From Seonamhaeicola sp. S2-3 (lineage in GTDB: Bacteria; Bacteroidota; Bacteroidia; Flavobacteriales; Flavobacteriaceae), in NCBI RefSeq assembly GCF_001971785.1, contig NZ_CP019389.1, forward strand, positions 755,001 through 819,000: 64,000 nucleotides of DNA, given 5' to 3'. Position 1 is the stretch's first letter. Each line of letters begins with the position of its first letter. The notes under the pieces are model-generated. The model saw only the letters and a list, made by a program, of their open reading frames with translations, searched no databases and was not told where the DNA came from. The position numbers and the translations under genes are program-made. Below are positions 1 to 64,000 of the stretch, piece after piece.

Positions 1-760
1 CTTCAACCAAAAACACATTATCTAATCCGGTGTTTTTCATTCTATAAACCACTTTAGGCGAGCTATCAACTAATTGAAATCCGTTAGCTATTTCTTGAGC
101 ATATAAAACACCTGCAACAGCAATCTCTTCTTTTACCTGTGTTTTAACTTCATTAATTTTTTGATTAGTTGTAATTACAGTTGTAGGCTGTGGTTTAACT
201 TCTTTTTCTTTTTTAAGATTTTCTATTTCTGCTTTTAACGCTTCAATTTCTTTAGATACCTTATTATTTGCAACTGGTTGCTGAGATCCATTTTCGTTTG
301 TAGTTATTGCAGTTACATTTTCTTTAGGCTTATATGAATAATGCATTGCTTCAAAAGGTTTGAAAGCATTTCTTAATGCTTCATTATAAGCTTTTCCATA
401 CTCTTTTTCTCTACTTTCGCCTGTTGGAGATGTATAAACAACACGGTCATTACAATCTTTAAGTTCTACTTGTAACTTAGTTTTAAACATACCTTTATCT
501 TTTAAAACATCAGATCGTAATGCAAGACATCTATTTTTTGTTAAATCATCTGGATACTCCTCGCCTTCTATAATAGCATTAAAACCATATTTTTCGAATA
601 AAAATTCGGCTAAGGAATTCATTTGGTATTGGTCTTTCTCTCTTAAAAAATCAAATTTATTTGGTACAATTACGTATTTATATTCATTTAAATTAGTTTG
701 AGAGTATGCTGATGATATTATGAAACATGTAATAATTACTGAAAAAAACTTAGCTTTCAT
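1..760 (-). CDS. Secreted protein of unknown function (C-terminus outside window)
   Basis: I read this frame directly: it opens with ATG at 758-760 and stays open to the window edge, giving at least 253 residues. The first 20 residues form a signal peptide (MKAKFFSVIITCFIISSAYS, then Q), so the product is exported. The middle contains a Lys/Glu-rich stretch (EIEALKAEIENLKKEKE) that should form a short coiled coil. No enzyme motif is visible. Similar proteins in flavobacteria are annotated only as hypothetical. The upstream sequence on this strand carries TATCTTTAC about 20-30 bases before the start, resembling a Bacteroidetes -7 box. The function is unknown. Confidence 0.75.
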   Translation of the reverse strand, partial: MKAKFFSVIITCFIISSAYSQTNLNEYKYVIVPNKFDFLREKDQYQMNSLAEFLFEKYGFNAIIEGEEYPDDLTKNRCLALRSDVLKDKGMFKTKLQVELKDCNDRVVYTSPTGESREKEYGKAYNEALRNAFKPFEAMHYSYKPKENVTAITTNENGSQQPVANNKVSKEIEALKAEIENLKKEKEVKPQPTTVITTNQKINEVKTQVKEEIAVAGVLYAQEIANGFQLVDSSPKVVYRMKNTGLDNVFLVE

Positions 761-806
761 TATAAATTAATTATGGTTATACTGTAAAAGTAAAGATACT
801 GCTTTA

Positions 807-1496
807 CTATAAATATTTTTTTAATTGAATTAAATTATTAATTTTTTTAACACCATTGGTTGCTACCGTATTGGTTGCATCAAAAAAAATAACATCCATT
901 CCTACATTCTGCGCTCCTAATATATCGGCCTCATAACTATCGCCTATCATAATACTATTTTCAACCTTAGTTTCAGCCATATTAAGTGCGTAATTAAATA
1001 TTTTAGGGTTTGGTTTTTTAACTCCAACCATTTCAGAGTTTGTTACTGTTTTAAAGTATTTATCTATATTAGACCTAATTAGTTTTTTTTGCTGTACCTC
1101 TTCAAAACCATTGGTAATTATATGGAGTATATAGTTTGTTGTTAAATAATTTAATACTTCTAACGTGTTTTCAAACAAATAATTATGTGTGGTTAAATAG
1201 GTGATATAATCGTCTGCTAATTTATATATTAAATCTTTACTAACTTTTTCTCCAACGGCAAGAAAAGCATCATTTAAACGCCCAAATCGCAACGATTGTT
1301 TATCAATTTTTTCTTCTCTATAAAGTTTCCAGTAATTGAGGTTAATAGGCTCATAATGAAAGAGAAAATCATTTACTTCTACATCAATTTTATTGAGTTC
1401 AAAAATTTTAGCAAATGTTAATGCAGAATTTCTATCAAAATCCCAAAGGGTATGGTCTAAATCAAAAAAAATATCTGTAATTCCGTTAACTTTCAT
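807..1496 (-). CDS. yjjG: YjjG-type HAD nucleotidase
   Basis: This is a haloacid-dehalogenase phosphatase of the YjjG type, a family that dephosphorylates (non-canonical) pyrimidine nucleoside monophosphates in the cytoplasm. HAD motif I is FFDLDHT with nucleophile Asp12 and acid Asp14. Motif II is IITNGF near residue 127, motif III is KKPNPKIF near 160, and motif IV is GDSYEADI. The four-helix cap between motifs I and II fits subclass C1. The length of 229 aa is normal for YjjG. The start overlaps the end of the upstream polysaccharide-deacetylase-like gene by 11 bp, so the two are probably co-transcribed. The exact substrate cannot be read from the sequence. Confidence 0.88.
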   Translation of the reverse strand: MKVNGITDIFFDLDHTLWDFDRNSALTFAKIFELNKIDVEVNDFLFHYEPINLNYWKLYREEKIDKQSLRFGRLNDAFLAVGEKVSKDLIYKLADDYITYLTTHNYLFENTLEVLNYLTTNYILHIITNGFEEVQQKKLIRSNIDKYFKTVTNSEMVGVKKPNPKIFNYALNMAETKVENSIMIGDSYEADILGAQNVGMDVIFFDATNTVATNGVKKINNLIQLKKYL

Positions 1497-2787
1497 TAGC
1501 CGATTCTAAAATTAAATTAAACAACTCTTTGTATCCTTTCCATTGATCTACATCTGTAAATGTATAATTGTGAAATACAGGAACAAATTCGCCATTTACT
1601 TGTTTAACTTCATTTATAACTTCTTTTAAAACTTTCTTTTTATCTAATAAAGATTTGTTATTTAACAATGCGTAATCTAAAAGGTGATAAGGGTAAATCA
1701 TCAATGGTGTTTGTACTTCATAATCTAAATCATAAAACAAAAAAGGTGTACATGAGCCTGCTCTAAAACCTATATGATTAACATACCCCATGGTGTAATC
1801 TTCTTTAATTTCTAAATCGATTAAATTTCTATAAGATTCTGGTAAATTTAATCTTGAAAAAGACTGCCTTGATGCTTTTAAAGGTGTGTTTAAAATATCT
1901 TCCATTCTATTTTTTTCTTTTTTAAGAATGGTAACATCATCTATAGCAAAATAAGAAACTTTTAAACCCACGTTACAATAATCTGCAACGTGCTTAATGA
2001 GCGATATAAAGCTTTTTTTACTGGCATTAATACCCTTATCGTAGGTAGAATAGTCGCCTATTAAAAAGAAAAACAAGAACTTATTTTTACATAATTTTTG
2101 TCTGTTTATAATGTATTTAAATGTATCATACGGGTCATGTTTAAACCCAAGAAGCACTGCATACCTTAGGTATAAACTCCTAAATCTAAATTTAAACAAA
2201 TCTTTTACTGTGCCTCCAATAGTACGTATAATACCTTTTAGTTTATAACTATAAGCACTTGGTACATCTATAATGGGTCTTACACTATAAGTTCTTGTGG
2301 GAAATTTAAAATCTGGAAATTGATTTTGTAATGCCTCTTTAAATTTATATGCCCATATATCAACTACTGGCTGGTGTAAAAAACCGTATTTATATCCTAA
2401 ACTTTCTGTGGCGGTAAAACGTCCAAACTCATCTTTAACATGGGGTAAATATTCTTCGTACCTAGACAATAGATAAAAAGATGCGGCAAAAATATCAAAC
2501 GGAATAGATCCTTTTTCACCAATAAAGAAAAAACACTTAGTATTACCCCAATCTTGAATATTAACTTCAACATCAGATAAGCCTTGTTCAAACATAATAT
2601 CATGACTTCTTACAAAAAACTCATTACCCAATTGCTGTTTGGTATATGACATTTTTAGGCTATCATGCGCAATAAGCTTTTCTATAGCAGTAGTAAAACT
2701 AACCTCTATACCTAAAATTCTGGTACAAATATGCTTAAATACATACTTAACTCTGGGCGATATTTTATGAGTATAAACTAGAAGCAT
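1486..2787 (-). CDS. Polysaccharide deacetylase-like protein (DUF7033 type)
   Basis: The 433-aa protein resembles the flavobacterial polysaccharide-deacetylase family (DUF7033 plus NodB-like fold). Visible landmarks are YLLSRYEEY near residue 105, HQPVVD near 138, IDVPSAYSYK near 173, the FFFLIGDYSTYDKG strand near 240 and HIGFRAGSCTPF near 340. These positions correspond to the NodB Asp, the central barrel and the late Arg/His region. The canonical metal triad is not perfectly clear, so hydrolytic activity is inferred. No signal peptide is visible, so the product is probably cytoplasmic or acts on envelope precursors. It overlaps the YjjG gene and forms a two-gene unit with it. Confidence 0.7.
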   Translation of the reverse strand: MLLVYTHKISPRVKYVFKHICTRILGIEVSFTTAIEKLIAHDSLKMSYTKQQLGNEFFVRSHDIMFEQGLSDVEVNIQDWGNTKCFFFIGEKGSIPFDIFAASFYLLSRYEEYLPHVKDEFGRFTATESLGYKYGFLHQPVVDIWAYKFKEALQNQFPDFKFPTRTYSVRPIIDVPSAYSYKLKGIIRTIGGTVKDLFKFRFRSLYLRYAVLLGFKHDPYDTFKYIINRQKLCKNKFLFFFLIGDYSTYDKGINASKKSFISLIKHVADYCNVGLKVSYFAIDDVTILKKEKNRMEDILNTPLKASRQSFSRLNLPESYRNLIDLEIKEDYTMGYVNHIGFRAGSCTPFLFYDLDYEVQTPLMIYPYHLLDYALLNNKSLLDKKKVLKEVINEVKQVNGEFVPVFHNYTFTDVDQWKGYKELFNLILESANES

Positions 2788-2862
2788 ATTTTCAGCAAGC
2801 AGTTTTCAGTAGCAGTAAACAGTTTAAATTGTTCTTTCAAAATTCATTTATTCTTAATTAAA

Positions 2863-3561
2863 TTATAACACCCCTTCATCTGCAAAACTAAAATAGGCTT
2901 TTTCGGTTATAATTAAATGGTCTAACACTTTTATATCTAAACTTTCTGCAGCATTTTTTAGTTTGGCAGTAATTTGTTTATCTGCTTCACTAGGTTTTAA
3001 AGTTCCTGAAGGGTGATTATGAGCTAAAATTAAAGAAGTTGCTCCTGCTTCTAAGGCATTTTTAAGCACTAAACGTACATCTACCAAAGTGCCTGTAATA
3101 CCCCCTTTACTTAATTGATTTTTTTGAATTACTTTGTTAGAGTTATTTAAATAGATAATCCAAAACTCTTCATGTTGTAACTCGCCAATAATAGGTTGCA
3201 TAAGTTCAAATACCGATAAACTAGAAGTAATTTTCTTTTTCTCTAGAGCTTCTTCTCCCCTACGGCGCCTTCCTAACTCTAACGCAGCAGCAATAGTTAT
3301 GGCTTTGGCTTCTCCTATTCCTTTAAATGCCATTAACTGTTTTATAGAAAGCTTCCCTAGTTCACTTAAGTTATTATCTACACTTGCTAAAATACGCTTA
3401 CACAAAGCTACTGCACTTTCTTCTCTATTGCCAGAACCTATTAAAATAGCTACTAATTCGGCATCACTTAAAGCAGCTTTCCCTTTGTAGAGAAGTTTTT
3501 CTCTGGGTTGATCATCTTGCGACCAATTTTTTATTGAAAAGGACGTACTTTTTTCTGTCAT
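2863..3561 (-). CDS. radC: RadC family JAB-domain protein
   Basis: This is RadC: an N-terminal helix-hairpin-helix region (LMAFKGIGEAKAITI, about residues 64-78) followed by a JAB/MPN metallo-domain. The JAMM motif HNHPSG followed by an acidic residue (SEAD) lies near residues 180-193, with EFWIIYLNNSNKVI as the preceding strand. The length of 232 aa is standard. The family was historically linked to DNA repair, but its biochemical role remains unsettled. The gene stands alone: 76 bp separate it from the deacetylase-like gene. TATCTTTAG just upstream of the start resembles a -7 box. Confidence 0.9.
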   Translation of the reverse strand: MTEKSTSFSIKNWSQDDQPREKLLYKGKAALSDAELVAILIGSGNREESAVALCKRILASVDNNLSELGKLSIKQLMAFKGIGEAKAITIAAALELGRRRRGEEALEKKKITSSLSVFELMQPIIGELQHEEFWIIYLNNSNKVIQKNQLSKGGITGTLVDVRLVLKNALEAGATSLILAHNHPSGTLKPSEADKQITAKLKNAAESLDIKVLDHLIITEKAYFSFADEGVL

Positions 3562-3590
3562 TTGCTAAAGATAATTATTGTAAATTTTAA

Positions 3591-3752
3591 GTGCAATATA
3601 AATTCTTATATACAATAAAATTGTTACTAGAACCTAAAGCCCATAAAGAAATTTTAAACCGCCTAAAAAAATTAAAAGCTACCACAAAACCGCAATGGAG
3701 ACAAGCACAATATAACCATTTAGACCACTACTTAAAACCTTTTGGAGTATGA
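3591..3752 (+). pseudogene. Probable remnant of a DUF1569 (DinB-like) gene
   Basis: An open stretch of 53 codons starting with GTG ends in QAQYNHLDHYLKPFGV. This resembles the C-terminal signature of DUF1569 proteins (a helix ending in H-x-DHHLRQFGV). Its first half, HKEILNRLKKLKATTKPQW, resembles the N-terminal helix of the same family. Full-length members are about 150 aa, so the middle appears to be deleted. The call rests on recalled family signatures, and a small intact gene is possible. Confidence 0.4.
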
Positions 3753-3836
3753 TAAATTATTGAAAGTCAACTTCTTTTTTTAACTTTAGAAACCACAAAA
3801 CACTAATACACATTAAATTATAAAAAAATAGCAATC

Positions 3837-4724
3837 ATGAAATCACTAAAAAAAGAAGATATAAAACAAGAAGTATTTGACCTCTATGATGATTATGCTC
3901 ACAATAAAATAGACCGCCGTCAGTTTATTGAAAAACTATCGCTTTACGCTATTGGAGGCATTACAGTAACCTCATTATTAAGTTTTATAACTCCCAATTA
4001 TTTAGACAATCTTGTGGTGAAACCAGATGATGAGCGTATTGATTCTAAGTACATTACTTATCAATCTCCCAAAGGTGGTGGAGCTATAAAAGGTTTGCTA
4101 TCTAAACCAGATAACACTACTACTAAATTACCAGGCGTTGTAGTGGTACATGAAAACCGTGGCTTAAACCCATATATTGAAGATGTGGGCAGACGTACAG
4201 CTATTGAAGGTTTTATAAGTTTAGCTCCTGATGCCCTTTCTCCTTTAGGTGGTTACCCTGGTAACGATGATGAAGGCAGAACCATGCAACGTCAAAGAGA
4301 TAGAAATGAAATGTTAGAAGATTTTATTGCTGCATATAACTATTTAAAAAATCACAAAGATTGCAATGGCAATATTGGTGTTGTTGGATTTTGTTTTGGT
4401 GGGTGGATATCAAATATGATGGCTGTAAAAATACCAACCTTAAAAGCTGCAGTGCCTTTTTATGGTGGACAACCATCGGCTGAAGATGCTGCAAAAATAA
4501 AAGCGCCCCTATTGTTACAATTTGCTGAATTAGATAAACGCGTTAATGCAGGTTGGCCAGACTATGAAAAAGCTTTAAAAGAAAACAATGTAGAATATAC
4601 GGCTCATTTTTATCCAGATGTCAACCACGGATTTCATAACAACAGTACACCTAGATACGACAAAAAAGCAGCTACCTTAGCATGGGAACGTACTATAGCA
4701 TTTTTTAAAGAAAAATTAAAATAA
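3837..4724 (+). CDS. Dienelactone hydrolase family protein
   Basis: This alpha/beta hydrolase of the dienelactone hydrolase family has 295 aa. The nucleophile elbow is GFCFGGW with Cys186, which is typical of the Cys-His-Asp triad in this family. The His lies in DVNHGFH near residue 263, and an upstream [13 protein letters not shown] segment is also family-typical. The N-terminus has a twin-arginine pattern (RRQFIEKL) followed by a hydrophobic stretch ([15 protein letters not shown]), which suggests Tat-type export or membrane anchoring. The downstream DUF2200 gene starts 1 bp after the stop, so the two form an operon. The natural substrate is unknown. Confidence 0.85.
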
Positions 4725-4725
4725 T

Positions 4726-5094
4726 ATGAAAACTACCCCAGAACATAATGCCCGAGTTGCAAACATGACGTTTGCATCTGTATATCCTCATTATGTGACA
4801 AAAGTTGAAAAAAAAGGCAGAACTAAAGAAGAATTACTTGAAGTAATTGAATGGCTCACAGGTTTTGACAATAACGAAATAAAAGCTCTTATTGATGAAA
4901 AAGTAACGTTTGAAACCTTTTTTTCTAGAGCCACTATAAACCCTAACGCTCATTTAATAAAAGGGGTTATTTGCGGTTACAGAATTGAAGAAATAGACAA
5001 TGAATTAACTAAAAAAGCAAGATATTTAGATAAATTAATTGACGAACTAGCTAGAGGTAGGAAAATGGAAAAGATTTTAAGGAAAGCCAACTAA
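4726..5094 (+). CDS. DUF2200 domain protein
   Basis: This small cytoplasmic protein of 122 aa matches DUF2200 across its length: the N-terminal NARVANMTFASVYPHYVTKVEKKGRT pattern (partly quoted) and the later RATINPNAHLIKGVICGYRIEE segment are characteristic. The family has no established function; members are short, soluble and usually single-copy. The gene begins 1 bp after the dienelactone hydrolase stop and is co-transcribed with it. The next gene, mpl, is convergent and starts 6 bp away. Confidence 0.8.
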   Translation: MKTTPEHNARVANMTFASVYPHYVTKVEKKGRTKEELLEVIEWLTGFDNNEIKALIDEKVTFETFFSRATINPNAHLIKGVICGYRIEEIDNELTKKARYLDKLIDELARGRKMEKILRKAN

Positions 5095-5100
5095 TATTAA

Positions 5101-6456
5101 CTATTTAATCAGCGCTTTAACCTCATCAAAATCTAATCCTCCATAATTACCAGAACTCATTAATAACAGGGCTTTGTTATTAAAATCTTGCGAAAACAAA
5201 AAGTCTTTAAAATCATCTGGATTGGTATAAATAATTAAATCTTCGCGTTGAAAGGCTTCTGCTATTTGTTCATGTGACACAGCATCTAGTTTTTTAATTT
5301 CTACTGCATGCGGTGAATAAAATACCACTGCAATATCGGCAGCATCTAAAGCGCCTTTGTATTCTTTTAAAAATTCTGCATTTAAACTACTATAAGTATG
5401 TAATTCTAAACAGGCTACTAAAGCTCTGTTTTGGTATTGTTCTTTTACCGCTTTGGTAGTAGCTTCAACTTTACTAGGTGAATGAGCAAAATCTTTATAT
5501 GCTACGCTATTATTACTTTCGGCAATTTTTTCTAAACGCTTACTAGCCCCCTTAAAAGTGGCTATGGCTTCATAAAACTCATCTTCTTGAATGCCCATGT
5601 GTTGGCAAATCCATTTAGCTCCTGCTAAATTATTAAGGTTATGCTTACCAAAAACTTCAATTGGCAAAGGTCCTTCTGGAGTTTCTAACAAGGTTTCACC
5701 ATTTTCAACTGTGTATTCTGGCGTGCAATAAGGTATTTTTCTAATAGTGTTTTCGCTTGCTTCAACTACACGCTTTACTTCAGGATCTTCTTCATTATAG
5801 TTTATACTTCCACCACTAACAATCGAATCTACAAAAATGCTAAACTGCTCTACATAATTTTCATAAGTAGGAAACACGTTAATATGATCCCATGCAATAC
5901 CACTTAATAGTGCAATATTGGGTTTGTACAAATGAAATTTTGGACGTCTATCAATAGGCGAACTTAAATATTCATCACCTTCTAAAACAATAAAATCGTT
6001 TTCCTCGGTTAGTTTTACCATCACATCAAAACCTTCTAATTGGGCTCCAACCATATAATCTACATCTCTGTCATGATAATGCATTACATGCAAAATCATA
6101 GATGTTATAGTGGTTTTACCATGACTTCCACCAATTACTACACGGGTTTTGTGTTTACTTTGTTCATATAAAAACTCTGGATAGCTATAGATTTTCACCC
6201 CTAATTCTTGCGCTTTTAAAAGCTCTGGATTATCGGCTTTGGCATGCATTCCTAAAACAATGGCATCTAAATCTTGGGTAATTTTTTCTGGAAACCATCC
6301 AAACTCATTAGGCAATAATCCTTTGGCTTGTAATCTAGATTTTGAAGGTTCAAAAATAGTATCATCGCTACCTGTAACCTTATATCCTTTATTGTGTAAA
6401 GCTAGTGCCAAATTATGCATTGCGGCACCTCCTATAGCTATAAAATGTACGTTCAT
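5101..6456 (-). CDS. mpl: UDP-N-acetylmuramate:tripeptide ligase
   Basis: This Mur ligase family enzyme (Mpl) has 451 aa. It reattaches the recycled tripeptide L-Ala-gamma-D-Glu-meso-DAP to UDP-MurNAc in peptidoglycan recycling. The N-terminal Rossmann segment is HFIAIGGAAMHNLALAL, the ATP-binding P-loop is GGSHGKTTITSM near residues 108-119, and the Mur-type EGDEYLSSPID segment supports Mpl over MurC. The C-terminal domain contains YKDFAHSPSKVEATTKA, also Mpl-like. TATCTTTAC upstream of the start resembles a -7 box. The gene is convergent with the DUF2200 gene and appears monocistronic. Confidence 0.92.
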   Translation of the reverse strand: MNVHFIAIGGAAMHNLALALHNKGYKVTGSDDTIFEPSKSRLQAKGLLPNEFGWFPEKITQDLDAIVLGMHAKADNPELLKAQELGVKIYSYPEFLYEQSKHKTRVVIGGSHGKTTITSMILHVMHYHDRDVDYMVGAQLEGFDVMVKLTEENDFIVLEGDEYLSSPIDRRPKFHLYKPNIALLSGIAWDHINVFPTYENYVEQFSIFVDSIVSGGSINYNEEDPEVKRVVEASENTIRKIPYCTPEYTVENGETLLETPEGPLPIEVFGKHNLNNLAGAKWICQHMGIQEDEFYEAIATFKGASKRLEKIAESNNSVAYKDFAHSPSKVEATTKAVKEQYQNRALVACLELHTYSSLNAEFLKEYKGALDAADIAVVFYSPHAVEIKKLDAVSHEQIAEAFQREDLIIYTNPDDFKDFLFSQDFNNKALLLMSSGNYGGLDFDEVKALIK

Positions 6457-6540
6457 AAACTAAATTTGTAGATTGTAAAGATACTGATTGATAAATTTTT
6501 CTTTAAAAAGAAAACACAATTTATTTTAATTATTTCTACG

Positions 6541-7278
6541 TTAATAATTGTTGGCTTTAATTGCTTCTATTTGTAACAATAAATCTTCGTTTTTGTGTTT
6601 TTTGTATGCTTCATTAAGATTAGAAATAGCCTTTTCTGGAAGGTTTTGAGCTAAATAAAATTTAGTTAGCTTATCATAACACACCAAAGAACCGCCTTTA
6701 TTTACAGCCATTTTATAATACTTCTCTGCTTGTTGTGGCTCTTTATCACTTTCATAAATATATCCCTTTGAAAGATAGCCATCTACCTTAGAAAGTGCTT
6801 CTAATTCATTTGCATAGTGCAGCGCTTTACTTTTGCTACCGCCTATAATTCCTGGTAATTTCATATATAACTCTACCAAAGCCCAACGTGTATCTATATG
6901 GTTGCTATCTAATTCTGCAGCTTTTAAAAATGCTGCTTTTACATCGTCTATTATAGTTAAAGCTTTAAACTTATTTACAGATAAAGCTTTCATGCCTAAA
7001 ACACCACCATATTTATAATGAAAGTTTGCATTTTCAGGCTTTGCCTTTACTAGCTTTTTATATTGTATAATAGCTTCATCCCATTTTTTTTGATGCCCGT
7101 AAACATCCCCTAATAACTCAACTGCCTGTATATTATTAGCATTAGTATCTACATAATTTTTAAGTATTTGTTCTGCTTCATCATACTGTTTATCTTTAAT
7201 TAGCTCTTTAACTTTTTCAAAATTAAGCTGACTAAAGGCTATAAAAGGCATTAACAGTATTAAGAGGAATTTATTCAT
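6541..7278 (-). CDS. Exported TPR-repeat protein
   Basis: This 245-aa protein has an N-terminal signal peptide (MNKFLLILLMPFIAFSQ) followed by several tetratricopeptide-like helix pairs, for example AEQILKNYVDTNANNIQAVE, WDEAIIQYKKLVKAKPENAN and PQQAEKYYKMAVNKGG. It probably acts in the periplasm as a protein-interaction scaffold. There is no catalytic motif. It reads away from the alpha-2-macroglobulin gene; the two share a 150-bp intergenic region that must hold both promoters. The specific role is unknown. Confidence 0.8.
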   Translation of the reverse strand: MNKFLLILLMPFIAFSQLNFEKVKELIKDKQYDEAEQILKNYVDTNANNIQAVELLGDVYGHQKKWDEAIIQYKKLVKAKPENANFHYKYGGVLGMKALSVNKFKALTIIDDVKAAFLKAAELDSNHIDTRWALVELYMKLPGIIGGSKSKALHYANELEALSKVDGYLSKGYIYESDKEPQQAEKYYKMAVNKGGSLVCYDKLTKFYLAQNLPEKAISNLNEAYKKHKNEDLLLQIEAIKANNY

Positions 7279-7429
7279 GTAGTTTATATGTAAAACACAA
7301 AGTTAAGCAATACAAATTTCTCTAAAAATAAGTAACTTCACTCAACCATAAAAGCACTTTACTCATTAACTGTTTTTGGTATAGCTTTTGAAAGTATCTT
7401 TAGGTGTAAACTTTTACAACTCTAATCTA

Positions 7430-10400
7430 ATGAAAAATACATTACTCTTTTTAATGATTATATTATTTTCTAACCTTACAGCTGCTCAAAGTGATAATTA
7501 CGAAGCGCTTTGGAAACAGGTAGAACATTTTGAAATGGAAGGCTTACCTAAATCTGCTCTAAAAATAGTTGAAGATATTTCGGCAAAAGCAAAAAAAGAT
7601 GGTAACAATCCTCAACTTATAAAAACACTTATTTTTAAAAGTAAATTCGCCTTAATTTTAGAAGAAGATGCTCAATTAAAAATTATAAACGACTTTAAAA
7701 CTGAAATTAAAAACAATGAATTTCCTGCTAAAAATATTTTAGAAAACATTCTAGCAAACCTGTATTGGCAATACTTTAACCAAAATAGATGGAAGTTTTA
7801 TAACCGAACCAAAACCTCTGAAAAAGTAAACAAAATAGATTTTAGAACTTGGGATTTACAAACCTTGTTTAATGAAATACATGTACACTTTCAAAACTCG
7901 TTACAAAATGCATTGATGCTACAACTAGAGCCTTTAGAAAAATACAATGCTATTTTAAACACTCAAAAAGACTCAAAATTATTTAGACCTACACTATTTG
8001 ATTTTTTAAGTCATAATGCTTTAGAATTTTATAAAACCAATGAAACTCACATTACTAAACCTGCTTACAAATTTGAAATTGATAATCCTGACTTTTTAAG
8101 TGATGCTTCGTCTTTTTCAAAATTAAAAATTGCATCGAAAGACTCTACTTCGTTACAACTACACGCCTTAAAAATATACCAAGACTTAATTCAATTTCAT
8201 TTAAAAAAAGAATCGCCAAAACCATTAGTTAGTGTTAATATAGAACGCTTAAAATTTATCCATCAGCACGCTACATTTAAAAATAAGGAAGCCTTGTTTC
8301 TTAAAACTTTAGAAGCTGCTAGTAAATCATGGAAACACCATGAAGTTTCGGCATTATACAACTTTGAAATTGCTCAAATTTACTACCAACAAAGCGCAAA
8401 ATATAACTTAAAAACCAACAAAGAATACCGTTGGAAAGCAAAGGAAGCTATTGACATTTGCAGCGAGGTAATAACTAAATTTCCAGAAAGTACAGGAGCC
8501 ATTAAATGTAAAGTTTTAAAACATCAAATTGAACAGGAATCATTAAACATCACTACAGAAGCCTTTTTACCCATTCAAAAGCATGCTAGAATTTTAGTGC
8601 GTTACAAAAACTTAGATTCGTTAAAACTTGTCGCTTATAAATTAAATGAAAGACAATTTGAGAAATTCAGTAAAATTTACACACAAAACGAAAAATGGGT
8701 ATTTTTAAATAAATTAAATGCCTCCAAAACCTGGGAAAGCAAACTTAAAAACGAGTCTGACTACCTAACACACACTACCGAAATTCTAGTACCTAAACTC
8801 AATAATGGTAGATATGTAGTAGTTGCTTACAGTAAAGAAAACACTTCAACTTCTTATGCCTATACTACGCTTCAGGTAACTGATATAGCTTTGGTTGATA
8901 CTGAAACTAACAGCTATCAAATCTTTCAAATAATCAATAGAAATAATGGTACACCTATTCAAAATGCAAGTGTAGAACTAACTTTTAACACCAAAAACTC
9001 TAACCATAGACAAACCGAAAATCACACAACCAATAATCTTGGTCAAATAAAAATTGAAAAAGACAACAACTATTATCGCAACATAACACTTAAAGTAAAT
9101 AAAGGGAATGAAGTCGCTTTTTTTGGTAATTATTGGATGGGAACACGTCAAAAACCAGACAAAGAAGAAACGCAATACAAAGCCTTTATTTTTACAGATA
9201 GAAGTATTTACAGACCCGGACAAACCGTTTACTTTAAAGCTATTGCAATGAAAACTAAAAAGGGAAAGTCTGAGGTTTTAGTCAATGAACCTGTGTACGC
9301 TGTATTGTACAATACAAATGATGAAGAAATTAAAGAACTTGAATTTAAAACCAATGAATTTGGTGCTGTTAGCGGTGAATTTATACTACCAAATAACGGA
9401 TTAAACGGACAATACTACATTGAGTTTGATGGAGACGAAGAAGACTTATTCACAGAATACTATTTCTCTGTTGAAGAATACAAACGACCTAAATTTGAAA
9501 CCAAATTTAAACCTATAAAAGAAACCTTTAAAGTTAATGATTCTATAACCATAAAAGGTAACGCACTTGCTTATGCTGGTAGCAAAATAAGCAATGCCAA
9601 AGTGGTTTACAGAGTACACCGCAAAGTACAATATCCACGTTGGTATTATTGGTACAGACCCTATTTTAATAGCGAACCTCAAGAAATTACGCATGGTGAA
9701 AGTACCACAAATGATAACGGTGAGTTTGAAATAACCTTTAAAGCACTCCCCGATAATAGTGTAGACAAATCTAGCTTACCCATTTTTAAATATGAAGTCA
9801 CAGCCAATATAACCGATATAAACGGCGAAACTCGAAGCGCTACTACCACAGTTAACGTGGGCTACCATGCATTAACCGCAAACATAACTATTAATGAAAT
9901 CATTGATAAAACAAAAAAAGACCATAGTCTTAGTATTGATACCAAAAATTTAAACGGTGAATTTGTGCCCGCAACTGGCACTGTAAAAATCTTTAAACTA
10001 AAAGCTCCTAATACGGTTTTAAGGTCAAGACCTTGGGAAGCACCAGATTACCAAGAATTTTCAGAAGAAGCATTTAAAAACCTATTTTCGCATGATGCTT
10101 ACACCAATGAACACAACCCAGAAAATTGGGAAAAAGGCACATTAGTTTTTGAAGAAGATTTTGACACCAATAACTCCAAAACATTAAAACTTGGTAAAAC
10201 TAAAAAGTGGGCATCAGGCAAATATCTAGTAATATTAGAAAGCAAAGATAAATTTGGACAAACCGTTAAAGACCAAACAAAAATTACCCTTTACAGTGAT
10301 GACGATAAAACTTTAGCAGACAACCAACTGTTTAATATTACAACAGATAAATCAACATATAATGAAGGAGATACGGTTTATTTAACCATGGCTTCAGCTG

Positions 10401-13400
10401 CTAAAAACTTAAACGTTACAATTGCTATTGAAAAGAATAAAAAAATTATTCAGACTGAGATTATTCAACTAAATCAAAATAAAAGAGTTATTAGTATTCC
10501 CGTTACTAAAAATGATGTTGGTGGGTTTATGGTACATTATAGTTTTGCTGCCTTCAATAGTTTTAAATCGGGTTCTCAAACCATTATGGTGCCTTATCCT
10601 AAAACCGATTTAAACATTGAAACCAATACGTTTAGAGACAGGTTACAACCGGGTACTGAAGAAATCTGGAGTTTTAATATCACAGGGCCAAAAGGCGATA
10701 AAGTAAGTAGTGAATTATTAGCAAGTATGTATGATGCCTCTTTAGACCAGTTTAAACCTCATACATGGAATTTCAACCCTATAAACACGCCGCTTTATTA
10801 CTCTTCATTTAGAAATAGCGCTAACCAAAGTTTTGGAAATAAAAATTTTAGAGTCTACAATAATAAGAGATATCAATTAAGCTACCCTCAACAGTATTTT
10901 GATAAATTAAATTGGTTTGGATTTTATTTTGGAAATCAAAGACGGTATGAAGTAACCAAAGCATTGAGTGGTAAAGTTAGCGGCGTTCAAATTGTTGAGA
11001 ATGCAATAGAAGCAGAAGAAGACAGCTCTAATCTAGATGAAGTTGTGGTAATTGGTTATGGCACTCAAAAAAAAGAATCCTTACCTGCAGCGGTTTCTAG
11101 TGTTCAAATTCGCGGAGGTAACAGCGCCTCATCTAATAATAACCCATTGTATATAATAGATGGCAAAATTGTTGAAGGCAATTTAGATATTCCTGCAAGT
11201 GAAATAGAATCTATGGAAGTCTTAAAAGATGCTTCTGCCAGAGCCATTTACGGTGCAAAAGGTGCTAATGGTGTTGTAATAATCACTACAAAAAAAGGAT
11301 TGAATTCCTTAACACAAGTACAAGTTAGAAAAAACCTAAAAGAAACTGCATTTTTCTTTCCGCATTTAAAAACTGATGAAAAAGGTCATGTAAGTTTTAG
11401 TTTTACAACACCAGAGGCTTTAACCCAATGGAAACTACAGCTATTAGCCCACACCAAAACTTTAGAAAGTTCCACAAAAACCTTAACAACAGTAACTCAA
11501 AAAGAGTTAATGGTAATACCCAATGCGCCTCGATTTTTACGTGAAGGCGACCAAATAACTATAAGCACCAAAATTGCAAACTTAACAGATAAACAACTTT
11601 CTGGACAAGCACTTTTAATTTTAACTAATGCTATTTCTGGAAACAATATTGACACAAAATTAGGTAATGCGGCAAACAATAAACCATTCACTGTTGATGC
11701 CAATGGAAACACCCAAGTATCATGGCGTTTATCAATACCAGATGATGTGCAGGCAGTTCAATATAAAATCATTGCTAAATCTGAAAATTTTAGCGATGGA
11801 GAACAAAACGCGTTACCTGTTTTAAGCAATCGTATGTTAGTCACAGAGACTTTACCTATGTGGATAAAAAGCAATGAAACTAGAACATTCTCTTTAGACA
11901 AGTTAAGAAACAACACTTCAACAACATTAAAACATCATAAGTTAACTTTAGAGATGACTTCAAACCCTGCTTGGTATGCGGTTCAAGCCCTTCCTTATTT
12001 AATGGAGTATCCGTATCAATGTAATGAACAAACTTTTAGCAGGTATTATGCCAACGCATTAGCAAGTCATATTGCAAACTCTAACCCAAAAATTCAGGAG
12101 GTTTTCAATCAGTGGAAAAACACCAATGCCCTTATTTCTAATTTGGAAAAAAACCAAGAATTAAAGTCAATCTTAATTCAAGAAACTCCTTGGTTACGCG
12201 ATGCTCAAAGTGAAACAGAGCAAAAAAAGCGCATTGCTTTATTATTTGATTTAAACAAAATGAATAATGAATTAGAATCGGCTTTAAATAAACTTAAAAA
12301 CAATCAAATGGCTTCTGGTGCTTGGGCTTGGTTTAAAGGCGGATCTGAAAACCGATGGATTACGCAACACATCATTACTGGATTTGGACACCTTCAAAAA
12401 CTAAATGTTATTAAATATGACAGCGAAGAATCTCAAATAATTAATAGAGCTATTAAATATTTAGACACGCAATTTATCAAAGAATATAAAAATTTAACCA
12501 AGTATAATAAAGATGTAGATTTAAGTAAAGACCATTTAAGTTACACACAACTACATTACTTGTATATGCGCAGCTTTTTTCCAGAGATTAAAAAAACTAA
12601 AGAAGTTGAAAGTATTAGCAAATATTACCAAACGCAAATTCAAAAATATTGGCTAAAACGTTCGCTTTACGCCAAAGGGCTTATGGCTTTAGTTTCTTAT
12701 AGAATGAATGACGACAAAACAACTTCAAAAATTTTAAAATCATTACAAGAAACCAGTATTACCAATACAGAATTAGGCATGTACTGGAAAGCAAACACCA
12801 ACTCATGGTATTGGTACCAAGCACCCATAGAAACACAGGCATTACTAATTGAAGCTTTTTCAGAAGCAGGAACTCTTATTCAAAATGAAACAAAAAACTT
12901 AGAAACCATTGATAACCTGAAAATTTGGTTACTTAAAAACAAACAAACCAATCGTTGGAAAACCACCAAAGCAACCACCGAAGCCGTATACGCCTTATTA
13001 CTTCAAGGTAGTGATTGGTTAAGTGTAACAGAAATGGTTGATGTTATTATAGGCGATAAAAAAATAGACCCTTTAAAATTAGAAGATGTTAAAGTTGAAG
13101 CGGGAACTGGCTATTTTAAAACCTCTTGGAATGCTTCTGAAATTAATCCCAATATGGGCGAAGTTAAACTCACCAAAAAAGGCGATGGTATTGCTTGGGG
13201 TGGTTTGTTTTGGCAATATTTTGAAGATTTAGATAAAATTTCATCTGCCGAAACACCTTTAAAACTTAAAAAGAAATTATTCTTAAAAAAGAATACTGCT
13301 ACTGGTGAAGAAATTACAGAAATAACCCCAACAACTCATTTAGAAGTTGGCGACTTAATTAGAGTAAGAATAGAATTAAGAAGTGACAGACCAATGGAAT

Positions 13401-13684
13401 TTGTGCACATGAAAGATATGAGAGCCGCTGGTTTAGAACCCATAAATGTAATTTCTAAATACAAATGGCAAGATGGTTTAGGCTATTATGAAAGCACTAA
13501 AGATGCTAGCACCAATTTCTTTTTTGATTATTTACCAAAAGGCGTTTATGTTTTTGAATATGATTTAAGGGCAAATAATGCTGGCAACATGAGTAATGGT
13601 ATTACTACTATTCAAAGTATGTATGCACCAGAGTTTAGCAGCCATAACGAAGGGGTTAAGTTACATGTAAACCAAATTGATTAA
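7430..13684 (+). CDS. Alpha-2-macroglobulin family protein with inserted TonB-plug-like domain
   Basis: The ATG at 7430 is the better start because it is followed at once by a signal peptide (MKNTLLFLMIILFSNLTAAQ); a TTG lies in frame 42 bp upstream. The 2084-aa product has macroglobulin (MG2) features (AFIFTDRSIYRPGQTVYFKA), an A2M core (PHLKTDEKGHVSFSF) and the thioester motif CNEQ at Cys1531, in the conserved CxEQ pattern. Bacterial A2Ms trap attacking proteases at the cell envelope. Residues about 1203-1291 do not belong to the family: they read as a SusC/TonB-receptor plug (DEVVVIGYGTQ, then NPLYIIDGK, VLKDASARAIYGAKGANGVV). The gene heads a likely operon with a lipoprotein and an M64 peptidase. 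Confidence 0.88.
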   Translation: MKNTLLFLMIILFSNLTAAQSDNYEALWKQVEHFEMEGLPKSALKIVEDISAKAKKDGNNPQLIKTLIFKSKFALILEEDAQLKIINDFKTEIKNNEFPAKNILENILANLYWQYFNQNRWKFYNRTKTSEKVNKIDFRTWDLQTLFNEIHVHFQNSLQNALMLQLEPLEKYNAILNTQKDSKLFRPTLFDFLSHNALEFYKTNETHITKPAYKFEIDNPDFLSDASSFSKLKIASKDSTSLQLHALKIYQDLIQFHLKKESPKPLVSVNIERLKFIHQHATFKNKEALFLKTLEAASKSWKHHEVSALYNFEIAQIYYQQSAKYNLKTNKEYRWKAKEAIDICSEVITKFPESTGAIKCKVLKHQIEQESLNITTEAFLPIQKHARILVRYKNLDSLKLVAYKLNERQFEKFSKIYTQNEKWVFLNKLNASKTWESKLKNESDYLTHTTEILVPKLNNGRYVVVAYSKENTSTSYAYTTLQVTDIALVDTETNSYQIFQIINRNNGTPIQNASVELTFNTKNSNHRQTENHTTNNLGQIKIEKDNNYYRNITLKVNKGNEVAFFGNYWMGTRQKPDKEETQYKAFIFTDRSIYRPGQTVYFKAIAMKTKKGKSEVLVNEPVYAVLYNTNDEEIKELEFKTNEFGAVSGEFILPNNGLNGQYYIEFDGDEEDLFTEYYFSVEEYKRPKFETKFKPIKETFKVNDSITIKGNALAYAGSKISNAKVVYRVHRKVQYPRWYYWYRPYFNSEPQEITHGESTTNDNGEFEITFKALPDNSVDKSSLPIFKYEVTANITDINGETRSATTTVNVGYHALTANITINEIIDKTKKDHSLSIDTKNLNGEFVPATGTVKIFKLKAPNTVLRSRPWEAPDYQEFSEEAFKNLFSHDAYTNEHNPENWEKGTLVFEEDFDTNNSKTLKLGKTKKWASGKYLVILESKDKFGQTVKDQTKITLYSDDDKTLADNQLFNITTDKSTYNEGDTVYLTMASAAKNLNVTIAIEKNKKIIQTEIIQLNQNKRVISIPVTKNDVGGFMVHYSFAAFNSFKSGSQTIMVPYPKTDLNIETNTFRDRLQPGTEEIWSFNITGPKGDKVSSELLASMYDASLDQFKPHTWNFNPINTPLYYSSFRNSANQSFGNKNFRVYNNKRYQLSYPQQYFDKLNWFGFYFGNQRRYEVTKALSGKVSGVQIVENAIEAEEDSSNLDEVVVIGYGTQKKESLPAAVSSVQIRGGNSASSNNNPLYIIDGKIVEGNLDIPASEIESMEVLKDASARAIYGAKGANGVVIITTKKGLNSLTQVQVRKNLKETAFFFPHLKTDEKGHVSFSFTTPEALTQWKLQLLAHTKTLESSTKTLTTVTQKELMVIPNAPRFLREGDQITISTKIANLTDKQLSGQALLILTNAISGNNIDTKLGNAANNKPFTVDANGNTQVSWRLSIPDDVQAVQYKIIAKSENFSDGEQNALPVLSNRMLVTETLPMWIKSNETRTFSLDKLRNNTSTTLKHHKLTLEMTSNPAWYAVQALPYLMEYPYQCNEQTFSRYYANALASHIANSNPKIQEVFNQWKNTNALISNLEKNQELKSILIQETPWLRDAQSETEQKKRIALLFDLNKMNNELESALNKLKNNQMASGAWAWFKGGSENRWITQHIITGFGHLQKLNVIKYDSEESQIINRAIKYLDTQFIKEYKNLTKYNKDVDLSKDHLSYTQLHYLYMRSFFPEIKKTKEVESISKYYQTQIQKYWLKRSLYAKGLMALVSYRMNDDKTTSKILKSLQETSITNTELGMYWKANTNSWYWYQAPIETQALLIEAFSEAGTLIQNETKNLETIDNLKIWLLKNKQTNRWKTTKATTEAVYALLLQGSDWLSVTEMVDVIIGDKKIDPLKLEDVKVEAGTGYFKTSWNASEINPNMGEVKLTKKGDGIAWGGLFWQYFEDLDKISSAETPLKLKKKLFLKKNTATGEEITEITPTTHLEVGDLIRVRIELRSDRPMEFVHMKDMRAAGLEPINVISKYKWQDGLGYYESTKDASTNFFFDYLPKGVYVFEYDLRANNAGNMSNGITTIQSMYAPEFSSHNEGVKLHVNQID

Positions 13685-13720
13685 ATTTGTGGCAGATTTG
13701 CCTCAAAATCTGTTACGTTT

Positions 13721-14215
13721 ATGAAACGGTTGTTTACTTTTAAAGTAATATTTTTACTTGGGTTATTATTCCTCGTGGCTTGCAGCGGGCGTAAACAAAT
13801 TACCAACAACACCATTCCTATTACTAAAAATGCCAAACTATTATTTATTAACTATACCATTGAGGATCAAGGAGAACTTAAGGTTGTAAATTTAATTAAT
13901 AAAAAAATCACAAATGGAGTGGTTAAAAGCAAAAGCCATAATTTTATAAGCAAACCCAAAACCAATGATATTAAATGTGTTCAATTGGATAAAAATCACA
14001 AAGAAATTCATGTTGATTACCTATCTAATCCTTTAATAAAATTTACAGAAAGTTTAAATGACTCTCTTAAATTTTCAATACAAAAACAGGTATTAAAAAA
14101 AGCGCCTATTTCATTAAAATTGCAACTGCATCCTAACGCACATTATTTAAGCTTGTTTTTAATTACCAAAGGCAAAAAAAACACAAATGAACTAATAACT
14201 ACAAAATTGAATTAA
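13721..14215 (+). CDS. Small lipoprotein of unknown function
   Basis: This 164-aa protein begins with a lipoprotein signal (MKRLFTFKVIFLLGLLFLVAC) in which Cys21 lies in the lipobox LVAC, so it should be a membrane-anchored lipoprotein. The mature part is rich in Lys and Asn, shows alternating beta-like segments and contains no recognised motif. It lies 36 bp after the alpha-2-macroglobulin gene and 2 bp before the M64 peptidase gene, so it is part of that operon and may assist one of those proteins at the envelope. Confidence 0.75.
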   Translation: MKRLFTFKVIFLLGLLFLVACSGRKQITNNTIPITKNAKLLFINYTIEDQGELKVVNLINKKITNGVVKSKSHNFISKPKTNDIKCVQLDKNHKEIHVDYLSNPLIKFTESLNDSLKFSIQKQVLKKAPISLKLQLHPNAHYLSLFLITKGKKNTNELITTKLN

Positions 14216-14217
14216 AA

Positions 14218-15597
14218 ATGAAAAAGGTCGTCATTTATCTCATTTTAATTCTAACAAACATTATAAACGCCCAAGTTTTTGATGTAGAAGCCATAAAAAT
14301 TACTGGTGATGAAGACAAACGCATAAACCTTGTTATTTTAAGTGAAGGCTACCAAGAAAGTGAGTTAAACAATTTTATTTCTGATGCGCAAACTTTTACC
14401 GCAACCATGTTTGCAGAGCCTCCTTTTTCAAATTATTCCAATTATTTTAATGTTTATGCTATAAAAGTACCATCTAATGAAAGTGGTGCCGATAGACCAT
14501 CAACCAACACCTATGTAGACACATATTTTAATGCTACTTACGAAGCCTTCGGAAAACCTTATTTACTTTATTACGAAATTGATGGTTATAGCACCAATAA
14601 CACCGAAGCCAAAATACTTAATGTTTTAGCCAATAATACACCAAATTACGATGTAGGACTTATTTTGGTTAATTCTCCCGATTACGGTGGTAGCGGTGGC
14701 AGTTTCCCTATGGCTTACAATGGCGATTGGGGAAACAATGTAATTATGCATGAGATTGGACACTCGCTTTTCAATTTAAAAGATGAATATTATCCTGGAG
14801 ATGAATTGGCCGCCGAAGCCATAAACATGACCCAAGAATCCAATCCAACCTTAGTAAAATGGAAAAACTGGATAAACACAAACAATGTTGGCGTTTATCA
14901 ATATACTTGCGATACCGGAAATTGTGCAGATTGGTATAAACCACACCAAAATTGCATTATGGAGAAAATAGATAAAGCATTTTGCTCGGTTTGTAAAGAA
15001 GGCATCATTGCAAAAATTCATGAATTAATACCTCCAATTGATAGTTATACTCCTAGCTCTAAAACTATTGAAACCTCTGATTTTCCTATAAATTTCAATC
15101 TTAATTTAGTTAAACCCATCCCTAATACTTTAGAAAGTATTTGGACATTAAACAGTAATGTTTTTGCTAATAATTTAGATGAAATTTCTTTAAATGAAAC
15201 CAATTTAATTAATGGTGAAAACTCACTTACAGCAACAATTACAGACAACACAAGCCTTATTAGAATTGACAATTATGAAACCATAAATGTATATACAGTA
15301 ACCTGGACTATTAATTACTCTACTTTAGGAATTGAAGATATTACTAGTAAAGAAAATAGTTTTCAAATAAAAATGTTCCCTAACCCAACCAATACTTTTT
15401 TAAACTTTAAAATTGAAAGCGAAAATCAATCAAACTTTAAAGTAGATTTGTTTAGTATTGACGGCAAAAAAGTAAAAACCGCTACATTAAACGCACTTTC
15501 AAAAATTAATATCGGTAAGCTAAATTCTGGAATTTATCTTGCCAATATTTATGCAGATAATGTTTTAATTGCCTCCAAAAAAGTGGTCAAACTCTAA
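14218..15597 (+). CDS. M64 metallopeptidase with type IX sorting tail
   Basis: This is a secreted zinc peptidase of family M64 (the IgA-peptidase-like group). It has a signal peptide (MKKVVIYLILILTNIINAQ), the family opener RINLVILSEGYQESEL, and the zinc motif HEIGHSLFNLKDEY with His178, Glu179 and His182. A Cys-rich stretch follows (CDTGNCADWY, CIMEKIDKAFCSVC). The last 70 or so residues are a type IX secretion C-terminal domain (MFPNPTNTFLNFKI to SGIYLANIYAD, ending KKVVKL), so the protein is predicted to be exported across the outer membrane. It follows a predicted protease-trapping A2M and a lipoprotein in the same operon. Confidence 0.9.
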   Translation: MKKVVIYLILILTNIINAQVFDVEAIKITGDEDKRINLVILSEGYQESELNNFISDAQTFTATMFAEPPFSNYSNYFNVYAIKVPSNESGADRPSTNTYVDTYFNATYEAFGKPYLLYYEIDGYSTNNTEAKILNVLANNTPNYDVGLILVNSPDYGGSGGSFPMAYNGDWGNNVIMHEIGHSLFNLKDEYYPGDELAAEAINMTQESNPTLVKWKNWINTNNVGVYQYTCDTGNCADWYKPHQNCIMEKIDKAFCSVCKEGIIAKIHELIPPIDSYTPSSKTIETSDFPINFNLNLVKPIPNTLESIWTLNSNVFANNLDEISLNETNLINGENSLTATITDNTSLIRIDNYETINVYTVTWTINYSTLGIEDITSKENSFQIKMFPNPTNTFLNFKIESENQSNFKVDLFSIDGKKVKTATLNALSKINIGKLNSGIYLANIYADNVLIASKKVVKL

Positions 15598-16115
15598 GAT
15601 TTAGGCGGATACCCTGCTAACACCTTTTCTACAATAGCCTTTAAACGTTCTTCCCTATTTTCTGGCGATGCGTTTACATTAAAACTAGACTCACTAACAG
15701 CTTGCCAAAATAAACCTTTACCTTTTTCATCAACAAAATCAACAGTTATTTGCCGGTTAACATTAGTACCTCCTACAGGAATACCAATAGACACACCGCC
15801 TCCCATATTACGGCCTCCGCCACCTAAACCAACACCTACAGTTTGTCTAGGAGCTCCTTGAAATTCAACACTTCTAATATCAATTAAAAAGTCTGGATTC
15901 TCAGAAATCGTCAATCCTAAACTAGCCATTTTTGTGTCTATAGCATCTAATAATCGTTTGGTATCTAATTCACTTAAACCCGTTTCCATATCGCCATAAT
16001 ACTGGTAAGTTTTGTATTTTGAAAAATCTGTTGTTCTATCAAAATCATAATTTACTTTAATAGGTGCGCAACCTACAAAAAGTAAAACAATTAGTGTTAT
16101 TTTCAATGATTTCAT
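15594..16115 (-). CDS. DUF4136 lipoprotein
   Basis: This 173-aa lipoprotein has a lipobox (LLFVGC, Cys16) and a DUF4136 fold: the opening YDFDRTTDFSKYKTYQY is diagnostic, followed by a paired-strand and helix pattern and a Gly-rich loop (VGVGLGGGGRNMGGGVSIG). DUF4136 proteins are abundant in Bacteroidota and their function is unknown. The gene converges on the M64 peptidase gene and overlaps its 3' end by 4 bp. It is otherwise isolated, with 67 bp to the divergent hydrolase gene. Confidence 0.85.
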   Translation of the reverse strand: MKSLKITLIVLLFVGCAPIKVNYDFDRTTDFSKYKTYQYYGDMETGLSELDTKRLLDAIDTKMASLGLTISENPDFLIDIRSVEFQGAPRQTVGVGLGGGGRNMGGGVSIGIPVGGTNVNRQITVDFVDEKGKGLFWQAVSESSFNVNASPENREERLKAIVEKVLAGYPPKS

Positions 16116-16182
16116 CTTCCTTATTTTTTTTGATTAAATTTAATCAAAAATTATTCCTTTTATTAATTAGCTACCAAAAGAA

Positions 16183-17277
16183 ATGAAATCTACACTCTAT
16201 TTATTTTTATTTATTCTATTTTCTACAAACTTAACGGCTCAAAATAAACGCCCTCAAGAACCTAAAGAACCGTTTAACTATATGGTAGAAGAAGTTTCTT
16301 TTGTTAATAATAAAGCTAATGGTATTAAACTTGCTGGTACTTTAACAATTCCTAAAAACAACGTACAACCACCCGTTGCTATTTTAATTAGTGGCTCTGG
16401 CCCTCAAGACAGAGACGAAACATTATTTGGTCATAAACCATTTTTAGTATTAGCCAATTATTTAACCAATAACGGTATTGCTGTTTTAAGATATGACGAT
16501 AGAGGTACCGCAAAATCTGAAGGTAATTTTGAAAATGCTACATCTTTTGATTTTGCTACAGATGTTGAAGCTGCCATTAATTATATTAAAAATAGAAAGG
16601 AATTTGAAAAATCTGAAATAGGACTAATTGGTCATAGCGAAGGTGGTTTAATTGCCCCCATAGTTACCTCTAGAAATGATGATGTTGCTTTTAATATTCT
16701 TCTTGCTGGAACTGGAGTATTAGGACGCGAAGTTTTAGAATCGCAAGCCTGGGAAATGGCAAAAAAATCTGGTGCAACCCAAGTTGTACTTGAGTTCAAT
16801 AAATCACTAACTAATAAGCTTTATGATGTTATAATTGCAGAAAATGATTTTAGTAAAGTTGAAGCCAAAGTAAAAGATTCTCTTATCGCTTTTAAAGAAG
16901 ATTTGGTTAATAAGGAAAGTCCGTTTTCTGTATATGTTACAGATGCGTTAATAAATCAAGTTTCTGGAATGGGAAAAAGCAAATGGATGTGTACTTTTAT
17001 AAAAACCAACCCTCAAGATTACTTAAAAAAAGTAACTTGTCCTGTTTTAGCTCTTAATGGTAGTAAGGATTTACAAGTTTTACCAAAATTGAATTTGGGA
17101 GGCATTGAATCTGCTTTAAAAGAAAACCCAGATGTTACAATTACAGAATTAGAAGGGTTAAATCATTTATTTCAAACAGCAGAAACAGGATTAATAAATG
17201 AATACAAAACCATAGAAGAAACATTTTCTCCCACCGCTTTAGCAATAATAAAAAATTGGATTTTAGAACGATTTTAA
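16183..17277 (+). CDS. Exported alpha/beta hydrolase
   Basis: This 364-aa hydrolase has a signal peptide (MKSTLYLFLFILFSTNLTAQ). The oxyanion segment is LISGSGPQDRDE, YDDRGTAKSEG follows, and the nucleophile elbow GHSEGG contains Ser152. The catalytic acid probably lies in LNGSKDLQVLP and the His in GLNHLFQ. This layout matches the periplasmic serine-aminopeptidase-like/acyl-esterase subgroup, also described as bile-hydrolase-like in Bacteroidota. The substrate is not evident. It is monocistronic and convergent with obgE, with a 4-bp gap. Confidence 0.82.
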   Translation: MKSTLYLFLFILFSTNLTAQNKRPQEPKEPFNYMVEEVSFVNNKANGIKLAGTLTIPKNNVQPPVAILISGSGPQDRDETLFGHKPFLVLANYLTNNGIAVLRYDDRGTAKSEGNFENATSFDFATDVEAAINYIKNRKEFEKSEIGLIGHSEGGLIAPIVTSRNDDVAFNILLAGTGVLGREVLESQAWEMAKKSGATQVVLEFNKSLTNKLYDVIIAENDFSKVEAKVKDSLIAFKEDLVNKESPFSVYVTDALINQVSGMGKSKWMCTFIKTNPQDYLKKVTCPVLALNGSKDLQVLPKLNLGGIESALKENPDVTITELEGLNHLFQTAETGLINEYKTIEETFSPTALAIIKNWILERF

Positions 17278-17281
17278 ATGC

Positions 17282-18280
17282 TTAATCATTTAACATTTTC
17301 CATAAAGCATCCTTTAGCTGTTGGATTCCTTGTTGCGCAACCGAAGAAATGAATAAATAAGGTATTGGCAACTCGTTATCAAGTTCTTTCTTTAATTCTG
17401 CTTTAAGTTCGTCATCCAACATATCACTTTTTGAGATAGCTATGAGTCGTTCTTTGTCAAGCATTTCAGGGTTGTAACGTCTTAGTTCATCTAATAAAAT
17501 ATCGTATTGTTTCTTAATGTCATCAGCGTCTGCTGGAATTAAAAACAACAAGACCGAATTACGCTCAATATGACGTAAAAAGTAATGCCCAAGCCCCTTA
17601 CCTTCTGCAGCACCTTCTATAATTCCTGGAATATCGGCCATTACAAAAGTTTGAAAATCCCTATATTCTACAATACCCAAGTTAGGCTTTAGAGTAGTAA
17701 ACTCATAATCGGCTATTTTTGGTTTTGCAGACGTAATTACAGAAAGTAACGTAGATTTTCCAGCATTTGGAAACCCCACTAAACCAACATCTGCCAGTAC
17801 TTTTAACTCTAAAGTAATATGTTTTTCTTCTAAAGGTAAACCGGGTTGTGCATAACGAGGTGTTTGATTGGTAGATGATTTAAAATGCCAGTTACCTAAA
17901 CCGCCTTTACCACCCTCTGCAATTATTTGCTCTTCGCCATTTTCGGTAATCTCTAAAATAATTTCATTGGTTTCTGTGTCACGCACCACAGTTCCTAAAG
18001 GCACATCAATATAAACATCTTCTCCATCGGCTCCTGTGCTTCGGCTTTTACTACCATGCCCACCATGACCAGCTCTAATATGTTTTTTAAATTTTAGATG
18101 AAATAATGTCCAAAGGTTAGAATTCCCTCTAAGAATCACATGTCCGCCGCGGCCTCCATCACCCCCGTCGGGTCCGCCTTTGGTTATATATTTTTCACGG
18201 TGTAGATGCACAGATCCCTTACCTCCGTTTCCAGACGCTACATAAATTTTTACGTAATCAACAAAATTACCTTCAGTCAT
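17282..18280 (-). CDS. obgE: Obg GTPase
   Basis: This is the essential ribosome-associated GTPase Obg/CgtA, 332 aa. The N-terminal glycine-rich Obg fold covers residues 1 to about 158 ([33 protein letters not shown]). The G domain follows with G1 GFPNAGKS near 168, G3 DIPGIIEGA and G4 SKSD. It lacks the C-terminal extension of some Obg proteins, which is normal in Bacteroidota. It functions in 50S maturation and stringent-response coupling. It lies 81 bp downstream of the hpt-adk fusion gene on the same strand and is probably co-transcribed with it. Confidence 0.95.
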
Positions 18281-18361
18281 TATTGTGTTTATTTGTTAAT
18301 TCGTGGATTTGTTTATTCGATTTCTTTAAGCTATACGAATAAACAAATAAACGCAACCAAC

Positions 18362-19471
18362 TTATAATTTATCTATAACACTACTTAAGCGCACTGTTAT
18401 ATCTTCTATACTTCCTACGCCATCAACACCAAAGTATTTATTTTGTGCAGAATAATAATCTTTTAAAATGGCTGTTTTGTTGTAGTATTCTTTTATTCGG
18501 TTTCTAATAATAGACTCGTCTGCATCATCTGCTCTACCACTAGTTTCACCTCTTTTTAAAAGACGTTTAACTAAAACCTCATCATCTACCTCAAGCGCTA
18601 CCATGGCACTAATTTCAGAATCTTTTGTATCCATTAATTCATCTAATGCTTTGGCTTGTGCATTGGTACGTGGGAATCCATCAAAAATAAATCCGTTTGC
18701 ATCGGTGTTTTTTTCAACCTCTGCATTTAACATATCAATAGTAACTTGATCTGGCACCAACTCTCCTTTGTCTATATAAGATTTGGCCAACATTCCTAAA
18801 GCAGTTTCGTTTTTAATATTAAATCTAAAAACATCTCCTGTTGAAATATGAACTAAATTATATTTTTCTTTTAAAAATTCTGCCTGTGTTCCTTTTCCTG
18901 CTCCTGGAGGGCCAAATAGCACTAAATTTGTCATGTGTTGTGTTTCTTTAATTTGATATACTTCTGGTAAATCTCTTCCTAAATTATCATAGTCTAGTCC
19001 GTAACCAACTATAAATTTATCTGGAATTTCAATACCAATATAATGTAGTTTAAAATCTTTTTTATAAGCTTCTGGTTTGTAAAAAAGGGTTGCTATTTTA
19101 AGCGCTTTTACATTTTCATGTTCAAAAATACGATGAACCTCTGCCAATGTTTTACCAGTATCAATAATATCTTCTAGAATAATTACGGTTCTATCTGTTA
19201 AATCTTGCGTAAGCCCAATTAACCGTTGAATATCATCTGAAGATTTTAAACCTTCATAAGATGCTAACTTAATAAATTGTACTTCGCAAGGTTTGGGATA
19301 TTTTTTAACAAAATCACTTGTTAACATAAAAGACCCATTTAAAATACCCACAAATACGGGTATTTCATCACCAACATCGTTAGCAATTTCAGTTACTAAT
19401 TTATCAATGGCTTTATCTATTTCTGCTGCAGAAATAAAAGGTTTAAAATATTTATCATGTAATTTTATCAC
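18362..19471 (-). CDS. adk: Hypoxanthine phosphoribosyltransferase-adenylate kinase fusion
   Basis: One 369-aa reading frame joins two enzymes of purine metabolism. Residues 1 to about 175 are a hypoxanthine(-guanine) phosphoribosyltransferase with the PRPP loop VIILEDIIDTGKTL and the C-terminal VGYGLDYD motif. From Met180 the sequence is a complete adenylate kinase: P-loop LFGPPGAGKGTQ, FDGFPRT and a short lid (RGETSGRADDADE). Standalone adenylate kinases start at the residue equivalent to Met180, so internal initiation at 18934 could also make free Adk. The arrangement occurs in flavobacteria, to my knowledge. A TATCTTTG -7 box lies just upstream. Confidence 0.9.
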   Translation of the reverse strand: MIKLHDKYFKPFISAAEIDKAIDKLVTEIANDVGDEIPVFVGILNGSFMLTSDFVKKYPKPCEVQFIKLASYEGLKSSDDIQRLIGLTQDLTDRTVIILEDIIDTGKTLAEVHRIFEHENVKALKIATLFYKPEAYKKDFKLHYIGIEIPDKFIVGYGLDYDNLGRDLPEVYQIKETQHMTNLVLFGPPGAGKGTQAEFLKEKYNLVHISTGDVFRFNIKNETALGMLAKSYIDKGELVPDQVTIDMLNAEVEKNTDANGFIFDGFPRTNAQAKALDELMDTKDSEISAMVALEVDDEVLVKRLLKRGETSGRADDADESIIRNRIKEYYNKTAILKDYYSAQNKYFGVDGVGSIEDITVRLSSVIDKL

Positions 19472-19492
19472 CCTAAACTTGTTTTAAAAATG

Positions 19493-19500
19493 CAAAGATA
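19493..19500 (-). promoter_or_regulatory. -7 promoter box for the hpt-adk gene
   Basis: The minus strand reads TATCTTTG here, a perfect match to the Bacteroidetes TAnnTTTG -7 consensus, 22 bases from the hpt-adk start codon. I see no strong -33 TTTG partner, so the call rests mainly on the -7 box and spacing. Confidence 0.5.
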
Positions 19501-19693
19501 ATCAATAGATTAAGTAATACCATTTTTTGATTTATCTTTTCCTACCAAATTTTATATTTAAGCGTATTTTTTTCTGTAAAAAACTAAATTCTGTTTCATA
19601 AATCACAAAATTTTATTTTACCTCTTTAATCTCTTTGTTAAAACCTGATTTTTTTCATTTATTTTTATGAATTTATGAATGAAAAAATTCATG

Positions 19694-19701
19694 TACTTTT
19701 G
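19694..19701 (+). promoter_or_regulatory. -7 promoter box for purKE
   Basis: TACTTTTG matches the Bacteroidetes -7 consensus TAnnTTTG, 36 bases before the purK start. The rest of the 266-bp gap between hpt-adk and purK is AT-rich with no further gene; it should also contain the -33 element and the divergent promoter. Confidence 0.5.
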
Positions 19702-19737
19702 CATTACTTTAAAACAGTTTCTGTAAAAAAATAGTGA

Positions 19738-20892
19738 ATGGACTACTTTTCTTCTAACTTTAAACTTGGCATCCTTGGTGGCGGGCAATTAGGCAAAATG
19801 TTGCTTTATAACACCAGAAAATTTGATGTAAACACTTCTGTAATGGATGCTAGTAATGAAGCTCCATGTAAAATTGCTTGTAATGAATTTACGCTTGGTG
19901 ATTTAATGGATTATGATGCTGTTTACAATTTTGGAAAAAAAGTAGATGTTTTAACTATTGAAATTGAAAATGTAAATGTTGATGCGCTTGAAGATTTAGA
20001 AAAAGAAGGTATTAAAGTTTATCCTACTTCTAAAACCTTAAAAACCATTCAAAACAAAGCAAAACAAAAGCTATTTTATGTAGATAATGATATTCCAACT
20101 GCTCCTTTTTCTCGTTTTGCCTACACTTCAGAAATTAAAGAAGCTATAAATCATGGTGGTTTAAGTTTACCTTTTGTATGGAAAAGTGCGCAATTTGGTT
20201 ATGATGGACAAGGCGTTAAAATTGTTAGAACCATTGAAGATTTAGAAGGCTTGCCAAATGTTGAATGCATTGCAGAAAACCTAGTACCTTTTAAAAATGA
20301 ATTGGCGGTTATTGTTGCTAGAAATGTTTCTGGTGAAACTAAAAGTTATCCAGTTGTTGAAATGGAATTTCACCCAGAAGCCAACCAAGTTGAATATGTA
20401 ATTTGTCCCGCTAGAATTGATGAAAATGTAACAAAAAAAGCTAAAGATGTAGCCTTAAAAGTATCTAAAGCCTTTAACCATGTGGGGCTATTGGCAGTTG
20501 AAATGTTTCAAACTAAAAATGATGATATTTTGGTAAATGAAGTTGCCCCAAGACCGCACAACTCTGGGCACCAAACTATTGAAGCTAGTTACACGTCTCA
20601 ATTTGAACAACATTTACGAGCAATTCTAGATTTACCCTTAGGCAGAACCGATAGTAAAGTTGGTGGCGTTATGGTTAATTTAGTTGGAGCCGAAGGTTAC
20701 ACAGGTAATGTAATTTACAAAAACATTGAAACCATTATGGCAATGGATGGTGTAACTCCTCATATTTATGGTAAACAACAAACCAGACCATTTAGAAAAA
20801 TGGGACACGTAACCATTGTAAATGAAAATTTAAATGAAGCAAGGCGTATTGCCGAAGAAGTAAAAAAATCTATTAAAGTTATAAGTAAATAA
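19738..20892 (+). CDS. purK: N5-carboxyaminoimidazole ribonucleotide synthase
   Basis: PurK is an ATP-grasp enzyme that makes N5-CAIR from AIR, ATP and bicarbonate in de novo purine synthesis. The 384-aa protein opens with the family motif KLGILGGGQLGKML, has FVWKSAQFGYDGQGVKIV in the ATP-grasp subdomain, and NEVAPRPHNSGHQTIEAS near the active site. purE follows 2 bp after its stop, so the next two pathway steps are encoded in one operon, preceded by a clear -7 box. Confidence 0.95.
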   Translation: MDYFSSNFKLGILGGGQLGKMLLYNTRKFDVNTSVMDASNEAPCKIACNEFTLGDLMDYDAVYNFGKKVDVLTIEIENVNVDALEDLEKEGIKVYPTSKTLKTIQNKAKQKLFYVDNDIPTAPFSRFAYTSEIKEAINHGGLSLPFVWKSAQFGYDGQGVKIVRTIEDLEGLPNVECIAENLVPFKNELAVIVARNVSGETKSYPVVEMEFHPEANQVEYVICPARIDENVTKKAKDVALKVSKAFNHVGLLAVEMFQTKNDDILVNEVAPRPHNSGHQTIEASYTSQFEQHLRAILDLPLGRTDSKVGGVMVNLVGAEGYTGNVIYKNIETIMAMDGVTPHIYGKQQTRPFRKMGHVTIVNENLNEARRIAEEVKKSIKVISK

Positions 20893-20894
20893 TT

Positions 20895-21377
20895 ATGAGC
20901 AAAGTAGGTGTAATTATGGGAAGTAAAAGTGATCTTCCTGTTATGCAAGATGCAATAGACATCTTAAAAGGATTTGATATAGAAGTTGAAGTAGATATTG
21001 TTTCTGCTCATCGCACACCAGAAAAACTTTTTGATTATGGTAAGAACGCACACATCAAAGGATTTGCTGTAATTATTGCTGGTGCAGGTGGTGCAGCACA
21101 TTTACCAGGTATGATAGCTTCATTATCGCCGCTTCCTGTTATTGGGGTACCTGTAAAAAGTAGCAATTCTATTGATGGTTGGGATTCCGTACTATCTATT
21201 TTACAAATGCCAGGTGGTGTTCCTGTGGCTACTGTTGCTTTAAATGGCGCAAAAAACGCTGGTATTCTAGCAGCTCAAATTATTGGAGCTTCAGATAAGT
21301 GTGTGTTAGACAAAATTATAGCCTATAAAGAAGGGCTTAAAATAAAAGTAAACGAATCTGCTAAAGATTTACAATAA
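20895..21377 (+). CDS. purE: N5-carboxyaminoimidazole ribonucleotide mutase
   Basis: PurE (class I) converts N5-CAIR to CAIR in purine synthesis. The 160-aa protein contains VGVIMGSKSDLPVM, the SAHRTPEKLFDYG substrate motif and AGAGGAAHLPGMIAS. The length is standard. It follows purK by 2 bp, and a strong intrinsic terminator begins at its stop codon, closing the operon. Confidence 0.95.
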   Translation: MSKVGVIMGSKSDLPVMQDAIDILKGFDIEVEVDIVSAHRTPEKLFDYGKNAHIKGFAVIIAGAGGAAHLPGMIASLSPLPVIGVPVKSSNSIDGWDSVLSILQMPGGVPVATVALNGAKNAGILAAQIIGASDKCVLDKIIAYKEGLKIKVNESAKDLQ

Positions 21378-21406
21378 AAAAACCTCGAGTACACTCGAGG
21401 TTTTTT
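21377..21406 (+). terminator. Rho-independent terminator of purKE
   Basis: A near-perfect hairpin with stem CCTCGAG/CTCGAGG and loop TACA is flanked by an A tract on the left and six T residues on the right. It overlaps the purE stop region. The symmetric A and T tracts could let it act on both strands. Confidence 0.85.
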
Positions 21407-21519
21407 AGCTATTAACATAAAATTCTTATGAGTTAGTCACTCTAAAAATTCAAGTGGCAAATATATATTTTTTTTATTATGCGCACATAATAAATTAAAA
21501 CTTTAACATTTATTAAACT

Positions 21520-23559
21520 ATGTCATCTAAGATATTACTAAACAATTTTGAAACTCCATATAATACGGCTCCCTTTTCAAAAATTAAAGACGAATATTTT
21601 TTACCTGCTTTTAAAGAAGCTATAAACAAAGCTAAAGCCGAAATAGACAGTATAACAAACAACCCAGAAGCTCCAACATTTAAAAACACTATTGAGGCTT
21701 TAGAGTTTTCTGGTGAACAATTGGATAGAATATCTAATATATTTTTTAATTTAAATTCTGCCGAAACCAATGAAACTATTCAAAAAATAGCTCAAGAAGT
21801 TTCGCCTTTATTGGCAGAATTCAGTAATGACATTACTTTAAATGAAGAATTATTTAAACGTGTTAAGGCTGTTTATAACTCTAAAAGCAAATTAAACTTA
21901 ACTACCGAACAAAAAACTCTTTTAGATAAAAAATATAAAAGTTTTTCTAGAAATGGCGCTAATCTTCCTGAAGATAAAAAAGAAAAACTAAGAGAAATAG
22001 ACAAAAAATTAAGCAAATTAAAACTAACCTTTGGTGAAAATTTACTTGCCGAAACTAACAAGTTTGAAATGCTTATTACCAATGAAGATGATTTATCGGG
22101 TTTACCTGAAGGCGCTAAAGAAGCAGCTAAACAACTAGCTGAGTCTAAACAAAAAGAAGGTTGGTTATTCACCTTAGATTACCCAAGCTACATTCCCTTT
22201 GTAACTTATGCAGACAACAGAGAATTACGAAAAAAAATAACACTTGCTGCAGGAAGCAAAGGTTTTAAAAATGATGATTTAGACAATCAAGACATTGTTT
22301 TAAACATAGTAAAGTTACGTCATGAACGCGCCAATCTTTTAGGGTATAAAACCCATGCTCATTTTGTATTAGAAGAACGCATGGCAGAAACACCTGAGAA
22401 AGTTGAAAGCTTTTTAAACGAATTATTAGAAAAAGCAAAACCTGCAGCCGAAAAGGAATTTAAAAACTTGAGCCAATTTACTAAAGAACTTGATGGTATA
22501 GATGAACTTCAAAAATGGGATGGCGCTTACTATTCTGAAAAACTAAAACAAAAACTTTTTAGTTTAGATGATGAGTTACTAAAACCATATTTTAAACTAG
22601 AAAATGTAATTGAAGGTGCTTTTACTGTTGCTAATAAATTATTCGATTTAAATTTTGAAGAAATTAACACCATCGATAAATATCATAAAGACGTTATGAC
22701 TTATAAAGTTACCAATACTAACGGTGACTTTATAGCCATTTTTTATGCCGATTTCTTCCCCAGACCTGGAAAAAGAAACGGTGCGTGGATGACATCTTTT
22801 AAGCCTCAATATATAAAGAATGGTGAAAACTCAAGACCTCACGTATCTATTGTATGCAACTTTACCAAACCAACAAAAAGTAAACCTTCACTTTTAACTT
22901 TTAACGAGGTTACCACCCTTTTTCATGAGTTCGGTCATGCGTTACACGGTATGCTTGCAAACACTACTTACCCTAGTTTATCTGGCACTAGCGTATATTG
23001 GGATTTTGTAGAATTACCTAGTCAGGTTATGGAAAACTGGTGCTACGAAAAAGAAGCATTAGAATTATTTGCTAAGCATTACGAAACGGGTGAATTAATT
23101 CCAATGGACTTAGTAGAAAAAATCAAAGACTCAGCTACATTTAATGAAGGCATGCAAACACTACGTCAATTAAGTTTTGGTTTGTTAGATATGAGTTGGC
23201 ATGCTAACCAAAACCCAGAGCAAATTACCTCTGTTAAAGCACATGAAAATAAGGCTTTCAGTAGCACTAAATTATATCCTGATGTTGAAAACAATTGTAT
23301 GAGTACCGCTTTTGCACATATTTTTCAAGGTGGTTATTCTTCGGGTTACTACAGTTACAAATGGGCAGAAGTTTTAGATGCCGATGCTTTTGAGTATTTT
23401 AAAGAAGCTGGTATTTTTAACAAGGAAGTAGCCAATAAATTTAAAAACAATGTGTTATCTCAAGGAGGTACAGAAAATCCTATGACGCTTTACAAACGTT
23501 TTAGAGGACAAGAACCAAAACCAGAAGCCTTATTAAAACGCGCTGGTTTATTAAAGTAA
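21520..23559 (+). CDS. dcp: M3 family oligopeptidase (Dcp-like)
   Basis: This is a zinc metallopeptidase of family M3 (peptidyl-dipeptidase/oligopeptidase A group), 679 aa. The zinc motif HEFGHALHG has His469, Glu470 and His473, and a downstream Glu in the SGTSVYWDFVELPSQ region completes the site. FAHIFQGGYSSGYYSYKWAEVL is the conserved substrate-binding segment (quoted in part as AHIFQGGYSSGYYSYKW). No signal peptide is visible, so it probably degrades peptides in the cytoplasm. The gene stands alone between the purKE terminator and the sigma factor gene. Confidence 0.9.
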   Translation: MSSKILLNNFETPYNTAPFSKIKDEYFLPAFKEAINKAKAEIDSITNNPEAPTFKNTIEALEFSGEQLDRISNIFFNLNSAETNETIQKIAQEVSPLLAEFSNDITLNEELFKRVKAVYNSKSKLNLTTEQKTLLDKKYKSFSRNGANLPEDKKEKLREIDKKLSKLKLTFGENLLAETNKFEMLITNEDDLSGLPEGAKEAAKQLAESKQKEGWLFTLDYPSYIPFVTYADNRELRKKITLAAGSKGFKNDDLDNQDIVLNIVKLRHERANLLGYKTHAHFVLEERMAETPEKVESFLNELLEKAKPAAEKEFKNLSQFTKELDGIDELQKWDGAYYSEKLKQKLFSLDDELLKPYFKLENVIEGAFTVANKLFDLNFEEINTIDKYHKDVMTYKVTNTNGDFIAIFYADFFPRPGKRNGAWMTSFKPQYIKNGENSRPHVSIVCNFTKPTKSKPSLLTFNEVTTLFHEFGHALHGMLANTTYPSLSGTSVYWDFVELPSQVMENWCYEKEALELFAKHYETGELIPMDLVEKIKDSATFNEGMQTLRQLSFGLLDMSWHANQNPEQITSVKAHENKAFSSTKLYPDVENNCMSTAFAHIFQGGYSSGYYSYKWAEVLDADAFEYFKEAGIFNKEVANKFKNNVLSQGGTENPMTLYKRFRGQEPKPEALLKRAGLLK

Positions 23560-23639
23560 GAAACGTTTAAAAATGCGCATTAATCTTTTATGATTTTTAT
23601 TCATCTAGTCGATATAAATTTTAAGTGAAAAAAATCATG

Positions 23640-23647
23640 TATTTTTG
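23640..23647 (+). promoter_or_regulatory. -7 promoter box for the ECF sigma factor gene
   Basis: TATTTTTG matches TAnnTTTG and lies 25 bases before the sigma factor start codon, which fits a Bacteroidetes housekeeping promoter. Confidence 0.45.
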
Positions 23648-23672
23648 ATGTTATATAACAATTGCTAGCACA

Positions 23673-24224
23673 ATGCCCAAACATCAAATTAATCCAAATA
23701 AATGGATCGATTTATATTCTGATTACCTGTACAACTACACTATTACAAGAGTAAGTGATAAAGAGGTGGCTCAAGACTTGGTTCAAGACACTTTTTTAGC
23801 AGGCTTAAAATCAATGAAAAACTTTAAAGGTGAAGCTAGTGAACGTACATGGCTAATTTCTATCTTAAAAAGAAAAATTATTGATCACTATAGAAAAATT
23901 AATTCTAATAAAGGAAAAGCTGAAGTTAGAATTAATTATAAAGACGACGAAACTGAAGGTGATTGGTTAGAAGAACGTGTTGCAGACCCCTACGACAAAA
24001 CTGCAGAAGACACGATGCAGAATAGTGAACTTGGAGAAGCCATTTATAAGTGCTTAGATAAACTTCCTAAAAAGCAAGCCGAAATTTTTAAAATGAAAAC
24101 AATACAAGGCTTTGAAACCGAAGTTATTTGTAAAGAACTTAATATTACAGCGTCTAACCTTTGGGTAATTATTCATAGAGCGCGTACGGCTATGGCAACT
24201 TGCCTAAAAGAAAATTGGTTTTAA
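23673..24224 (+). CDS. ECF-type RNA polymerase sigma factor
   Basis: This 183-aa protein has sigma-70 region 2 (VAQDLVQDTFLAGLKSMKNF, with EASERTWLISILKRKIIDHY) and region 4 (LPKKQAEIFKMKTIQGFETE, ending in an HTH with LNITASNLWVIIHRARTAM). The size and the absence of regions 1.1 and 3 place it in the ECF group. A small Cys-containing protein is encoded 2 bp downstream in the position where an anti-sigma factor is expected. The regulon is unknown. Confidence 0.92.
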   Translation: MPKHQINPNKWIDLYSDYLYNYTITRVSDKEVAQDLVQDTFLAGLKSMKNFKGEASERTWLISILKRKIIDHYRKINSNKGKAEVRINYKDDETEGDWLEERVADPYDKTAEDTMQNSELGEAIYKCLDKLPKKQAEIFKMKTIQGFETEVICKELNITASNLWVIIHRARTAMATCLKENWF

Positions 24225-24226
24225 TT

Positions 24227-24490
24227 ATGAAGAAAAAAGGTTTTTTATTTATAAGCTGCGAAGAAGCTCAACTTATATGTGATAAAGCTCAATATAATGA
24301 AGCTAGTTTATGGGAAAAAATAAAACTCAGCATTAGACTGTCATACTGCAAAATTACTAGAGCCTACTACAAAAATAACACCATGTTAACCAAAAAAATA
24401 AAAGAATCTAAAGTTAAATGCTTAGATCCTAATTGTAAAAAAAACATGAAAAAAGAGCTAGACAAAGCTATTAAAGAACAAGTAGACTAA
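24227..24490 (+). CDS. Small Cys-containing protein, candidate anti-sigma factor
   Basis: I chose the ATG at 24227, 2 bp after the sigma factor stop; a longer in-frame start at 24200 would overlap the sigma gene. The 87-aa product contains ISCEEAQLICDKAQYNE followed by IRLSYCKITRAYY. This resembles a degenerate zinc-finger anti-sigma domain (zf-HC2), with one Cys pair reduced. A second Cys pair lies at CLDPNCKK. There is no transmembrane segment, so it would act as a soluble anti-sigma factor or partner. Homologues next to gcvP are poorly annotated. Function is inferred from position. Confidence 0.6.
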   Translation: MKKKGFLFISCEEAQLICDKAQYNEASLWEKIKLSIRLSYCKITRAYYKNNTMLTKKIKESKVKCLDPNCKKNMKKELDKAIKEQVD

Positions 24491-25324
24491 CTAATTAATC
24501 AATAACAGTAACATTAACCATAAAACGGGTATTCCTTCAACCCAAAAAGAGCTATAATATTTCCCTTGATTTATTTGTGCTAACCACAAAGCTATTAACG
24601 TACATAAATTAATTAATACCATTACCACTAAGAGTTTTAATGACAATTCATCTTTAAAAAATTCAAGAAAAAAGATACTTACTAGAATTAAAGAACCTAT
24701 AATTTTTGTTTTATTAACCCCTATTTTTTGAGGAATTGTAGATAATTTAAGATTATCAAACCTCAAATCTCTAATCTCAAACGGAAGCATTAAAACAATA
24801 ATATACATATAGCGTTGAAGACTTGTTATAAAAACATCCACACTTAAATTCATTTTATTATTAATAAAAGGAGTTAAAACCGTAACTCCGCTCCACACTA
24901 ATGCTATTAAATATACTTTTAGCCCACCAATACTTCTTAGGTTTTGTTTCTTATCAACAAAAAAATGCTTGGGTAAAAAAGGAATAGCATAAAAAAAAGT
25001 AACAACCCCAAAACCTAAAATGCATAGCAATGTTTTTGTGTTTAACTTTAAAGCATAAAAAAGCATAAAAATGAAACAGAAAAATGAAAAAATTTGAATA
25101 GCTTTTAACCAACTAGCCAACCCCCTATGATGAAACTTTGCAATACCGTAATACTTAACAAAATTATACCCTGTTACAGAGGCAAAAAACACAAAAAATA
25201 ATAAATTTTTATCAAATGGTATTTCATACTCAATTAAGGTAATCCAAGTAAGTGAACATACCGCTAAAGACACATGAATACTACTATTTATATAAAAGTT
25301 TAAAAACTGTTTAATTAAAGTCAT
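24491..25324 (-). CDS. UbiA-like polytopic membrane protein
   Basis: This 277-aa membrane protein has about eight hydrophobic helices (for example LLFFVFFASVTGYNFVKYYG and FSFFCFIFMLFYALKL). The pattern is that of the UbiA prenyltransferase fold, and PFEIRDLRFDNLKL resembles the second Asp-rich motif (DxxxD) in degenerate form. The first motif appears as TGYNFVKYYG rather than NDxxD, so catalytic activity is doubtful. It is convergent with the small anti-sigma-like gene (adjacent stops) and divergent from gcvP. Confidence 0.6.
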   Translation of the reverse strand: MTLIKQFLNFYINSSIHVSLAVCSLTWITLIEYEIPFDKNLLFFVFFASVTGYNFVKYYGIAKFHHRGLASWLKAIQIFSFFCFIFMLFYALKLNTKTLLCILGFGVVTFFYAIPFLPKHFFVDKKQNLRSIGGLKVYLIALVWSGVTVLTPFINNKMNLSVDVFITSLQRYMYIIVLMLPFEIRDLRFDNLKLSTIPQKIGVNKTKIIGSLILVSIFFLEFFKDELSLKLLVVMVLINLCTLIALWLAQINQGKYYSSFWVEGIPVLWLMLLLLIN

Positions 25325-25410
25325 GAAACAAAAATAAACAAACTGTTAATAACGTTGCTAAATGGTTAAAAACTTTCATCTATAAGAAATAAACAACATT
25401 AAATATTATG

Positions 25411-25418
25411 TATTTTTG
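25411..25418 (+). promoter_or_regulatory. -7 promoter box for gcvP
   Basis: TATTTTTG matches the TAnnTTTG consensus 26 bases upstream of the gcvP start codon. Confidence 0.45.
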
Positions 25419-25444
25419 CGATTTAAATTACAAATTGTTACTAC

Positions 25445-28294
25445 ATGAACACAAACGCTTTTGCACTGCGTCATATAGGTCCTAATGAAAAAGACCAAAA
25501 AGAAATGTTAGAAACTTTAGGTTTAGAATCACTAGACCAACTTATATATGAAACCATACCAGATGATATTAGATTAAAAAATGGTTTAAACCTAGATGAA
25601 CCTATGACGGAACATGAGTATTTGCTTCATATTCATGATTTATCTAAAAAAAATAAAGCCTACAAAACATATATAGGATTAGGATATCATCCAACCGTAA
25701 TGCCTGCTGTTATTCAACGAAACATACTAGAAAACCCAGGATGGTATACCGCATACACACCATATCAAGCTGAAATTGCTCAAGGCAGATTAGAAGCGCT
25801 TTTAAATTTCCAAACTATGGTCATTGAACTTACTGGAATGGAAATTGCCAACGCTTCTTTATTAGATGAAAGTACCGCTGCTGCAGAGGCCATGAGTTTA
25901 TTATTTTCAGTAAGAGATAGAGCTCAAAAAAAAGCAGGTATTAATAAGTTTTTTGTTACAGAAAATATTTTACCACAAACTTTATCTTTACTAAAAACAA
26001 GAGCAACTCCAATTGGTATTGAATTGGTAATTGGAGATGAAAACAACTTCGAATTTTCTTCTGAATATTTTGGAGCTATCCTTCAATACCCAGGTAGAGA
26101 TGGGCAAATAACAGACATTAAATCTTTCATTAAAAAAGCCAAAGAAGCTCAAATTAAAGTAGCAGTAGCTGCAGATATATTAAGTTTAGTAAAACTTGAA
26201 GCTCCGGGTAATTTTGGTGCCGATGTAGTACTTGGAACCACCCAACGCTTTGGTATACCAATGGGTTATGGTGGACCACATGCAGCATATTTTGCTACCA
26301 AAGAAGCCTATAAAAGAGATGTACCCGGGCGCATTATTGGCGTTACAAAAGATGCCAATGGCAACAGAGCATTACGTATGGCTTTACAAACACGAGAACA
26401 ACATATTAAACGCGATAGAGCCACTTCTAACATCTGTACTGCTCAAGTATTATTAGCGGTTATGGCTAGTATGTATGCCGTTTATCACGGACCTAAAGGC
26501 CTTAAATTTATAGCTAATAAAATTCATTATAAAACATCTAAACTTGCCGAAGTTTTAGAAAGTTTTGGTTATAAACAAGTAAACACATCGTTTTTTGATA
26601 CAATTCAAATAAAAACCAAAGCTAGAAAGATTAAAAAAATTGCTACTAGAAAAAAAGTAAACCTTTGTTATCCTGACAAAGACACAGTTACAATTTCAAT
26701 AAACGAAACCACTTCTTTAAGAGATATAAATTATTTAATTTCAATTTTTGCCGAAGCAGCCAACAAAGAAACCGTTGTAATTTCTGAAGTAACTCCTGCT
26801 AATAATATTGATGCATCTCTTCAAAGAAAATCGGCATTTTTAGAACTAGACGTATTTAATAAATACCATTCTGAAACACAATTAATGCGTTATATTAAAT
26901 CTTTAGAACGCAAAGATTTATCACTTAATCACTCTATGATTTCGTTAGGATCATGTACTATGAAACTTAATGCGGCTTCTGAAATGCTGCCATTAAGTTG
27001 GTTTAAATGGGGAAACATTCATCCGTTTGCACCTAAAAAACAAGCTAGAGGCTATCGTAGAGTTTTAAAAAAATTAGAAAACCAATTAACTGAAATAACT
27101 GGTTTTGCCGCTACATCATTGCAACCTAATTCTGGTGCTCAAGGCGAATTTGCTGGCTTAATGGTTATAAAAGCATATCATGAATCTCGAAATGAAGGTC
27201 ATAGAAACATTTGCCTAATTCCTGCTTCAGCACACGGAACAAACCCTGCAAGTGCAGTTATGGCAGGTATGAAAGTAGTAGTTACAAAATCTACTAATGA
27301 AGGCAATATTGACGTTGATGATTTACGAGAAAAAGCCATTAAACATAAAGACAATTTAGCAGCTTTAATGGTAACCTATCCATCAACCCATGGAGTGTAT
27401 GAATCTGCCATTAAAGAAATTACCCAAATTATTCATGAAAATGGCGGACAAGTTTATATGGATGGCGCAAATATGAATGCCCAAGTTGGTCTTACCAACC
27501 CAGGTAATATTGGTGCCGATGTTTGTCATTTAAACCTTCATAAAACGTTTGCCATTCCACATGGCGGCGGTGGTCCTGGTGTTGGCCCCATTTGTGTAGC
27601 TAAACAACTAGCTCCTTTTTTACCTGGAAACCCCATATTTAAAACTGGCGGAGACAAAGCTATTACAGCTATTTCTGCAGCACCTTTTGGTTCTGCCTTA
27701 GTCTGCTTAATTTCATACAGTTATATTAAAATGTTAGGAGCAGAAGGTTTAACACAATCTACCAAAGTGGCTATTTTAAATGCTAATTATATTAAGCATA
27801 GATTAGCTGGCTATTACAATACTTTATACTCTGGTGAATGTGGTAGAGCGGCTCATGAAATGATTGTAGATTGCAGACCTTTTAAAGCAAATGGCATTGA
27901 GGTTACAGATATTGCTAAACGATTAATGGATTATGGATTTCATGCACCAACTGTGTCATTTCCTGTAGCAGGAACTTTAATGATTGAACCCACCGAAAGT
28001 GAGAGCAAAGAAGAAATTGATAGATTCTGTGATGCTATGATTTCAATTAAAAAGGAAATAGATAGTGTAACTAAAGAAAACACAAATAATGTTTTAAAAA
28101 ATGCACCTCACACACTTGATATGATAACTTCTAATGAATGGCATTTTCCATATACAAGAGAAGAGGCTGCATTTCCGTTAGAATATATTAGAGATAATAA
28201 ATTCTGGCCAAGTGTAAGGCGTGTTGATGATGCTTATGGTGATAGGAATTTAGTATGCTCTTGTGCCCCTATTGAAGACTATATAGAGGCATAA
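25445..28294 (+). CDS. gcvP: Glycine dehydrogenase (decarboxylating)
   Basis: This is the P-protein of the glycine cleavage system, 949 aa, in the fused single-chain form. It decarboxylates glycine and passes the aminomethyl group to the lipoyl arm of GcvH. The PLP lysine is in [17 protein letters not shown] (Lys700). The N-terminal [34 protein letters not shown] and [20 protein letters not shown] segments (partly quoted) are characteristic. It has its own promoter. gcvH and gcvT are not in the window, as is usual in flavobacteria where these genes are dispersed. Confidence 0.95.
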
Positions 28295-28398
28295 ATTAGG
28301 CTGTTGAACATCGTAATAAAAACTACTATTTTTTATATAGTTTATATAAAGCAAGTATCTTAGCAGATAACTCAAATTTTAATAGTAAAAAACGTATT

Positions 28399-29457
28399 AT
28401 GAACATTAAAATAACTGGTGTTGGTAGCTATATACCTGACACCGTAGAAAAAAATGAAAGTTTTCATAATCATGAATTTTTAAATGCAGATGGTTCTACA
28501 ATAAATGCCCCTAATGAAGTTATAGTTGAAAAATTCAAAGCTATTACTGGTATTGCAGAACGTCGTTATGCAAAATCACATCATAACTCTTCAGACCTAG
28601 GTTTCTTTGCTGCTGAAAAAGCCATTGAAGATGCCAATATAGATCCAGAAACTATAGATTATATTATAGTGGCACATAATTTTGGAGATGTAAAACACAA
28701 CACTATTCAAAGTGACATGTTGCCATCTCTAGCTACCAGAATTAAACATAGTTTAGGCATTAAAAACCCAAAATGTGTAGCTTTCGATATCTTATTTGGT
28801 TGCCCTGGTTGGATTGAAGGTGTTATTCACGCAAAAGCTTTCATTCAATCTGGTATGGCAAAACGTTGCTTAGTAATTGGTACAGAAACCTTATCAAGAG
28901 TAGTAGACAAACACGATAGAGATTCTATGATTTTTTCTGATGGTGCCGGTGCTACTATTATTGAAGCCACTGAAGAAGAAGGCGGTATTTTAGCTTATGA
29001 AAGTGCTAGTTATACTTATGACGAAGCTTATTATCTGTACTTTGGCAACTCTAATAACCCAGAACTAAACCAAGATACCCGTTACATAAAAATGGATGGT
29101 CGTAAAATCTACGAGTTTGCTTTGGTTAATGTTCCTAAAGCAATGAAAACATGCTTAGATAATAGCGGTTACGGAATAAATGATGTTAAAAAAGTATTCA
29201 TTCATCAAGCCAATGAAAAAATGGATGAAGCTATTTTAAAACGCTTTTACAGGCAATACAAAACAAAAATTCCTGAGCATATTATGCCTATGAGCATTCA
29301 AACTCTAGGTAACAGTTCAGTAGCTACTGTACCAACCTTATTTGATTTGGTAAAAAATAATAAATTAGAAAACCATAGTCTATCAAAAGGTGATATTGTT
29401 ATGTTTGCAAGTGTTGGTGCAGGCATGAATATAAATGCTATTGTATACAAATACTAG
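28399..29457 (+). CDS. 3-oxoacyl-ACP synthase III family protein
   Basis: This is a FabH-like ketoacyl-ACP synthase III of 352 aa with an intact Cys-His-Asn triad: Cys135 in DILFGCPGWIEG, His in VFIHQANEKMDE and Asn in TLGNSSVATVPT. The C-terminal GDIVMFASVGAGMN segment is typical. It is longer than housekeeping FabH and more like the subgroup that condenses specialised acyl groups. A methyltransferase gene follows 9 bp later and a glycosyltransferase gene after that. This suggests a shared role in a lipid or glycolipid pathway, though the substrate is unknown. Confidence 0.88.
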   Translation: MNIKITGVGSYIPDTVEKNESFHNHEFLNADGSTINAPNEVIVEKFKAITGIAERRYAKSHHNSSDLGFFAAEKAIEDANIDPETIDYIIVAHNFGDVKHNTIQSDMLPSLATRIKHSLGIKNPKCVAFDILFGCPGWIEGVIHAKAFIQSGMAKRCLVIGTETLSRVVDKHDRDSMIFSDGAGATIIEATEEEGGILAYESASYTYDEAYYLYFGNSNNPELNQDTRYIKMDGRKIYEFALVNVPKAMKTCLDNSGYGINDVKKVFIHQANEKMDEAILKRFYRQYKTKIPEHIMPMSIQTLGNSSVATVPTLFDLVKNNKLENHSLSKGDIVMFASVGAGMNINAIVYKY

Positions 29458-29466
29458 TCTAACTTA

Positions 29467-29994
29467 ATGTACGAAAAGAACTTCCCTAACAAACGTTTTA
29501 AACATACTATTTCGTTCTTAAAAAAGCATATTACTACCACTGAAACTATTTTAGATTTAGGTGTAGAAAATCCTTTTTCTAAAATTATGATAAAACATGG
29601 TTATACCGTTAAAAATACTAACGGCGAAGATTTAGACGAAGATATAAGTAACATAAAAAATTCTAAAGCCAACGTAGTAACCGCTTTTGAAATTTTTGAA
29701 CACCTGCTTTCGCCTTATACGGTTTTAAAAGAAATAAAGGCTAATAAATTAGTAGCTAGCATACCGTTAAAATTATGGTTTGCGCCTGCTTATAAAAGTA
29801 AAACAGATAAAAGGGACAGACATTATCATGAGTTTGAAGATTGGCAGTTTGATTGGTTATTAGAAAAAACAGGATGGAAAATAATAGACAGCCAAAAATG
29901 GACCAACCCCACCAAAAAAATTGGCATCCGCCCTATTCTAAGATGGTTTACCCCAAGGTATTACATTGTATACGCTGAAAGAGTTAACAAATAA
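29467..29994 (+). CDS. SAM-dependent methyltransferase-like protein
   Basis: This 175-aa class I methyltransferase-like protein has the SAM-binding motif I in modified form (TTETILDLGVENPFSKIM) and VVTAFEIFEHLLSPYTVLKE as the motif II/III region, a pattern seen in Methyltransf_23-like proteins. The C-terminal half contains YHEFEDWQFDWLLEKTGW. It is shorter than most family members, so the substrate-binding part is small. It lies between the KAS III-like gene and the glycosyltransferase gene in the same orientation. Confidence 0.75.
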   Translation: MYEKNFPNKRFKHTISFLKKHITTTETILDLGVENPFSKIMIKHGYTVKNTNGEDLDEDISNIKNSKANVVTAFEIFEHLLSPYTVLKEIKANKLVASIPLKLWFAPAYKSKTDKRDRHYHEFEDWQFDWLLEKTGWKIIDSQKWTNPTKKIGIRPILRWFTPRYYIVYAERVNK

Positions 29995-30051
29995 CTTGAT
30001 AAAGCTCTCAAATTTCTTGGAATTTGATATATTTATCTTGAGTTTTATACT

Positions 30052-30906
30052 ATGAATTTCTACATTGTAATACCTGCTCATAACGAAGAAAGTTCCATTG
30101 GTTTAACTCTAGCTTCTTTGGCAAGTCAAACCTTAAAGCCAAAACAAATTGTAGTAGTTAATGATAACTCTACAGACAAAACTTTAGATATAGTTGAAGG
30201 CTACTCAACAAAATATAACTTTATAAAACTAGTAAACTCAAAATCATCTAATCAACACTTACCTGGAGCTAAAATCATAAATGCTTTTTACAAAGGCTAT
30301 AATGTTTTAGACGAAGATTATGATGTGATTTGTAAGTTTGATGCCGATTTAATTTTTCCAGAAAATTATTTAGAACAATTAGCGCTTCATTTTAAAGCAA
30401 ATAATCGTCTAGGAATGGCTTCTGGATTTTGTTATATTAAAAAAAACAATGATTGGGTACTAGAAAACCTAACTCGGAAAGACCATATTCGCGGTGCCTT
30501 AAAAGCCTATAGAAAAGCCTGCTTTTTAGACATAGGAAAACTTAAACCTTCTATGGGTTGGGATACTGTTGATGAATTATTGGCTAAGTTTTATAAATGG
30601 GAAATTTTAACCGATGAAAACTTGCACGTAAAACACTTAAAACCAACGGGAGTAAGCTATAATAAGGCTTCAAAATATTTACAAGGAGAAGCTATGTATA
30701 AAATGCGTTACGGTTTTGTAATAACTGTAATTTCTGCCATAAAATTAGCTTTTAAAAAAAGAAATTTTGAGTTATTTAAAGATTATATGAGTGGCTATTT
30801 TAAGGCTAAAAAAGGAAAACCTGAACAATTAGTTACCAAAGCACAAGGCAAATTTATTAGACAATTACGTTGGAAAGGTATGCTTGGGAAATTAAAGACT
30901 AATTAA
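30052..30906 (+). CDS. Family 2 glycosyltransferase
   Basis: This GT-A fold glycosyltransferase (GT2) has 284 aa. The nucleotide-sugar site begins with IVIPAHNEESSIGLTLASLA and VVVNDNSTDKT, and the metal-binding DAD motif is in CKFDADLIFPENY. A later GWDTVDELLAKFY segment gives the catalytic acidic residues. There is no long hydrophobic C-terminus. It ends 8 bp inside the convergent endonuclease gene. It forms a unit with the preceding methyltransferase and KAS III-like genes, although 57 bp with a possible promoter separate it from them. Confidence 0.85.
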   Translation: MNFYIVIPAHNEESSIGLTLASLASQTLKPKQIVVVNDNSTDKTLDIVEGYSTKYNFIKLVNSKSSNQHLPGAKIINAFYKGYNVLDEDYDVICKFDADLIFPENYLEQLALHFKANNRLGMASGFCYIKKNNDWVLENLTRKDHIRGALKAYRKACFLDIGKLKPSMGWDTVDELLAKFYKWEILTDENLHVKHLKPTGVSYNKASKYLQGEAMYKMRYGFVITVISAIKLAFKKRNFELFKDYMSGYFKAKKGKPEQLVTKAQGKFIRQLRWKGMLGKLKTN

Positions 30907-31708
30907 ACCCCCAACCTTTATAACTACTAGAGGCTTCTAACTTATTTTCTATAGCATCTTCTAACTCTGGAAAAAAATCTATTCCTGTTAAGTTTTCAAT
31001 CTCATCAACAGAAACAACAAATTCGTATAATGGCTTATTAGAATCTTTATGAGGTATTAAAAAAGCAATCATTTTGGTTTCACCTGTATTGTTATCAATC
31101 AATACTTTATAAAATTGATTGGGCACCGAAACATTTTCATCACCTATAGTTTTCATATTACCTTTTAAAACCCCTCCTGTTACAACAAAAACACCGTTGT
31201 ACTTACTAGCCCAATAACGTACTTTTTGTTCTAACCTATTCCAAACACCTGCGTTAAAGTCATGACGTTGCGGACTAATATTGCTAGTTAAAAAGGTTTC
31301 ATCATGTGCCTCTTTGCTAAATTTTCTATCAGCTGCAGGACATAAATGTCCGCGATCATAACCAGAACCTTTGTAATTGCGCCAATGGGCAGCTCCTGTT
31401 TTAACCATGTCATCAACTTCAAAATAAGGTCTTTTAAAATTGGTGTTAGATAACTGCGATTTTTTTAATTCATAAGCCACCCATTCGGCTTGTTCATGAG
31501 CTTCATTATATGACAAAGAATACCCGTTATGATGTATTATTTGTCCTGTAGTACTGGTTGGCAAAAAATACTCATTTGTATCTTTCTTTACCTTTTTACC
31601 ATCTGCAATAACTTGTATTTGCTCTTCTTTTTCTAAAAAATATTCATAAGAAAAAGCACCAACAAGAATTAAGATAGCTAATAAAGAATAAAATGTTTTT
31701 CTACGCAT
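30899..31708 (-). CDS. Membrane-anchored DNA/RNA non-specific endonuclease
   Basis: This 269-aa nuclease of the NUC1/Serratia nuclease (beta-beta-alpha metal) family carries the DRGH motif in GYDRGHLCPAADRKFS. The later FLTSNISPQRHDFNAGVWNRLE segment contains the metal-binding Asn. The N-terminus has one hydrophobic anchor (FYSLLAILILVGAFSYEYF), so it is probably periplasmic or surface-exposed. It degrades DNA and RNA without sequence preference. The PafA-like phosphatase gene lies 1 bp upstream on the same strand, a pairing that suggests phosphate scavenging. Confidence 0.9.
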   Translation of the reverse strand: MRRKTFYSLLAILILVGAFSYEYFLEKEEQIQVIADGKKVKKDTNEYFLPTSTTGQIIHHNGYSLSYNEAHEQAEWVAYELKKSQLSNTNFKRPYFEVDDMVKTGAAHWRNYKGSGYDRGHLCPAADRKFSKEAHDETFLTSNISPQRHDFNAGVWNRLEQKVRYWASKYNGVFVVTGGVLKGNMKTIGDENVSVPNQFYKVLIDNNTGETKMIAFLIPHKDSNKPLYEFVVSVDEIENLTGIDFFPELEDAIENKLEASSSYKGWGFN

Positions 31709-31709
31709 G

Positions 31710-33332
31710 TTATTTTAAAACAAACTCTAATGGTTGACCACTAGCACCGTTAGGAAAACTAATTCCTAATAAAGCTGAAATAGTTGGTGCAATATCTGGA
31801 ATAACAGTTTTTTTGTAAGTCTCACCATGCTGTATACCCTTACCAAAAAATAACAAAGGTACATGCGTATCGTAATTTAAACCACTGCCATGTGTTGACC
31901 CCGTTAAAGAATATGAAATATATGCAGGATCTGGAATAATTAAAATATCACCAGAACGTTTTTGGTTAAAACCATTGTGTAATAGTGCTTCAATACCTGT
32001 GGTATATTCGTTTGTGCTTAGTGCATGAGCCGAAAACACTTTATAAACATGCTTATAGTTTATAATTTCATTTACAATAGCATCTTGAACTTCTACTAAA
32101 TCTAACCCAAGCGATTTAATTTTTTCTCTATTTAAAAAGATTTGATTATTGCTAACGTTTTCAATTAAATCATCTGCCTTAAACCTATTTACCATAAAGG
32201 TTTTCAATTGCTCTTTTGCTTCACCATTATTTAAATACCCAGATGGTATTTTTACGCTTTTTAAATAACTAGGCACGTTTACAGCGCCATGGTCTGCTGT
32301 TAAAAACACCGTGTAATTTCCTTTTCCAACTCTTTTATCTAGCGTTTTAAAAATACGCTCTAAATCTTTATCTAAACGCAAATAGGTATCTTCTATTTCT
32401 TTTGAGTTTACACCAAAATTATGTCCTATATAATCAGTACTTGAAAAACTTACTGTTAAAACATCTGTATATTCATCTTTACCTAATGCTTCATTTTTTA
32501 TGGCTTCAATAGCAAAATCTGCAACAATACTGTTACCGTATGGTGTTGATTTTAAGATATCAAAACCACCGTTTAATCTATTCAACTTTTTTAAATTATA
32601 CGGAAAAGTAGCAGTTTTTTTCCCTGTAAATCCGCGCTCATAATCATTTAAATCGCTTCCACTTTCTTTATAGGTATCTATTTTATACAGTGTATTCCAT
32701 TCTTTTAAATAAGATTTTACCTTTTTAGAATTATTAAATTCCTTTACCCACTTTGGCAAATCTTTCATATAATAAGTACTTGAAATAAACTTTCCTTCAC
32801 TTTTACCTCTAAACCAATAAGCTGCATTTGCAGAATGACCAGCAGGTAAAATAGCACCTCTATCTTTTACAGAAATACCAATACTTTTCCCTCGCATTTG
32901 TGTAAACAAACGATTTTCATCTGCAAAGGTTGTGGTTTTCATACGTTGTGGTGACATTTTTCCATCGCTAGAAGTTGTACCTACAGATTCAACCGAATCA
33001 TCTTCGGCACAATACACCATTTTCTTTTCATATTTATCATACCAATTATTGGCTATAATACCGTGAGTTTTAGGCGTAGTACCCGTAAAAACAGAAGCGT
33101 GCCCAGGCCCTGTATAAGTAGGTATGTAATTATAATGGTTATTTTTACAGTTAAAACCCTCATTTATCATGCGTTTAAAACCGCCATTACCAAATCTATG
33201 TTCAAAACGTGTTAAATAATCGTAACGCATTTGGTCTACCACAATGCCAACAACCAGTTTAGGTTTTTCTTCTTGTGCTACAGATGGTGTAGCTAAAACT
33301 AACGCTAATAAAAGTGTAATTAAGTATTTCAT
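31710..33332 (-). CDS. PafA-like alkaline phosphatase
   Basis: I chose the ATG at 33332 because it begins a signal peptide (MKYLITLLLALVLATPSVAQ); a longer start at 33368 would precede it. The 540-aa product belongs to the alkaline phosphatase superfamily, PafA branch: metal site VVGIVVDQMRYDYL, nucleophile region YTGPGHASVFTGTTPKTHGI, DYIGHNFG and FLTADHGAV for the second metal site, and GSTHGSG near the C-terminus. PafA-type enzymes are exported, broad-specificity phosphomonoesterases. It is paired with the endonuclease gene downstream. Confidence 0.9.
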   Translation of the reverse strand: MKYLITLLLALVLATPSVAQEEKPKLVVGIVVDQMRYDYLTRFEHRFGNGGFKRMINEGFNCKNNHYNYIPTYTGPGHASVFTGTTPKTHGIIANNWYDKYEKKMVYCAEDDSVESVGTTSSDGKMSPQRMKTTTFADENRLFTQMRGKSIGISVKDRGAILPAGHSANAAYWFRGKSEGKFISSTYYMKDLPKWVKEFNNSKKVKSYLKEWNTLYKIDTYKESGSDLNDYERGFTGKKTATFPYNLKKLNRLNGGFDILKSTPYGNSIVADFAIEAIKNEALGKDEYTDVLTVSFSSTDYIGHNFGVNSKEIEDTYLRLDKDLERIFKTLDKRVGKGNYTVFLTADHGAVNVPSYLKSVKIPSGYLNNGEAKEQLKTFMVNRFKADDLIENVSNNQIFLNREKIKSLGLDLVEVQDAIVNEIINYKHVYKVFSAHALSTNEYTTGIEALLHNGFNQKRSGDILIIPDPAYISYSLTGSTHGSGLNYDTHVPLLFFGKGIQHGETYKKTVIPDIAPTISALLGISFPNGASGQPLEFVLK

Positions 33333-33442
33333 TTTAAATTTAGATTTATAGACTTCAAAAATACACATATTAATACATCATTATTTAAAATTAAGGTTAA
33401 ATACCTCCAAGTTTTTTTTACTTTAGCAGTAACATTTTATTT

Positions 33443-34180
33443 ATGAAGTATCTCCATAATATTGGCAAATATTTTTTAATGGTTGCAGAAATGTTCCGCA
33501 AGCCAACTAAATGGTCTGTTATGAAAACATTAATATTAAAGGATATTGATGATTTAATAATTGGCTCTTTAGGAATTATAGCTTTTATTTCATTTTTTGT
33601 TGGAGGTGTTATCACCATCCAAACTGCGTTAAACATAGAAAACCCATTAATACCAAGATATTTAGTAGGTTTTGCAACAAGGCAATCTGTAATTCTAGAG
33701 TTTGCCCCAACATTTACCTCTATAATTATGGCTGGTAAGGTGGGCTCTTTTATTACCTCTAGCATAGGAACCATGCGAGTTACAGAACAAATAGACGCCC
33801 TAGAGGTTATGGGTATAAATTCTTTAAACTACTTAGTTTTCCCTAAAACTATAGCGCTATTATTGTATCCATTTGCAATAGCTATTGGTATGTTTTTAGG
33901 TATGCTTGGTGGTATGGCTGCATGTGTTTTTGGGGGATACACAAGTTTAGAAGATTATATACTAGGCTTACAAACAGATTTTGACGGTTTTCACGTCACC
34001 TATTCTTTTATAAAAACATTTGTTTTTGCATTTATTTTGGCAACTATACCTTCCTTTTACGGGTATTATATGAAGGGAGGCGCCTTAGAAGTAGGTAAAG
34101 CTAGTACTACTGCTTTTGTATGGACATCAGTAGTTATAATTCTATTAAATTATATTTTAACAGGCATGATGTTAGGCTAA
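33443..34180 (+). CDS. mlaE: MlaE-type ABC transporter permease
   Basis: This 245-aa permease of the MlaE family has about five hydrophobic segments (for example LIIGSLGIIAFISFFVGGVI) and the family core FAPTFTSIIMAGKVGSFITS followed by GTMRVTEQIDALEVMGINS. MlaE/MlaF modules move phospholipids between the inner and outer membranes. The stop codon overlaps the ATPase start (TAATG), so the two genes are translationally coupled. No MlaD-type substrate-binding gene follows here. Confidence 0.9.
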   Translation: MKYLHNIGKYFLMVAEMFRKPTKWSVMKTLILKDIDDLIIGSLGIIAFISFFVGGVITIQTALNIENPLIPRYLVGFATRQSVILEFAPTFTSIIMAGKVGSFITSSIGTMRVTEQIDALEVMGINSLNYLVFPKTIALLLYPFAIAIGMFLGMLGGMAACVFGGYTSLEDYILGLQTDFDGFHVTYSFIKTFVFAFILATIPSFYGYYMKGGALEVGKASTTAFVWTSVVIILLNYILTGMMLG

Positions 34181-34947
34181 TGATAGTAGTTGATAATTTA
34201 CATAAATCGTTTGGTGATACCGAAATTTTAAAAGGTATAAGTACCTCTTTTGAAAAAGGAAAAACCAATTTAATTATAGGACAAAGTGGTTCTGGAAAAA
34301 CCGTTTTTTTAAAATGTCTTTTAGGCCTTTTTCCTTATGAGAAAGGCACAATTTCTTTTAGCGGAAAAGTATTTGCAGAACTTTCTGAAGCAGAAAAACG
34401 AAATTTAAGAGCAGAAATAGGGATGGTTTTTCAAGGAAGTGCTCTTTTTGATTCTATGAGCATTGTTGAAAATGTGATGTTTCCGCTACGAATGTTTACT
34501 AAAATGAGTAAAAGTGAAATGGAAGACCGTGCCGATTTTGTTTTAAAACGCGTTAATCTACCTGACGCTCATTTTAAAATGCCTAGTGAAGCCTCTGGCG
34601 GAATGCAAAAACGTGTAGCCATTGCTAGAGCCATAGTTAACAACCCGAAATATTTATTTTGTGACGAACCAAACTCTGGTTTAGACCCCAAAACAGCTAT
34701 TGTTATAGATAACCTTATACAAGAAATTACAGATGAATACCAAATAATTACGGTTATTAATTCTCATGACATGAATTCTGTAATGGAAATTGGTGAAAAA
34801 ATTGTTTTTCTAAAAAATGGCAAAAAAGAATGGGAAGGCTCTAACAAAACCATTTTTAAAACCGATAATCAATCGGTAACCGATTTTGTATACTCCTCTA
34901 ACCTGTTTAAAAAAGTCCGCCGAATGTATATAGAAGAAAACGATTAA
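34180..34947 (+). CDS. mlaF: MlaF-type ABC transporter ATPase
   Basis: The ATG at 34180 overlaps the permease stop by one base and gives a conventional N-terminus (MIVVDNLHKSFGDTEILKGI); a longer frame upstream would run deep into mlaE. The 255-aa ATPase has Walker A GQSGSGKT, Q-loop VFQGSALFDSM, signature ASGGMQKR (MlaF-type rather than LSGGQ) and Walker B YLFCDEPNSGLDP. It powers phospholipid transport with the adjacent permease. The MlaD-like partner is presumably encoded elsewhere. Confidence 0.92.
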   Translation: MIVVDNLHKSFGDTEILKGISTSFEKGKTNLIIGQSGSGKTVFLKCLLGLFPYEKGTISFSGKVFAELSEAEKRNLRAEIGMVFQGSALFDSMSIVENVMFPLRMFTKMSKSEMEDRADFVLKRVNLPDAHFKMPSEASGGMQKRVAIARAIVNNPKYLFCDEPNSGLDPKTAIVIDNLIQEITDEYQIITVINSHDMNSVMEIGEKIVFLKNGKKEWEGSNKTIFKTDNQSVTDFVYSSNLFKKVRRMYIEEND

Positions 34948-35037
34948 TTATCGCTTTTTATACAGCACTTATTATAACTGGTTTTATCATTACAATTAGT
35001 TTTGCGCATTTATTTTACATCTAAGAAACTTGTTTTA

Positions 35038-36483
35038 TTAATCTCTTTTTATCTCTATATTTTTTAGTTTCAATTCCTTTTTAATCCAAGTAAGAAGTTC
35101 TTTTTCTTTAATAGAAATAATACTATCTTTTAAAGAAGTATTCCATTTAACACTAGCTAATGCTACAGTATCTGCATTTTTAAAATCATTAGATTTTAAC
35201 ATTTTAGCAAAACCAAAAGATTCTAAATCGGTAAATTTAATCTTAGCATCTTTAGCAAGGTGTGTAAAATCATCAACATTTAACATGCCTTTGTTTGAAT
35301 TGAGTGCTTCAATTTCTTTGTTCAAATTAATTATAACACTATCTCTTTCTTCAATTGTCAATAACGCTTTATCATACAAATCCATTAAACGTTCTGCGCT
35401 TACATTTTTATTACCATTAATGATTAAATTAAAATCTTTAATGTTTTCATACTTGTTCAGTTCATTCCTTAAATCAGTCTCTGTAGCTTGATTTATTTCG
35501 CCATTAAAATACAGCGTAATTTTATTGTTTTGAGGGTCTAGTTTTTCTCTTTGAAGCCAAAGTGATTCATTAGACTCTATTTCATCTGTTAAAAACAATT
35601 TATATTCATTTTCCATTTGGCTTTCTTTAAACACTTTAACAAAAGTGTAAATAGGCCAAACCATAACTAAAATTGCAATTAACAATGCTAACCTAGAAAT
35701 ATTTCTGCGTTTTTTAGAATTAGCATAACGCAACATAGGGAAACGCAATAACTTTAAAACAAGAAATGTGGCTAAAGCAATAAAAATAGTATTAATACTA
35801 AATAAATACATGGCGCCTCCAAAATAATCGAAGTTGCCTTTTGCTAACCCGTAACCAGCAGTACATAAAGGTGGCATTAAAGCGGTGGCAATAGCAACAC
35901 CAAATATTACAGAAGCAATGGTTCCCTTTTTAGTTCTGGCTATAATAAGTGCTAAACCACCAAAAAATGCAATTAACACATCTCTTAAATCGGGTTTAGT
36001 TCTTCCTAAAAGCTCTGATGTTTCTTGACTTCCTAACGGAAAAAATCTAAAAAACAAAAAGGCTGTAATTAAACTTAACACTATCATAACTGCTAAGTTT
36101 ATTAGAGATTTTCTAAGCGTATCAATATCATTTATAGCTATTGAAAGCCCCACACCTAGAATTGGTCCCATTAGTGGCGAAATTAACATGGCACCAATAA
36201 CAACTGCTGTTGAGTTAGCATTTAACCCAACCGACGCAACAAAAATGGAACAAATTAAAATCCACGCGGTAGCCCCTTTAAAGGGAATATCGCCTTTTAT
36301 TGCTGCAATAGTAGCATCTCTATCAGTATCTTCTCTAAAGGCTAATAACTCACTTAAAAACTGCTTGATGCTTTGAAATAACCCTTGTGCATCCTTCTTT
36401 ATAGCTTCTTTACTTTGAGCTACTGCTTCATCTTTTTGAGAAACCTCTTCTTCAGAGAAATTAAATTTACTTTCTTCACTCAT
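35038..36483 (-). CDS. DUF389 (TIGR00341) membrane protein
   Basis: This 481-aa protein has a membrane core of about six hydrophobic helices (residues about 75-275), including the DUF389 signature STAVVIGAMLISPLMGPILG and ATALMPPLCTAGYGLA. The C-terminal 200 residues are soluble with a predicted coiled coil (SVIINLNKEIEALNSNKG). The family has no firmly assigned substrate. The gene is immediately downstream of the mannose-1-phosphate guanylyltransferase gene (2 bp), so both are likely in one operon, though a functional link is unclear. Confidence 0.85.
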   Translation of the reverse strand: MSEESKFNFSEEEVSQKDEAVAQSKEAIKKDAQGLFQSIKQFLSELLAFREDTDRDATIAAIKGDIPFKGATAWILICSIFVASVGLNANSTAVVIGAMLISPLMGPILGVGLSIAINDIDTLRKSLINLAVMIVLSLITAFLFFRFFPLGSQETSELLGRTKPDLRDVLIAFFGGLALIIARTKKGTIASVIFGVAIATALMPPLCTAGYGLAKGNFDYFGGAMYLFSINTIFIALATFLVLKLLRFPMLRYANSKKRRNISRLALLIAILVMVWPIYTFVKVFKESQMENEYKLFLTDEIESNESLWLQREKLDPQNNKITLYFNGEINQATETDLRNELNKYENIKDFNLIINGNKNVSAERLMDLYDKALLTIEERDSVIINLNKEIEALNSNKGMLNVDDFTHLAKDAKIKFTDLESFGFAKMLKSNDFKNADTVALASVKWNTSLKDSIISIKEKELLTWIKKELKLKNIEIKRD

Positions 36484-36485
36484 GT

Positions 36486-37565
36486 TTAACCATATTGTTC
36501 CCCAAATTTATCTTTTACTTTTTGGAGTGTTTTCTTTATGTCTTGCTCTTTTGATTTGGGAAAGATAAGCAAAACTTCATTTTTATCAACAATAATATAA
36601 TCTTGTAAACCATCAACAACTACAATTTTATTAGCTTTGGTTCTTATCATATTTCCGGTAGCATCATCAACAAGTGTTCTAGAGTTAACCACTGCATTTT
36701 TATGTTCATCTTTATCCAGCTTATCGTATAAACTTCCCCATGTACCAAGGTCATTCCAATCAAATTCAGCAGCAATTACATAAACGTTTTTAGATTTTTC
36801 CATAATGGCATAATCTACCGATATGTTTTCTGCTTTTGGGTAATTTTCTTCTATAAAAGCCGCTTCTGAATTGGTATTATACGCAGACATTCCTGATTTG
36901 AAAAGTTGGAATAATTCGGGTTGATTTTTTTCAAAAGTATTTACAACCGTTTTAACATTCCACATAAAAATACCTGCATTCCATAAAAAGTTTCCTTGTG
37001 CAATAAACTCTTTTGCAGTGTCATAATCTGGTTTTTCTCTAAACTGGTTTACAGATTTTATAACTTGGTTTGAAGTTTTATCAAACTCAATATAACCATA
37101 GCCTGTATTTGGGAATGTTGGTTGAATACCCAAGGTCATTAACGCATCATTATTTGAGCAAAACTCAAAAGCTTGTTCTACGTTTTTTGAGAAAGTTTCC
37201 TCATCTTCAATCCAATGATCACTTGGCGCCACAATCATAACGGCATCTGGATTTTCTTTTTGTATTTTTAATGATGCATATAAAATACAAGGTGCTGTAT
37301 TACGCATTGCGGGTTCTAAAACCACTTGACGTTGTTCTACACCAGGCAACTGTTCTAAAACCAAATCATTGTAACGCTTGTTAGTTAAAATGAAGATATT
37401 CTCTTTAGGTATTAATCTTGCTAATCTTTGAAATGTTTTTTGAATTAAAGTATCTCCTGTTCCAAGCATATCGTGAAATTGCTTTGGAAAATCTTGTGTA
37501 CTTACTGGCCAAAATCTTGACCCTACACCTCCTGCCATTAAAATAGCGTAATAATTTTTATTCAT
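36486..37565 (-). CDS. manC: Mannose-1-phosphate guanylyltransferase
   Basis: This nucleotidyltransferase makes GDP-mannose from mannose-1-phosphate and GTP. The 359-aa protein has the signature MAGGVGSRFWPVSTQDFPKQ, then PSDHWIED, YGYIEFDK and FLWNAGIFMW, all typical of the short (monofunctional) ManC/GMP form. It supplies precursors for surface polysaccharide or glycoprotein. The start overlaps the end of the SprT-like gene by 8 bp, and the DUF389 gene follows 2 bp later. Confidence 0.92.
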   Translation of the reverse strand: MNKNYYAILMAGGVGSRFWPVSTQDFPKQFHDMLGTGDTLIQKTFQRLARLIPKENIFILTNKRYNDLVLEQLPGVEQRQVVLEPAMRNTAPCILYASLKIQKENPDAVMIVAPSDHWIEDEETFSKNVEQAFEFCSNNDALMTLGIQPTFPNTGYGYIEFDKTSNQVIKSVNQFREKPDYDTAKEFIAQGNFLWNAGIFMWNVKTVVNTFEKNQPELFQLFKSGMSAYNTNSEAAFIEENYPKAENISVDYAIMEKSKNVYVIAAEFDWNDLGTWGSLYDKLDKDEHKNAVVNSRTLVDDATGNMIRTKANKIVVVDGLQDYIIVDKNEVLLIFPKSKEQDIKKTLQKVKDKFGEQYG

Positions 37566-38166
37566 GGTATTCTTTTAGTGGTTCTACTTCTGCATTTGGG
37601 TTAAAAAGATACAACTTTCCTGTTTTAAGTTCTACACATTCAAAACGTTTTGTTCTTTTTTTTCCTTTTTTAAATACTTTTCCATTATATAGTTTAAAAA
37701 CACTATTTAAAGGTAACTGAAATACATATGTTTTATCATTATGTTCATCAAATTGCCTTAATGCATAGGCTAATGACGTATCTGTATCACTAGATGCTTT
37801 TGGGTTTTTAAAATGAGTAGCTAAAATAGGCAGCAAATTACTAGGAAACACTTCTGGGTTTAAAAATGGTAACATTAAATGCTGAAAGGTTCGTTTCCAT
37901 TCTATACCGTGCGGTTTTATAAAGCGCCCAAAAGTTTTATAGGCTTCAAAATGGGCTATTTCATGTATAAGAGTAATTAAAAAACGATATTCATTTAAAT
38001 TAGAATTTACCGTAATTTGATGCTTGCCATTGGGTAAAGGTCTATAATCTCCATGCCTAGTTTTACGTTCCTTTTTTATTTTAACTACCAAGTTATCATG
38101 CTCTAATAATTTTAAAACTTTTGTTAAAGCTGCTTGCGGAATATAATCTTGTATTTGGGTTTGCAT
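37558..38166 (-). CDS. SprT-like zinc-metalloprotease domain protein
   Basis: This 202-aa protein carries the SprT-like zinc motif HEIAHFEAYKTFG (HExxH), preceded by YRFLITLI. It also has FIKPHGIEWKRTFQHL, which probably supplies the third zinc ligand. The C-terminus has KRTKRFECVELKTGKLY, a zinc-ribbon-like remnant with only one Cys. Bacterial SprT proteins are poorly characterised; the eukaryotic relative Spartan cleaves DNA-protein crosslinks. The gene heads a three-gene unit with manC and the DUF389 gene. TATTTTTAC upstream of the start resembles a -7 box. Confidence 0.85.
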   Translation of the reverse strand: MQTQIQDYIPQAALTKVLKLLEHDNLVVKIKKERKTRHGDYRPLPNGKHQITVNSNLNEYRFLITLIHEIAHFEAYKTFGRFIKPHGIEWKRTFQHLMLPFLNPEVFPSNLLPILATHFKNPKASSDTDTSLAYALRQFDEHNDKTYVFQLPLNSVFKLYNGKVFKKGKKRTKRFECVELKTGKLYLFNPNAEVEPLKEYHE

Positions 38167-38456
38167 TAGTGTAAAAATACAGTAATTATTAAAAGTAAAA
38201 TAGGTTAATAACAGAATTAGTTCAAGTTTACTTTCATTAAAACTAAATTCTGTTTAAAATAAAAAAGTTAGCAAAATTACCATTAATTTAAAATCGTAAA
38301 ATAAGCCTACACTAAATTAAACAAACAATAATTATTAACAATAATTTTAATTAAATTCAAAAATGTTTCTAATAATTTAAGAAAAACACTTCATTATTTT
38401 TTAAAATTAATTAAATTAACTGAGCATTATTTAACACACATCATTAAAACAAAAGT

Positions 38457-39905
38457 ATGCCTATGGTTAACAATAAATTGTTTTCATTTTACAATCAATT
38501 ACCCAATACATGGGATGAAATGTATAACCATAAAGAAATAGTACGGCAGCCCTATGAAAAGATTACTAATTTTTTAAAAAACACATCTTCTGACAATCTT
38601 TTTAAAAAAGAAGAGTTAGCTAAACAGTTGTTTATGATTCAAGGGGTTACCTTTACTGTTTACAATGACAATGAGGGTATTGAAAAAATATTTCCGTTTG
38701 ATATTATTCCTAGAATTATAACCGCCACAGAATGGGATAAAATTGAAAGAGGTATTAAACAGCGTATTACTGCATTAAACTTATTTATAAAAGATATTTA
38801 CCACGAACAATTTATTATTAAAGATGGTATTATTCCTGCTAACTTAGTTTACTCCTGCCCTAATTTTCTTAGGGAAATGAAGAACGTAGAAGTACCGCAT
38901 GATATTTACACTCATATTGCTGGGGTAGACTTAATTAGAAATAACGACGGAGAATTCTATGTACTTGAAGACAATTTAAGAACTCCTTCTGGTGTAAGTT
39001 ACATGCTTGAAAACAGAGAAATCTCAAAACGAATTTACCCTGGTATTTTACCACAAAACCAGATAAGAAGCGTATCTAATTACCCTAATATTCTTTACAA
39101 GAAACTCAAAGAACTGTCAGATCAAGCCACCCCTAACGTAGTACTGTTAACTCCTGGTATTTATAATTCTGCTTATTATGAACACACCACATTAGCAAGA
39201 CTCATGGGTATAGACTTAGTTGAAGGAAGTGATTTAGTTGTTAATGATCATTTTGTGTACATGAAAACCACAAATGGTTTAAAACGTGTTGATGTAATTT
39301 ACAGAAGAATTGATGATGATTTCTTAGACCCCTTAGAGTTTAATGCCTCTAGTGTATTAGGTGTAGCTGGTATTATGGCTGCTTACAGAAAAGGCAACGT
39401 TAATATTGTAAACGCTCCAGGTACTGGTATAGCCGATGACAAGGCTATTTACATTTATGTACCAGATATGATAAAGTACTATTTAAACGAAGAACCTATT
39501 TTAAATAACATAAAAACTTACCAATTAAAAAACCCAGATGAACTTGAATATGTTGAAAAAAACATCACCAATTTAGTTATTAAAAAAACCGACGGAAGTG
39601 GTGGCTATGGTATGCTTATGGGGCATGAAGCTAGCGAAAAAGAAATAGAAGACTACCTTAAAACAGTTAAAAAAAATCCTTCTAACTTTATTGCGCAACC
39701 TATTTTAAGACTTTCTACAGCACCTTGTTGTATAGATGGCATATTAGCCCCTAGGTGTATAGATTTAAGACCTTTTGCTATATCTGGAAGAGATGGAATA
39801 GAAATCACACCTGGCGGTCTTACTAGAGTTGCTTTAAAAGAAGGATCGTTAGTTGTTAATAGTTCCCAAGGTGGTGGTAGTAAAGACACTTGGGTTATTC
39901 AATAA
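38457..39905 (+). CDS. Circularly permuted ATP-grasp protein
   Basis: This 482-aa protein matches the circularly permuted type 2 ATP-grasp family (formerly DUF404/DUF407). Landmarks are GVTFTVYNDNEGIEKIFPFD, the conserved VLEDNLRTPSGVSYMLENR segment, RVDVIYRRIDDDFLDPL and LVIKKTDGSGGYGML. These proteins are predicted to ligate amino acids or peptides. It heads an operon with an alpha-E protein and a transglutaminase-fold protein, a combination found across many bacteria and predicted to make or attach a small peptide tag. The 290 bp upstream are AT-rich and hold only promoters. Confidence 0.92.
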   Translation: MPMVNNKLFSFYNQLPNTWDEMYNHKEIVRQPYEKITNFLKNTSSDNLFKKEELAKQLFMIQGVTFTVYNDNEGIEKIFPFDIIPRIITATEWDKIERGIKQRITALNLFIKDIYHEQFIIKDGIIPANLVYSCPNFLREMKNVEVPHDIYTHIAGVDLIRNNDGEFYVLEDNLRTPSGVSYMLENREISKRIYPGILPQNQIRSVSNYPNILYKKLKELSDQATPNVVLLTPGIYNSAYYEHTTLARLMGIDLVEGSDLVVNDHFVYMKTTNGLKRVDVIYRRIDDDFLDPLEFNASSVLGVAGIMAAYRKGNVNIVNAPGTGIADDKAIYIYVPDMIKYYLNEEPILNNIKTYQLKNPDELEYVEKNITNLVIKKTDGSGGYGMLMGHEASEKEIEDYLKTVKKNPSNFIAQPILRLSTAPCCIDGILAPRCIDLRPFAISGRDGIEITPGGLTRVALKEGSLVVNSSQGGGSKDTWVIQ

Positions 39906-39918
39906 AAAAAACAAAACT

Positions 39919-40842
39919 ATGCTGAGTAGAGTTGCAAATAACCTTATATGGTTAGAAAGATATATGGAACGTGGTAATGGCATTTTAAGCTTGCTTAAAG
40001 TGAATTATTCTGCAAATCAAGATGCACCAGAATTGTTCTCTTGGTCTCCTATAATTGAGAATTATGCCGGAGTTACCAATTTTCTCACTGAAGACCCCAT
40101 TGAATGTATAGATTTTATGGTTTTTAAAACAGAAAACCCAAACTCTATTATAAATGTTGTTAAAAAAGCTAGAGAAAATGCTAGAAGTGTACAAGAACAC
40201 ATATCAAGAGAGTTATGGCTTTGTATTAATAATTACTATCATTTTGTAACCAACCCCAACCTGCCTAATAAACTTAAAGAGGAAGACCCTATTATTTTTT
40301 TAGATAACCTTCAGGCTTTTCATTTAATGTTTTATGGATGTATGGATGTAACACAAGAAAGAGGTACTTCTTATTATTTTATGAATGTAGGAAAGTATTT
40401 AGAACGCGTTATTCAAATATCAGATTTTACCGCTTTAAAACTCATTGAAATTGCCAAAACCTCAGATAGCCTAGAACGAAGTGTTTTTTGGAAAAACCTA
40501 CTACTCTCAATTGGCGGATATCAACTTTATTTAAAAAAACATAAATCAGCTTTTGAAGAAAAACACATTATCACTATGGTATTTCAAGACAAACTATTCC
40601 CTAGGTCTCTGTATTACAGTATTAACAAACTTAACAGGCATATAAACATGCTTATTGATGCTAATGAACTTAAAAAAAATAATATAGATTTTTTACTAGG
40701 TAAGCTAGAAAGCACTATAAAATATACCACTATTGAAAGTATTAATGAACAAGGTCTTAATAACTTTATTGAAGAAATTAAAGAAGACATAAGAAACATT
40801 TCATTCTCTATAAATACGGTATATTTTTCACATTCTAATTAA
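39919..40842 (+). CDS. Alpha-E domain protein
   Basis: I chose the ATG at 39919, which gives the family N-terminus MLSRVANNLIWLERYMERG, rather than an upstream start inside the ATP-grasp gene. The 307-aa protein is almost entirely alpha-helical, as expected for the alpha-E (DUF403) family, with ARSVQEHISRELWLCINNYY and a later SVFWKNLLLSIGG segment. Alpha-E proteins always travel with the circularly permuted ATP-grasp enzyme and are thought to be its partner. It starts 14 bp after that gene. Confidence 0.9.
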   Translation: MLSRVANNLIWLERYMERGNGILSLLKVNYSANQDAPELFSWSPIIENYAGVTNFLTEDPIECIDFMVFKTENPNSIINVVKKARENARSVQEHISRELWLCINNYYHFVTNPNLPNKLKEEDPIIFLDNLQAFHLMFYGCMDVTQERGTSYYFMNVGKYLERVIQISDFTALKLIEIAKTSDSLERSVFWKNLLLSIGGYQLYLKKHKSAFEEKHIITMVFQDKLFPRSLYYSINKLNRHINMLIDANELKKNNIDFLLGKLESTIKYTTIESINEQGLNNFIEEIKEDIRNISFSINTVYFSHSN

Positions 40843-40850
40843 TACAAATT

Positions 40851-41801
40851 ATGCCTAAGTTTTATATAAAACACCTTACCAAGTATACATATAGCAATCT
40901 TGTATTTGATGGCGCTAGTCAAATTATGTTATACCCAATAGAAAACGAGTTTCAAAAAGTAGTGTCACAAAAAATAGTTGTAAATAACAACCCAAAAATT
41001 GAAACCAGAACCGATTTTTATGGCAATACTGTAGGTACATTTATGATTATAGAACCTCATGATTATCTTTCTATACTTTCAGAAGTTGAAGTAATAACCA
41101 ATGAAATAGATTTACCAAATAACTCTGCTCCCATACAAAAACAATGGGAAGAACTAAAATCTTTAAAACATAATCCAGAGTTTATAGATTATTTAAAATA
41201 CACAACTTTTGATGGTACCGATGGTATTGCAGAACTTATTAAATCTAAAGATTTAAACAAAATATCGCCCTACAATATTGTACTTGAGTTTAGTGAATAC
41301 ATTTACAATAATTTTAAATACATAAAAGGAGTTACTGGTGTAGACTCAAAGCTAGACCATGTTTGGAAATTAAAAGCAGGCGTTTGTCAAGATTTTACAA
41401 ATATCTTACTACAAAAGGTTAGAATGCTAGGTATTCCAGCACGTTATGTTAGTGGTTATATTTGTCCAAACGAAGAAAACTCTCGTGGTGAAGGAGCTAC
41501 TCATGCTTGGATTGAAGCTTATATACCATTCTACGGATGGCTTGGTGTAGACCCAACAAACAATACCATTGCCAATCAATTTCATGTAAAACTAGCAGCC
41601 GGTAAAAACTATAAAGATTGTGCACCCGTTAAAGGTGTCTTTAAAGGCAATGTTGATGATTATTTATATGTAGAAGTAAAAGTTAGTTCTGTTAAAAATG
41701 GAAATGACAAATTTGAAGTTCCTGAAGAAAAACAACCTAACTCAAATAAAAACAGCTACCAAAAAAATTTAGAACTCATACAACAACAGCAACAGCAATA
41801 A
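40851..41801 (+). CDS. Transglutaminase-like protein
   Basis: This 316-aa protein has an N-terminal beta domain (Bact_transglu_N; FYIKHLTKYTYSNLVFDG) and a transglutaminase-like core. The triad is Cys179 in AGVCQDFTNI, His218 in ATHAWIEAYI and Asp in LGVDPTNN. The C-terminus ends in a Gln-rich run. It closes the ATP-grasp/alpha-E operon, starting 9 bp after the alpha-E gene. Family knowledge suggests it cleaves or transfers peptide bonds on the product of the ATP-grasp partner. It is the last chromosomal gene before the integration hotspot. Confidence 0.92.
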   Translation: MPKFYIKHLTKYTYSNLVFDGASQIMLYPIENEFQKVVSQKIVVNNNPKIETRTDFYGNTVGTFMIIEPHDYLSILSEVEVITNEIDLPNNSAPIQKQWEELKSLKHNPEFIDYLKYTTFDGTDGIAELIKSKDLNKISPYNIVLEFSEYIYNNFKYIKGVTGVDSKLDHVWKLKAGVCQDFTNILLQKVRMLGIPARYVSGYICPNEENSRGEGATHAWIEAYIPFYGWLGVDPTNNTIANQFHVKLAAGKNYKDCAPVKGVFKGNVDDYLYVEVKVSSVKNGNDKFEVPEEKQPNSNKNSYQKNLELIQQQQQQ

Positions 41802-41954
41802 ATTTTTTTTAAAAAGATAGTAACTCACTAAGTGTGTAAAGTTTAAAATACCGAATTCTTGCTGTTTAGATTAATACAAATTTTTGCATAAAACACAACT
41901 TTTGGTCATGATTCCCCAAAAGCTCTTTAAAGTTAGTACTTTTTTAGTGAAAAA

Positions 41955-41975
41955 CTGCACACCGAATTGCACACC
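41955..41975 (+). repeat. TGnnnACCGAATTGnnnACC repeat, copy 1 (remnant element end)
   Basis: CTGCACACCGAATTGCACACC is the same as CTGTTAACCGAATTGTTAACC at 63160-63180 except for one changed triplet in each half. The second site lies just upstream of the island integrase. The 200-bp gap between the transglutaminase gene and the insertion sequence contains this motif and no gene, so the stretch is probably the relic end of an earlier integrative element. Confidence 0.6.
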
Positions 41976-41984
41976 TTTTTAATG

Positions 41985-42002
41985 AGAATAGATGCTTTTA
42001 TT
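41985..42002 (+). repeat. 18-bp direct repeat at left edge of the insertion sequence
   Basis: AGAATAGATGCTTTTATT occurs here and at 43462-43479, exactly abutting the two inverted ends of the insertion sequence. It is best read as the target-site duplication, although 18 bp is long for an ISL3-like element. Confidence 0.65.
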
Positions 42003-42063
42003 GGATCAATCTCAAAAGTTGGGTCTAAAGAGAAAAATAATTTTCTTTGTACTTTAAATTATA

Positions 42064-42450
42064 TTGATGAATAAAGACACTGAGTTATCCTTATTAAGTT
42101 TAATATTACCAGAAGGAATATTAGAGTATTTTGATATTGTTGGATTCGATAAGAAGCCTATAAAGCATGTTTTATATGAGAACCGTCTAACGATATATTT
42201 GGAGGAGAAAAAACAAATACCATCTAAGTACAAGGATTGCAAGTATAAAGCCAGTGGCTTCATGGAGCCTCGAATAATCGAGGATTATCCCGTTCGAGAC
42301 AATCTACTATCATTAAATCTTAAACGAAGGCGTTGGGACGTTCTACTTGATAAAAAGAGGATTAAAGTAAGTCGTGAATGGGATGAATTTATTGCACAGG
42401 GAACTCGAATATCAAAAGAGTTTGCTGCTTTTTTAAAAGAAATCGACTGA
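42064..42450 (+). CDS. IS transposase N-terminal region (ISAon1 type)
   Basis: This 128-aa protein is the N-terminal part of the ISL3-like transposase (ISAon1-type elements have it as a separate frame). It contains IVGFDKKPIKHVLYENRLTI and the later RDNLLSLNLKRRRWDVLLDK, where Cys-rich and basic DNA-binding parts normally sit. It stops with TGA at 42448. The transposase core lies in the +1 frame, which is open from 42437, so the two frames overlap by 14 bases at TTTTAAAAGAAATCGACTGA. This could be a site of +1 frameshifting or of independent reinitiation. Confidence 0.8.
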   Translation: MMNKDTELSLLSLILPEGILEYFDIVGFDKKPIKHVLYENRLTIYLEEKKQIPSKYKDCKYKASGFMEPRIIEDYPVRDNLLSLNLKRRRWDVLLDKKRIKVSREWDEFIAQGTRISKEFAAFLKEID

Positions 42451-42493
42451 TAATACTGCTCTGAGCAGCCAACAACTTGGGCACCAGTATGGT

Positions 42494-43429
42494 ATGTCCG
42501 GAAAAAGGCTTCAAAGACATTATAAGGATCACTTAAGTGATTTTAAGCAATGGGAGCATAAGAGTCATGCTAAACAGTGGCTTGTTTTCCCTGAAAACTT
42601 AGGTTCTTATTTATCCATTGATGAGACAGCGCTGTCCAAGGGAGAGCTCTATACCATCATTACCAATAAGAAGGCCAAAGGAAAGAAAGGGGCTTTAGTT
42701 GGGATATTCCACGGAACTAAAGTGGAGCCTATTATCGAACAACTCTTGAAGATCCCAGCAAAGAAGCGTGCTAAAGTGAAAGAGATTACCTTAGACATGG
42801 CTAACTCTATGAAAACGATCTCCACTAAATGTTTCCCGAAAGCCATCCAAGTAACAGACAGGTTCCATGTACAGAAGCTGGCAATAGAGGCGCTCCAAGA
42901 TCTTCGTATCAAATACCGATGGGAAGCTTTGGATCAAGAAAATGAACAGATAAAGCTATCTAGAGCTGCCGACAAAGAATTTAAACCTGTAACTTTTTCT
43001 AATGGTGATAGCTCAAAACAACTCCTGGCCAGGAGTAGATATCTACTGTATAAATCCCCAGATAAATGGACTCCAAATCAGAAAGAGAGGGGACAGATAT
43101 TGTTTAATGAATACCCAGAATTAAAGAAAGCTTATGGACTTGTTCAAGGCTTGAGGAATATTTTTAACCAAGCCATAGATATTAAAGTAGCTTACACCAA
43201 ACTAGCCCACTGGTACAAAGATGTAGAGGAGTCTGGATTTAAGAGCTTCCAAACGGTAGCCAATAGTATTACTTTAAATTACCGCTCTGTACTCAACTAT
43301 TTTATAAACAGAAGTACTAATGCTTCAGCTGAATCCTTTAATGCCAAAGTAAAGGCTTTTAGATCTCAATTTAGGGGAGTCAGGAATACGGAATACTTCT
43401 TATATCGCTTGATTAAATTATATTCTTAA
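42494..43429 (+). CDS. IS transposase catalytic region (DDE_Tnp_ISL3 type)
   Basis: This 311-aa protein is the DDE catalytic part of the transposase. Acidic positions are seen in YLSIDETALSKGELYTI (first Asp/Glu), KEITLDMANSMKTI (second Asp) and NRSTNASAESFNAKVKAFRS (Glu). QVTDRFHVQKLAIEALQ is the conserved segment after the second Asp. The frame remains open upstream to 42437 and encodes a helix-turn-helix (ALSSQQLGHQYGMSGKRLQR), so the functional protein probably begins there through frameshifting. It mobilises its own element. Confidence 0.88.
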   Translation: MSGKRLQRHYKDHLSDFKQWEHKSHAKQWLVFPENLGSYLSIDETALSKGELYTIITNKKAKGKKGALVGIFHGTKVEPIIEQLLKIPAKKRAKVKEITLDMANSMKTISTKCFPKAIQVTDRFHVQKLAIEALQDLRIKYRWEALDQENEQIKLSRAADKEFKPVTFSNGDSSKQLLARSRYLLYKSPDKWTPNQKERGQILFNEYPELKKAYGLVQGLRNIFNQAIDIKVAYTKLAHWYKDVEESGFKSFQTVANSITLNYRSVLNYFINRSTNASAESFNAKVKAFRSQFRGVRNTEYFLYRLIKLYS

Positions 43430-43461
43430 AATGGTAAAAACCCAGATTTTGGACTTGATCC

Positions 43462-43479
43462 AGAATAGATGCTTTTATT
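43462..43479 (+). repeat. 18-bp direct repeat at right edge of the insertion sequence
   Basis: This is the second identical copy of AGAATAGATGCTTTTATT. Its core GAATAGATGCTT also appears, inverted, at 63123-63134 just upstream of the island integrase. The target sequence is therefore itself an integrase-proximal motif. Confidence 0.65.
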
Positions 43480-43507
43480 TGATATCAAATAAAATGCATA
43501 AAAACAA

Positions 43508-43541
43508 AAAACACTGATAATCATACAATTAACAGTGTTTT
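43508..43541. terminator. Hairpin next to the left att site
   Basis: AAAACACTG pairs with CAGTGTTTT, and the loop contains ATCATACAATT. A hairpin of the same design, with loop ATCACACAATT, lies at 63227-63260, 23 bp from the right att core; this one is 21 bp from the left core. It may be a bidirectional terminator that marks element ends. Confidence 0.55.
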
Positions 43542-43562
43542 GCTTTTTCCTATTACTAGGTC

Positions 43563-43578
43563 GTCGGGGTGGCAGGAT
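43563..43578 (+). repeat. Left att core (tRNA 3'-end direct repeat)
   Basis: GTCGGGGTGGCAGGAT is identical to 63284-63299. On the minus strand it reads ATCCTGCCACCCCGAC, the 3' side of a T-stem plus acceptor stem, best matching tRNA-Pro (acceptor 5' strand CGGGGTG). Only the 3' tip is present, so no functional tRNA is encoded here. Confidence 0.75.
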
Positions 43579-43636
43579 GATAACTAAACCGCCACTATAC
43601 AGTAAAATCAATACTTTCAGAAGTAGACTAAAACAG

Positions 43637-43656
43637 TGTGAACCGAATTGTAGACC
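43637..43656 (+). repeat. TGnnnACCGAATTGnnnACC repeat, copy 2 (left island end)
   Basis: TGTGAACCGAATTGTAGACC matches the pattern seen at 41956-41975 and 63161-63180. It lies 59 bp inside the left att core, a reasonable position for an arm-type integrase or excisionase binding site. Confidence 0.5.
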
Positions 43657-43756
43657 TATCTGTTAGTTTGAAATAGTATTATTTATCTGAACGTCTTACT
43701 ACAAATTTACAATTTTAACTCCATTAAAACCAGTCAATTTACATCAAATATTATGA

Positions 43757-43954
43757 TTAATCTATTAAATATTTGTTGACAATTTCTTCCTCAATTCCAC
43801 TGTATTCAACGAATTCTTTTATTGTGATAAATTGGTAAGATTCTTTTCCAAAGTAGTTTCTAATATCATTTAAAAGCTTACGCCCATAACGTTCACTACG
43901 TCCTGTGATACGCTGAATATCTTTTGGGTATATGCAAGCTCTTTTCTGATTCAT
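43757..43954 (-). CDS. Small HTH-like DNA-binding protein
   Basis: This 65-aa protein has two helical segments, PKDIQRITGRSERYGRKLLN and TIKEFVEYSGIEEEIVNKYL, that resemble a compact helix-turn-helix. It carries a strongly basic first half. Such small regulators often sit at the edge of mobile elements in flavobacteria. It is transcribed away from the four-gene cassette that starts at 44170, and the 215-bp gap between them holds two inverted repeats. It may repress that cassette or act as a recombination directionality factor. I cannot name a family. Confidence 0.65.
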   Translation of the reverse strand: MNQKRACIYPKDIQRITGRSERYGRKLLNDIRNYFGKESYQFITIKEFVEYSGIEEEIVNKYLID

Positions 43955-44023
43955 GATACTTTATGTATGCTTTATCTATGGATTAAACATAATTAATTTA
44001 TGATGATGGTGATGATGCGTTGT

Positions 44024-44061
44024 TAAAATGTTGACAACACGATAGTGTTATCAATATTTTA
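44024..44061. repeat. Imperfect palindrome upstream of the DUF5675 cassette
   Basis: TAAAATGTTGACAACAC pairs with GTGTTATCAATATTTTA around a GATA centre, giving about 14 matched positions per arm. It lies between the small HTH gene and the first gene of the cassette and could be an operator. Confidence 0.55.
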
Positions 44062-44065
44062 ATGA

Positions 44066-44101
44066 CGTTTTTGGTTTTATCGGAATGTATGACCAAAAAC
44101 G
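44066..44101. repeat. Inverted repeat CGTTTTTGG/CCAAAAACG
   Basis: Nine-base perfect arms at 44066-44074 and 44093-44101 are separated by 18 bases. The repeat is 5 bp downstream of the previous palindrome and 69 bp before the 251-aa protein gene. It may be a second operator, a leader hairpin or part of an origin. Confidence 0.5.
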
Positions 44102-44169
44102 GAATCTACTTTTTTACTGTAATACACAAAGTTACGTGATTTGAAATATTAATCAAAAAACGAATTATT

Positions 44170-44925
44170 ATGGCAAAACAAACTGGAATTATTAAACTAA
44201 AAGGAACTATTGGTGGTATTTCCTTTTACAAAACAACTGACGGACATCTAGCACGCGAAAAAGGTGGTGTTGATGCCAATCGTATTGCGAATGATCCTGC
44301 GTTTCAAAGAACCCGTGAAAATGGTTCTGAATTTGGTCGTGCAGGTAAAGGTGGTAAAGTATTACGAAATGCTATTCGTATGCTTTTGCAGAATGCAAAA
44401 GACAAACGAGTGGTTTCTCGTTTGACAAAAGATCTTTTGACAATTGTTAAGACTGACACTACTAATGAAAGAGGATTAAGAACACTTCAAGATGGTAATT
44501 TAAGCTTATTGGAAAGCTTTGAATTCAATTTGAATGGTAAGTTAGGAACAACTTTATTTGCTCCATTTACAAATGCATTTGACCGTGTTTCTGGTGATGC
44601 TACGGTTAACCTTGATGCATTTTCTCCAACGGTTAGGATTGCAGCTCCTACAGGAACAACCCATTTTAAGGTGGTAATGGGTGCTTCTGAATTGGATTTT
44701 GAGAATGAAACCTCAACATTTGAAAATGATGAGACTGCTATTCTTCCTTACACTGCTGCCGATACGGCTGCTATTGCCTTAACAGCTTCATTAACTGCTA
44801 ACTCAACTTTGCCTGTTGTACAAGTGCTTGGTATTGAGTTTTATCAAGAGGTAAACGGACAAATGTATGCACTTAAGAACGGTGCTTACAATGCTTTAGC
44901 TGTTGTTATTGTAGATACGCCGTAA
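44170..44925 (+). CDS. Unknown 251-aa protein of a phage-like cassette
   Basis: The N-terminal third is highly charged and conserved-looking (GIIKLKGTIGGISFYKTTDG, then HLAREKGGVDANRIANDPAF, then RTRENGSEFGRAG). The C-terminal part is Ala/Thr/Val-rich and probably beta-structured (LPYTAADTAAIALTASLTAN). I recall similar unnamed proteins in flavobacteria next to DUF5675 genes. There is no signal peptide, membrane segment or enzyme motif. A virion or particle subunit is a plausible reading given its neighbours, but this is inference. The DUF5675 gene follows after 2 bp. Confidence 0.7.
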   Translation: MAKQTGIIKLKGTIGGISFYKTTDGHLAREKGGVDANRIANDPAFQRTRENGSEFGRAGKGGKVLRNAIRMLLQNAKDKRVVSRLTKDLLTIVKTDTTNERGLRTLQDGNLSLLESFEFNLNGKLGTTLFAPFTNAFDRVSGDATVNLDAFSPTVRIAAPTGTTHFKVVMGASELDFENETSTFENDETAILPYTAADTAAIALTASLTANSTLPVVQVLGIEFYQEVNGQMYALKNGAYNALAVVIVDTP

Positions 44926-44927
44926 GT

Positions 44928-45350
44928 ATGGAATTAGTGTTGCATAGAGCTTATTTTAAAGAGGGTACCAACGGTACTCTCTTTACTTCTGATAGATTTC
45001 TTTGTCATACTATCGAATTGCCCTGGAACGATAACAAGCGAAACATTTCCTGTATTCCTGAAGGTGTTTATGAAGTTGAACCACGATTTTCTAAACGGTT
45101 TAAGCATCATTTGATTTTGAAGGCTGTAAAAGATAGAAGTTTTATTCTCTTTCATCCTGCGAATGATGCCCTAAAAGAGCTTCAAGGGTGTATTGCTCCA
45201 GTAACTTATTTAAGTGGTATTGGTAAAGGTGTTTATTCAAAAGATGCTATGCAAAAACTGTTGTCTTTGGTTTATCAGGCTAAAGACCGAAAAGAAACCA
45301 TTTTATTAACTATTAAATCACAGAATTATGAACATTGCAGAGCGTTATAA
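44928..45350 (+). CDS. DUF5675 family protein
   Basis: This 140-aa protein fits DUF5675: FLCHTIELPWNDNKRNISCI followed by PEGVYEVEPRFS, SFILFHPAND and LQGCIAP. The spaced His, Cys and conserved acidic residues, with a GCI motif after a His, recall L,D-transpeptidase-like or lysozyme-like cell-wall enzymes. No function has been established for the family. In many genomes these genes lie among phage or mobile-element genes. It overlaps the next small gene by 23 bp. Confidence 0.75.
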   Translation: MELVLHRAYFKEGTNGTLFTSDRFLCHTIELPWNDNKRNISCIPEGVYEVEPRFSKRFKHHLILKAVKDRSFILFHPANDALKELQGCIAPVTYLSGIGKGVYSKDAMQKLLSLVYQAKDRKETILLTIKSQNYEHCRAL

Positions 45351-45570
45351 AAAACCAACTCCAAAATTCTTTAAAACTTTACGAAATATTGGTATCGCTT
45401 TAGCTACTGCAGGTGGTGCTATCATAGCTGCACCAATAACAATGCCTGCCATTGTGGTAACCATTGCTACTTATATGACCGTTGCTGGAACTGTGGCCAC
45501 CGCAGTAAGTCAAGCGGTTGTTACTGATGATGAAAATTCCGAAACTGATGAGGATGACGATGGACTATAA
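45328..45570 (+). CDS. Small membrane protein, holin-like
   Basis: This 80-aa protein has a short basic N-terminus, two adjacent hydrophobic segments (NIGIALATAGGAIIAAPITM and AIVVTIATYMTVAGTVATAV) and a highly acidic tail (TDDENSETDEDDDG). The arrangement resembles small holins, though no family is recognised. It starts inside the DUF5675 gene and overlaps the following gene by 11 bp, so expression is coupled. Confidence 0.65.
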   Translation: MNIAERYKKPTPKFFKTLRNIGIALATAGGAIIAAPITMPAIVVTIATYMTVAGTVATAVSQAVVTDDENSETDEDDDGL

Positions 45571-45748
45571 CACCAAGTCTGCCATTGTTGGCGGTACTTT
45601 CTTTTCATCAATCGTTAATATTGGTGTTGAGGATTTGATTACTACTATTATTTTGGCTGTTGTTGGTGCTATCGTTAGTTTCTTTGTTTCTCTACTGCTC
45701 AAAAAGTTTATCACTTTTATCGGGGCAAAGTGTCGTAGGTGGAAGTGA
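45560..45748 (+). CDS. Small membrane protein, one or two TM segments
   Basis: I chose the ATG at 45560, which overlaps the end of the previous gene. The 62-aa product (MDYNTKSAIVGGTFFSSIVN onward) has a long hydrophobic stretch, TTIILAVVGAIVSFFVSLLL, and a basic C-terminus ending in KCRRWK. It is the last gene of the cassette and is followed after 32 bp by an intrinsic terminator. It may work with the preceding holin-like protein. Confidence 0.6.
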   Translation: MDYNTKSAIVGGTFFSSIVNIGVEDLITTIILAVVGAIVSFFVSLLLKKFITFIGAKCRRWK

Positions 45749-45780
45749 TTATTGATGTTAAGCGGTTGGAAAGGTAAATA

Positions 45781-45811
45781 AAGGGCATTTTCTAAAAATG
45801 CTCTTTTTTTA
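45781..45811 (+). terminator. Terminator of the DUF5675 cassette
   Basis: GGGCATTTT pairs with AAAATGCTC around a short CTA loop and is followed by seven T residues. It ends the four-gene cassette on the plus strand. Confidence 0.75.
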
Positions 45812-46282
45812 TGCGCGGTGTTGAGGTGGGTAAATGAAAAGAGTGATTCCCTGATAAGGGATTGAGCGAATGAAATGCATCCTACCGCAGACACTTGGCA
45901 AACATTAATAATTGCTGTAACCTACACCGCTGAAAAGGGTGGTGGGGAAAAGTGGCAAAGTTGTATGTTCTATACTTCAATTGAAGTTCGGAATTGAGCG
46001 TAGGAATGGCGGATATTTTACATAATGGCGTTATAGTACAGAAAGTGAATGAATGCTACTATAACTACCCGTTATGTAAACATAGCTTTGGGTAGTGTTT
46101 AAATTAATAGCTTTTGGCAAAGTGTAGCTCTTTACAGTTGTGAACGAGGTACGAGTAAGCAAGCTGTAATGTGCTGCATAAGCGTTGGCAATTTAAACAC
46201 TACATGAGCATGGGAAGCGGAACAAACCAAAAGACAGAGGATTTTTGCTTTTGCAACAAACTGGGTTTTGGTTTGTGGGGAT
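45812..46282. other. Palindrome-rich intergenic region
   Basis: No gene is visible in this 471-bp gap, but it is densely symmetric. It contains a perfect 14-bp palindrome (ACTTCAATTGAAGT, 45974-45987). A two-part cruciform follows: TTTACATAA at 46017-46025 plus GTTATAGTA at 46030-46038, against TACTATAAC at 46057-46065 plus TTATGTAAA at 46072-46080. GTAGTGTTTAAATT (46092-46105) is repeated inverted at 46190-46203, and ACAAACCAAAA (46222-46232) is repeated inverted at 46266-46276. The last could serve as the terminator of the STAND operon. Roles in transfer, packaging or replication are possible. Confidence 0.65.
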
Positions 46283-49200
46283 TTATACTGTTTTTTTATA
46301 GGTAATTACACACTCTCTTATTAAATAAGCTTCGCAATATCCTAAATCAATCATCTTGTTTAGGATATAAACAAAATCCTCTATCAAACTTTGACTTTCT
46401 TTAATTTCTTGTATATGGTTATTGAAAAGTACTTGAATCAATTTAACTGCATTTGACGAGTCTAAACTTTTGTAAATGCTATCATCCTCTTTTAAATTTT
46501 TCACTATTAAATTAATTCCTGATGGAAGAAAAACTTTTTCTCCAAAAGTAGAAAAAACTGAAATTATATGTGGCAAAGATTTAATTTTAAAGTAATCTAT
46601 AAACTCATTATACTGGGGTTTATAATTGACAAACCCTTTCCAGTTATTTGATTTAATTGACCAAAATCTTTCATTAACATCTAACAAAAGTTCTTTCACA
46701 AAATAAGACTTACTTGATTCTTTAACTTTGTTGAAAAGATAATACCATAATTCCCAAAAATGATTTCTATACCTTTCTACATCATTATCTTCATTAATTA
46801 AATCATCCAACCTTGTGACGGTTGTATTAAAAACACCTGTTATAAGCTCATACAAATCTTTAATATTGTGCATATTCTTGAACTCGTTATTTAGAATGGG
46901 ATTGCATAATTTATCTATTAACGATTTGCTGAAATTTACATCATTAAACAAAAGAACCTCGTTAAAATAAAAACGTAAGTCAACAAGAATTGTATAATTT
47001 GTTTTTCGAGATTTTCTTGAACGAGAATATGACAAATCATCTTCTAACTTTAAGTCTTCTAAAATTAATTCACACATTTTCAAAATGTAATTTTGAAAGA
47101 ACTCAATATTCACACTTGAAGTTATTAGAAGTAAAGCATTGTTTAAAAAATGTGATTCATACAATTCAAAAGACAAAGAAGAAGTTTCAGGCAAATCACT
47201 TTCGATTAATACGCTTTTAATAAATTCAAATTCCTTTTCTCTGTACCACTTTGTTTCTTGTTGGCTACGATATTGATTTACCCTATTTTCACTATAGAAT
47301 TTCGCATATTTTATTAGTACAATAATTAGTTTTTGAGCCTTTTCCGGTAATTCTTTACTGAAAATTTTTCTGAAATATTTTTGAAAATCTCTTATTTCGT
47401 GGTCTGCCAAATGACTAATGAGTAAGTATGTAACAAGTACATCAAGATCTTCCTCATCAACAACACCTCCACTGAATTTATATAGTAAATGAATAGATTC
47501 AATCGTTAATTGTTTTTCCAATATATTATACCCATACAAACGGCTAAAACTACCTCTATCATTTGTTTCTTTTATTATTTGTTCCAGTGCATCAATAATA
47601 GTTTCAATACAATACTCTTTTTGAACTTTACTTAATTTTTCATAAAATAAATTTAGGCCCAAAACAGATAATGTTACAGGTGAATCCCACATTGTATTCT
47701 CAATTTCATCTGAAGAAAAGTGTTTGAAAATAGTCTCCCATTCATCAAATGACATTTCAGATTTTTTTTCTTTAACCTGCCTTAATGAATGAGAATAGTG
47801 TAAAGAAAGATTATCATTCTCATTTTCTTTTGTAAAAGCTTCAACAGCATTAAAAATCGGTTCTGGATAGTTAACCTCTAACTGAAAAACCCCTTTTTTT
47901 TCATCAACAAATGATGTCTTGTATTTTCTCACATCCATTTCAGTAATAGCCTTTTCCCAAAAAATATCATCACTACAATTTTCATAAAAACAATCGAATA
48001 TTACTTGTAGTTCTTTATTAAGCAAACCATTATTTATTTGATAATGAAGTATAAACTCTCGAAGACCTCGTTGATATTTCTTTCTGTGTGGAAGTCTATT
48101 AAATTCTCCTTTTTCTTTTTGGGCATAAGAAATTCTTTGATCATAAATTGCCGTAGCGGAATGTTCTCTTGTTGCTCTATGTGTATCCCATTCATAAAAC
48201 TCTCTAACTCTTAAAATTGGTAAAATGGTATCCCCAAATGCTTTTGAATAAGCTATAAATACACTGGTTAAAACACTAATTATTGTAGCTGAATTTGAAT
48301 TTTCTAATAAATAATTGGTTATTGTCTTTAATAACTTATTGTCAGGAACTTCAAATCGAGCAATTTCTAATAAATATTTTTCAAGGCTAATTAAAATGGA
48401 TTCAAGCAAGTAATGAGTTACAGTTGTGCCTCTATACGCATTCCATAAATACTCATTTCCATAGATTGTCTTTACATTACCGTCATTTAACATCATTTTA
48501 ATTTCCTTTAGTTCCTCTTTTACACTAAAATCAGATTCTTTATAAGATGATGCTATATAATTAGTGAACTCACAAATAAAAGCTACAGCCTTTAAAGGAT
48601 GATATCTTAATAAATTAAAAACAAAAGTTTTATAAATCCCAGACGGAAAAAAATCGAATCTAGTCTTTGTTATACCCCAGGCATCTTCTCTTTCTTTACG
48701 TTCCGGAAAAGAAAATCCAAAAGGGCCTTCTCTTTTAGGTAGACTTTCAGGTGGTATACGTTTCCAATGTTTGTTCGCTATGCGAATTAATGTATCCGGT
48801 AATTCTTTAATTAGTAAGCCATTTCTAACACCACCTATAGCCTTTTTAATTACCAATTCACTAAAACCTTTTAATCTTCCATACTCATCTGTATTTGAAC
48901 TACATTCTTCAATGAATTTCTTTAATTCATCTTTACAATAAGACGCAAAACCAAAAAGCATATATACAAAGCTTGTCTTTTGATAGTCGTTTTTTGATGA
49001 ATAACCCCAAAGGTCACTTCCATCGTACATTTCTTTTACATAATGAAAAACCAATATATTTGCTGCTTCTATCTCTTTAATAGAACAAAGCTTAAATTGG
49101 AAAAGAAATTTATATTCCCAGTCCAGTAAAAAATTTGAAATAGACTTCCTTATACTTTCTATTTCTAAAATATTTGAAGATAAAAAGCATAACATTTCTT

Positions 49201-51325
49201 CCCAACAAGAACCTACAGGAAATAAAATGTCTTTAGAGTTTTCTTTGTTAAAACTATATTCCCTACAAGTAGTTCTTATAAGCAGAATGCACCTATTCAA
49301 AAACATACAATTGTTTTCCAATAATTTTGAAGAGAAATATTTGAAAAAAGAACTGCAATCATCTGACCTAAAAACAGCTGTAAGTATTTCATCTGTCCAA
49401 TATGTAGGAATCGAGTCGTCTTCTAATGTCAAAGAAATTAAGTTTGCTACTGTATCAATATCATTAGTAAGTAATTCTTCAATCCATAACCTAAAAGCTC
49501 TTCGTAAAGCTGGTTGGTTACCAAGTTGATTAAATAAATCCGCTTTATTAGAAAGTTTATTTTCAATTGAGGTTATATATCTTATTAATGCCCAATCTTC
49601 TAAAATATCGTGAGAAGGGGAAAACTGAAATTTATTACCACTTCTAATTATTATATTATCACTTTCCAAAAGCTCTACCGCTTCATAATCTATTTTGTCA
49701 TCTTCTGGTTCAAAAAATAATCTCATATTTATTGCTCTCCCTACAGCTATATGCATAAAAGTAAGGCCTCTTTTTCTTGGAAGACCATTCTTTGTTACAG
49801 TTGAATTTTCTATAACTTCATTCCATAGTATCTCTTTAAATTCTGAATAACTAATATCACTCGATATGTTTTCACTTTCTTTTATTGCTGACACTGTAAA
49901 ATCAAGATATTTAGGACTTCTTAAAACTTCATTTATTTTACTATTTGAAAGGAAATTGGTTAGTTGGGGAAATTCATTTCTTATTAGCTCTATTTCATCA
50001 TCATTTAAAAGAGGTATATCGACAACATTTATCTTTTCAGAGTCAATACCGAACTTTTGCTTAATCACGTTAACCGCATAAGATCTACAGGTCATTAAAA
50101 GTTTTATACCCTTATTTTCAGAAATAATTGATAATAATTGTTTAAAAGCAGAATCGGGTTGTGCTTCCAATAATTTTTCTGCACTATCAATTACAATAAT
50201 TTTATTTGGAAGTGTTGATATTAAACTAAATAAATCGATTAAACTATGGTTTATTCCAACTTCACTGAATACTTGAGCTAAAGAAGTCTTATTAAGTTGG
50301 TCTGCCTTAAAAATTATAGGGACTGTATCGAATAACTCTCCACTTAAAATGTCTTTTACAATCGAAGATTTGCCAACACCAGGATAACCTGTAATAATTG
50401 AAATATCAGATTGATTTAAAGATTGTATTATTGACTTTTTAATGTTTGCCCTATCTATATGAAAGCCTTTTATTGTGTTTTTGAATGGCTTTAAAAGTAG
50501 TTCTCCATCTTGGTGTATTTTTTTAAATGAAGAATAAGCGTCATAAGATATAGATAAATCAAAATACTTATGTGGTTCAAAATTCTTTAAATCATCATTT
50601 GAAATACTACCTCCATTTCGATTATATGTAGCAACTTCGTTAAGAATCACACTCCAAATTTCTTTAGGGGTAGTTACTACATCTTTAGACTTTGATAATT
50701 GAATAAGATTAAGCGTATAGTTTTCATCTGTACTGGCTTCAGCAGTAAAATCATAAGCCAATAAATGAAAGCATTTTAAAAACTGGAATAACTCTTCTTC
50801 AGTAATAGTTTCTCCTTTAGCTAGTGTTAGACTTTCTTCAAAGATATCAAGAGCAGCTTTCTTTATTTTCACTCTATTAACTTCAGAGAAGAAATCTTCT
50901 GAATTACTCTGTTTATAAGCTATTTGGCATAAATAAGCTATATGATTTTTATCATTATTAGTTAGGCTAGATTTTATAAGGAACATTTTATCATTTTGTT
51001 TATCAAAATGACTGGTATTATTAAAATCATCCCAAAAAGCTTTTATTACTTCTAAAAAAACTTCATTCTTTGACGAAATAGGAATATTATACTTTATTTG
51101 AGAAATTACTCTTTTGGAAATGTTATTTTCTTCAATCTTAAAGAACAAATCATCTGTTTGATATCCTTTATTTTTATTTTGAAATCCAATTTCAATAATT
51201 TTACCATTAGGAAATGAAGGAATAACACCATTAATCATCATTTGTAATAAAAATGATGATTGCACATAGTTTTCATAGTCAAAACCGCCTCCACCTGTTT
51301 GAAATACACTTGCTTCTCCAGCCAT
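46283..51325 (-). CDS. Nuclease-STAND NTPase, Avs-like anti-phage protein
   Basis: The 1680-aa protein reads as three parts. Residues 1 to about 200 look like a PD-(D/E)xK nuclease of the Cap4/DUF4297-like type: GFDYENYVQSSFLL, GYQTDDLFF (Asp58/59), then SQIKYN with Gln76 and Lys78. Residues about 280-560 are a P-loop NTPase: Walker A GYPGVGKSS from residue 313, Walker B IIVIDSAE with Asp380, and MTCRSY as a sensor-like motif. The rest, more than 1000 residues, is a helical repeat array typical of STAND sensor regions. The ATG directly follows the stop of the nucleotidyltransferase gene (TAAATG). The domain order resembles Avs-type phage-sensing ATPases. Confidence 0.8.
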   Translation of the reverse strand: MAGEASVFQTGGGGFDYENYVQSSFLLQMMINGVIPSFPNGKIIEIGFQNKNKGYQTDDLFFKIEENNISKRVISQIKYNIPISSKNEVFLEVIKAFWDDFNNTSHFDKQNDKMFLIKSSLTNNDKNHIAYLCQIAYKQSNSEDFFSEVNRVKIKKAALDIFEESLTLAKGETITEEELFQFLKCFHLLAYDFTAEASTDENYTLNLIQLSKSKDVVTTPKEIWSVILNEVATYNRNGGSISNDDLKNFEPHKYFDLSISYDAYSSFKKIHQDGELLLKPFKNTIKGFHIDRANIKKSIIQSLNQSDISIITGYPGVGKSSIVKDILSGELFDTVPIIFKADQLNKTSLAQVFSEVGINHSLIDLFSLISTLPNKIIVIDSAEKLLEAQPDSAFKQLLSIISENKGIKLLMTCRSYAVNVIKQKFGIDSEKINVVDIPLLNDDEIELIRNEFPQLTNFLSNSKINEVLRSPKYLDFTVSAIKESENISSDISYSEFKEILWNEVIENSTVTKNGLPRKRGLTFMHIAVGRAINMRLFFEPEDDKIDYEAVELLESDNIIIRSGNKFQFSPSHDILEDWALIRYITSIENKLSNKADLFNQLGNQPALRRAFRLWIEELLTNDIDTVANLISLTLEDDSIPTYWTDEILTAVFRSDDCSSFFKYFSSKLLENNCMFLNRCILLIRTTCREYSFNKENSKDILFPVGSCWEEMLCFLSSNILEIESIRKSISNFLLDWEYKFLFQFKLCSIKEIEAANILVFHYVKEMYDGSDLWGYSSKNDYQKTSFVYMLFGFASYCKDELKKFIEECSSNTDEYGRLKGFSELVIKKAIGGVRNGLLIKELPDTLIRIANKHWKRIPPESLPKREGPFGFSFPERKEREDAWGITKTRFDFFPSGIYKTFVFNLLRYHPLKAVAFICEFTNYIASSYKESDFSVKEELKEIKMMLNDGNVKTIYGNEYLWNAYRGTTVTHYLLESILISLEKYLLEIARFEVPDNKLLKTITNYLLENSNSATIISVLTSVFIAYSKAFGDTILPILRVREFYEWDTHRATREHSATAIYDQRISYAQKEKGEFNRLPHRKKYQRGLREFILHYQINNGLLNKELQVIFDCFYENCSDDIFWEKAITEMDVRKYKTSFVDEKKGVFQLEVNYPEPIFNAVEAFTKENENDNLSLHYSHSLRQVKEKKSEMSFDEWETIFKHFSSDEIENTMWDSPVTLSVLGLNLFYEKLSKVQKEYCIETIIDALEQIIKETNDRGSFSRLYGYNILEKQLTIESIHLLYKFSGGVVDEEDLDVLVTYLLISHLADHEIRDFQKYFRKIFSKELPEKAQKLIIVLIKYAKFYSENRVNQYRSQQETKWYREKEFEFIKSVLIESDLPETSSLSFELYESHFLNNALLLITSSVNIEFFQNYILKMCELILEDLKLEDDLSYSRSRKSRKTNYTILVDLRFYFNEVLLFNDVNFSKSLIDKLCNPILNNEFKNMHNIKDLYELITGVFNTTVTRLDDLINEDNDVERYRNHFWELWYYLFNKVKESSKSYFVKELLLDVNERFWSIKSNNWKGFVNYKPQYNEFIDYFKIKSLPHIISVFSTFGEKVFLPSGINLIVKNLKEDDSIYKSLDSSNAVKLIQVLFNNHIQEIKESQSLIEDFVYILNKMIDLGYCEAYLIRECVITYKKTV

Positions 51326-52171
51326 TTAATTTACTTTTTCTATTATTCCAAGTTTAAGCTCTTCCAAAATTTGAACAGCATATTCTAAATCCCATTCTTT
51401 TTTACTTACCCATTGTTTTGCAATTGCTGAATTTTTGGCATCCGAAACATTATCGTTTAATGTGTTTAAAATTCTGCTTTTAATTGCTTCAGATACATTT
51501 AAATATTGACTTGCTTTTCTGCCCAAAACTCTTGCGGCTATTTTAAGTTGATCTAAATCCTCCTCTTCAGGAAAGGTGTCGTTGTGATGTTCTACTATTT
51601 CATCAAAATTCAAGTCAAAATAATATTCGATGATTCTTAAAATATCGTATAAATCACTATCGCGTTCTTCAGGTCTGTCGCTCCAGGCAATTAGTTTTAA
51701 AATAACCATTCCTGATAAGGATGGGATTTGTACTGACTTTTCTTCTATCTGTACAGTTTCTGGATTTTGCAATACCTCGCTAAAACCTAAAACGTGTAAA
51801 TCGGTATAACGTTCATTGAAATTGATTGTGAAATTTTCTTCAATTTCTCCAAAAGGCAATAAATCTATGACTATATTAAATTTATCGTTGTAGAGTGTCC
51901 AGGGTGCTTCTACTTTATTAAAGCCGTAGTTGCTCAATTCTTTTACTATTGTTTCAAACTCTTGTAGGGAAGCTATCATTATGGCAAAATCTATATCTTT
52001 TGTACCTCTACTTGGTTTTATTCCTTTCTTTAAAATCTCTAAAGCTATAGCACTTGCACCAATAAGATAATAAGGCACGTTTAGTTTTACCATTACTTTA
52101 TCAATACAGTCAAAAACTTCTTTAAAATAGGGAATTGAAAGCTGTTTATATGTTTGGTTGGATATACTCAT
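51326..52171 (-). CDS. AbiEii-like nucleotidyltransferase toxin
   Basis: This 281-aa nucleotidyltransferase-fold protein has the motifs of AbiEii/AbiGii toxins: YYLIGASAIALE, the metal-binding RGTKDIDF (Asp59 and Asp61), VIDLLPFG with the third acidic residue, and a downstream KLIAWSDRPEERDSDLYDI motif. Type IV toxins of this group modify tRNA or other acceptors with nucleotides and arrest growth. I chose the ATG at 52171, which lies inside the antitoxin gene (26-bp overlap). The STAND gene begins directly after its stop. Confidence 0.82.
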   Translation of the reverse strand: MSISNQTYKQLSIPYFKEVFDCIDKVMVKLNVPYYLIGASAIALEILKKGIKPSRGTKDIDFAIMIASLQEFETIVKELSNYGFNKVEAPWTLYNDKFNIVIDLLPFGEIEENFTINFNERYTDLHVLGFSEVLQNPETVQIEEKSVQIPSLSGMVILKLIAWSDRPEERDSDLYDILRIIEYYFDLNFDEIVEHHNDTFPEEEDLDQLKIAARVLGRKASQYLNVSEAIKSRILNTLNDNVSDAKNSAIAKQWVSKKEWDLEYAVQILEELKLGIIEKVN

Positions 52172-53141
52172 CAAAAATTAATTTAGCTGTTTCTTTGCTT
52201 CTTTTATCATCATTAATAATCAAATCGGTATAGACCAATTCTGCTGGTGCTATATTATTAAAGTCCATTGTCCAAAACTTATCATATACCCAAATATTAC
52301 CCTCATCATCTGGTAATAATCTATAATTCATCATTAAATCTCTTGTGGTTTCGTTGGTGTACAAAGTGAAATTTTCCGGACGTAGATGGTTGGTCATAAT
52401 ATCTCCAGCAGGTTCACCTCCCCAAACCGTTTTTTCATTGTTTAATTGTAATGCTCTCCAGTCTTGATTTTCATTTTGAAATCTGAATCGTTGCTTGAAT
52501 ATTGTGGGTTTTAATGTTTGTTCAAATTCTGTTATCCATTTGTTTAACAGCTCTTGATAATTGTTAATCACATATTCATTTTTATTTAGTTTTAAGATGA
52601 AGTTGTTTTCCAACAATCCATTTATAATCAACGGAATATTACCTAACGCAACATTGGTAATATCAGCAATTTCTCGTTGCGTTTGGTTTATAAGTTGAGG
52701 ATGCAATAAAAAGTGAAATACTACTTTTAACCCTGTTTTTGTAAAAGCTCGATTTCCTTTTTCTTTTTGATTTTTGGCAGTTTTATTTGTATCGATATAA
52801 AGGAAAACACCTGCTTTATTAATATACACATTACCATTACCCTCAAGATAATTTACTTGATTTTCTCGCAGTTCTTTCTTTACCTTTGGATATAATTTTT
52901 CCGCTACCAACAAAAAGTTTTCAAACCTGTTATTGTATTCAATTATGTTAAATAACTGGTGGTTTTTAACGTCTTTCTTAACTTCAACAACCATTAAAAT
53001 ATTTTGATTGTTTATTATTAAGTCTAACTCTCCATCGATACCAATATCATTATTGTAATCCATATTTTTCCAGTTCCAAATTATTGGAATGTCCTTTTCT
53101 AAATTATGAATTGCATTATTTAAAATATCTATTTCATTCAT
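52146..53141 (-). CDS. AbiEi-like antitoxin/transcriptional regulator
   Basis: I chose the ATG at 53141 over a TTG nine bases upstream. The 331-aa protein contains an N-terminal nuclease-like fold (DGELDLII with Asp40, then VVEVKKD with Glu53 and Lys55). A winged-helix segment (TQREIADITNVALGNIPLII) and a C-terminal domain follow. This fits the AbiEi type IV antitoxin family as found in Bacteroidota, in which the winged helix represses its own promoter. It is first in the operon, as in classical AbiE. Repeats over its promoter are the likely operators. Confidence 0.78.
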   Translation of the reverse strand: MNEIDILNNAIHNLEKDIPIIWNWKNMDYNNDIGIDGELDLIINNQNILMVVEVKKDVKNHQLFNIIEYNNRFENFLLVAEKLYPKVKKELRENQVNYLEGNGNVYINKAGVFLYIDTNKTAKNQKEKGNRAFTKTGLKVVFHFLLHPQLINQTQREIADITNVALGNIPLIINGLLENNFILKLNKNEYVINNYQELLNKWITEFEQTLKPTIFKQRFRFQNENQDWRALQLNNEKTVWGGEPAGDIMTNHLRPENFTLYTNETTRDLMMNYRLLPDDEGNIWVYDKFWTMDFNNIAPAELVYTDLIINDDKRSKETAKLIFDEYIQPNI

Positions 53142-53157
53142 TATTGCCAACCTTTTT

Positions 53158-53216
53158 TGTTCATTATTTTTAAATGTTCATTATTCGTGAACAAATGTAA
53201 AACATGAACAAATGTA
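53158..53216 (-). promoter_or_regulatory. Operator-promoter of the AbiE-STAND operon
   Basis: Two direct copies of TGTTCATTATT (53158-53168 and 53175-53185) are followed by two copies of TGAACAAATGT (53188-53198 and 53205-53215). Within each pair the spacing is 17 bp. The second type contains the -7 box TACATTTG when read on the minus strand (53192-53199 and 53209-53216). Factor binding to TGTTCA/TGAACA half-sites would therefore cover the promoter. The remaining 250 bp up to the ATPase gene hold no gene. Confidence 0.65.
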
Positions 53217-53467
53217 TAAAAAGTATTTGAGAATAAGTAGGGTAGTAAGAAAATAATAGTTTGCTTTTGGTAATTAAGCTTTGGCTAATTTTGAGTTTTT
53301 TGCCAAAGTTTAATTTGCGATTTACTACAAATTGTGTAGTTGATTGCAAATAAAATATTATTAACGAGGGCTATTTTTAAGATTTTTTGCCCTCGTTTTG
53401 AAAACGAAGGTAATATTTACCTTGGTGTATTAATGGGAAATTATCGGTGTTGTGTCGGTGTTGTGCA

Positions 53468-54130
53468 TTATTTTCTCTTGTCAATACTTTGCTCATTAAA
53501 AGCTATCAGATTAAACAACTGTCTCATTCTTGAGCGGACTCGATTTCCATATCTTTCTTCTAATTCTTGTGCATTTAAATTTGTAGTGGCGTGGGTTCTG
53601 ATTTTTCTTTGAAGAAATAAATCGTAACGAGATAAAAGGATTTCACCCATAACATTGCAGTCTTTACCAAAATGTCTTCCGGTTGTTTCTACGCCTAAAT
53701 CATCAAAACAGTAAAAACTACTATTACCATATTCTTGAATGGTTTTGTAGCCGATATTGTTAAAAGCAAATGTGATGTTTCTTGCTGGAATTAGTTCATA
53801 AGGTTTATGATGTGGCACAATGTGTCTTAATAATTTCATTAAGCTAGTTTTACCACAACCTACTGGACCAGATAATAAAATGCCTTTGTTTGGGTCGATG
53901 TTTAGTTTTTCGCAAGCTTCAAAATCACGGATGAAATAGATACATAATTTGTAAAGTACCACCTCATCTTCTTCGTAAATTTTAAAATTTTTACCGAATA
54001 ACAATTTTCCTTTGGCATCGAGGTAGATTAATATTTTTTGGAAATCGTAAAGAATGTGATTATCTTTTAGTTTGCCAAGTTTGTATTGCACCCCTTTTTC
54101 AATAATGATATGTGGTTGCTCATTTTTCAT
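53468..54130 (-). CDS. DnaC/IstB-like AAA ATPase
   Basis: This 220-aa ATPase has Walker A GPVGCGKTS (residues 88-96), Walker B FYCFDDLGVE and an HATTNLNAQELEERYGNRVRS-type sensor region (quoted in part: TTNLNAQELEERYG). Such proteins load the replicative helicase in plasmids, phages and integrative elements. The wHTH protein gene upstream overlaps it by 4 bp, so the two probably form the island's replication initiation pair. An IstB-like transposition helper is less likely because no IstA gene is nearby. Confidence 0.82.
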   Translation of the reverse strand: MKNEQPHIIIEKGVQYKLGKLKDNHILYDFQKILIYLDAKGKLLFGKNFKIYEEDEVVLYKLCIYFIRDFEACEKLNIDPNKGILLSGPVGCGKTSLMKLLRHIVPHHKPYELIPARNITFAFNNIGYKTIQEYGNSSFYCFDDLGVETTGRHFGKDCNVMGEILLSRYDLFLQRKIRTHATTNLNAQELEERYGNRVRSRMRQLFNLIAFNEQSIDKRK

Positions 54131-54663
54131 AAAGGCTCATTGTAGTTTTTATTTTTAGTAGTCTTTAGGTTGTCTTGATTTGAGACAGTTCGATTATGTT
54201 TTGTACTGTTTTCAGAATCATTAAAATTTGATTTTTTAAAATTCCCCTGTTTATTAATGTTTTTGTTTTTTATAGTTTGTATATGTTTATATATAGGTAC
54301 CAGTGCTTGTCCACTGCTTGTCTCGATTTGAGTAGAGTTGTGTACCACTAATTGTCCAGAACTTGTCCCGAATTTGAACATCTTAATTTTGCTTCCACGA
54401 TACGGATTGTGTGATGGGAAATACACGATATATTTCCAATGGTTTAATTCCTTGATGCATCTGTGATAGGTAGATTTAGAGCCTATTTTAGATAGTTGCA
54501 TAACCTCATCACGGTTTATGAAAAACTCTTCTAAAAATCGGTTTGAATTCCACAACTGGAATAAGGCTATGTATAAGCTTATGTGAGTTGGGTTTAAACG
54601 ACTGTCTTTTGAGAATTGGACAAATACCTCATTGAGATGTTTAATGTAATTTACTTCTTGCAT
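54127..54663 (-). CDS. Winged-helix replication initiator-like protein
   Basis: This 178-aa protein has an N-terminal winged-helix or replication-initiator-like domain (LNPTHISLYIALFQLWNSNR, then RDEVMQLSKIGSKSTYHRCI, then KELNHWKYI) and a low-complexity Asn/Lys/Ser tail from about residue 120. Its placement directly before a DnaC-like ATPase gene is that of phage and element replication organizers (DnaD-like). It does not resemble Rep relaxases. It is separated from the excisionase-like HTH gene by a 298-bp palindrome-rich gap. Confidence 0.65.
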   Translation of the reverse strand: MQEVNYIKHLNEVFVQFSKDSRLNPTHISLYIALFQLWNSNRFLEEFFINRDEVMQLSKIGSKSTYHRCIKELNHWKYIVYFPSHNPYRGSKIKMFKFGTSSGQLVVHNSTQIETSSGQALVPIYKHIQTIKNKNINKQGNFKKSNFNDSENSTKHNRTVSNQDNLKTTKNKNYNEPL

Positions 54664-54961
54664 ATTAGTACATCAGATTTAAAGCCAATGCGCCAGCCGG
54701 CCTCTTCGCTAATAACATCCACTGGATGTTTTTTAATCGCTCGATCCTATAATTTACTTTTTGCATATTTTTTACCCTTTCATTTTGCCTTGATGCAAAA
54801 CGAAACAAAAAATCAAGACTTCATATTAATTCCTTGAAAATCTGCATCAATGATTTATCATGCGCATTGCAACCGCTTCGCTTCGGCAATGCTCCATTGC
54901 CTATCACTACTCATTGACTTGATTTTACTACAGAATTAATATAGATGTCATTTTTTCTTCT
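54664..54961. other. Non-coding region with inverted repeats, possible origin or oriT
   Basis: No gene is visible in this 298-bp gap. It contains AACATCCA/TGGATGTT (54714-54730), followed by T residues, and TTGATGCA (54790-54797) paired with TGCATCAA (54843-54850). CATTGC/GCAATG forms a GC-rich hairpin (54865-54891), and ATATTAATTC (54823-54832) pairs with GAATTAATAT (54933-54942). The position beside replication genes suggests an origin or transfer origin, but nothing specific identifies it. Confidence 0.4.
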
Positions 54962-55240
54962 TTAGAATTTGTTATGGATGCGGTTTTCTTCCATTACTTT
55001 TAAAATTTCTTCGTAATCGTAATAGATGACTCCACCGACTTTTGTGTAAGGTAGTGTGCCATTGATACGAAGATTTTGTAATGTTCCTGGTGAGATGCTT
55101 AACAGGTCGCGAACTTCTGGTGATTTGAGCCATTTTTTAGGCGCGAATCCTGATTGATGATTCATAATAGCTTTGATGTCTTCCAGTAATTCTTCTTTGA
55201 ATTGTTGAAGATCTTCTGTAGTGATAATTGTTGCTGCCAT
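54962..55240 (-). CDS. Excisionase-like helix-turn-helix protein
   Basis: This 92-aa protein has the HTH_17/excisionase arrangement: KKWLKSPEVRDLLSISPGTL followed by QNLRINGTLPYTKVGGVIYY and a short C-terminal helix. Members bind DNA with a MerR-like winged helix and act as recombination directionality factors or regulators in CTnDOT-type elements. It is encoded 145 bp downstream of rteC on the same strand, a common pairing in Bacteroidota islands. Confidence 0.85.
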   Translation of the reverse strand: MAATIITTEDLQQFKEELLEDIKAIMNHQSGFAPKKWLKSPEVRDLLSISPGTLQNLRINGTLPYTKVGGVIYYDYEEILKVMEENRIHNKF

Positions 55241-55385
55241 AATAAAGTTTTTAGTTTAAAATAGCTACCTCCTCGAACTCTCATTGTCGGCAGCAGCTAT
55301 TAATGTGATTTGACTTTCGTTTGGCAAATATGAAGTGAATTAATTAAGCTTGTTCACAACACGGATTACGTTGTGTACGATTTAT

Positions 55386-56240
55386 TTAAACACCTTCATC
55401 AGTGTCTTCCATCCGTTTCAAAAGGTTATCGTTTAACGATGAAAGAAACTTAGCTCTGTTGGTTTTTCTTGTTCTAATTTCTAGGAATGTACGGCGATAT
55501 TGTCCTAAATTTATTTCGAAAATATTCTCAAAATATTCTGCTATATCTTTTAGATCTGCTGCTCCATTATTAAAAACACCTTCAGTATGTAATGCGTACA
55601 AAAGCTCAATTAATGCCACTTTTGGACTTGTCCAAATCATTTTCAAGTTCGGTTTGCGTTGTGATTTTTCTCCATTATCTTTATTTTCAATTATTACTAA
55701 TTGATTTTCTAAATACAATTGAATTAAATCGTTAGCCAATACTTTGGCTACCTTAAAATCATGGGATGTAGAAAAGCTCGTATCTGCTTCAAAATAAGAA
55801 TTATCTAGAGACATTTTAATATCGAACTTACTACGTAAAAAGTATTTATGATCTAGATAGGTACTCCCTGAACGATAGTATTTGTAAAACTCTAACTCAT
55901 TATCGAAGAAAGCTTTTAATTTAACCAGCTCATTGTTATAATACTTTTTTACAATACGATTTCCTCCATTTGGTCTTTTCATTTCAATTTTGAAAAGCGT
56001 ATTATAATAAATTAGTTTAGAGGTAAACTGTGGCTTTATTTCTTTAAAAAATTTAATTTCTTCTGCATCAGTTTTAAACTTTGTTTTTGACAGAAGCGTC
56101 CTTAATGAGTTTATTGTTTTTAAAATCACTTCTAAAGCCTTTTCACAACGAAGATATTGGTTATCTATTTCTAAATCTATAAAACTTAATTGATCGTTAA
56201 GTTTAGCAAGTAGGTTTGTGATTTTTTGAGTCAATTTCAC
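55386..56240 (-). CDS. rteC: RteC family regulator
   Basis: This 284-aa protein matches RteC, the regulator of excision genes in CTnDOT-like elements. Landmarks are the long N-terminal helix with FKTDAEEIKFFKEIKPQFTS, then YYRSGSTYLDHKYFLR, and a C-terminal WTSPKVALIELLYALHTEG followed by YFENIFEINLGQYRRTFLEI. The start is a GTG at 56240. In CTnDOT, RteC activates excision genes; here it is next to an excisionase-like HTH gene, consistent with the same role. Confidence 0.88.
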   Translation of the reverse strand: MKLTQKITNLLAKLNDQLSFIDLEIDNQYLRCEKALEVILKTINSLRTLLSKTKFKTDAEEIKFFKEIKPQFTSKLIYYNTLFKIEMKRPNGGNRIVKKYYNNELVKLKAFFDNELEFYKYYRSGSTYLDHKYFLRSKFDIKMSLDNSYFEADTSFSTSHDFKVAKVLANDLIQLYLENQLVIIENKDNGEKSQRKPNLKMIWTSPKVALIELLYALHTEGVFNNGAADLKDIAEYFENIFEINLGQYRRTFLEIRTRKTNRAKFLSSLNDNLLKRMEDTDEGV

Positions 56241-56399
56241 TTTATTTGATTAGTCATAATGCAACAGATGTTTCTTTTTTAAAAGATAAAAGCGACTGAA
56301 TACATTAAATTTCAAGTCGCTTTTAACAGATGTCTCCTTTTCAAACAGGCTCTATATAAAATCAATGACAGCGAAGCCAATGTAATATACAGTGCTTTT

Positions 56400-57155
56400 T
56401 TATCTATTCAATTCGTCTAATAAATGTGTTCTCTTTTTAAGGTATTTTAAAACCATATAACTTAGTCCTGTTAATAAACTCATTCCAATTAAAAAGTAGT
56501 TATAATCAGTTTCATTTTCTATAATCTCTCCTAAAATGTCAAAAACACAGAATATTAAAAACAAAGCAAAAAGTCCATTTTTTTCTTTTTTCAAGACTTT
56601 TCTCCAACTGAATGGAAGTTTAGATTTTTTAAAATTTTTAAAGTTTGGAATAAAAGTAGGTACATTTTTAGACCATTCTAAATATTGTTTTCCAAATTTG
56701 GTTCTTAAAAATTGTTCTTCTGCATACATAATTCTCTCATAATAAACCCAATAAAATAATGTAAATGCAACGATAAACCAAAAGTGTCCAGTTAGCATTG
56801 CTGGTCCTAACCACATTAAATAATTTCCAACATACAAAGGATGTCGAACAATAGAATACATTCCAGATGTGTTTAACGTATCTGCAACTTGTCCTTGTTT
56901 TGTGTTTCTACCAGAAGTGTTTTTAGGTGTATGACCAACAGTGTAAATACGAATAAAAAGCCCGATTAAGCTCACAATTAGAGCAAACATTTCGTAATAT
57001 ATTTCATACGGTGTTTCTTCTAAAATGAAAGTTTCGGGGTAAATTTCTGTTCGTAGATAAAGGGTTGTTCCGATTACTAAAATGATTAAAGGCAAGAAAC
57101 TACGATACTTAAAAAGCCAATTTCCTTGCTGTTCAAATTCTTCTTGTAATGCCAT
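56400..57155 (-). CDS. Isoprenylcysteine methyltransferase-like membrane enzyme
   Basis: This 251-aa protein has several membrane helices and the ICMT/PEMT core: SGMYSIVRHPLYVGNYLMWL, then FYWVYYERIMYAEEQFLRTK with FGKQYLEW. Bacterial relatives methylate small membrane lipids; some are lipid A phosphate methyltransferases. The substrate here is unknown. It is the last gene of the cargo operon with the sensor pair and TonB-dependent protein; the TonB gene is 73 bp upstream. Confidence 0.82.
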   Translation of the reverse strand: MALQEEFEQQGNWLFKYRSFLPLIILVIGTTLYLRTEIYPETFILEETPYEIYYEMFALIVSLIGLFIRIYTVGHTPKNTSGRNTKQGQVADTLNTSGMYSIVRHPLYVGNYLMWLGPAMLTGHFWFIVAFTLFYWVYYERIMYAEEQFLRTKFGKQYLEWSKNVPTFIPNFKNFKKSKLPFSWRKVLKKEKNGLFALFLIFCVFDILGEIIENETDYNYFLIGMSLLTGLSYMVLKYLKKRTHLLDELNR

Positions 57156-57228
57156 TATTTTTCTATTTTTGAATTAATACTATTTAAATTAAGGTGATAT
57201 TTGTTCCAATATTGCATACAGCGTTTCG

Positions 57229-59643
57229 CTAAAATTTATATTTCACCCCCAAAGTAATAACTTGTGTCTCATAATAGTTTGTTGATGTTAAATTAAAACC
57301 ATCCCCAATTATTGATTTTTTTATTCCAAAAGTGTTCAATAAATCTGTGGCAGATAATTTAATTTCTCCCTTGTCCTTTAGAACGTTTTTCTTTAGTCCA
57401 AAATCCACCGAATAGCGCTCTTTTACTTTTCCTTGTGGAATAATATTAGGCGCATAATAGACAGTCGATAATTGAAAATCTATTTTATAAGGCAATGTTA
57501 CATTATTATTCAACTTAAAATTCCAAGTGTTACTTTTACTTTCATCAAAATAGAAAGGTTGTGGGGATGGATAAATACTTGTTCCCGAAAAAGCATTTAT
57601 TTTATTGGTATACCAGTTAAAACTACCATTGATATCCCAATTATTTGTAACCGTTTGCTCAAGTGTTATCTCAAATCCTAAATTAGAACCTTTACCTAAA
57701 TTTTGAGGGATTGAATTAATAATGGTACCAGATGTTGTATCGTCATTTGTAAAAATACGTTCAAAAATATCTTCTATTGAACGGTAAAATCCAGCGAGGT
57801 AAACAGAGCCCTCCCTCCATTTGGTCTTGTAGGCCAACTCAAAAGTTTGAGTAAATTGAGGTCTTAAATACGGATTACCTGTTTTTAAAATTTCGGGGTC
57901 GTCATATTTTGGGAATGGTCGCAATTCAAATTCTCCAGGGCGATCAATTCTACGGTTATAAAAAGCTGAAATTTTATTATTTTTATCTGCTTTTAAGGTT
58001 AGCCTAACATTTGGGAAAAATTTAAAATAATTGTAAGCATCATTTTTGGAGTAATAAATGTTGGCCGGGTCAATATCATAATTTATTGTAGTTTGTTCCA
58101 CTCTAAAACCGCCTTCAATATCTAGCTTTTCCCCTTCATGTATTAAGTTGGCATATAAGGCGTAAACATCTTGGTTATATTCTGACCATTCTCCTAAATT
58201 TGGATCTAAAACCGAATTTGTTCCAGGATTTATCTTATAAGAAATAGGGATTTTTCGAATTTCTACTTTTGACCCCAATTCTATTCTACCAGACCTTAAT
58301 GGTTTAACATAATCTACATTTAAACCTGTGACAATTTCATCTACCAATAAATGTGTTTCGTCTGTTGAATTTCCTGTATCACTTGTATCTGTAAATGGGA
58401 ATAATTCATCTTCACCTCCTTTGGTATACAAAAGTCCCACATCTAAAGTATGTCCTGCTTGTTTAAAATTATGGGCGAAATTTGCAACGTAATTTATAAA
58501 GCGTGTATTTTCATCTTCTGCCCATGACCACAAACGTTTCCTACTGCCATCTAAAATAAAATCATAAGGAACATCACCTCTATCAATATGATATTCATCT
58601 TGAAATAGTGAGTACAAAGTTAATTTATTAGTGTCATCAATAAACCAGTCAACGCCTGCTTTTATATTGTACAGTTCTTGCGTTCTATTTTCTAAAAACT
58701 GAGACCTAATATTAGGGTTTCCGTTTGAATAAATACGTGTTATAAATTCATTACTATTAACTCTTTTTCTAACAATACCATCTGTCTGCAAAAATAAATT
58801 CACATTTTTTGAGTGATAGTTTAGGTTAAAAGATGGGTTTATTTTTGGAGTAAACGCATATTTATCCATGATGTTGGGAAGATTCGCTTTTCTGATATTT
58901 AATTCTCCAACACCAAAATTCAACCCTACATTTCCGTTAAACCCATTTTTATTTTCTTTTTTGTAAATAATATTCACAATTCCTGCCAAACCTCTAGAAT
59001 CATATTTTGCAGATGGGTTGTTAATAATTTCTATTCTTTCAATATTTGAAGCGGGAATATTATCAAGCCCCTTTTGGTTTCCAAAACCGGTAAGACTAGA
59101 TTGTTTCCCATCAATTAGCACGGTTACTTTATCACTTCCCCTTAGCAATATTTTACCTTCTGTATCTACGGTAACACCAGGCAGGTTTCTCATAGCATCC
59201 ATGGCAGAACCTCCTGCCTGTGAAATGTTATTTTCAATGTTGAAACTTTTTTTGTCCAGACTTGAACTTACTATGTCTTTTTTTGCTGTAATTACAACCT
59301 CGCTTAGGTTTTCTGAAGACTCTTTCAATTCAATTTTCCCAAGGTCAAACGCATTATTTAAACTACCTACCAAAACAGGAATTTCTTTTTCTTTATAACC
59401 AATAAATGATATTTTGACTTTATAATCCCCTTCTGTTAAACCTTTTATTGAAAACCTACCGTTTTCACCTGTTATTGAACCCGTTACCGTAGCATCGCTA
59501 TCGTTGGTTATAAGAATGTTAGCATAAGGAATCGGATTTTTTGTTGATAACTCTATTACTCTCCCTGATATAACGGCATTGCCTTGAGCATAAGATTGAA
59601 TGGTTAAGATTAACGTAATAGCAAGTGTAAAATAAAATTTCAT
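57229..59643 (-). CDS. TonB-dependent outer-membrane receptor-like protein
   Basis: This 804-aa protein has a signal peptide (MKFYFTLAITLILTIQSYAQ). A CarboxypepD_reg domain (AVISGRVIELSTKNPIPYAN, about residues 22-105) is followed by a plug (SAMDAMRNLPGVTVDTEGKI, ERIEIINNPSAKYDSRGLAG) and an outer-membrane barrel. The type is the flavobacterial OMP_b-brl_3 group. It ends with an aromatic residue (VKYKF), as expected for BamA recognition. It is regulated, presumably, by the two-component system encoded immediately upstream. The ligand is unknown. Confidence 0.88.
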   Translation of the reverse strand: MKFYFTLAITLILTIQSYAQGNAVISGRVIELSTKNPIPYANILITNDSDATVTGSITGENGRFSIKGLTEGDYKVKISFIGYKEKEIPVLVGSLNNAFDLGKIELKESSENLSEVVITAKKDIVSSSLDKKSFNIENNISQAGGSAMDAMRNLPGVTVDTEGKILLRGSDKVTVLIDGKQSSLTGFGNQKGLDNIPASNIERIEIINNPSAKYDSRGLAGIVNIIYKKENKNGFNGNVGLNFGVGELNIRKANLPNIMDKYAFTPKINPSFNLNYHSKNVNLFLQTDGIVRKRVNSNEFITRIYSNGNPNIRSQFLENRTQELYNIKAGVDWFIDDTNKLTLYSLFQDEYHIDRGDVPYDFILDGSRKRLWSWAEDENTRFINYVANFAHNFKQAGHTLDVGLLYTKGGEDELFPFTDTSDTGNSTDETHLLVDEIVTGLNVDYVKPLRSGRIELGSKVEIRKIPISYKINPGTNSVLDPNLGEWSEYNQDVYALYANLIHEGEKLDIEGGFRVEQTTINYDIDPANIYYSKNDAYNYFKFFPNVRLTLKADKNNKISAFYNRRIDRPGEFELRPFPKYDDPEILKTGNPYLRPQFTQTFELAYKTKWREGSVYLAGFYRSIEDIFERIFTNDDTTSGTIINSIPQNLGKGSNLGFEITLEQTVTNNWDINGSFNWYTNKINAFSGTSIYPSPQPFYFDESKSNTWNFKLNNNVTLPYKIDFQLSTVYYAPNIIPQGKVKERYSVDFGLKKNVLKDKGEIKLSATDLLNTFGIKKSIIGDGFNLTSTNYYETQVITLGVKYKF

Positions 59644-59709
59644 TATTTATTGTTTTGAATTGAACTCTACAAACATAAATTTCAATTCTGAAAACATTTA
59701 GAATGCCGT

Positions 59710-60993
59710 TTAAAACAAAACAATGAAAGTGTGCTTGTTGGGAAGGGTAAATTGATAAGATATTTTATACCCCAAAGTATCACAAATCTGTTTTACAATT
59801 GCCAATCCCAACCCAACACTTTCTATTTGTTGGGATTGTTTATAAAAGCGCTCAAACACCTTATCTTTTTGCAAAGAAATATTTATACCGGTATTTGTAA
59901 AACTAAGCGACCTATCTTTTAGAACTATTTTTATTGTACCTCCTTCAATATTATATTTTATGGCATTTCCCATTAAGTTAATAATGAGTGACTGTATCAA
60001 TTGTTTATTTGACACTATAGACTTTATGTTGGAAATTTCAGAAACAACATGAATCTTTTTTAAATCAATATGCTCTTTAAACATATCATAAATATCATCA
60101 ATAATATCTGGCACTATTACGGAATCTTTTTTATCAAATTGATTGTTCTCAATTTTAGAGAGCATTAATAAATTCCTGTTCAACTTTGTTAAAAGATTGA
60201 CATGTTTACTAATTTTATTGATTATTTCAGATTGATTTTCACTTATTTGTTTATCCTGTACTAATAAATCTATTTGATTTTTTATGACTGCCAAAGGGGT
60301 TTGTGTTTCATGGGACGCATTTTCGGTAAACTCTTTTTGTGCCCTAAAAATCTGAATATTGTTCTCTGTTAGTTTTTGAAGAGAATCGTTAAGCGTATTA
60401 AACTCTTCTATATCTGAAGGCACTGTTTCTATAGGTTGTACACTATCAATCTTGTAAGATTGTAATTTTGAAACAATAAAATAAAAAGGCTTCCATGTTT
60501 TTTTTGAGAAGTAATTATTCAACAATAACATTCCCGTTAAGAATATTAGAAAAAGAATAATTTGCACAAAAACAATGCCTTGGATTAAGTCTTCGCTCTC
60601 AACCAAATCCTTTCTAATTATAATTTTATACCAATTATTGTTCGCCTCAACTATAGACTTCAACTCTCTATAAGGTTCGACATGTTGCCTTGAAATTTCA
60701 TAAAAGTTATTATAATAAATGAAATCTTTTGGTAGATGATTTCCTGAAATTTGAGTGATGGAAATACCGGCACCCGTTTTTGATAAAGCTTCAGAAAATC
60801 GAACGATGGATATACTATCCATATCTTTCCCTTCAATTCCGTTAATGATATTTTCTTTTTGATAAATTAAAGTATCATCAACATCCGAAATCCATAAATC
60901 TTGTACTAGAAAGTAAAATACGGGAACATTTATAAAAAAAATAATGACTGAAAAAACTAGATATAATTTTAAGGTTTTATGTAAGAGTTTCAT
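59710..60993 (-). CDS. Membrane sensor histidine kinase
   Basis: This 427-aa kinase has two membrane helices (LYLVFSVIIFFINVPVFYFL and IILFLIFLTGMLLLNNYF) with a periplasmic sensor of about 110 residues between them. The HisKA box ASHETQTPLAVIK contains His228. The ATPase domain has NLMGNAIKYN, and GLGLAIVKQI as the G box. The H-box has ETQ in place of the more common ELR. The stop overlaps nothing, but the start overlaps the response regulator stop by 4 bp, so they form a classical pair. Confidence 0.92.
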   Translation of the reverse strand: MKLLHKTLKLYLVFSVIIFFINVPVFYFLVQDLWISDVDDTLIYQKENIINGIEGKDMDSISIVRFSEALSKTGAGISITQISGNHLPKDFIYYNNFYEISRQHVEPYRELKSIVEANNNWYKIIIRKDLVESEDLIQGIVFVQIILFLIFLTGMLLLNNYFSKKTWKPFYFIVSKLQSYKIDSVQPIETVPSDIEEFNTLNDSLQKLTENNIQIFRAQKEFTENASHETQTPLAVIKNQIDLLVQDKQISENQSEIINKISKHVNLLTKLNRNLLMLSKIENNQFDKKDSVIVPDIIDDIYDMFKEHIDLKKIHVVSEISNIKSIVSNKQLIQSLIINLMGNAIKYNIEGGTIKIVLKDRSLSFTNTGINISLQKDKVFERFYKQSQQIESVGLGLAIVKQICDTLGYKISYQFTLPNKHTFIVLF

Positions 60994-61676
60994 GACTGTT
61001 CTGCTTCAAATTTATAGCCCATCCCATAAATTGTTTTGATGTAACCAATGCACCCAGCCTCTTTGAGTTTTTTCTTCAAATTTTTAATATGTGCATAAAT
61101 AACATCGAAATTATCAAACATATCGGCATGGTCTCCCATTAAATGTTCTGCAATAGTACTTTTGGTTAAAACCCTTTTGGGTGCCGACATAAAAAACAGA
61201 AGAAGTTCATATTCTTTTGGGGACAATCTTTCAACTGGTCTTTTATTAAAAAAAATAGTTTTTTCTATAAGATTAACACTAATCCCTCCCAAATTAAGTA
61301 GATTATTTCCGTTAAATTTTCGTCTGCGAACAACTGCCATAATTCGCATTGACAATTCTGCCAAATGAAATGGTTTAACCAGATAATCATCAGCTCCAAT
61401 TACAAGACCTTTTAATCTATCATCTAGAGAATCTTTGGCCGAAATAATTATTACCCCATCTTGCTTATGGTTCTTTTTTAATGATTCTAAAATAGAAAAA
61501 CCATTACCATCTGGAAGAGATATATCTAGTAATATACAGTCATATTCATAAAGCTCTATCTTCTCAATAGCCTTTTCAACGGTATATGCAGTTTCACAAA
61601 TGTAGCCTTCGGCAGAAAGATATTTTTCAATACTTTCAGCTAAATCATAATTATCTTCAATTAAGAGAACTTTCAT
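60990..61676 (-). CDS. OmpR-type response regulator
   Basis: This 228-aa regulator has a receiver domain (VLLIEDNYDLAESIEKYL, phospho-acceptor Asp51 in DCILLDISLPDGNG, and Lys in DDYLVKPFH). A PhoB-type winged-helix output domain follows (RLSPKEYELLLFFMSAPKRV, YIKTIYGMGYKFE). It is first in a four-gene set with the histidine kinase, TonB-dependent protein and ICMT-like enzyme, all on the same strand, which it is expected to control. Confidence 0.93.
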   Translation of the reverse strand: MKVLLIEDNYDLAESIEKYLSAEGYICETAYTVEKAIEKIELYEYDCILLDISLPDGNGFSILESLKKNHKQDGVIIISAKDSLDDRLKGLVIGADDYLVKPFHLAELSMRIMAVVRRRKFNGNNLLNLGGISVNLIEKTIFFNKRPVERLSPKEYELLLFFMSAPKRVLTKSTIAEHLMGDHADMFDNFDVIYAHIKNLKKKLKEAGCIGYIKTIYGMGYKFEAEQS

Positions 61677-61796
61677 TTGAAAAATGGTGTTAATTTAAAC
61701 AGCTGCTCTTTTGAAAAGCTACATTTTATAAAATTTTTATAATCCTCAAAGTTAATGGATTTCTTACTTAAAAAACAAGACTAACGTAATTGATCC

Positions 61797-63077
61797 TCAT
61801 GAAATTTCTTGGTTTCCATTATTATTATTATTTTCCGCATAAAGTTTCTTTCTGAGCAATTGCATATCCTCACTAACTTTACGTTCAATTACTCTAGCAT
61901 ATATTTGGGTAGTTGCAATTTTTGAATGGCCAAGTAATTTTGACACTGTTTCTATGGGCACACCATTGCTTAAAGTTATGGTAGTTGCGAAAGTGTGACG
62001 AGCTATATGAAAAGTTAGATTCTTTTTGATTTTGCATAAATCCGCAATTTCTTTTAAATATGAGTTGAGCTTTTGATTTGAAATATTAGGGAATAAGGTT
62101 TTCGTTTTCTTGGTTTTAATATGGTCTTTATATTTCTCTATTAATTCTTCAGCAATTGGAAGTAATGGAATTTTTACTTTGTTATGTGTTTTTTGTCTAT
62201 TGGTGATTATCCATTTGCCACCATCAATACCAAACGTAATATTATCTTCGTTGAGGTTCATGACATCAATGTATGATAAACCAGAATAGCAACTAAAAAC
62301 AAACAAATCCTTAACGAGCTCTAGTCTTTCTATTTCAAATTCTTTTTCGATAATAGATTGCAATTCATCCTCACTTAAAAACTCACGTTCATTTTTGATA
62401 TACGTTGGTTTGAATTTTATGAAGGGATCTTTATCTATCCATTCCATTTTATAAGCTAATGTTACCATTTTACGAAGTCGTTGAATATGTTTCATAACAG
62501 TATTGTTTTCCATTTTCTTCTGATGGTCTTCTGGAACATATGAGCGTAAGAATTTTTCAAAATCCACTAAAAAAAGATATGTTAATTGAGATAAATAGAT
62601 GTCTTGTATTTTCTTTTTGGTAAGAAATAGTTTGATATACTTTTGAGTCGTGAAATAATTCTTTAAAGTTCCATAACTTAAAGATTCACTCATTTGGGTG
62701 TTGTGATAGTCTACTAGCGTTAGCAAAGAGTACTCTTCGTTATCTTCTCCTAAAAAACGAGCTTTTATAGATTGTGCACAGATAAAAGCTTTTTCTTTTA
62801 CAAGTTCGTCATGAGCTTCGTGAATTCTATTTTTAACCAGGTCTAAATACCTGTTGAGTAGTCTTGATTCTTGTTTGTTCCCTCTTGCTCTTCCTTTATT
62901 GGAATCCCATTCAGATACAATTACTTTTCGTTGCAAACTGATATTTGCTCGTTTACCATTAACTGTTATTCTAGCATAAACAGAAACTTGGTTATTAATT
63001 TTACGTGTAGCACTTACCCAAAATGATAACCTAAAGGTGGTTTGTGATTGCATAGTTGTCGTCTTTTTGTTAAACAT
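61797..63077 (-). CDS. Tyrosine site-specific integrase
   Basis: This 426-aa integrase has the N-terminal arm-binding/SAM-like layout of Bacteroidota integrases (FRLSFWVSATRKINNQVSVY) and a C-terminal catalytic domain. Visible residues are His357 and Arg360 in HIARHTF, His384 in LLGHSKIATT and nucleophile Tyr393 in TTQIYARV. At the first Arg position it has SGLSYIDVM (Ser268), as in IntDOT, where Ser replaces the canonical Arg. The att core lies 207 bp beyond its start codon. It should catalyse integration into the tRNA 3' end. A shorter start at codon 9 is possible. Confidence 0.93.
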   Translation of the reverse strand: MFNKKTTTMQSQTTFRLSFWVSATRKINNQVSVYARITVNGKRANISLQRKVIVSEWDSNKGRARGNKQESRLLNRYLDLVKNRIHEAHDELVKEKAFICAQSIKARFLGEDNEEYSLLTLVDYHNTQMSESLSYGTLKNYFTTQKYIKLFLTKKKIQDIYLSQLTYLFLVDFEKFLRSYVPEDHQKKMENNTVMKHIQRLRKMVTLAYKMEWIDKDPFIKFKPTYIKNEREFLSEDELQSIIEKEFEIERLELVKDLFVFSCYSGLSYIDVMNLNEDNITFGIDGGKWIITNRQKTHNKVKIPLLPIAEELIEKYKDHIKTKKTKTLFPNISNQKLNSYLKEIADLCKIKKNLTFHIARHTFATTITLSNGVPIETVSKLLGHSKIATTQIYARVIERKVSEDMQLLRKKLYAENNNNNGNQEIS

Positions 63078-63130
63078 TCATCGAGACGAAAGTCAAATCA
63101 ACTATTTCAATTACAGCATTTTAAGCATCT

Positions 63131-63184
63131 ATTCGGTTAACACTTTTTTACTTTGCTAACTGTTAACCGAATTGTTAACCGAAT
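63131..63184. repeat. TGTTAACCGAAT repeats upstream of the integrase (copy 3)
   Basis: TGTTAACCGAAT occurs twice in tandem on the plus strand (63161-63172 and 63173-63184) and once on the minus strand (63131-63142). The tandem pair is the third instance of TGnnnACCGAATTGnnnACC. They lie between the integrase start and the att core and are candidate arm-type integrase sites or operators. Confidence 0.6.
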
Positions 63185-63226
63185 TAAACTATATTAATTC
63201 AATTCTTATGATAGTCTAAAAACCAT

Positions 63227-63260
63227 AAAACCTTGTAAATCACACAATTTACAAGGTTTT
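63227..63260. terminator. Hairpin next to the right att site
   Basis: AAAACCTTGTAAAT pairs perfectly with ATTTACAAGGTTTT around a CACACA loop, a 14-bp stem flanked by A and T tracts. It matches in design the hairpin near the left att core and may insulate the integrase from neighbouring transcription. Confidence 0.7.
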
Positions 63261-63283
63261 AGTTTTCTTTGGTATTAATTTTA

Positions 63284-63299
63284 GTCGGGGTGGCAGGAT
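63284..63299 (+). repeat. Right att core (tRNA 3'-end direct repeat)
   Basis: This is the second copy of GTCGGGGTGGCAGGAT, extended here by TC, so on the minus strand it reads GAATCCTGCCACCCCGAC. The match to a tRNA stops there; the following bases (TGAAAAAAAACCC) are not tRNA. The 245 bp between this site and the IS3-like fragment hold no gene. Confidence 0.75.
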
Positions 63300-63544
63300 T
63301 CTGAAAAAAAACCCAAACCACTGTATTCCAAAAGTTTATAATCACTATTTTCAACTAGGACACTCTATAGGACATAGCCAATTGAGTTTGAGACATTCAC
63401 TCATCAAATTTAGTCAAAATACTAGAATTAAGACTACTTCAACTCAATTTTAAGTAAATTATCCATTAAAATTTTATATTTAAAAACATATAAATTATTT
63501 TTAGAGCACTGAACTATATCTAATATTGAAAGGCCTCCAATTGA

Positions 63545-63862
63545 AACCTTCAACATAAAATAGCACAACAAGATGTGTTGTTTTCTAATTCTATGATTGA
63601 GGCTTTTAATAAAGTGATGAAACACCAATTTCTGTACCCCAAACATATTAATTCCCTAACTAAGCTTGAAGCAGTACTTAGTCATGCTATCGATACATAC
63701 AACAATCAACGCCCACAGCTAAACTTAAACGAAAACACGCTTTTGAAGTTTTTAATAACTCTTCTATCGATTTTAGCTCCTACTCTAATAAATTTAAAGC
63801 TCAAGGACAGTAGTTAGGATAGCCCAAAACAGAAATACTTACTGTAAACTATGCTTATAAAG
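63545..63862 (+). pseudogene. Decayed IS3-type transposase fragment
   Basis: The frame NLQHKIAQQDVLFSNSMIEA, continuing FNKVMKHQFLYPKHINSLTK and TYNNQRPQLNLN, is the C-terminal part of an rve/DDE IS3-family transposase, with its N-terminal two-thirds missing. After LNLNENT the frame shifts: a neighbouring frame continues FEVFNNSSIDFSSYSNKFKA and then meets stops (TAG at 63815 and soon after). Together, the truncation, frameshift and stops make it a dead remnant. The last 138 bp of the window contain no recognisable gene. Confidence 0.75.
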
Positions 63863-64000
63863 CATGAACAATATGGGTATCTGACCACATTCGTCTTTAC
63901 AAATAATCATTTTCATTAAGGTTACTCCTTATATAAAACAATAACCAACCCATATTTAAAACCTTCCTGATATGGGGGCAGGTTATTTTAAAATGAGTTC

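Follow-up and report, generated by a model that had tools for sequence, protein, structure and literature searches.

An AbiE-type pair with a predicted 53-bp operator precedes an Avs4-related gene and other, unrelated defence gene sets

AbiE systems of type IV, known from Streptococcus agalactiae and lactococci, place AbiEi ahead of a DUF1814-type nucleotidyltransferase and carry inverted 23-bp repeats in their promoter (PMC3985639, PMC7319586). In the systems studied, AbiEi represses its own operon, the toxicity of AbiEii is reversible (PMC3985639), and S. agalactiae AbiEi binds two inverted 23-bp repeats lying 3 bp apart (PMC7319586). Avs1–4 are summarised as nucleases responding to terminase, portal or Ksap1 (PMC12931631). 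There is precedent for regulators found repeatedly next to defence systems of different kinds: BrxR/CapW regulators of the WYL type and RptR are defence-associated repressors, diverse systems occur near 48% of BrxR homologues (PMC9122601), and RptR represses an island with DarTG2 within a type I RM system (PMC12255303).

Here we describe an operon of Seonamhaeicola sp. S2-3 in which an AbiE-type pair runs directly into a large STAND gene. It lies in the window, by which we mean the whole stretch of 64,000 nucleotides analysed (contig NZ_CP019389.1, 755,001 to 819,000), and the source genome is a single contig of 3.75 Mb. The original prediction saw here a composite anti-phage system in which the toxin pair guards or backs up the STAND sensor. 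The locus shares gene order and inverted repeats with AbiE type IV, and differs in that its repeats are 7 bp apart instead of 3, its AbiEi has an extra N-terminal nuclease-like stretch, and its operon continues into a defence gene. The predicted repressor belongs to another family than BrxR/CapW and RptR and, unlike them, would be repressor and antitoxin in one protein, accompanied by its own toxin.

Layout of the three-gene operon

TAnnTTTG is the −7 promoter consensus of Bacteroidota, and a matching element stands at the head of the operon. The features, in window coordinates, are as follows.

53209..53216, minus strand: predicted promoter element TACATTTG, matching the −7 consensus
53158..53210, no strand: predicted 53-bp palindromic AbiEi operator, two inverted 23-bp repeats TGTTCA-N11-TGTTCA 7 bp apart, 0 mismatches
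52146..53141, minus strand: AbiEi-type antitoxin/regulator, 331 aa from ATG; PF09952 (AbiEi_2) E 3.6e-25, in the C-terminal part
51326..52171, minus strand: AbiEii-type nucleotidyltransferase, 281 aa from ATG; PF08843 E 1.8e-7
46283..51325, minus strand: Avs4-related STAND NTPase, 1680 aa; PADLOC, NCBIfam and PDB 8dgf matches, P-loop near residues 313–320
53468..54130, minus strand: context, DnaC-like ATPase upstream of the operon
55386..56240, minus strand: context, RteC-family protein of the surrounding mobile region; PF09357 E 1.8e-84

A renewed check of the reading frames bears out the predicted layout: all three frames are open on the minus strand, head to tail; AbiEi and AbiEii overlap by 26 bp when read from their ATG codons at 53141 and 52171 (the ORF list had started AbiEi at a TTG at 53150); and the AbiEii stop at 51326 directly abuts the STAND ATG at 51325. 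The assignments to AbiEi-like, AbiEii-like and STAND families hold as well. Position 53216, taken as the end of the operon, is the first base of the predicted promoter element, which overlaps the operator.

The pair can be filed as AbiE-type, a class in which AbiEii is toxic and AbiEi neutralises it with no physical contact between the two. AbiEi precedes AbiEii in one operon, and seven AbiEii residues of the nucleotidyltransferase motifs (G38, T57, D59, D61, K159, D173 and D176) are invariant in 47 of 47 sequences. The 53-bp site, with its two inverted 23-bp repeats over the predicted promoter, resembles the published AbiEi operator. The three-gene operon cannot be so filed, being not bicistronic but joined to a third gene at 0 bp. 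The N-terminal stretch of AbiEi is nuclease-like, and its D/E...ExK signature keeps the E in 39 and the K in 46 of 49 sequences; its matches to Hjc and YraN are weak and below the cut-offs of both. It lies ahead of a conserved stretch near residues 145–195, noted by eye.

The third protein, judged by its profile matches, is an Avs4 relative (AVAST type 4). It matches PADLOC Avs4 at E 4e-133 and PDB 8dgf, an Avs4 structure, at E 1.9e-62, and its residues 262–1673 align to positions 157–1578 of the 1579-position NCBIfam profile NF041815 (E 8.2e-145), so that the ATPase and C-terminal part correspond over most of the length. The score of 484 bits falls short of the NCBIfam cut-off of 1500, and the protein further differs from Avs4 in being encoded by the third gene of an operon and in its N terminus: residues 1 to about 257 are unmatched by the Avs4 models of PADLOC, NCBIfam and PDB 8dgf, including their N-terminal nuclease domain, and contain a D...QxK-like motif seen by eye. 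In genome G001, two contigs (L052 and L053) each bear part of a STAND relative, 537 aa of its N-terminal and 1197 aa of its C-terminal portion; the two parts lie near contig ends and may be one gene cut by assembly.

The surroundings (42494–56240) appear to be a mobile region with RteC, HTH_17, DnaC-like ATPase, DUF5675 and ISL3 transposase genes; no integrase was recognised among the genes scanned there. A search for an empty site in congeners found one flanking gene in three of six and the other, weakly, in one of six. Close relatives of the locus occur in Algibacter, Tamlana and Aequorivita (Flavobacteriaceae), and L002 and L004 have a 220-aa gene at the same upstream distance (317 bp) as the DnaC-like ATPase of the window.

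The pair as a header of different gene sets

Co-occurrence of the three genes in other genomes, on which the original prediction depended, was found. The STAND query matched 13 of 397 family genomes, and in all four with at least 84% identity (G000, G153, G319 and G383) an AbiE pair lies directly upstream. L003 and L005, from named genomes, show pair and STAND gene too, which brings the same order to six distinct loci (L002 is the same place as G153, and L004 as G319); in each of them AbiEii is followed by the STAND gene at 0 or +5 bp. The general tendency of defence genes to cluster speaks for chance neighbours in a defence island; the recurrence of one tight junction in six loci, and of pairs tightly joined to the next gene in 19 of 47 cases, makes this reading very improbable, and chance adjacency was set aside. 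The pair was absent from the stretches fetched from all nine other genomes, whose STAND matches were weaker or partial. In G225 a STAND relative (40% identity) and an AbiE pair lie on separate contigs, which counts against a mobile unit.

We tabulated loci from AbiEi query matches in overlapping draws of family (27 of 397), class (21 of 395) and order (11 of 395) genomes, from relatives of G322 and from L002–L005. This gave 50 AbiEi genes, 47 with AbiEii; short or broken matches in G251, G258, G516, G558, G846, G970 and G1068 were left out. An ORF counted as cargo if it was on the same strand as the pair, lay no more than 20 bp from it and encoded at least 150 aa. By this measure 19 of 47 pairs carry cargo, at −34 to +17 bp (11 of 24 in the family draw alone), counts that are not an unbiased census because L003 and L005 came through the STAND query and L128 through the relatives of G322. 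The other 28 of 47 have no such ORF within 20 bp, so the pair does not require cargo. The cargos are:

Six loci: Avs4-like
L062: Avs3 (E 1e-253)
L061: nSTAND3
L060: ApeA, an HNH gene and two genes without assigned family
L128: KAP/PifA-like
L069: shortened methylase, PP2C, a helicase matching MkoA and one gene without assigned family
L073: methylase, specificity protein, PglW/mad6-like kinase and mad7-like protein
L074 and L077: as L073 in all four genes
L130: as L073 in three genes
L131: as L073 in four genes, the last cut by the contig end
L129: PP2C and TOTE primase-helicase
L107: type I restriction
L119: specificity domain, on a short contig

Three loci fell outside the count: L075, where an 87-bp gap precedes a type IIG enzyme and a Shedu protein; L106, whose next gene starts at +37 bp and matches no family; and L109 (+65 bp). 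The 582- and 1345-aa cargo proteins beside ApeA in L060 (6731–8479 and 9283–13320) matched nothing in Pfam or PADLOC at E 0.01, and their genes may represent new defence functions. The PADLOC candidate PDC-M21 touches this set twice: PDC-M21B weakly matches these AbiEii proteins (window E 2.5e-4) and PDC-M21C the PP2C proteins that L069 and L129 have as cargo, but the candidate implies no Avs cargo.

In the clade of the window (AbiEi at least 63% identical), all ten pairs run into a large gene at −4 to +7 bp, and five cargo types are represented: Avs4-like, Avs3, nSTAND3, ApeA and KAP/PifA-like. On the upstream side all ten gaps are at least 33 bp, so no gene stands as close there as the cargo does. 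A pair specific to the STAND gene is ruled out by pairs that head other cargos or stand alone. Of the composite system originally predicted, the conserved arrangement of an AbiE-type pair with an Avs-type STAND gene therefore stands, and the pair's belonging to the STAND sensor does not: because the same kind of pair leads unrelated defence operons, also stands alone, and accompanies none of the nine weaker STAND relatives, it is better described as a general header than as part of one composite sensor. This header, of about 1.9 kb, comprises the promoter-like element, the 53-bp operator, AbiEi and AbiEii, and is shown by the sequences to lie directly before one of many unrelated defence gene sets, with the predicted operator only at its front.

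Cargo exchange is visible between close relatives. Two loci whose AbiEi proteins are 94% identical carry different cargo. L060 and L128 belong to congeneric species; they share 90.8% DNA identity from −69 to +1829 and then carry unrelated cargo; beyond the cargos homology resumes for 156 bp at 86.5%. L069 and L077 are sisters on the joint tree (AbiEi 85%), and the first cargo gene of L069 (5019–6293) matches residues 1–401 of the L077 methylase at 93% identity and stops there. As the methylase start is common and the rest differs, the break falls within a cargo gene; the L069 methylase seems to have been severed by an exchange, and judging from this alignment the exchange point is not always the AbiEii stop, which counts against a mobile unit. 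Avs4-like cargo occurs in two tree groups, divided by a weakly supported branch (0.676).

The predicted operator and proposed control of the operon

The operator follows the plan TGTTCA-N11-TGTTCA-N7-TGAACA-N11-TGAACA over 53 bp, with a central gap that is sometimes 8. No shuffle out of 100 reproduced the mismatch-free site of the window. Scanning the AbiE loci with up to four mismatches, one base of spacing play and central gaps of 5–9, we find the site upstream of 45 of 50 AbiEi genes (gap 7 in 37, gap 8 in 8); the same scan finds it before none of 47 AbiEii genes and before none of 47 next genes. Of 41 AbiE operators parsed, 36 have the TAnnTTTG element at their start. By eye, some pairs (L108, L109, L111, L113 and L114) have two tandem operator-like repeats with a central gap of 8.

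A scan of 31 genomes with at most three mismatches and fixed spacing returned 17 sites, 16 of them at AbiE pairs. Among the 17 genomes that have a pair, 15 gave a match, and G373 and G222 carry the 8-bp variant instead; among the 14 that lack one, a single genome matched. This genome, the congener G213, has no AbiEi match; its site (L141 9560–9612, 1 mismatch) is part of a type I restriction operon, flanked by hsdM and an OLD-type ATPase gene (gene names by eye), and counts against a mobile unit. Among eight plasmid AbiE loci fetched, the operator is present in Spirosoma and Diaphorobacter (0 mismatches), Synechococcus (1) and Fibrella (2), where the best of 400 shuffles had 6; the Prevotella locus fits only as 12-7-11 with 1 mismatch, and Vibrio gigantis, Paraburkholderia and Crinalium showed no site clearly above shuffles. 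The source genome of the window has a second AbiE pair (L067 13207–15031, about 3.72 Mb) without cargo, its AbiEi about 34–36% identical. Its operator has the same plan with 1 mismatch, so cross-talk between both AbiEi proteins is possible.

From the site's position and the S. agalactiae precedent, we propose that the two inverted 23-bp repeats are the binding site of AbiEi, which would repress a shared promoter. Toxin and STAND protein would then come from one transcript and be kept low because AbiEi represses that promoter. If AbiEi left the operator, through phage shut-off, titration or decay, toxin and sensor would rise together. Avs4 in particular senses portal, and by analogy the STAND protein would detect a phage protein such as portal, whereupon its N-terminal domain would fire. 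The AbiEii nucleotidyltransferase would arrest growth and would also make the unit costly to lose. That one AbiEi-repressed promoter drives toxin and defence cargo is the best-supported element of this proposal on sequence grounds; we infer from it that AbiEi would gate the defence gene, and joint action of pair and STAND protein against phages would follow as a further inferred step. A further promoter may lie inside AbiEii. Taken as a whole, we consider the operon probably a mobile defence unit with an exchangeable payload under an AbiEi-controlled shared promoter.

The pair might instead serve mainly to prevent loss or shut-off of the defence operon, with regulation of the cargo as a by-product. 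On such loss AbiEi would run out before AbiEii and the cell would be arrested; AbiE can stabilise plasmids (PMC3985639) and an ICE (PMC11062541), and many cargos behind one header suit a generic guard. We regard this as possible rather than probable, as the more direct signal in the sequence is the operator that heads the entire operon. The guarding or backing up of the original prediction thus stays one live reading, next to shared AbiEi control, for which the sequence evidence is more direct.

The header might also be a mobile promoter module alone, in which landed cargo uses the promoter of the pair and the jobs of toxin and cargo are unrelated. By blastn, homology between the window and L060, L061 and L062 begins at about −70 and is lost near the AbiEii stop, as such a module would have it, and loci with cargo (L073 and L074) and without (L078 and L067) have AbiEi proteins 91–96% identical. 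The identifiable genes joined to the pair are of defence type, however, and not a random gene sample, and we think this reading unlikely.

The 53-bp site in viral DNA

Scanned for exact copies, IMG/VR has the site in at least 120 stretches, at least 90 of them distinct sites. Control scans gave 3 stretches for gaps 10-7-10 and none for a scrambled hexamer. Central gaps of 6, 8 and 9 gave 1, 13 (7 distinct) and 0 stretches, the order seen in AbiE operators. Among the IMG/VR matches there could be mobile DNA of other kinds; this does not apply to the named isolates with the site, which are flavobacterial phages. Cellulophaga phi17:2 and phi4:1 (0 mismatches) carry it between tRNA-His and tRNA-Leu, Tenacibaculum pT24 has it with 0 mismatches, Polaribacter P12002L with 1, and Maribacter Panino with 0 as 11-7-12. 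Phages phi19:1 and Nekkels_1, with partial sites only (4 mismatches), and Phocaeicola BV200P1, with none, were not counted.

Among the matches listed, one of 120 has AbiEi beside it (L167), as does none of the 13 gap-8 stretches. PF09952 was found in none of 39 viral records, some of which may be fragments, and otherwise only in L167, the fortieth, included because it bears AbiEi. A peptide-pattern search for AbiEi in viral contigs gave one candidate stretch, and tblastn with the window AbiEi at E 1e-5 found none in 50,697 phage records. A phage-encoded AbiEi as the binder was rejected on the null results from these 39 records and the tblastn search.

Among the matches listed, the promoter element accompanies 5 of 90 viral sites, 6 of 90 lie inside an ORF of at least 100 aa, and 19 of 90 lie 0–9 bp from a tRNA gene. 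Twelve of these 90 listed sites fall between two tRNA genes with at most 9 bp on either side, a count of non-independent cases since some of those phages are evidently related. In phage tRNA arrays such as L144, L206 and L275 (4101–4153), the site nearly exactly fills the gap between two tRNA genes, other gaps there being 0–10 bp or unrelated sequence. No gene family occurs within 4 kb of more than 6 of the 90 listed sites, and a common phage neighbour gene was discarded as an explanation. A hairpin or RNA element was likewise rejected: the 11-bp arms of the phage sites match at 3.8 of 11 positions against 3.6 for random pairing (5.1 in the same test of 21 AbiE sites), so that a protein-bound DNA site fits better. 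Scattered as they are, mostly without promoter or common neighbour, the viral sites look like binding sites as such, and AbiEi may bind them.

We tentatively propose that several groups of phages carry promoterless copies of the AbiEi operator that would bind AbiEi in infection, as decoys or as a trigger, making the header a phage-DNA-responsive switch before interchangeable effectors. As decoys, the copies may disturb the AbiE-led defence operon to the benefit of the phage, a reading favoured by the presence of the site in unrelated phages. As a trigger, they may pull AbiEi off its own operator and turn on toxin and defence cargo, which is favoured because titrating a repressor-antitoxin should raise the toxin. 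The two arguments pull in opposite directions.

It is also conceivable, if short of probable, that the phage sites are bound by another factor with the 11-7-11 plan, such as a phage protein or a different host regulator. The stretches bearing the site span a GC content of 0.22–0.60, hosts are known for only a minority of them, 39 of the 40 viral records have no AbiEi_2 domain (the exception having been chosen for it), and G213 likewise combines the site with a genome devoid of an AbiEi match. Set against such a factor are the concentration of the bacterial sites at AbiE pairs (16 of 17), viral spacing variants that track those of AbiE operators (a gap of 7 is by far commoner than 8, and 6 or 9 are almost absent) and the scarcity of shared neighbour families around the listed sites.

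Among CC-licensed papers, surveyed by title and the start of the abstract, none concerned an AbiE pair heading Avs operons or AbiEi sites in phages, and the accessible part of a BREX survey (PMC12839542) does not mention AbiE. What keeps defence genes silent before an infection is still largely open. In these loci, many unrelated immune systems appear to share a front end through which a single regulator family, with its recognisable 53-bp site, controls them, and the site offers a searchable mark for new defence operons. The header allows a direct test of whether a toxin–antitoxin pair acts as regulator, guard or both, and the copies in phage genomes, mostly without AbiEi or promoter, make a link between phage DNA and defence regulation testable.
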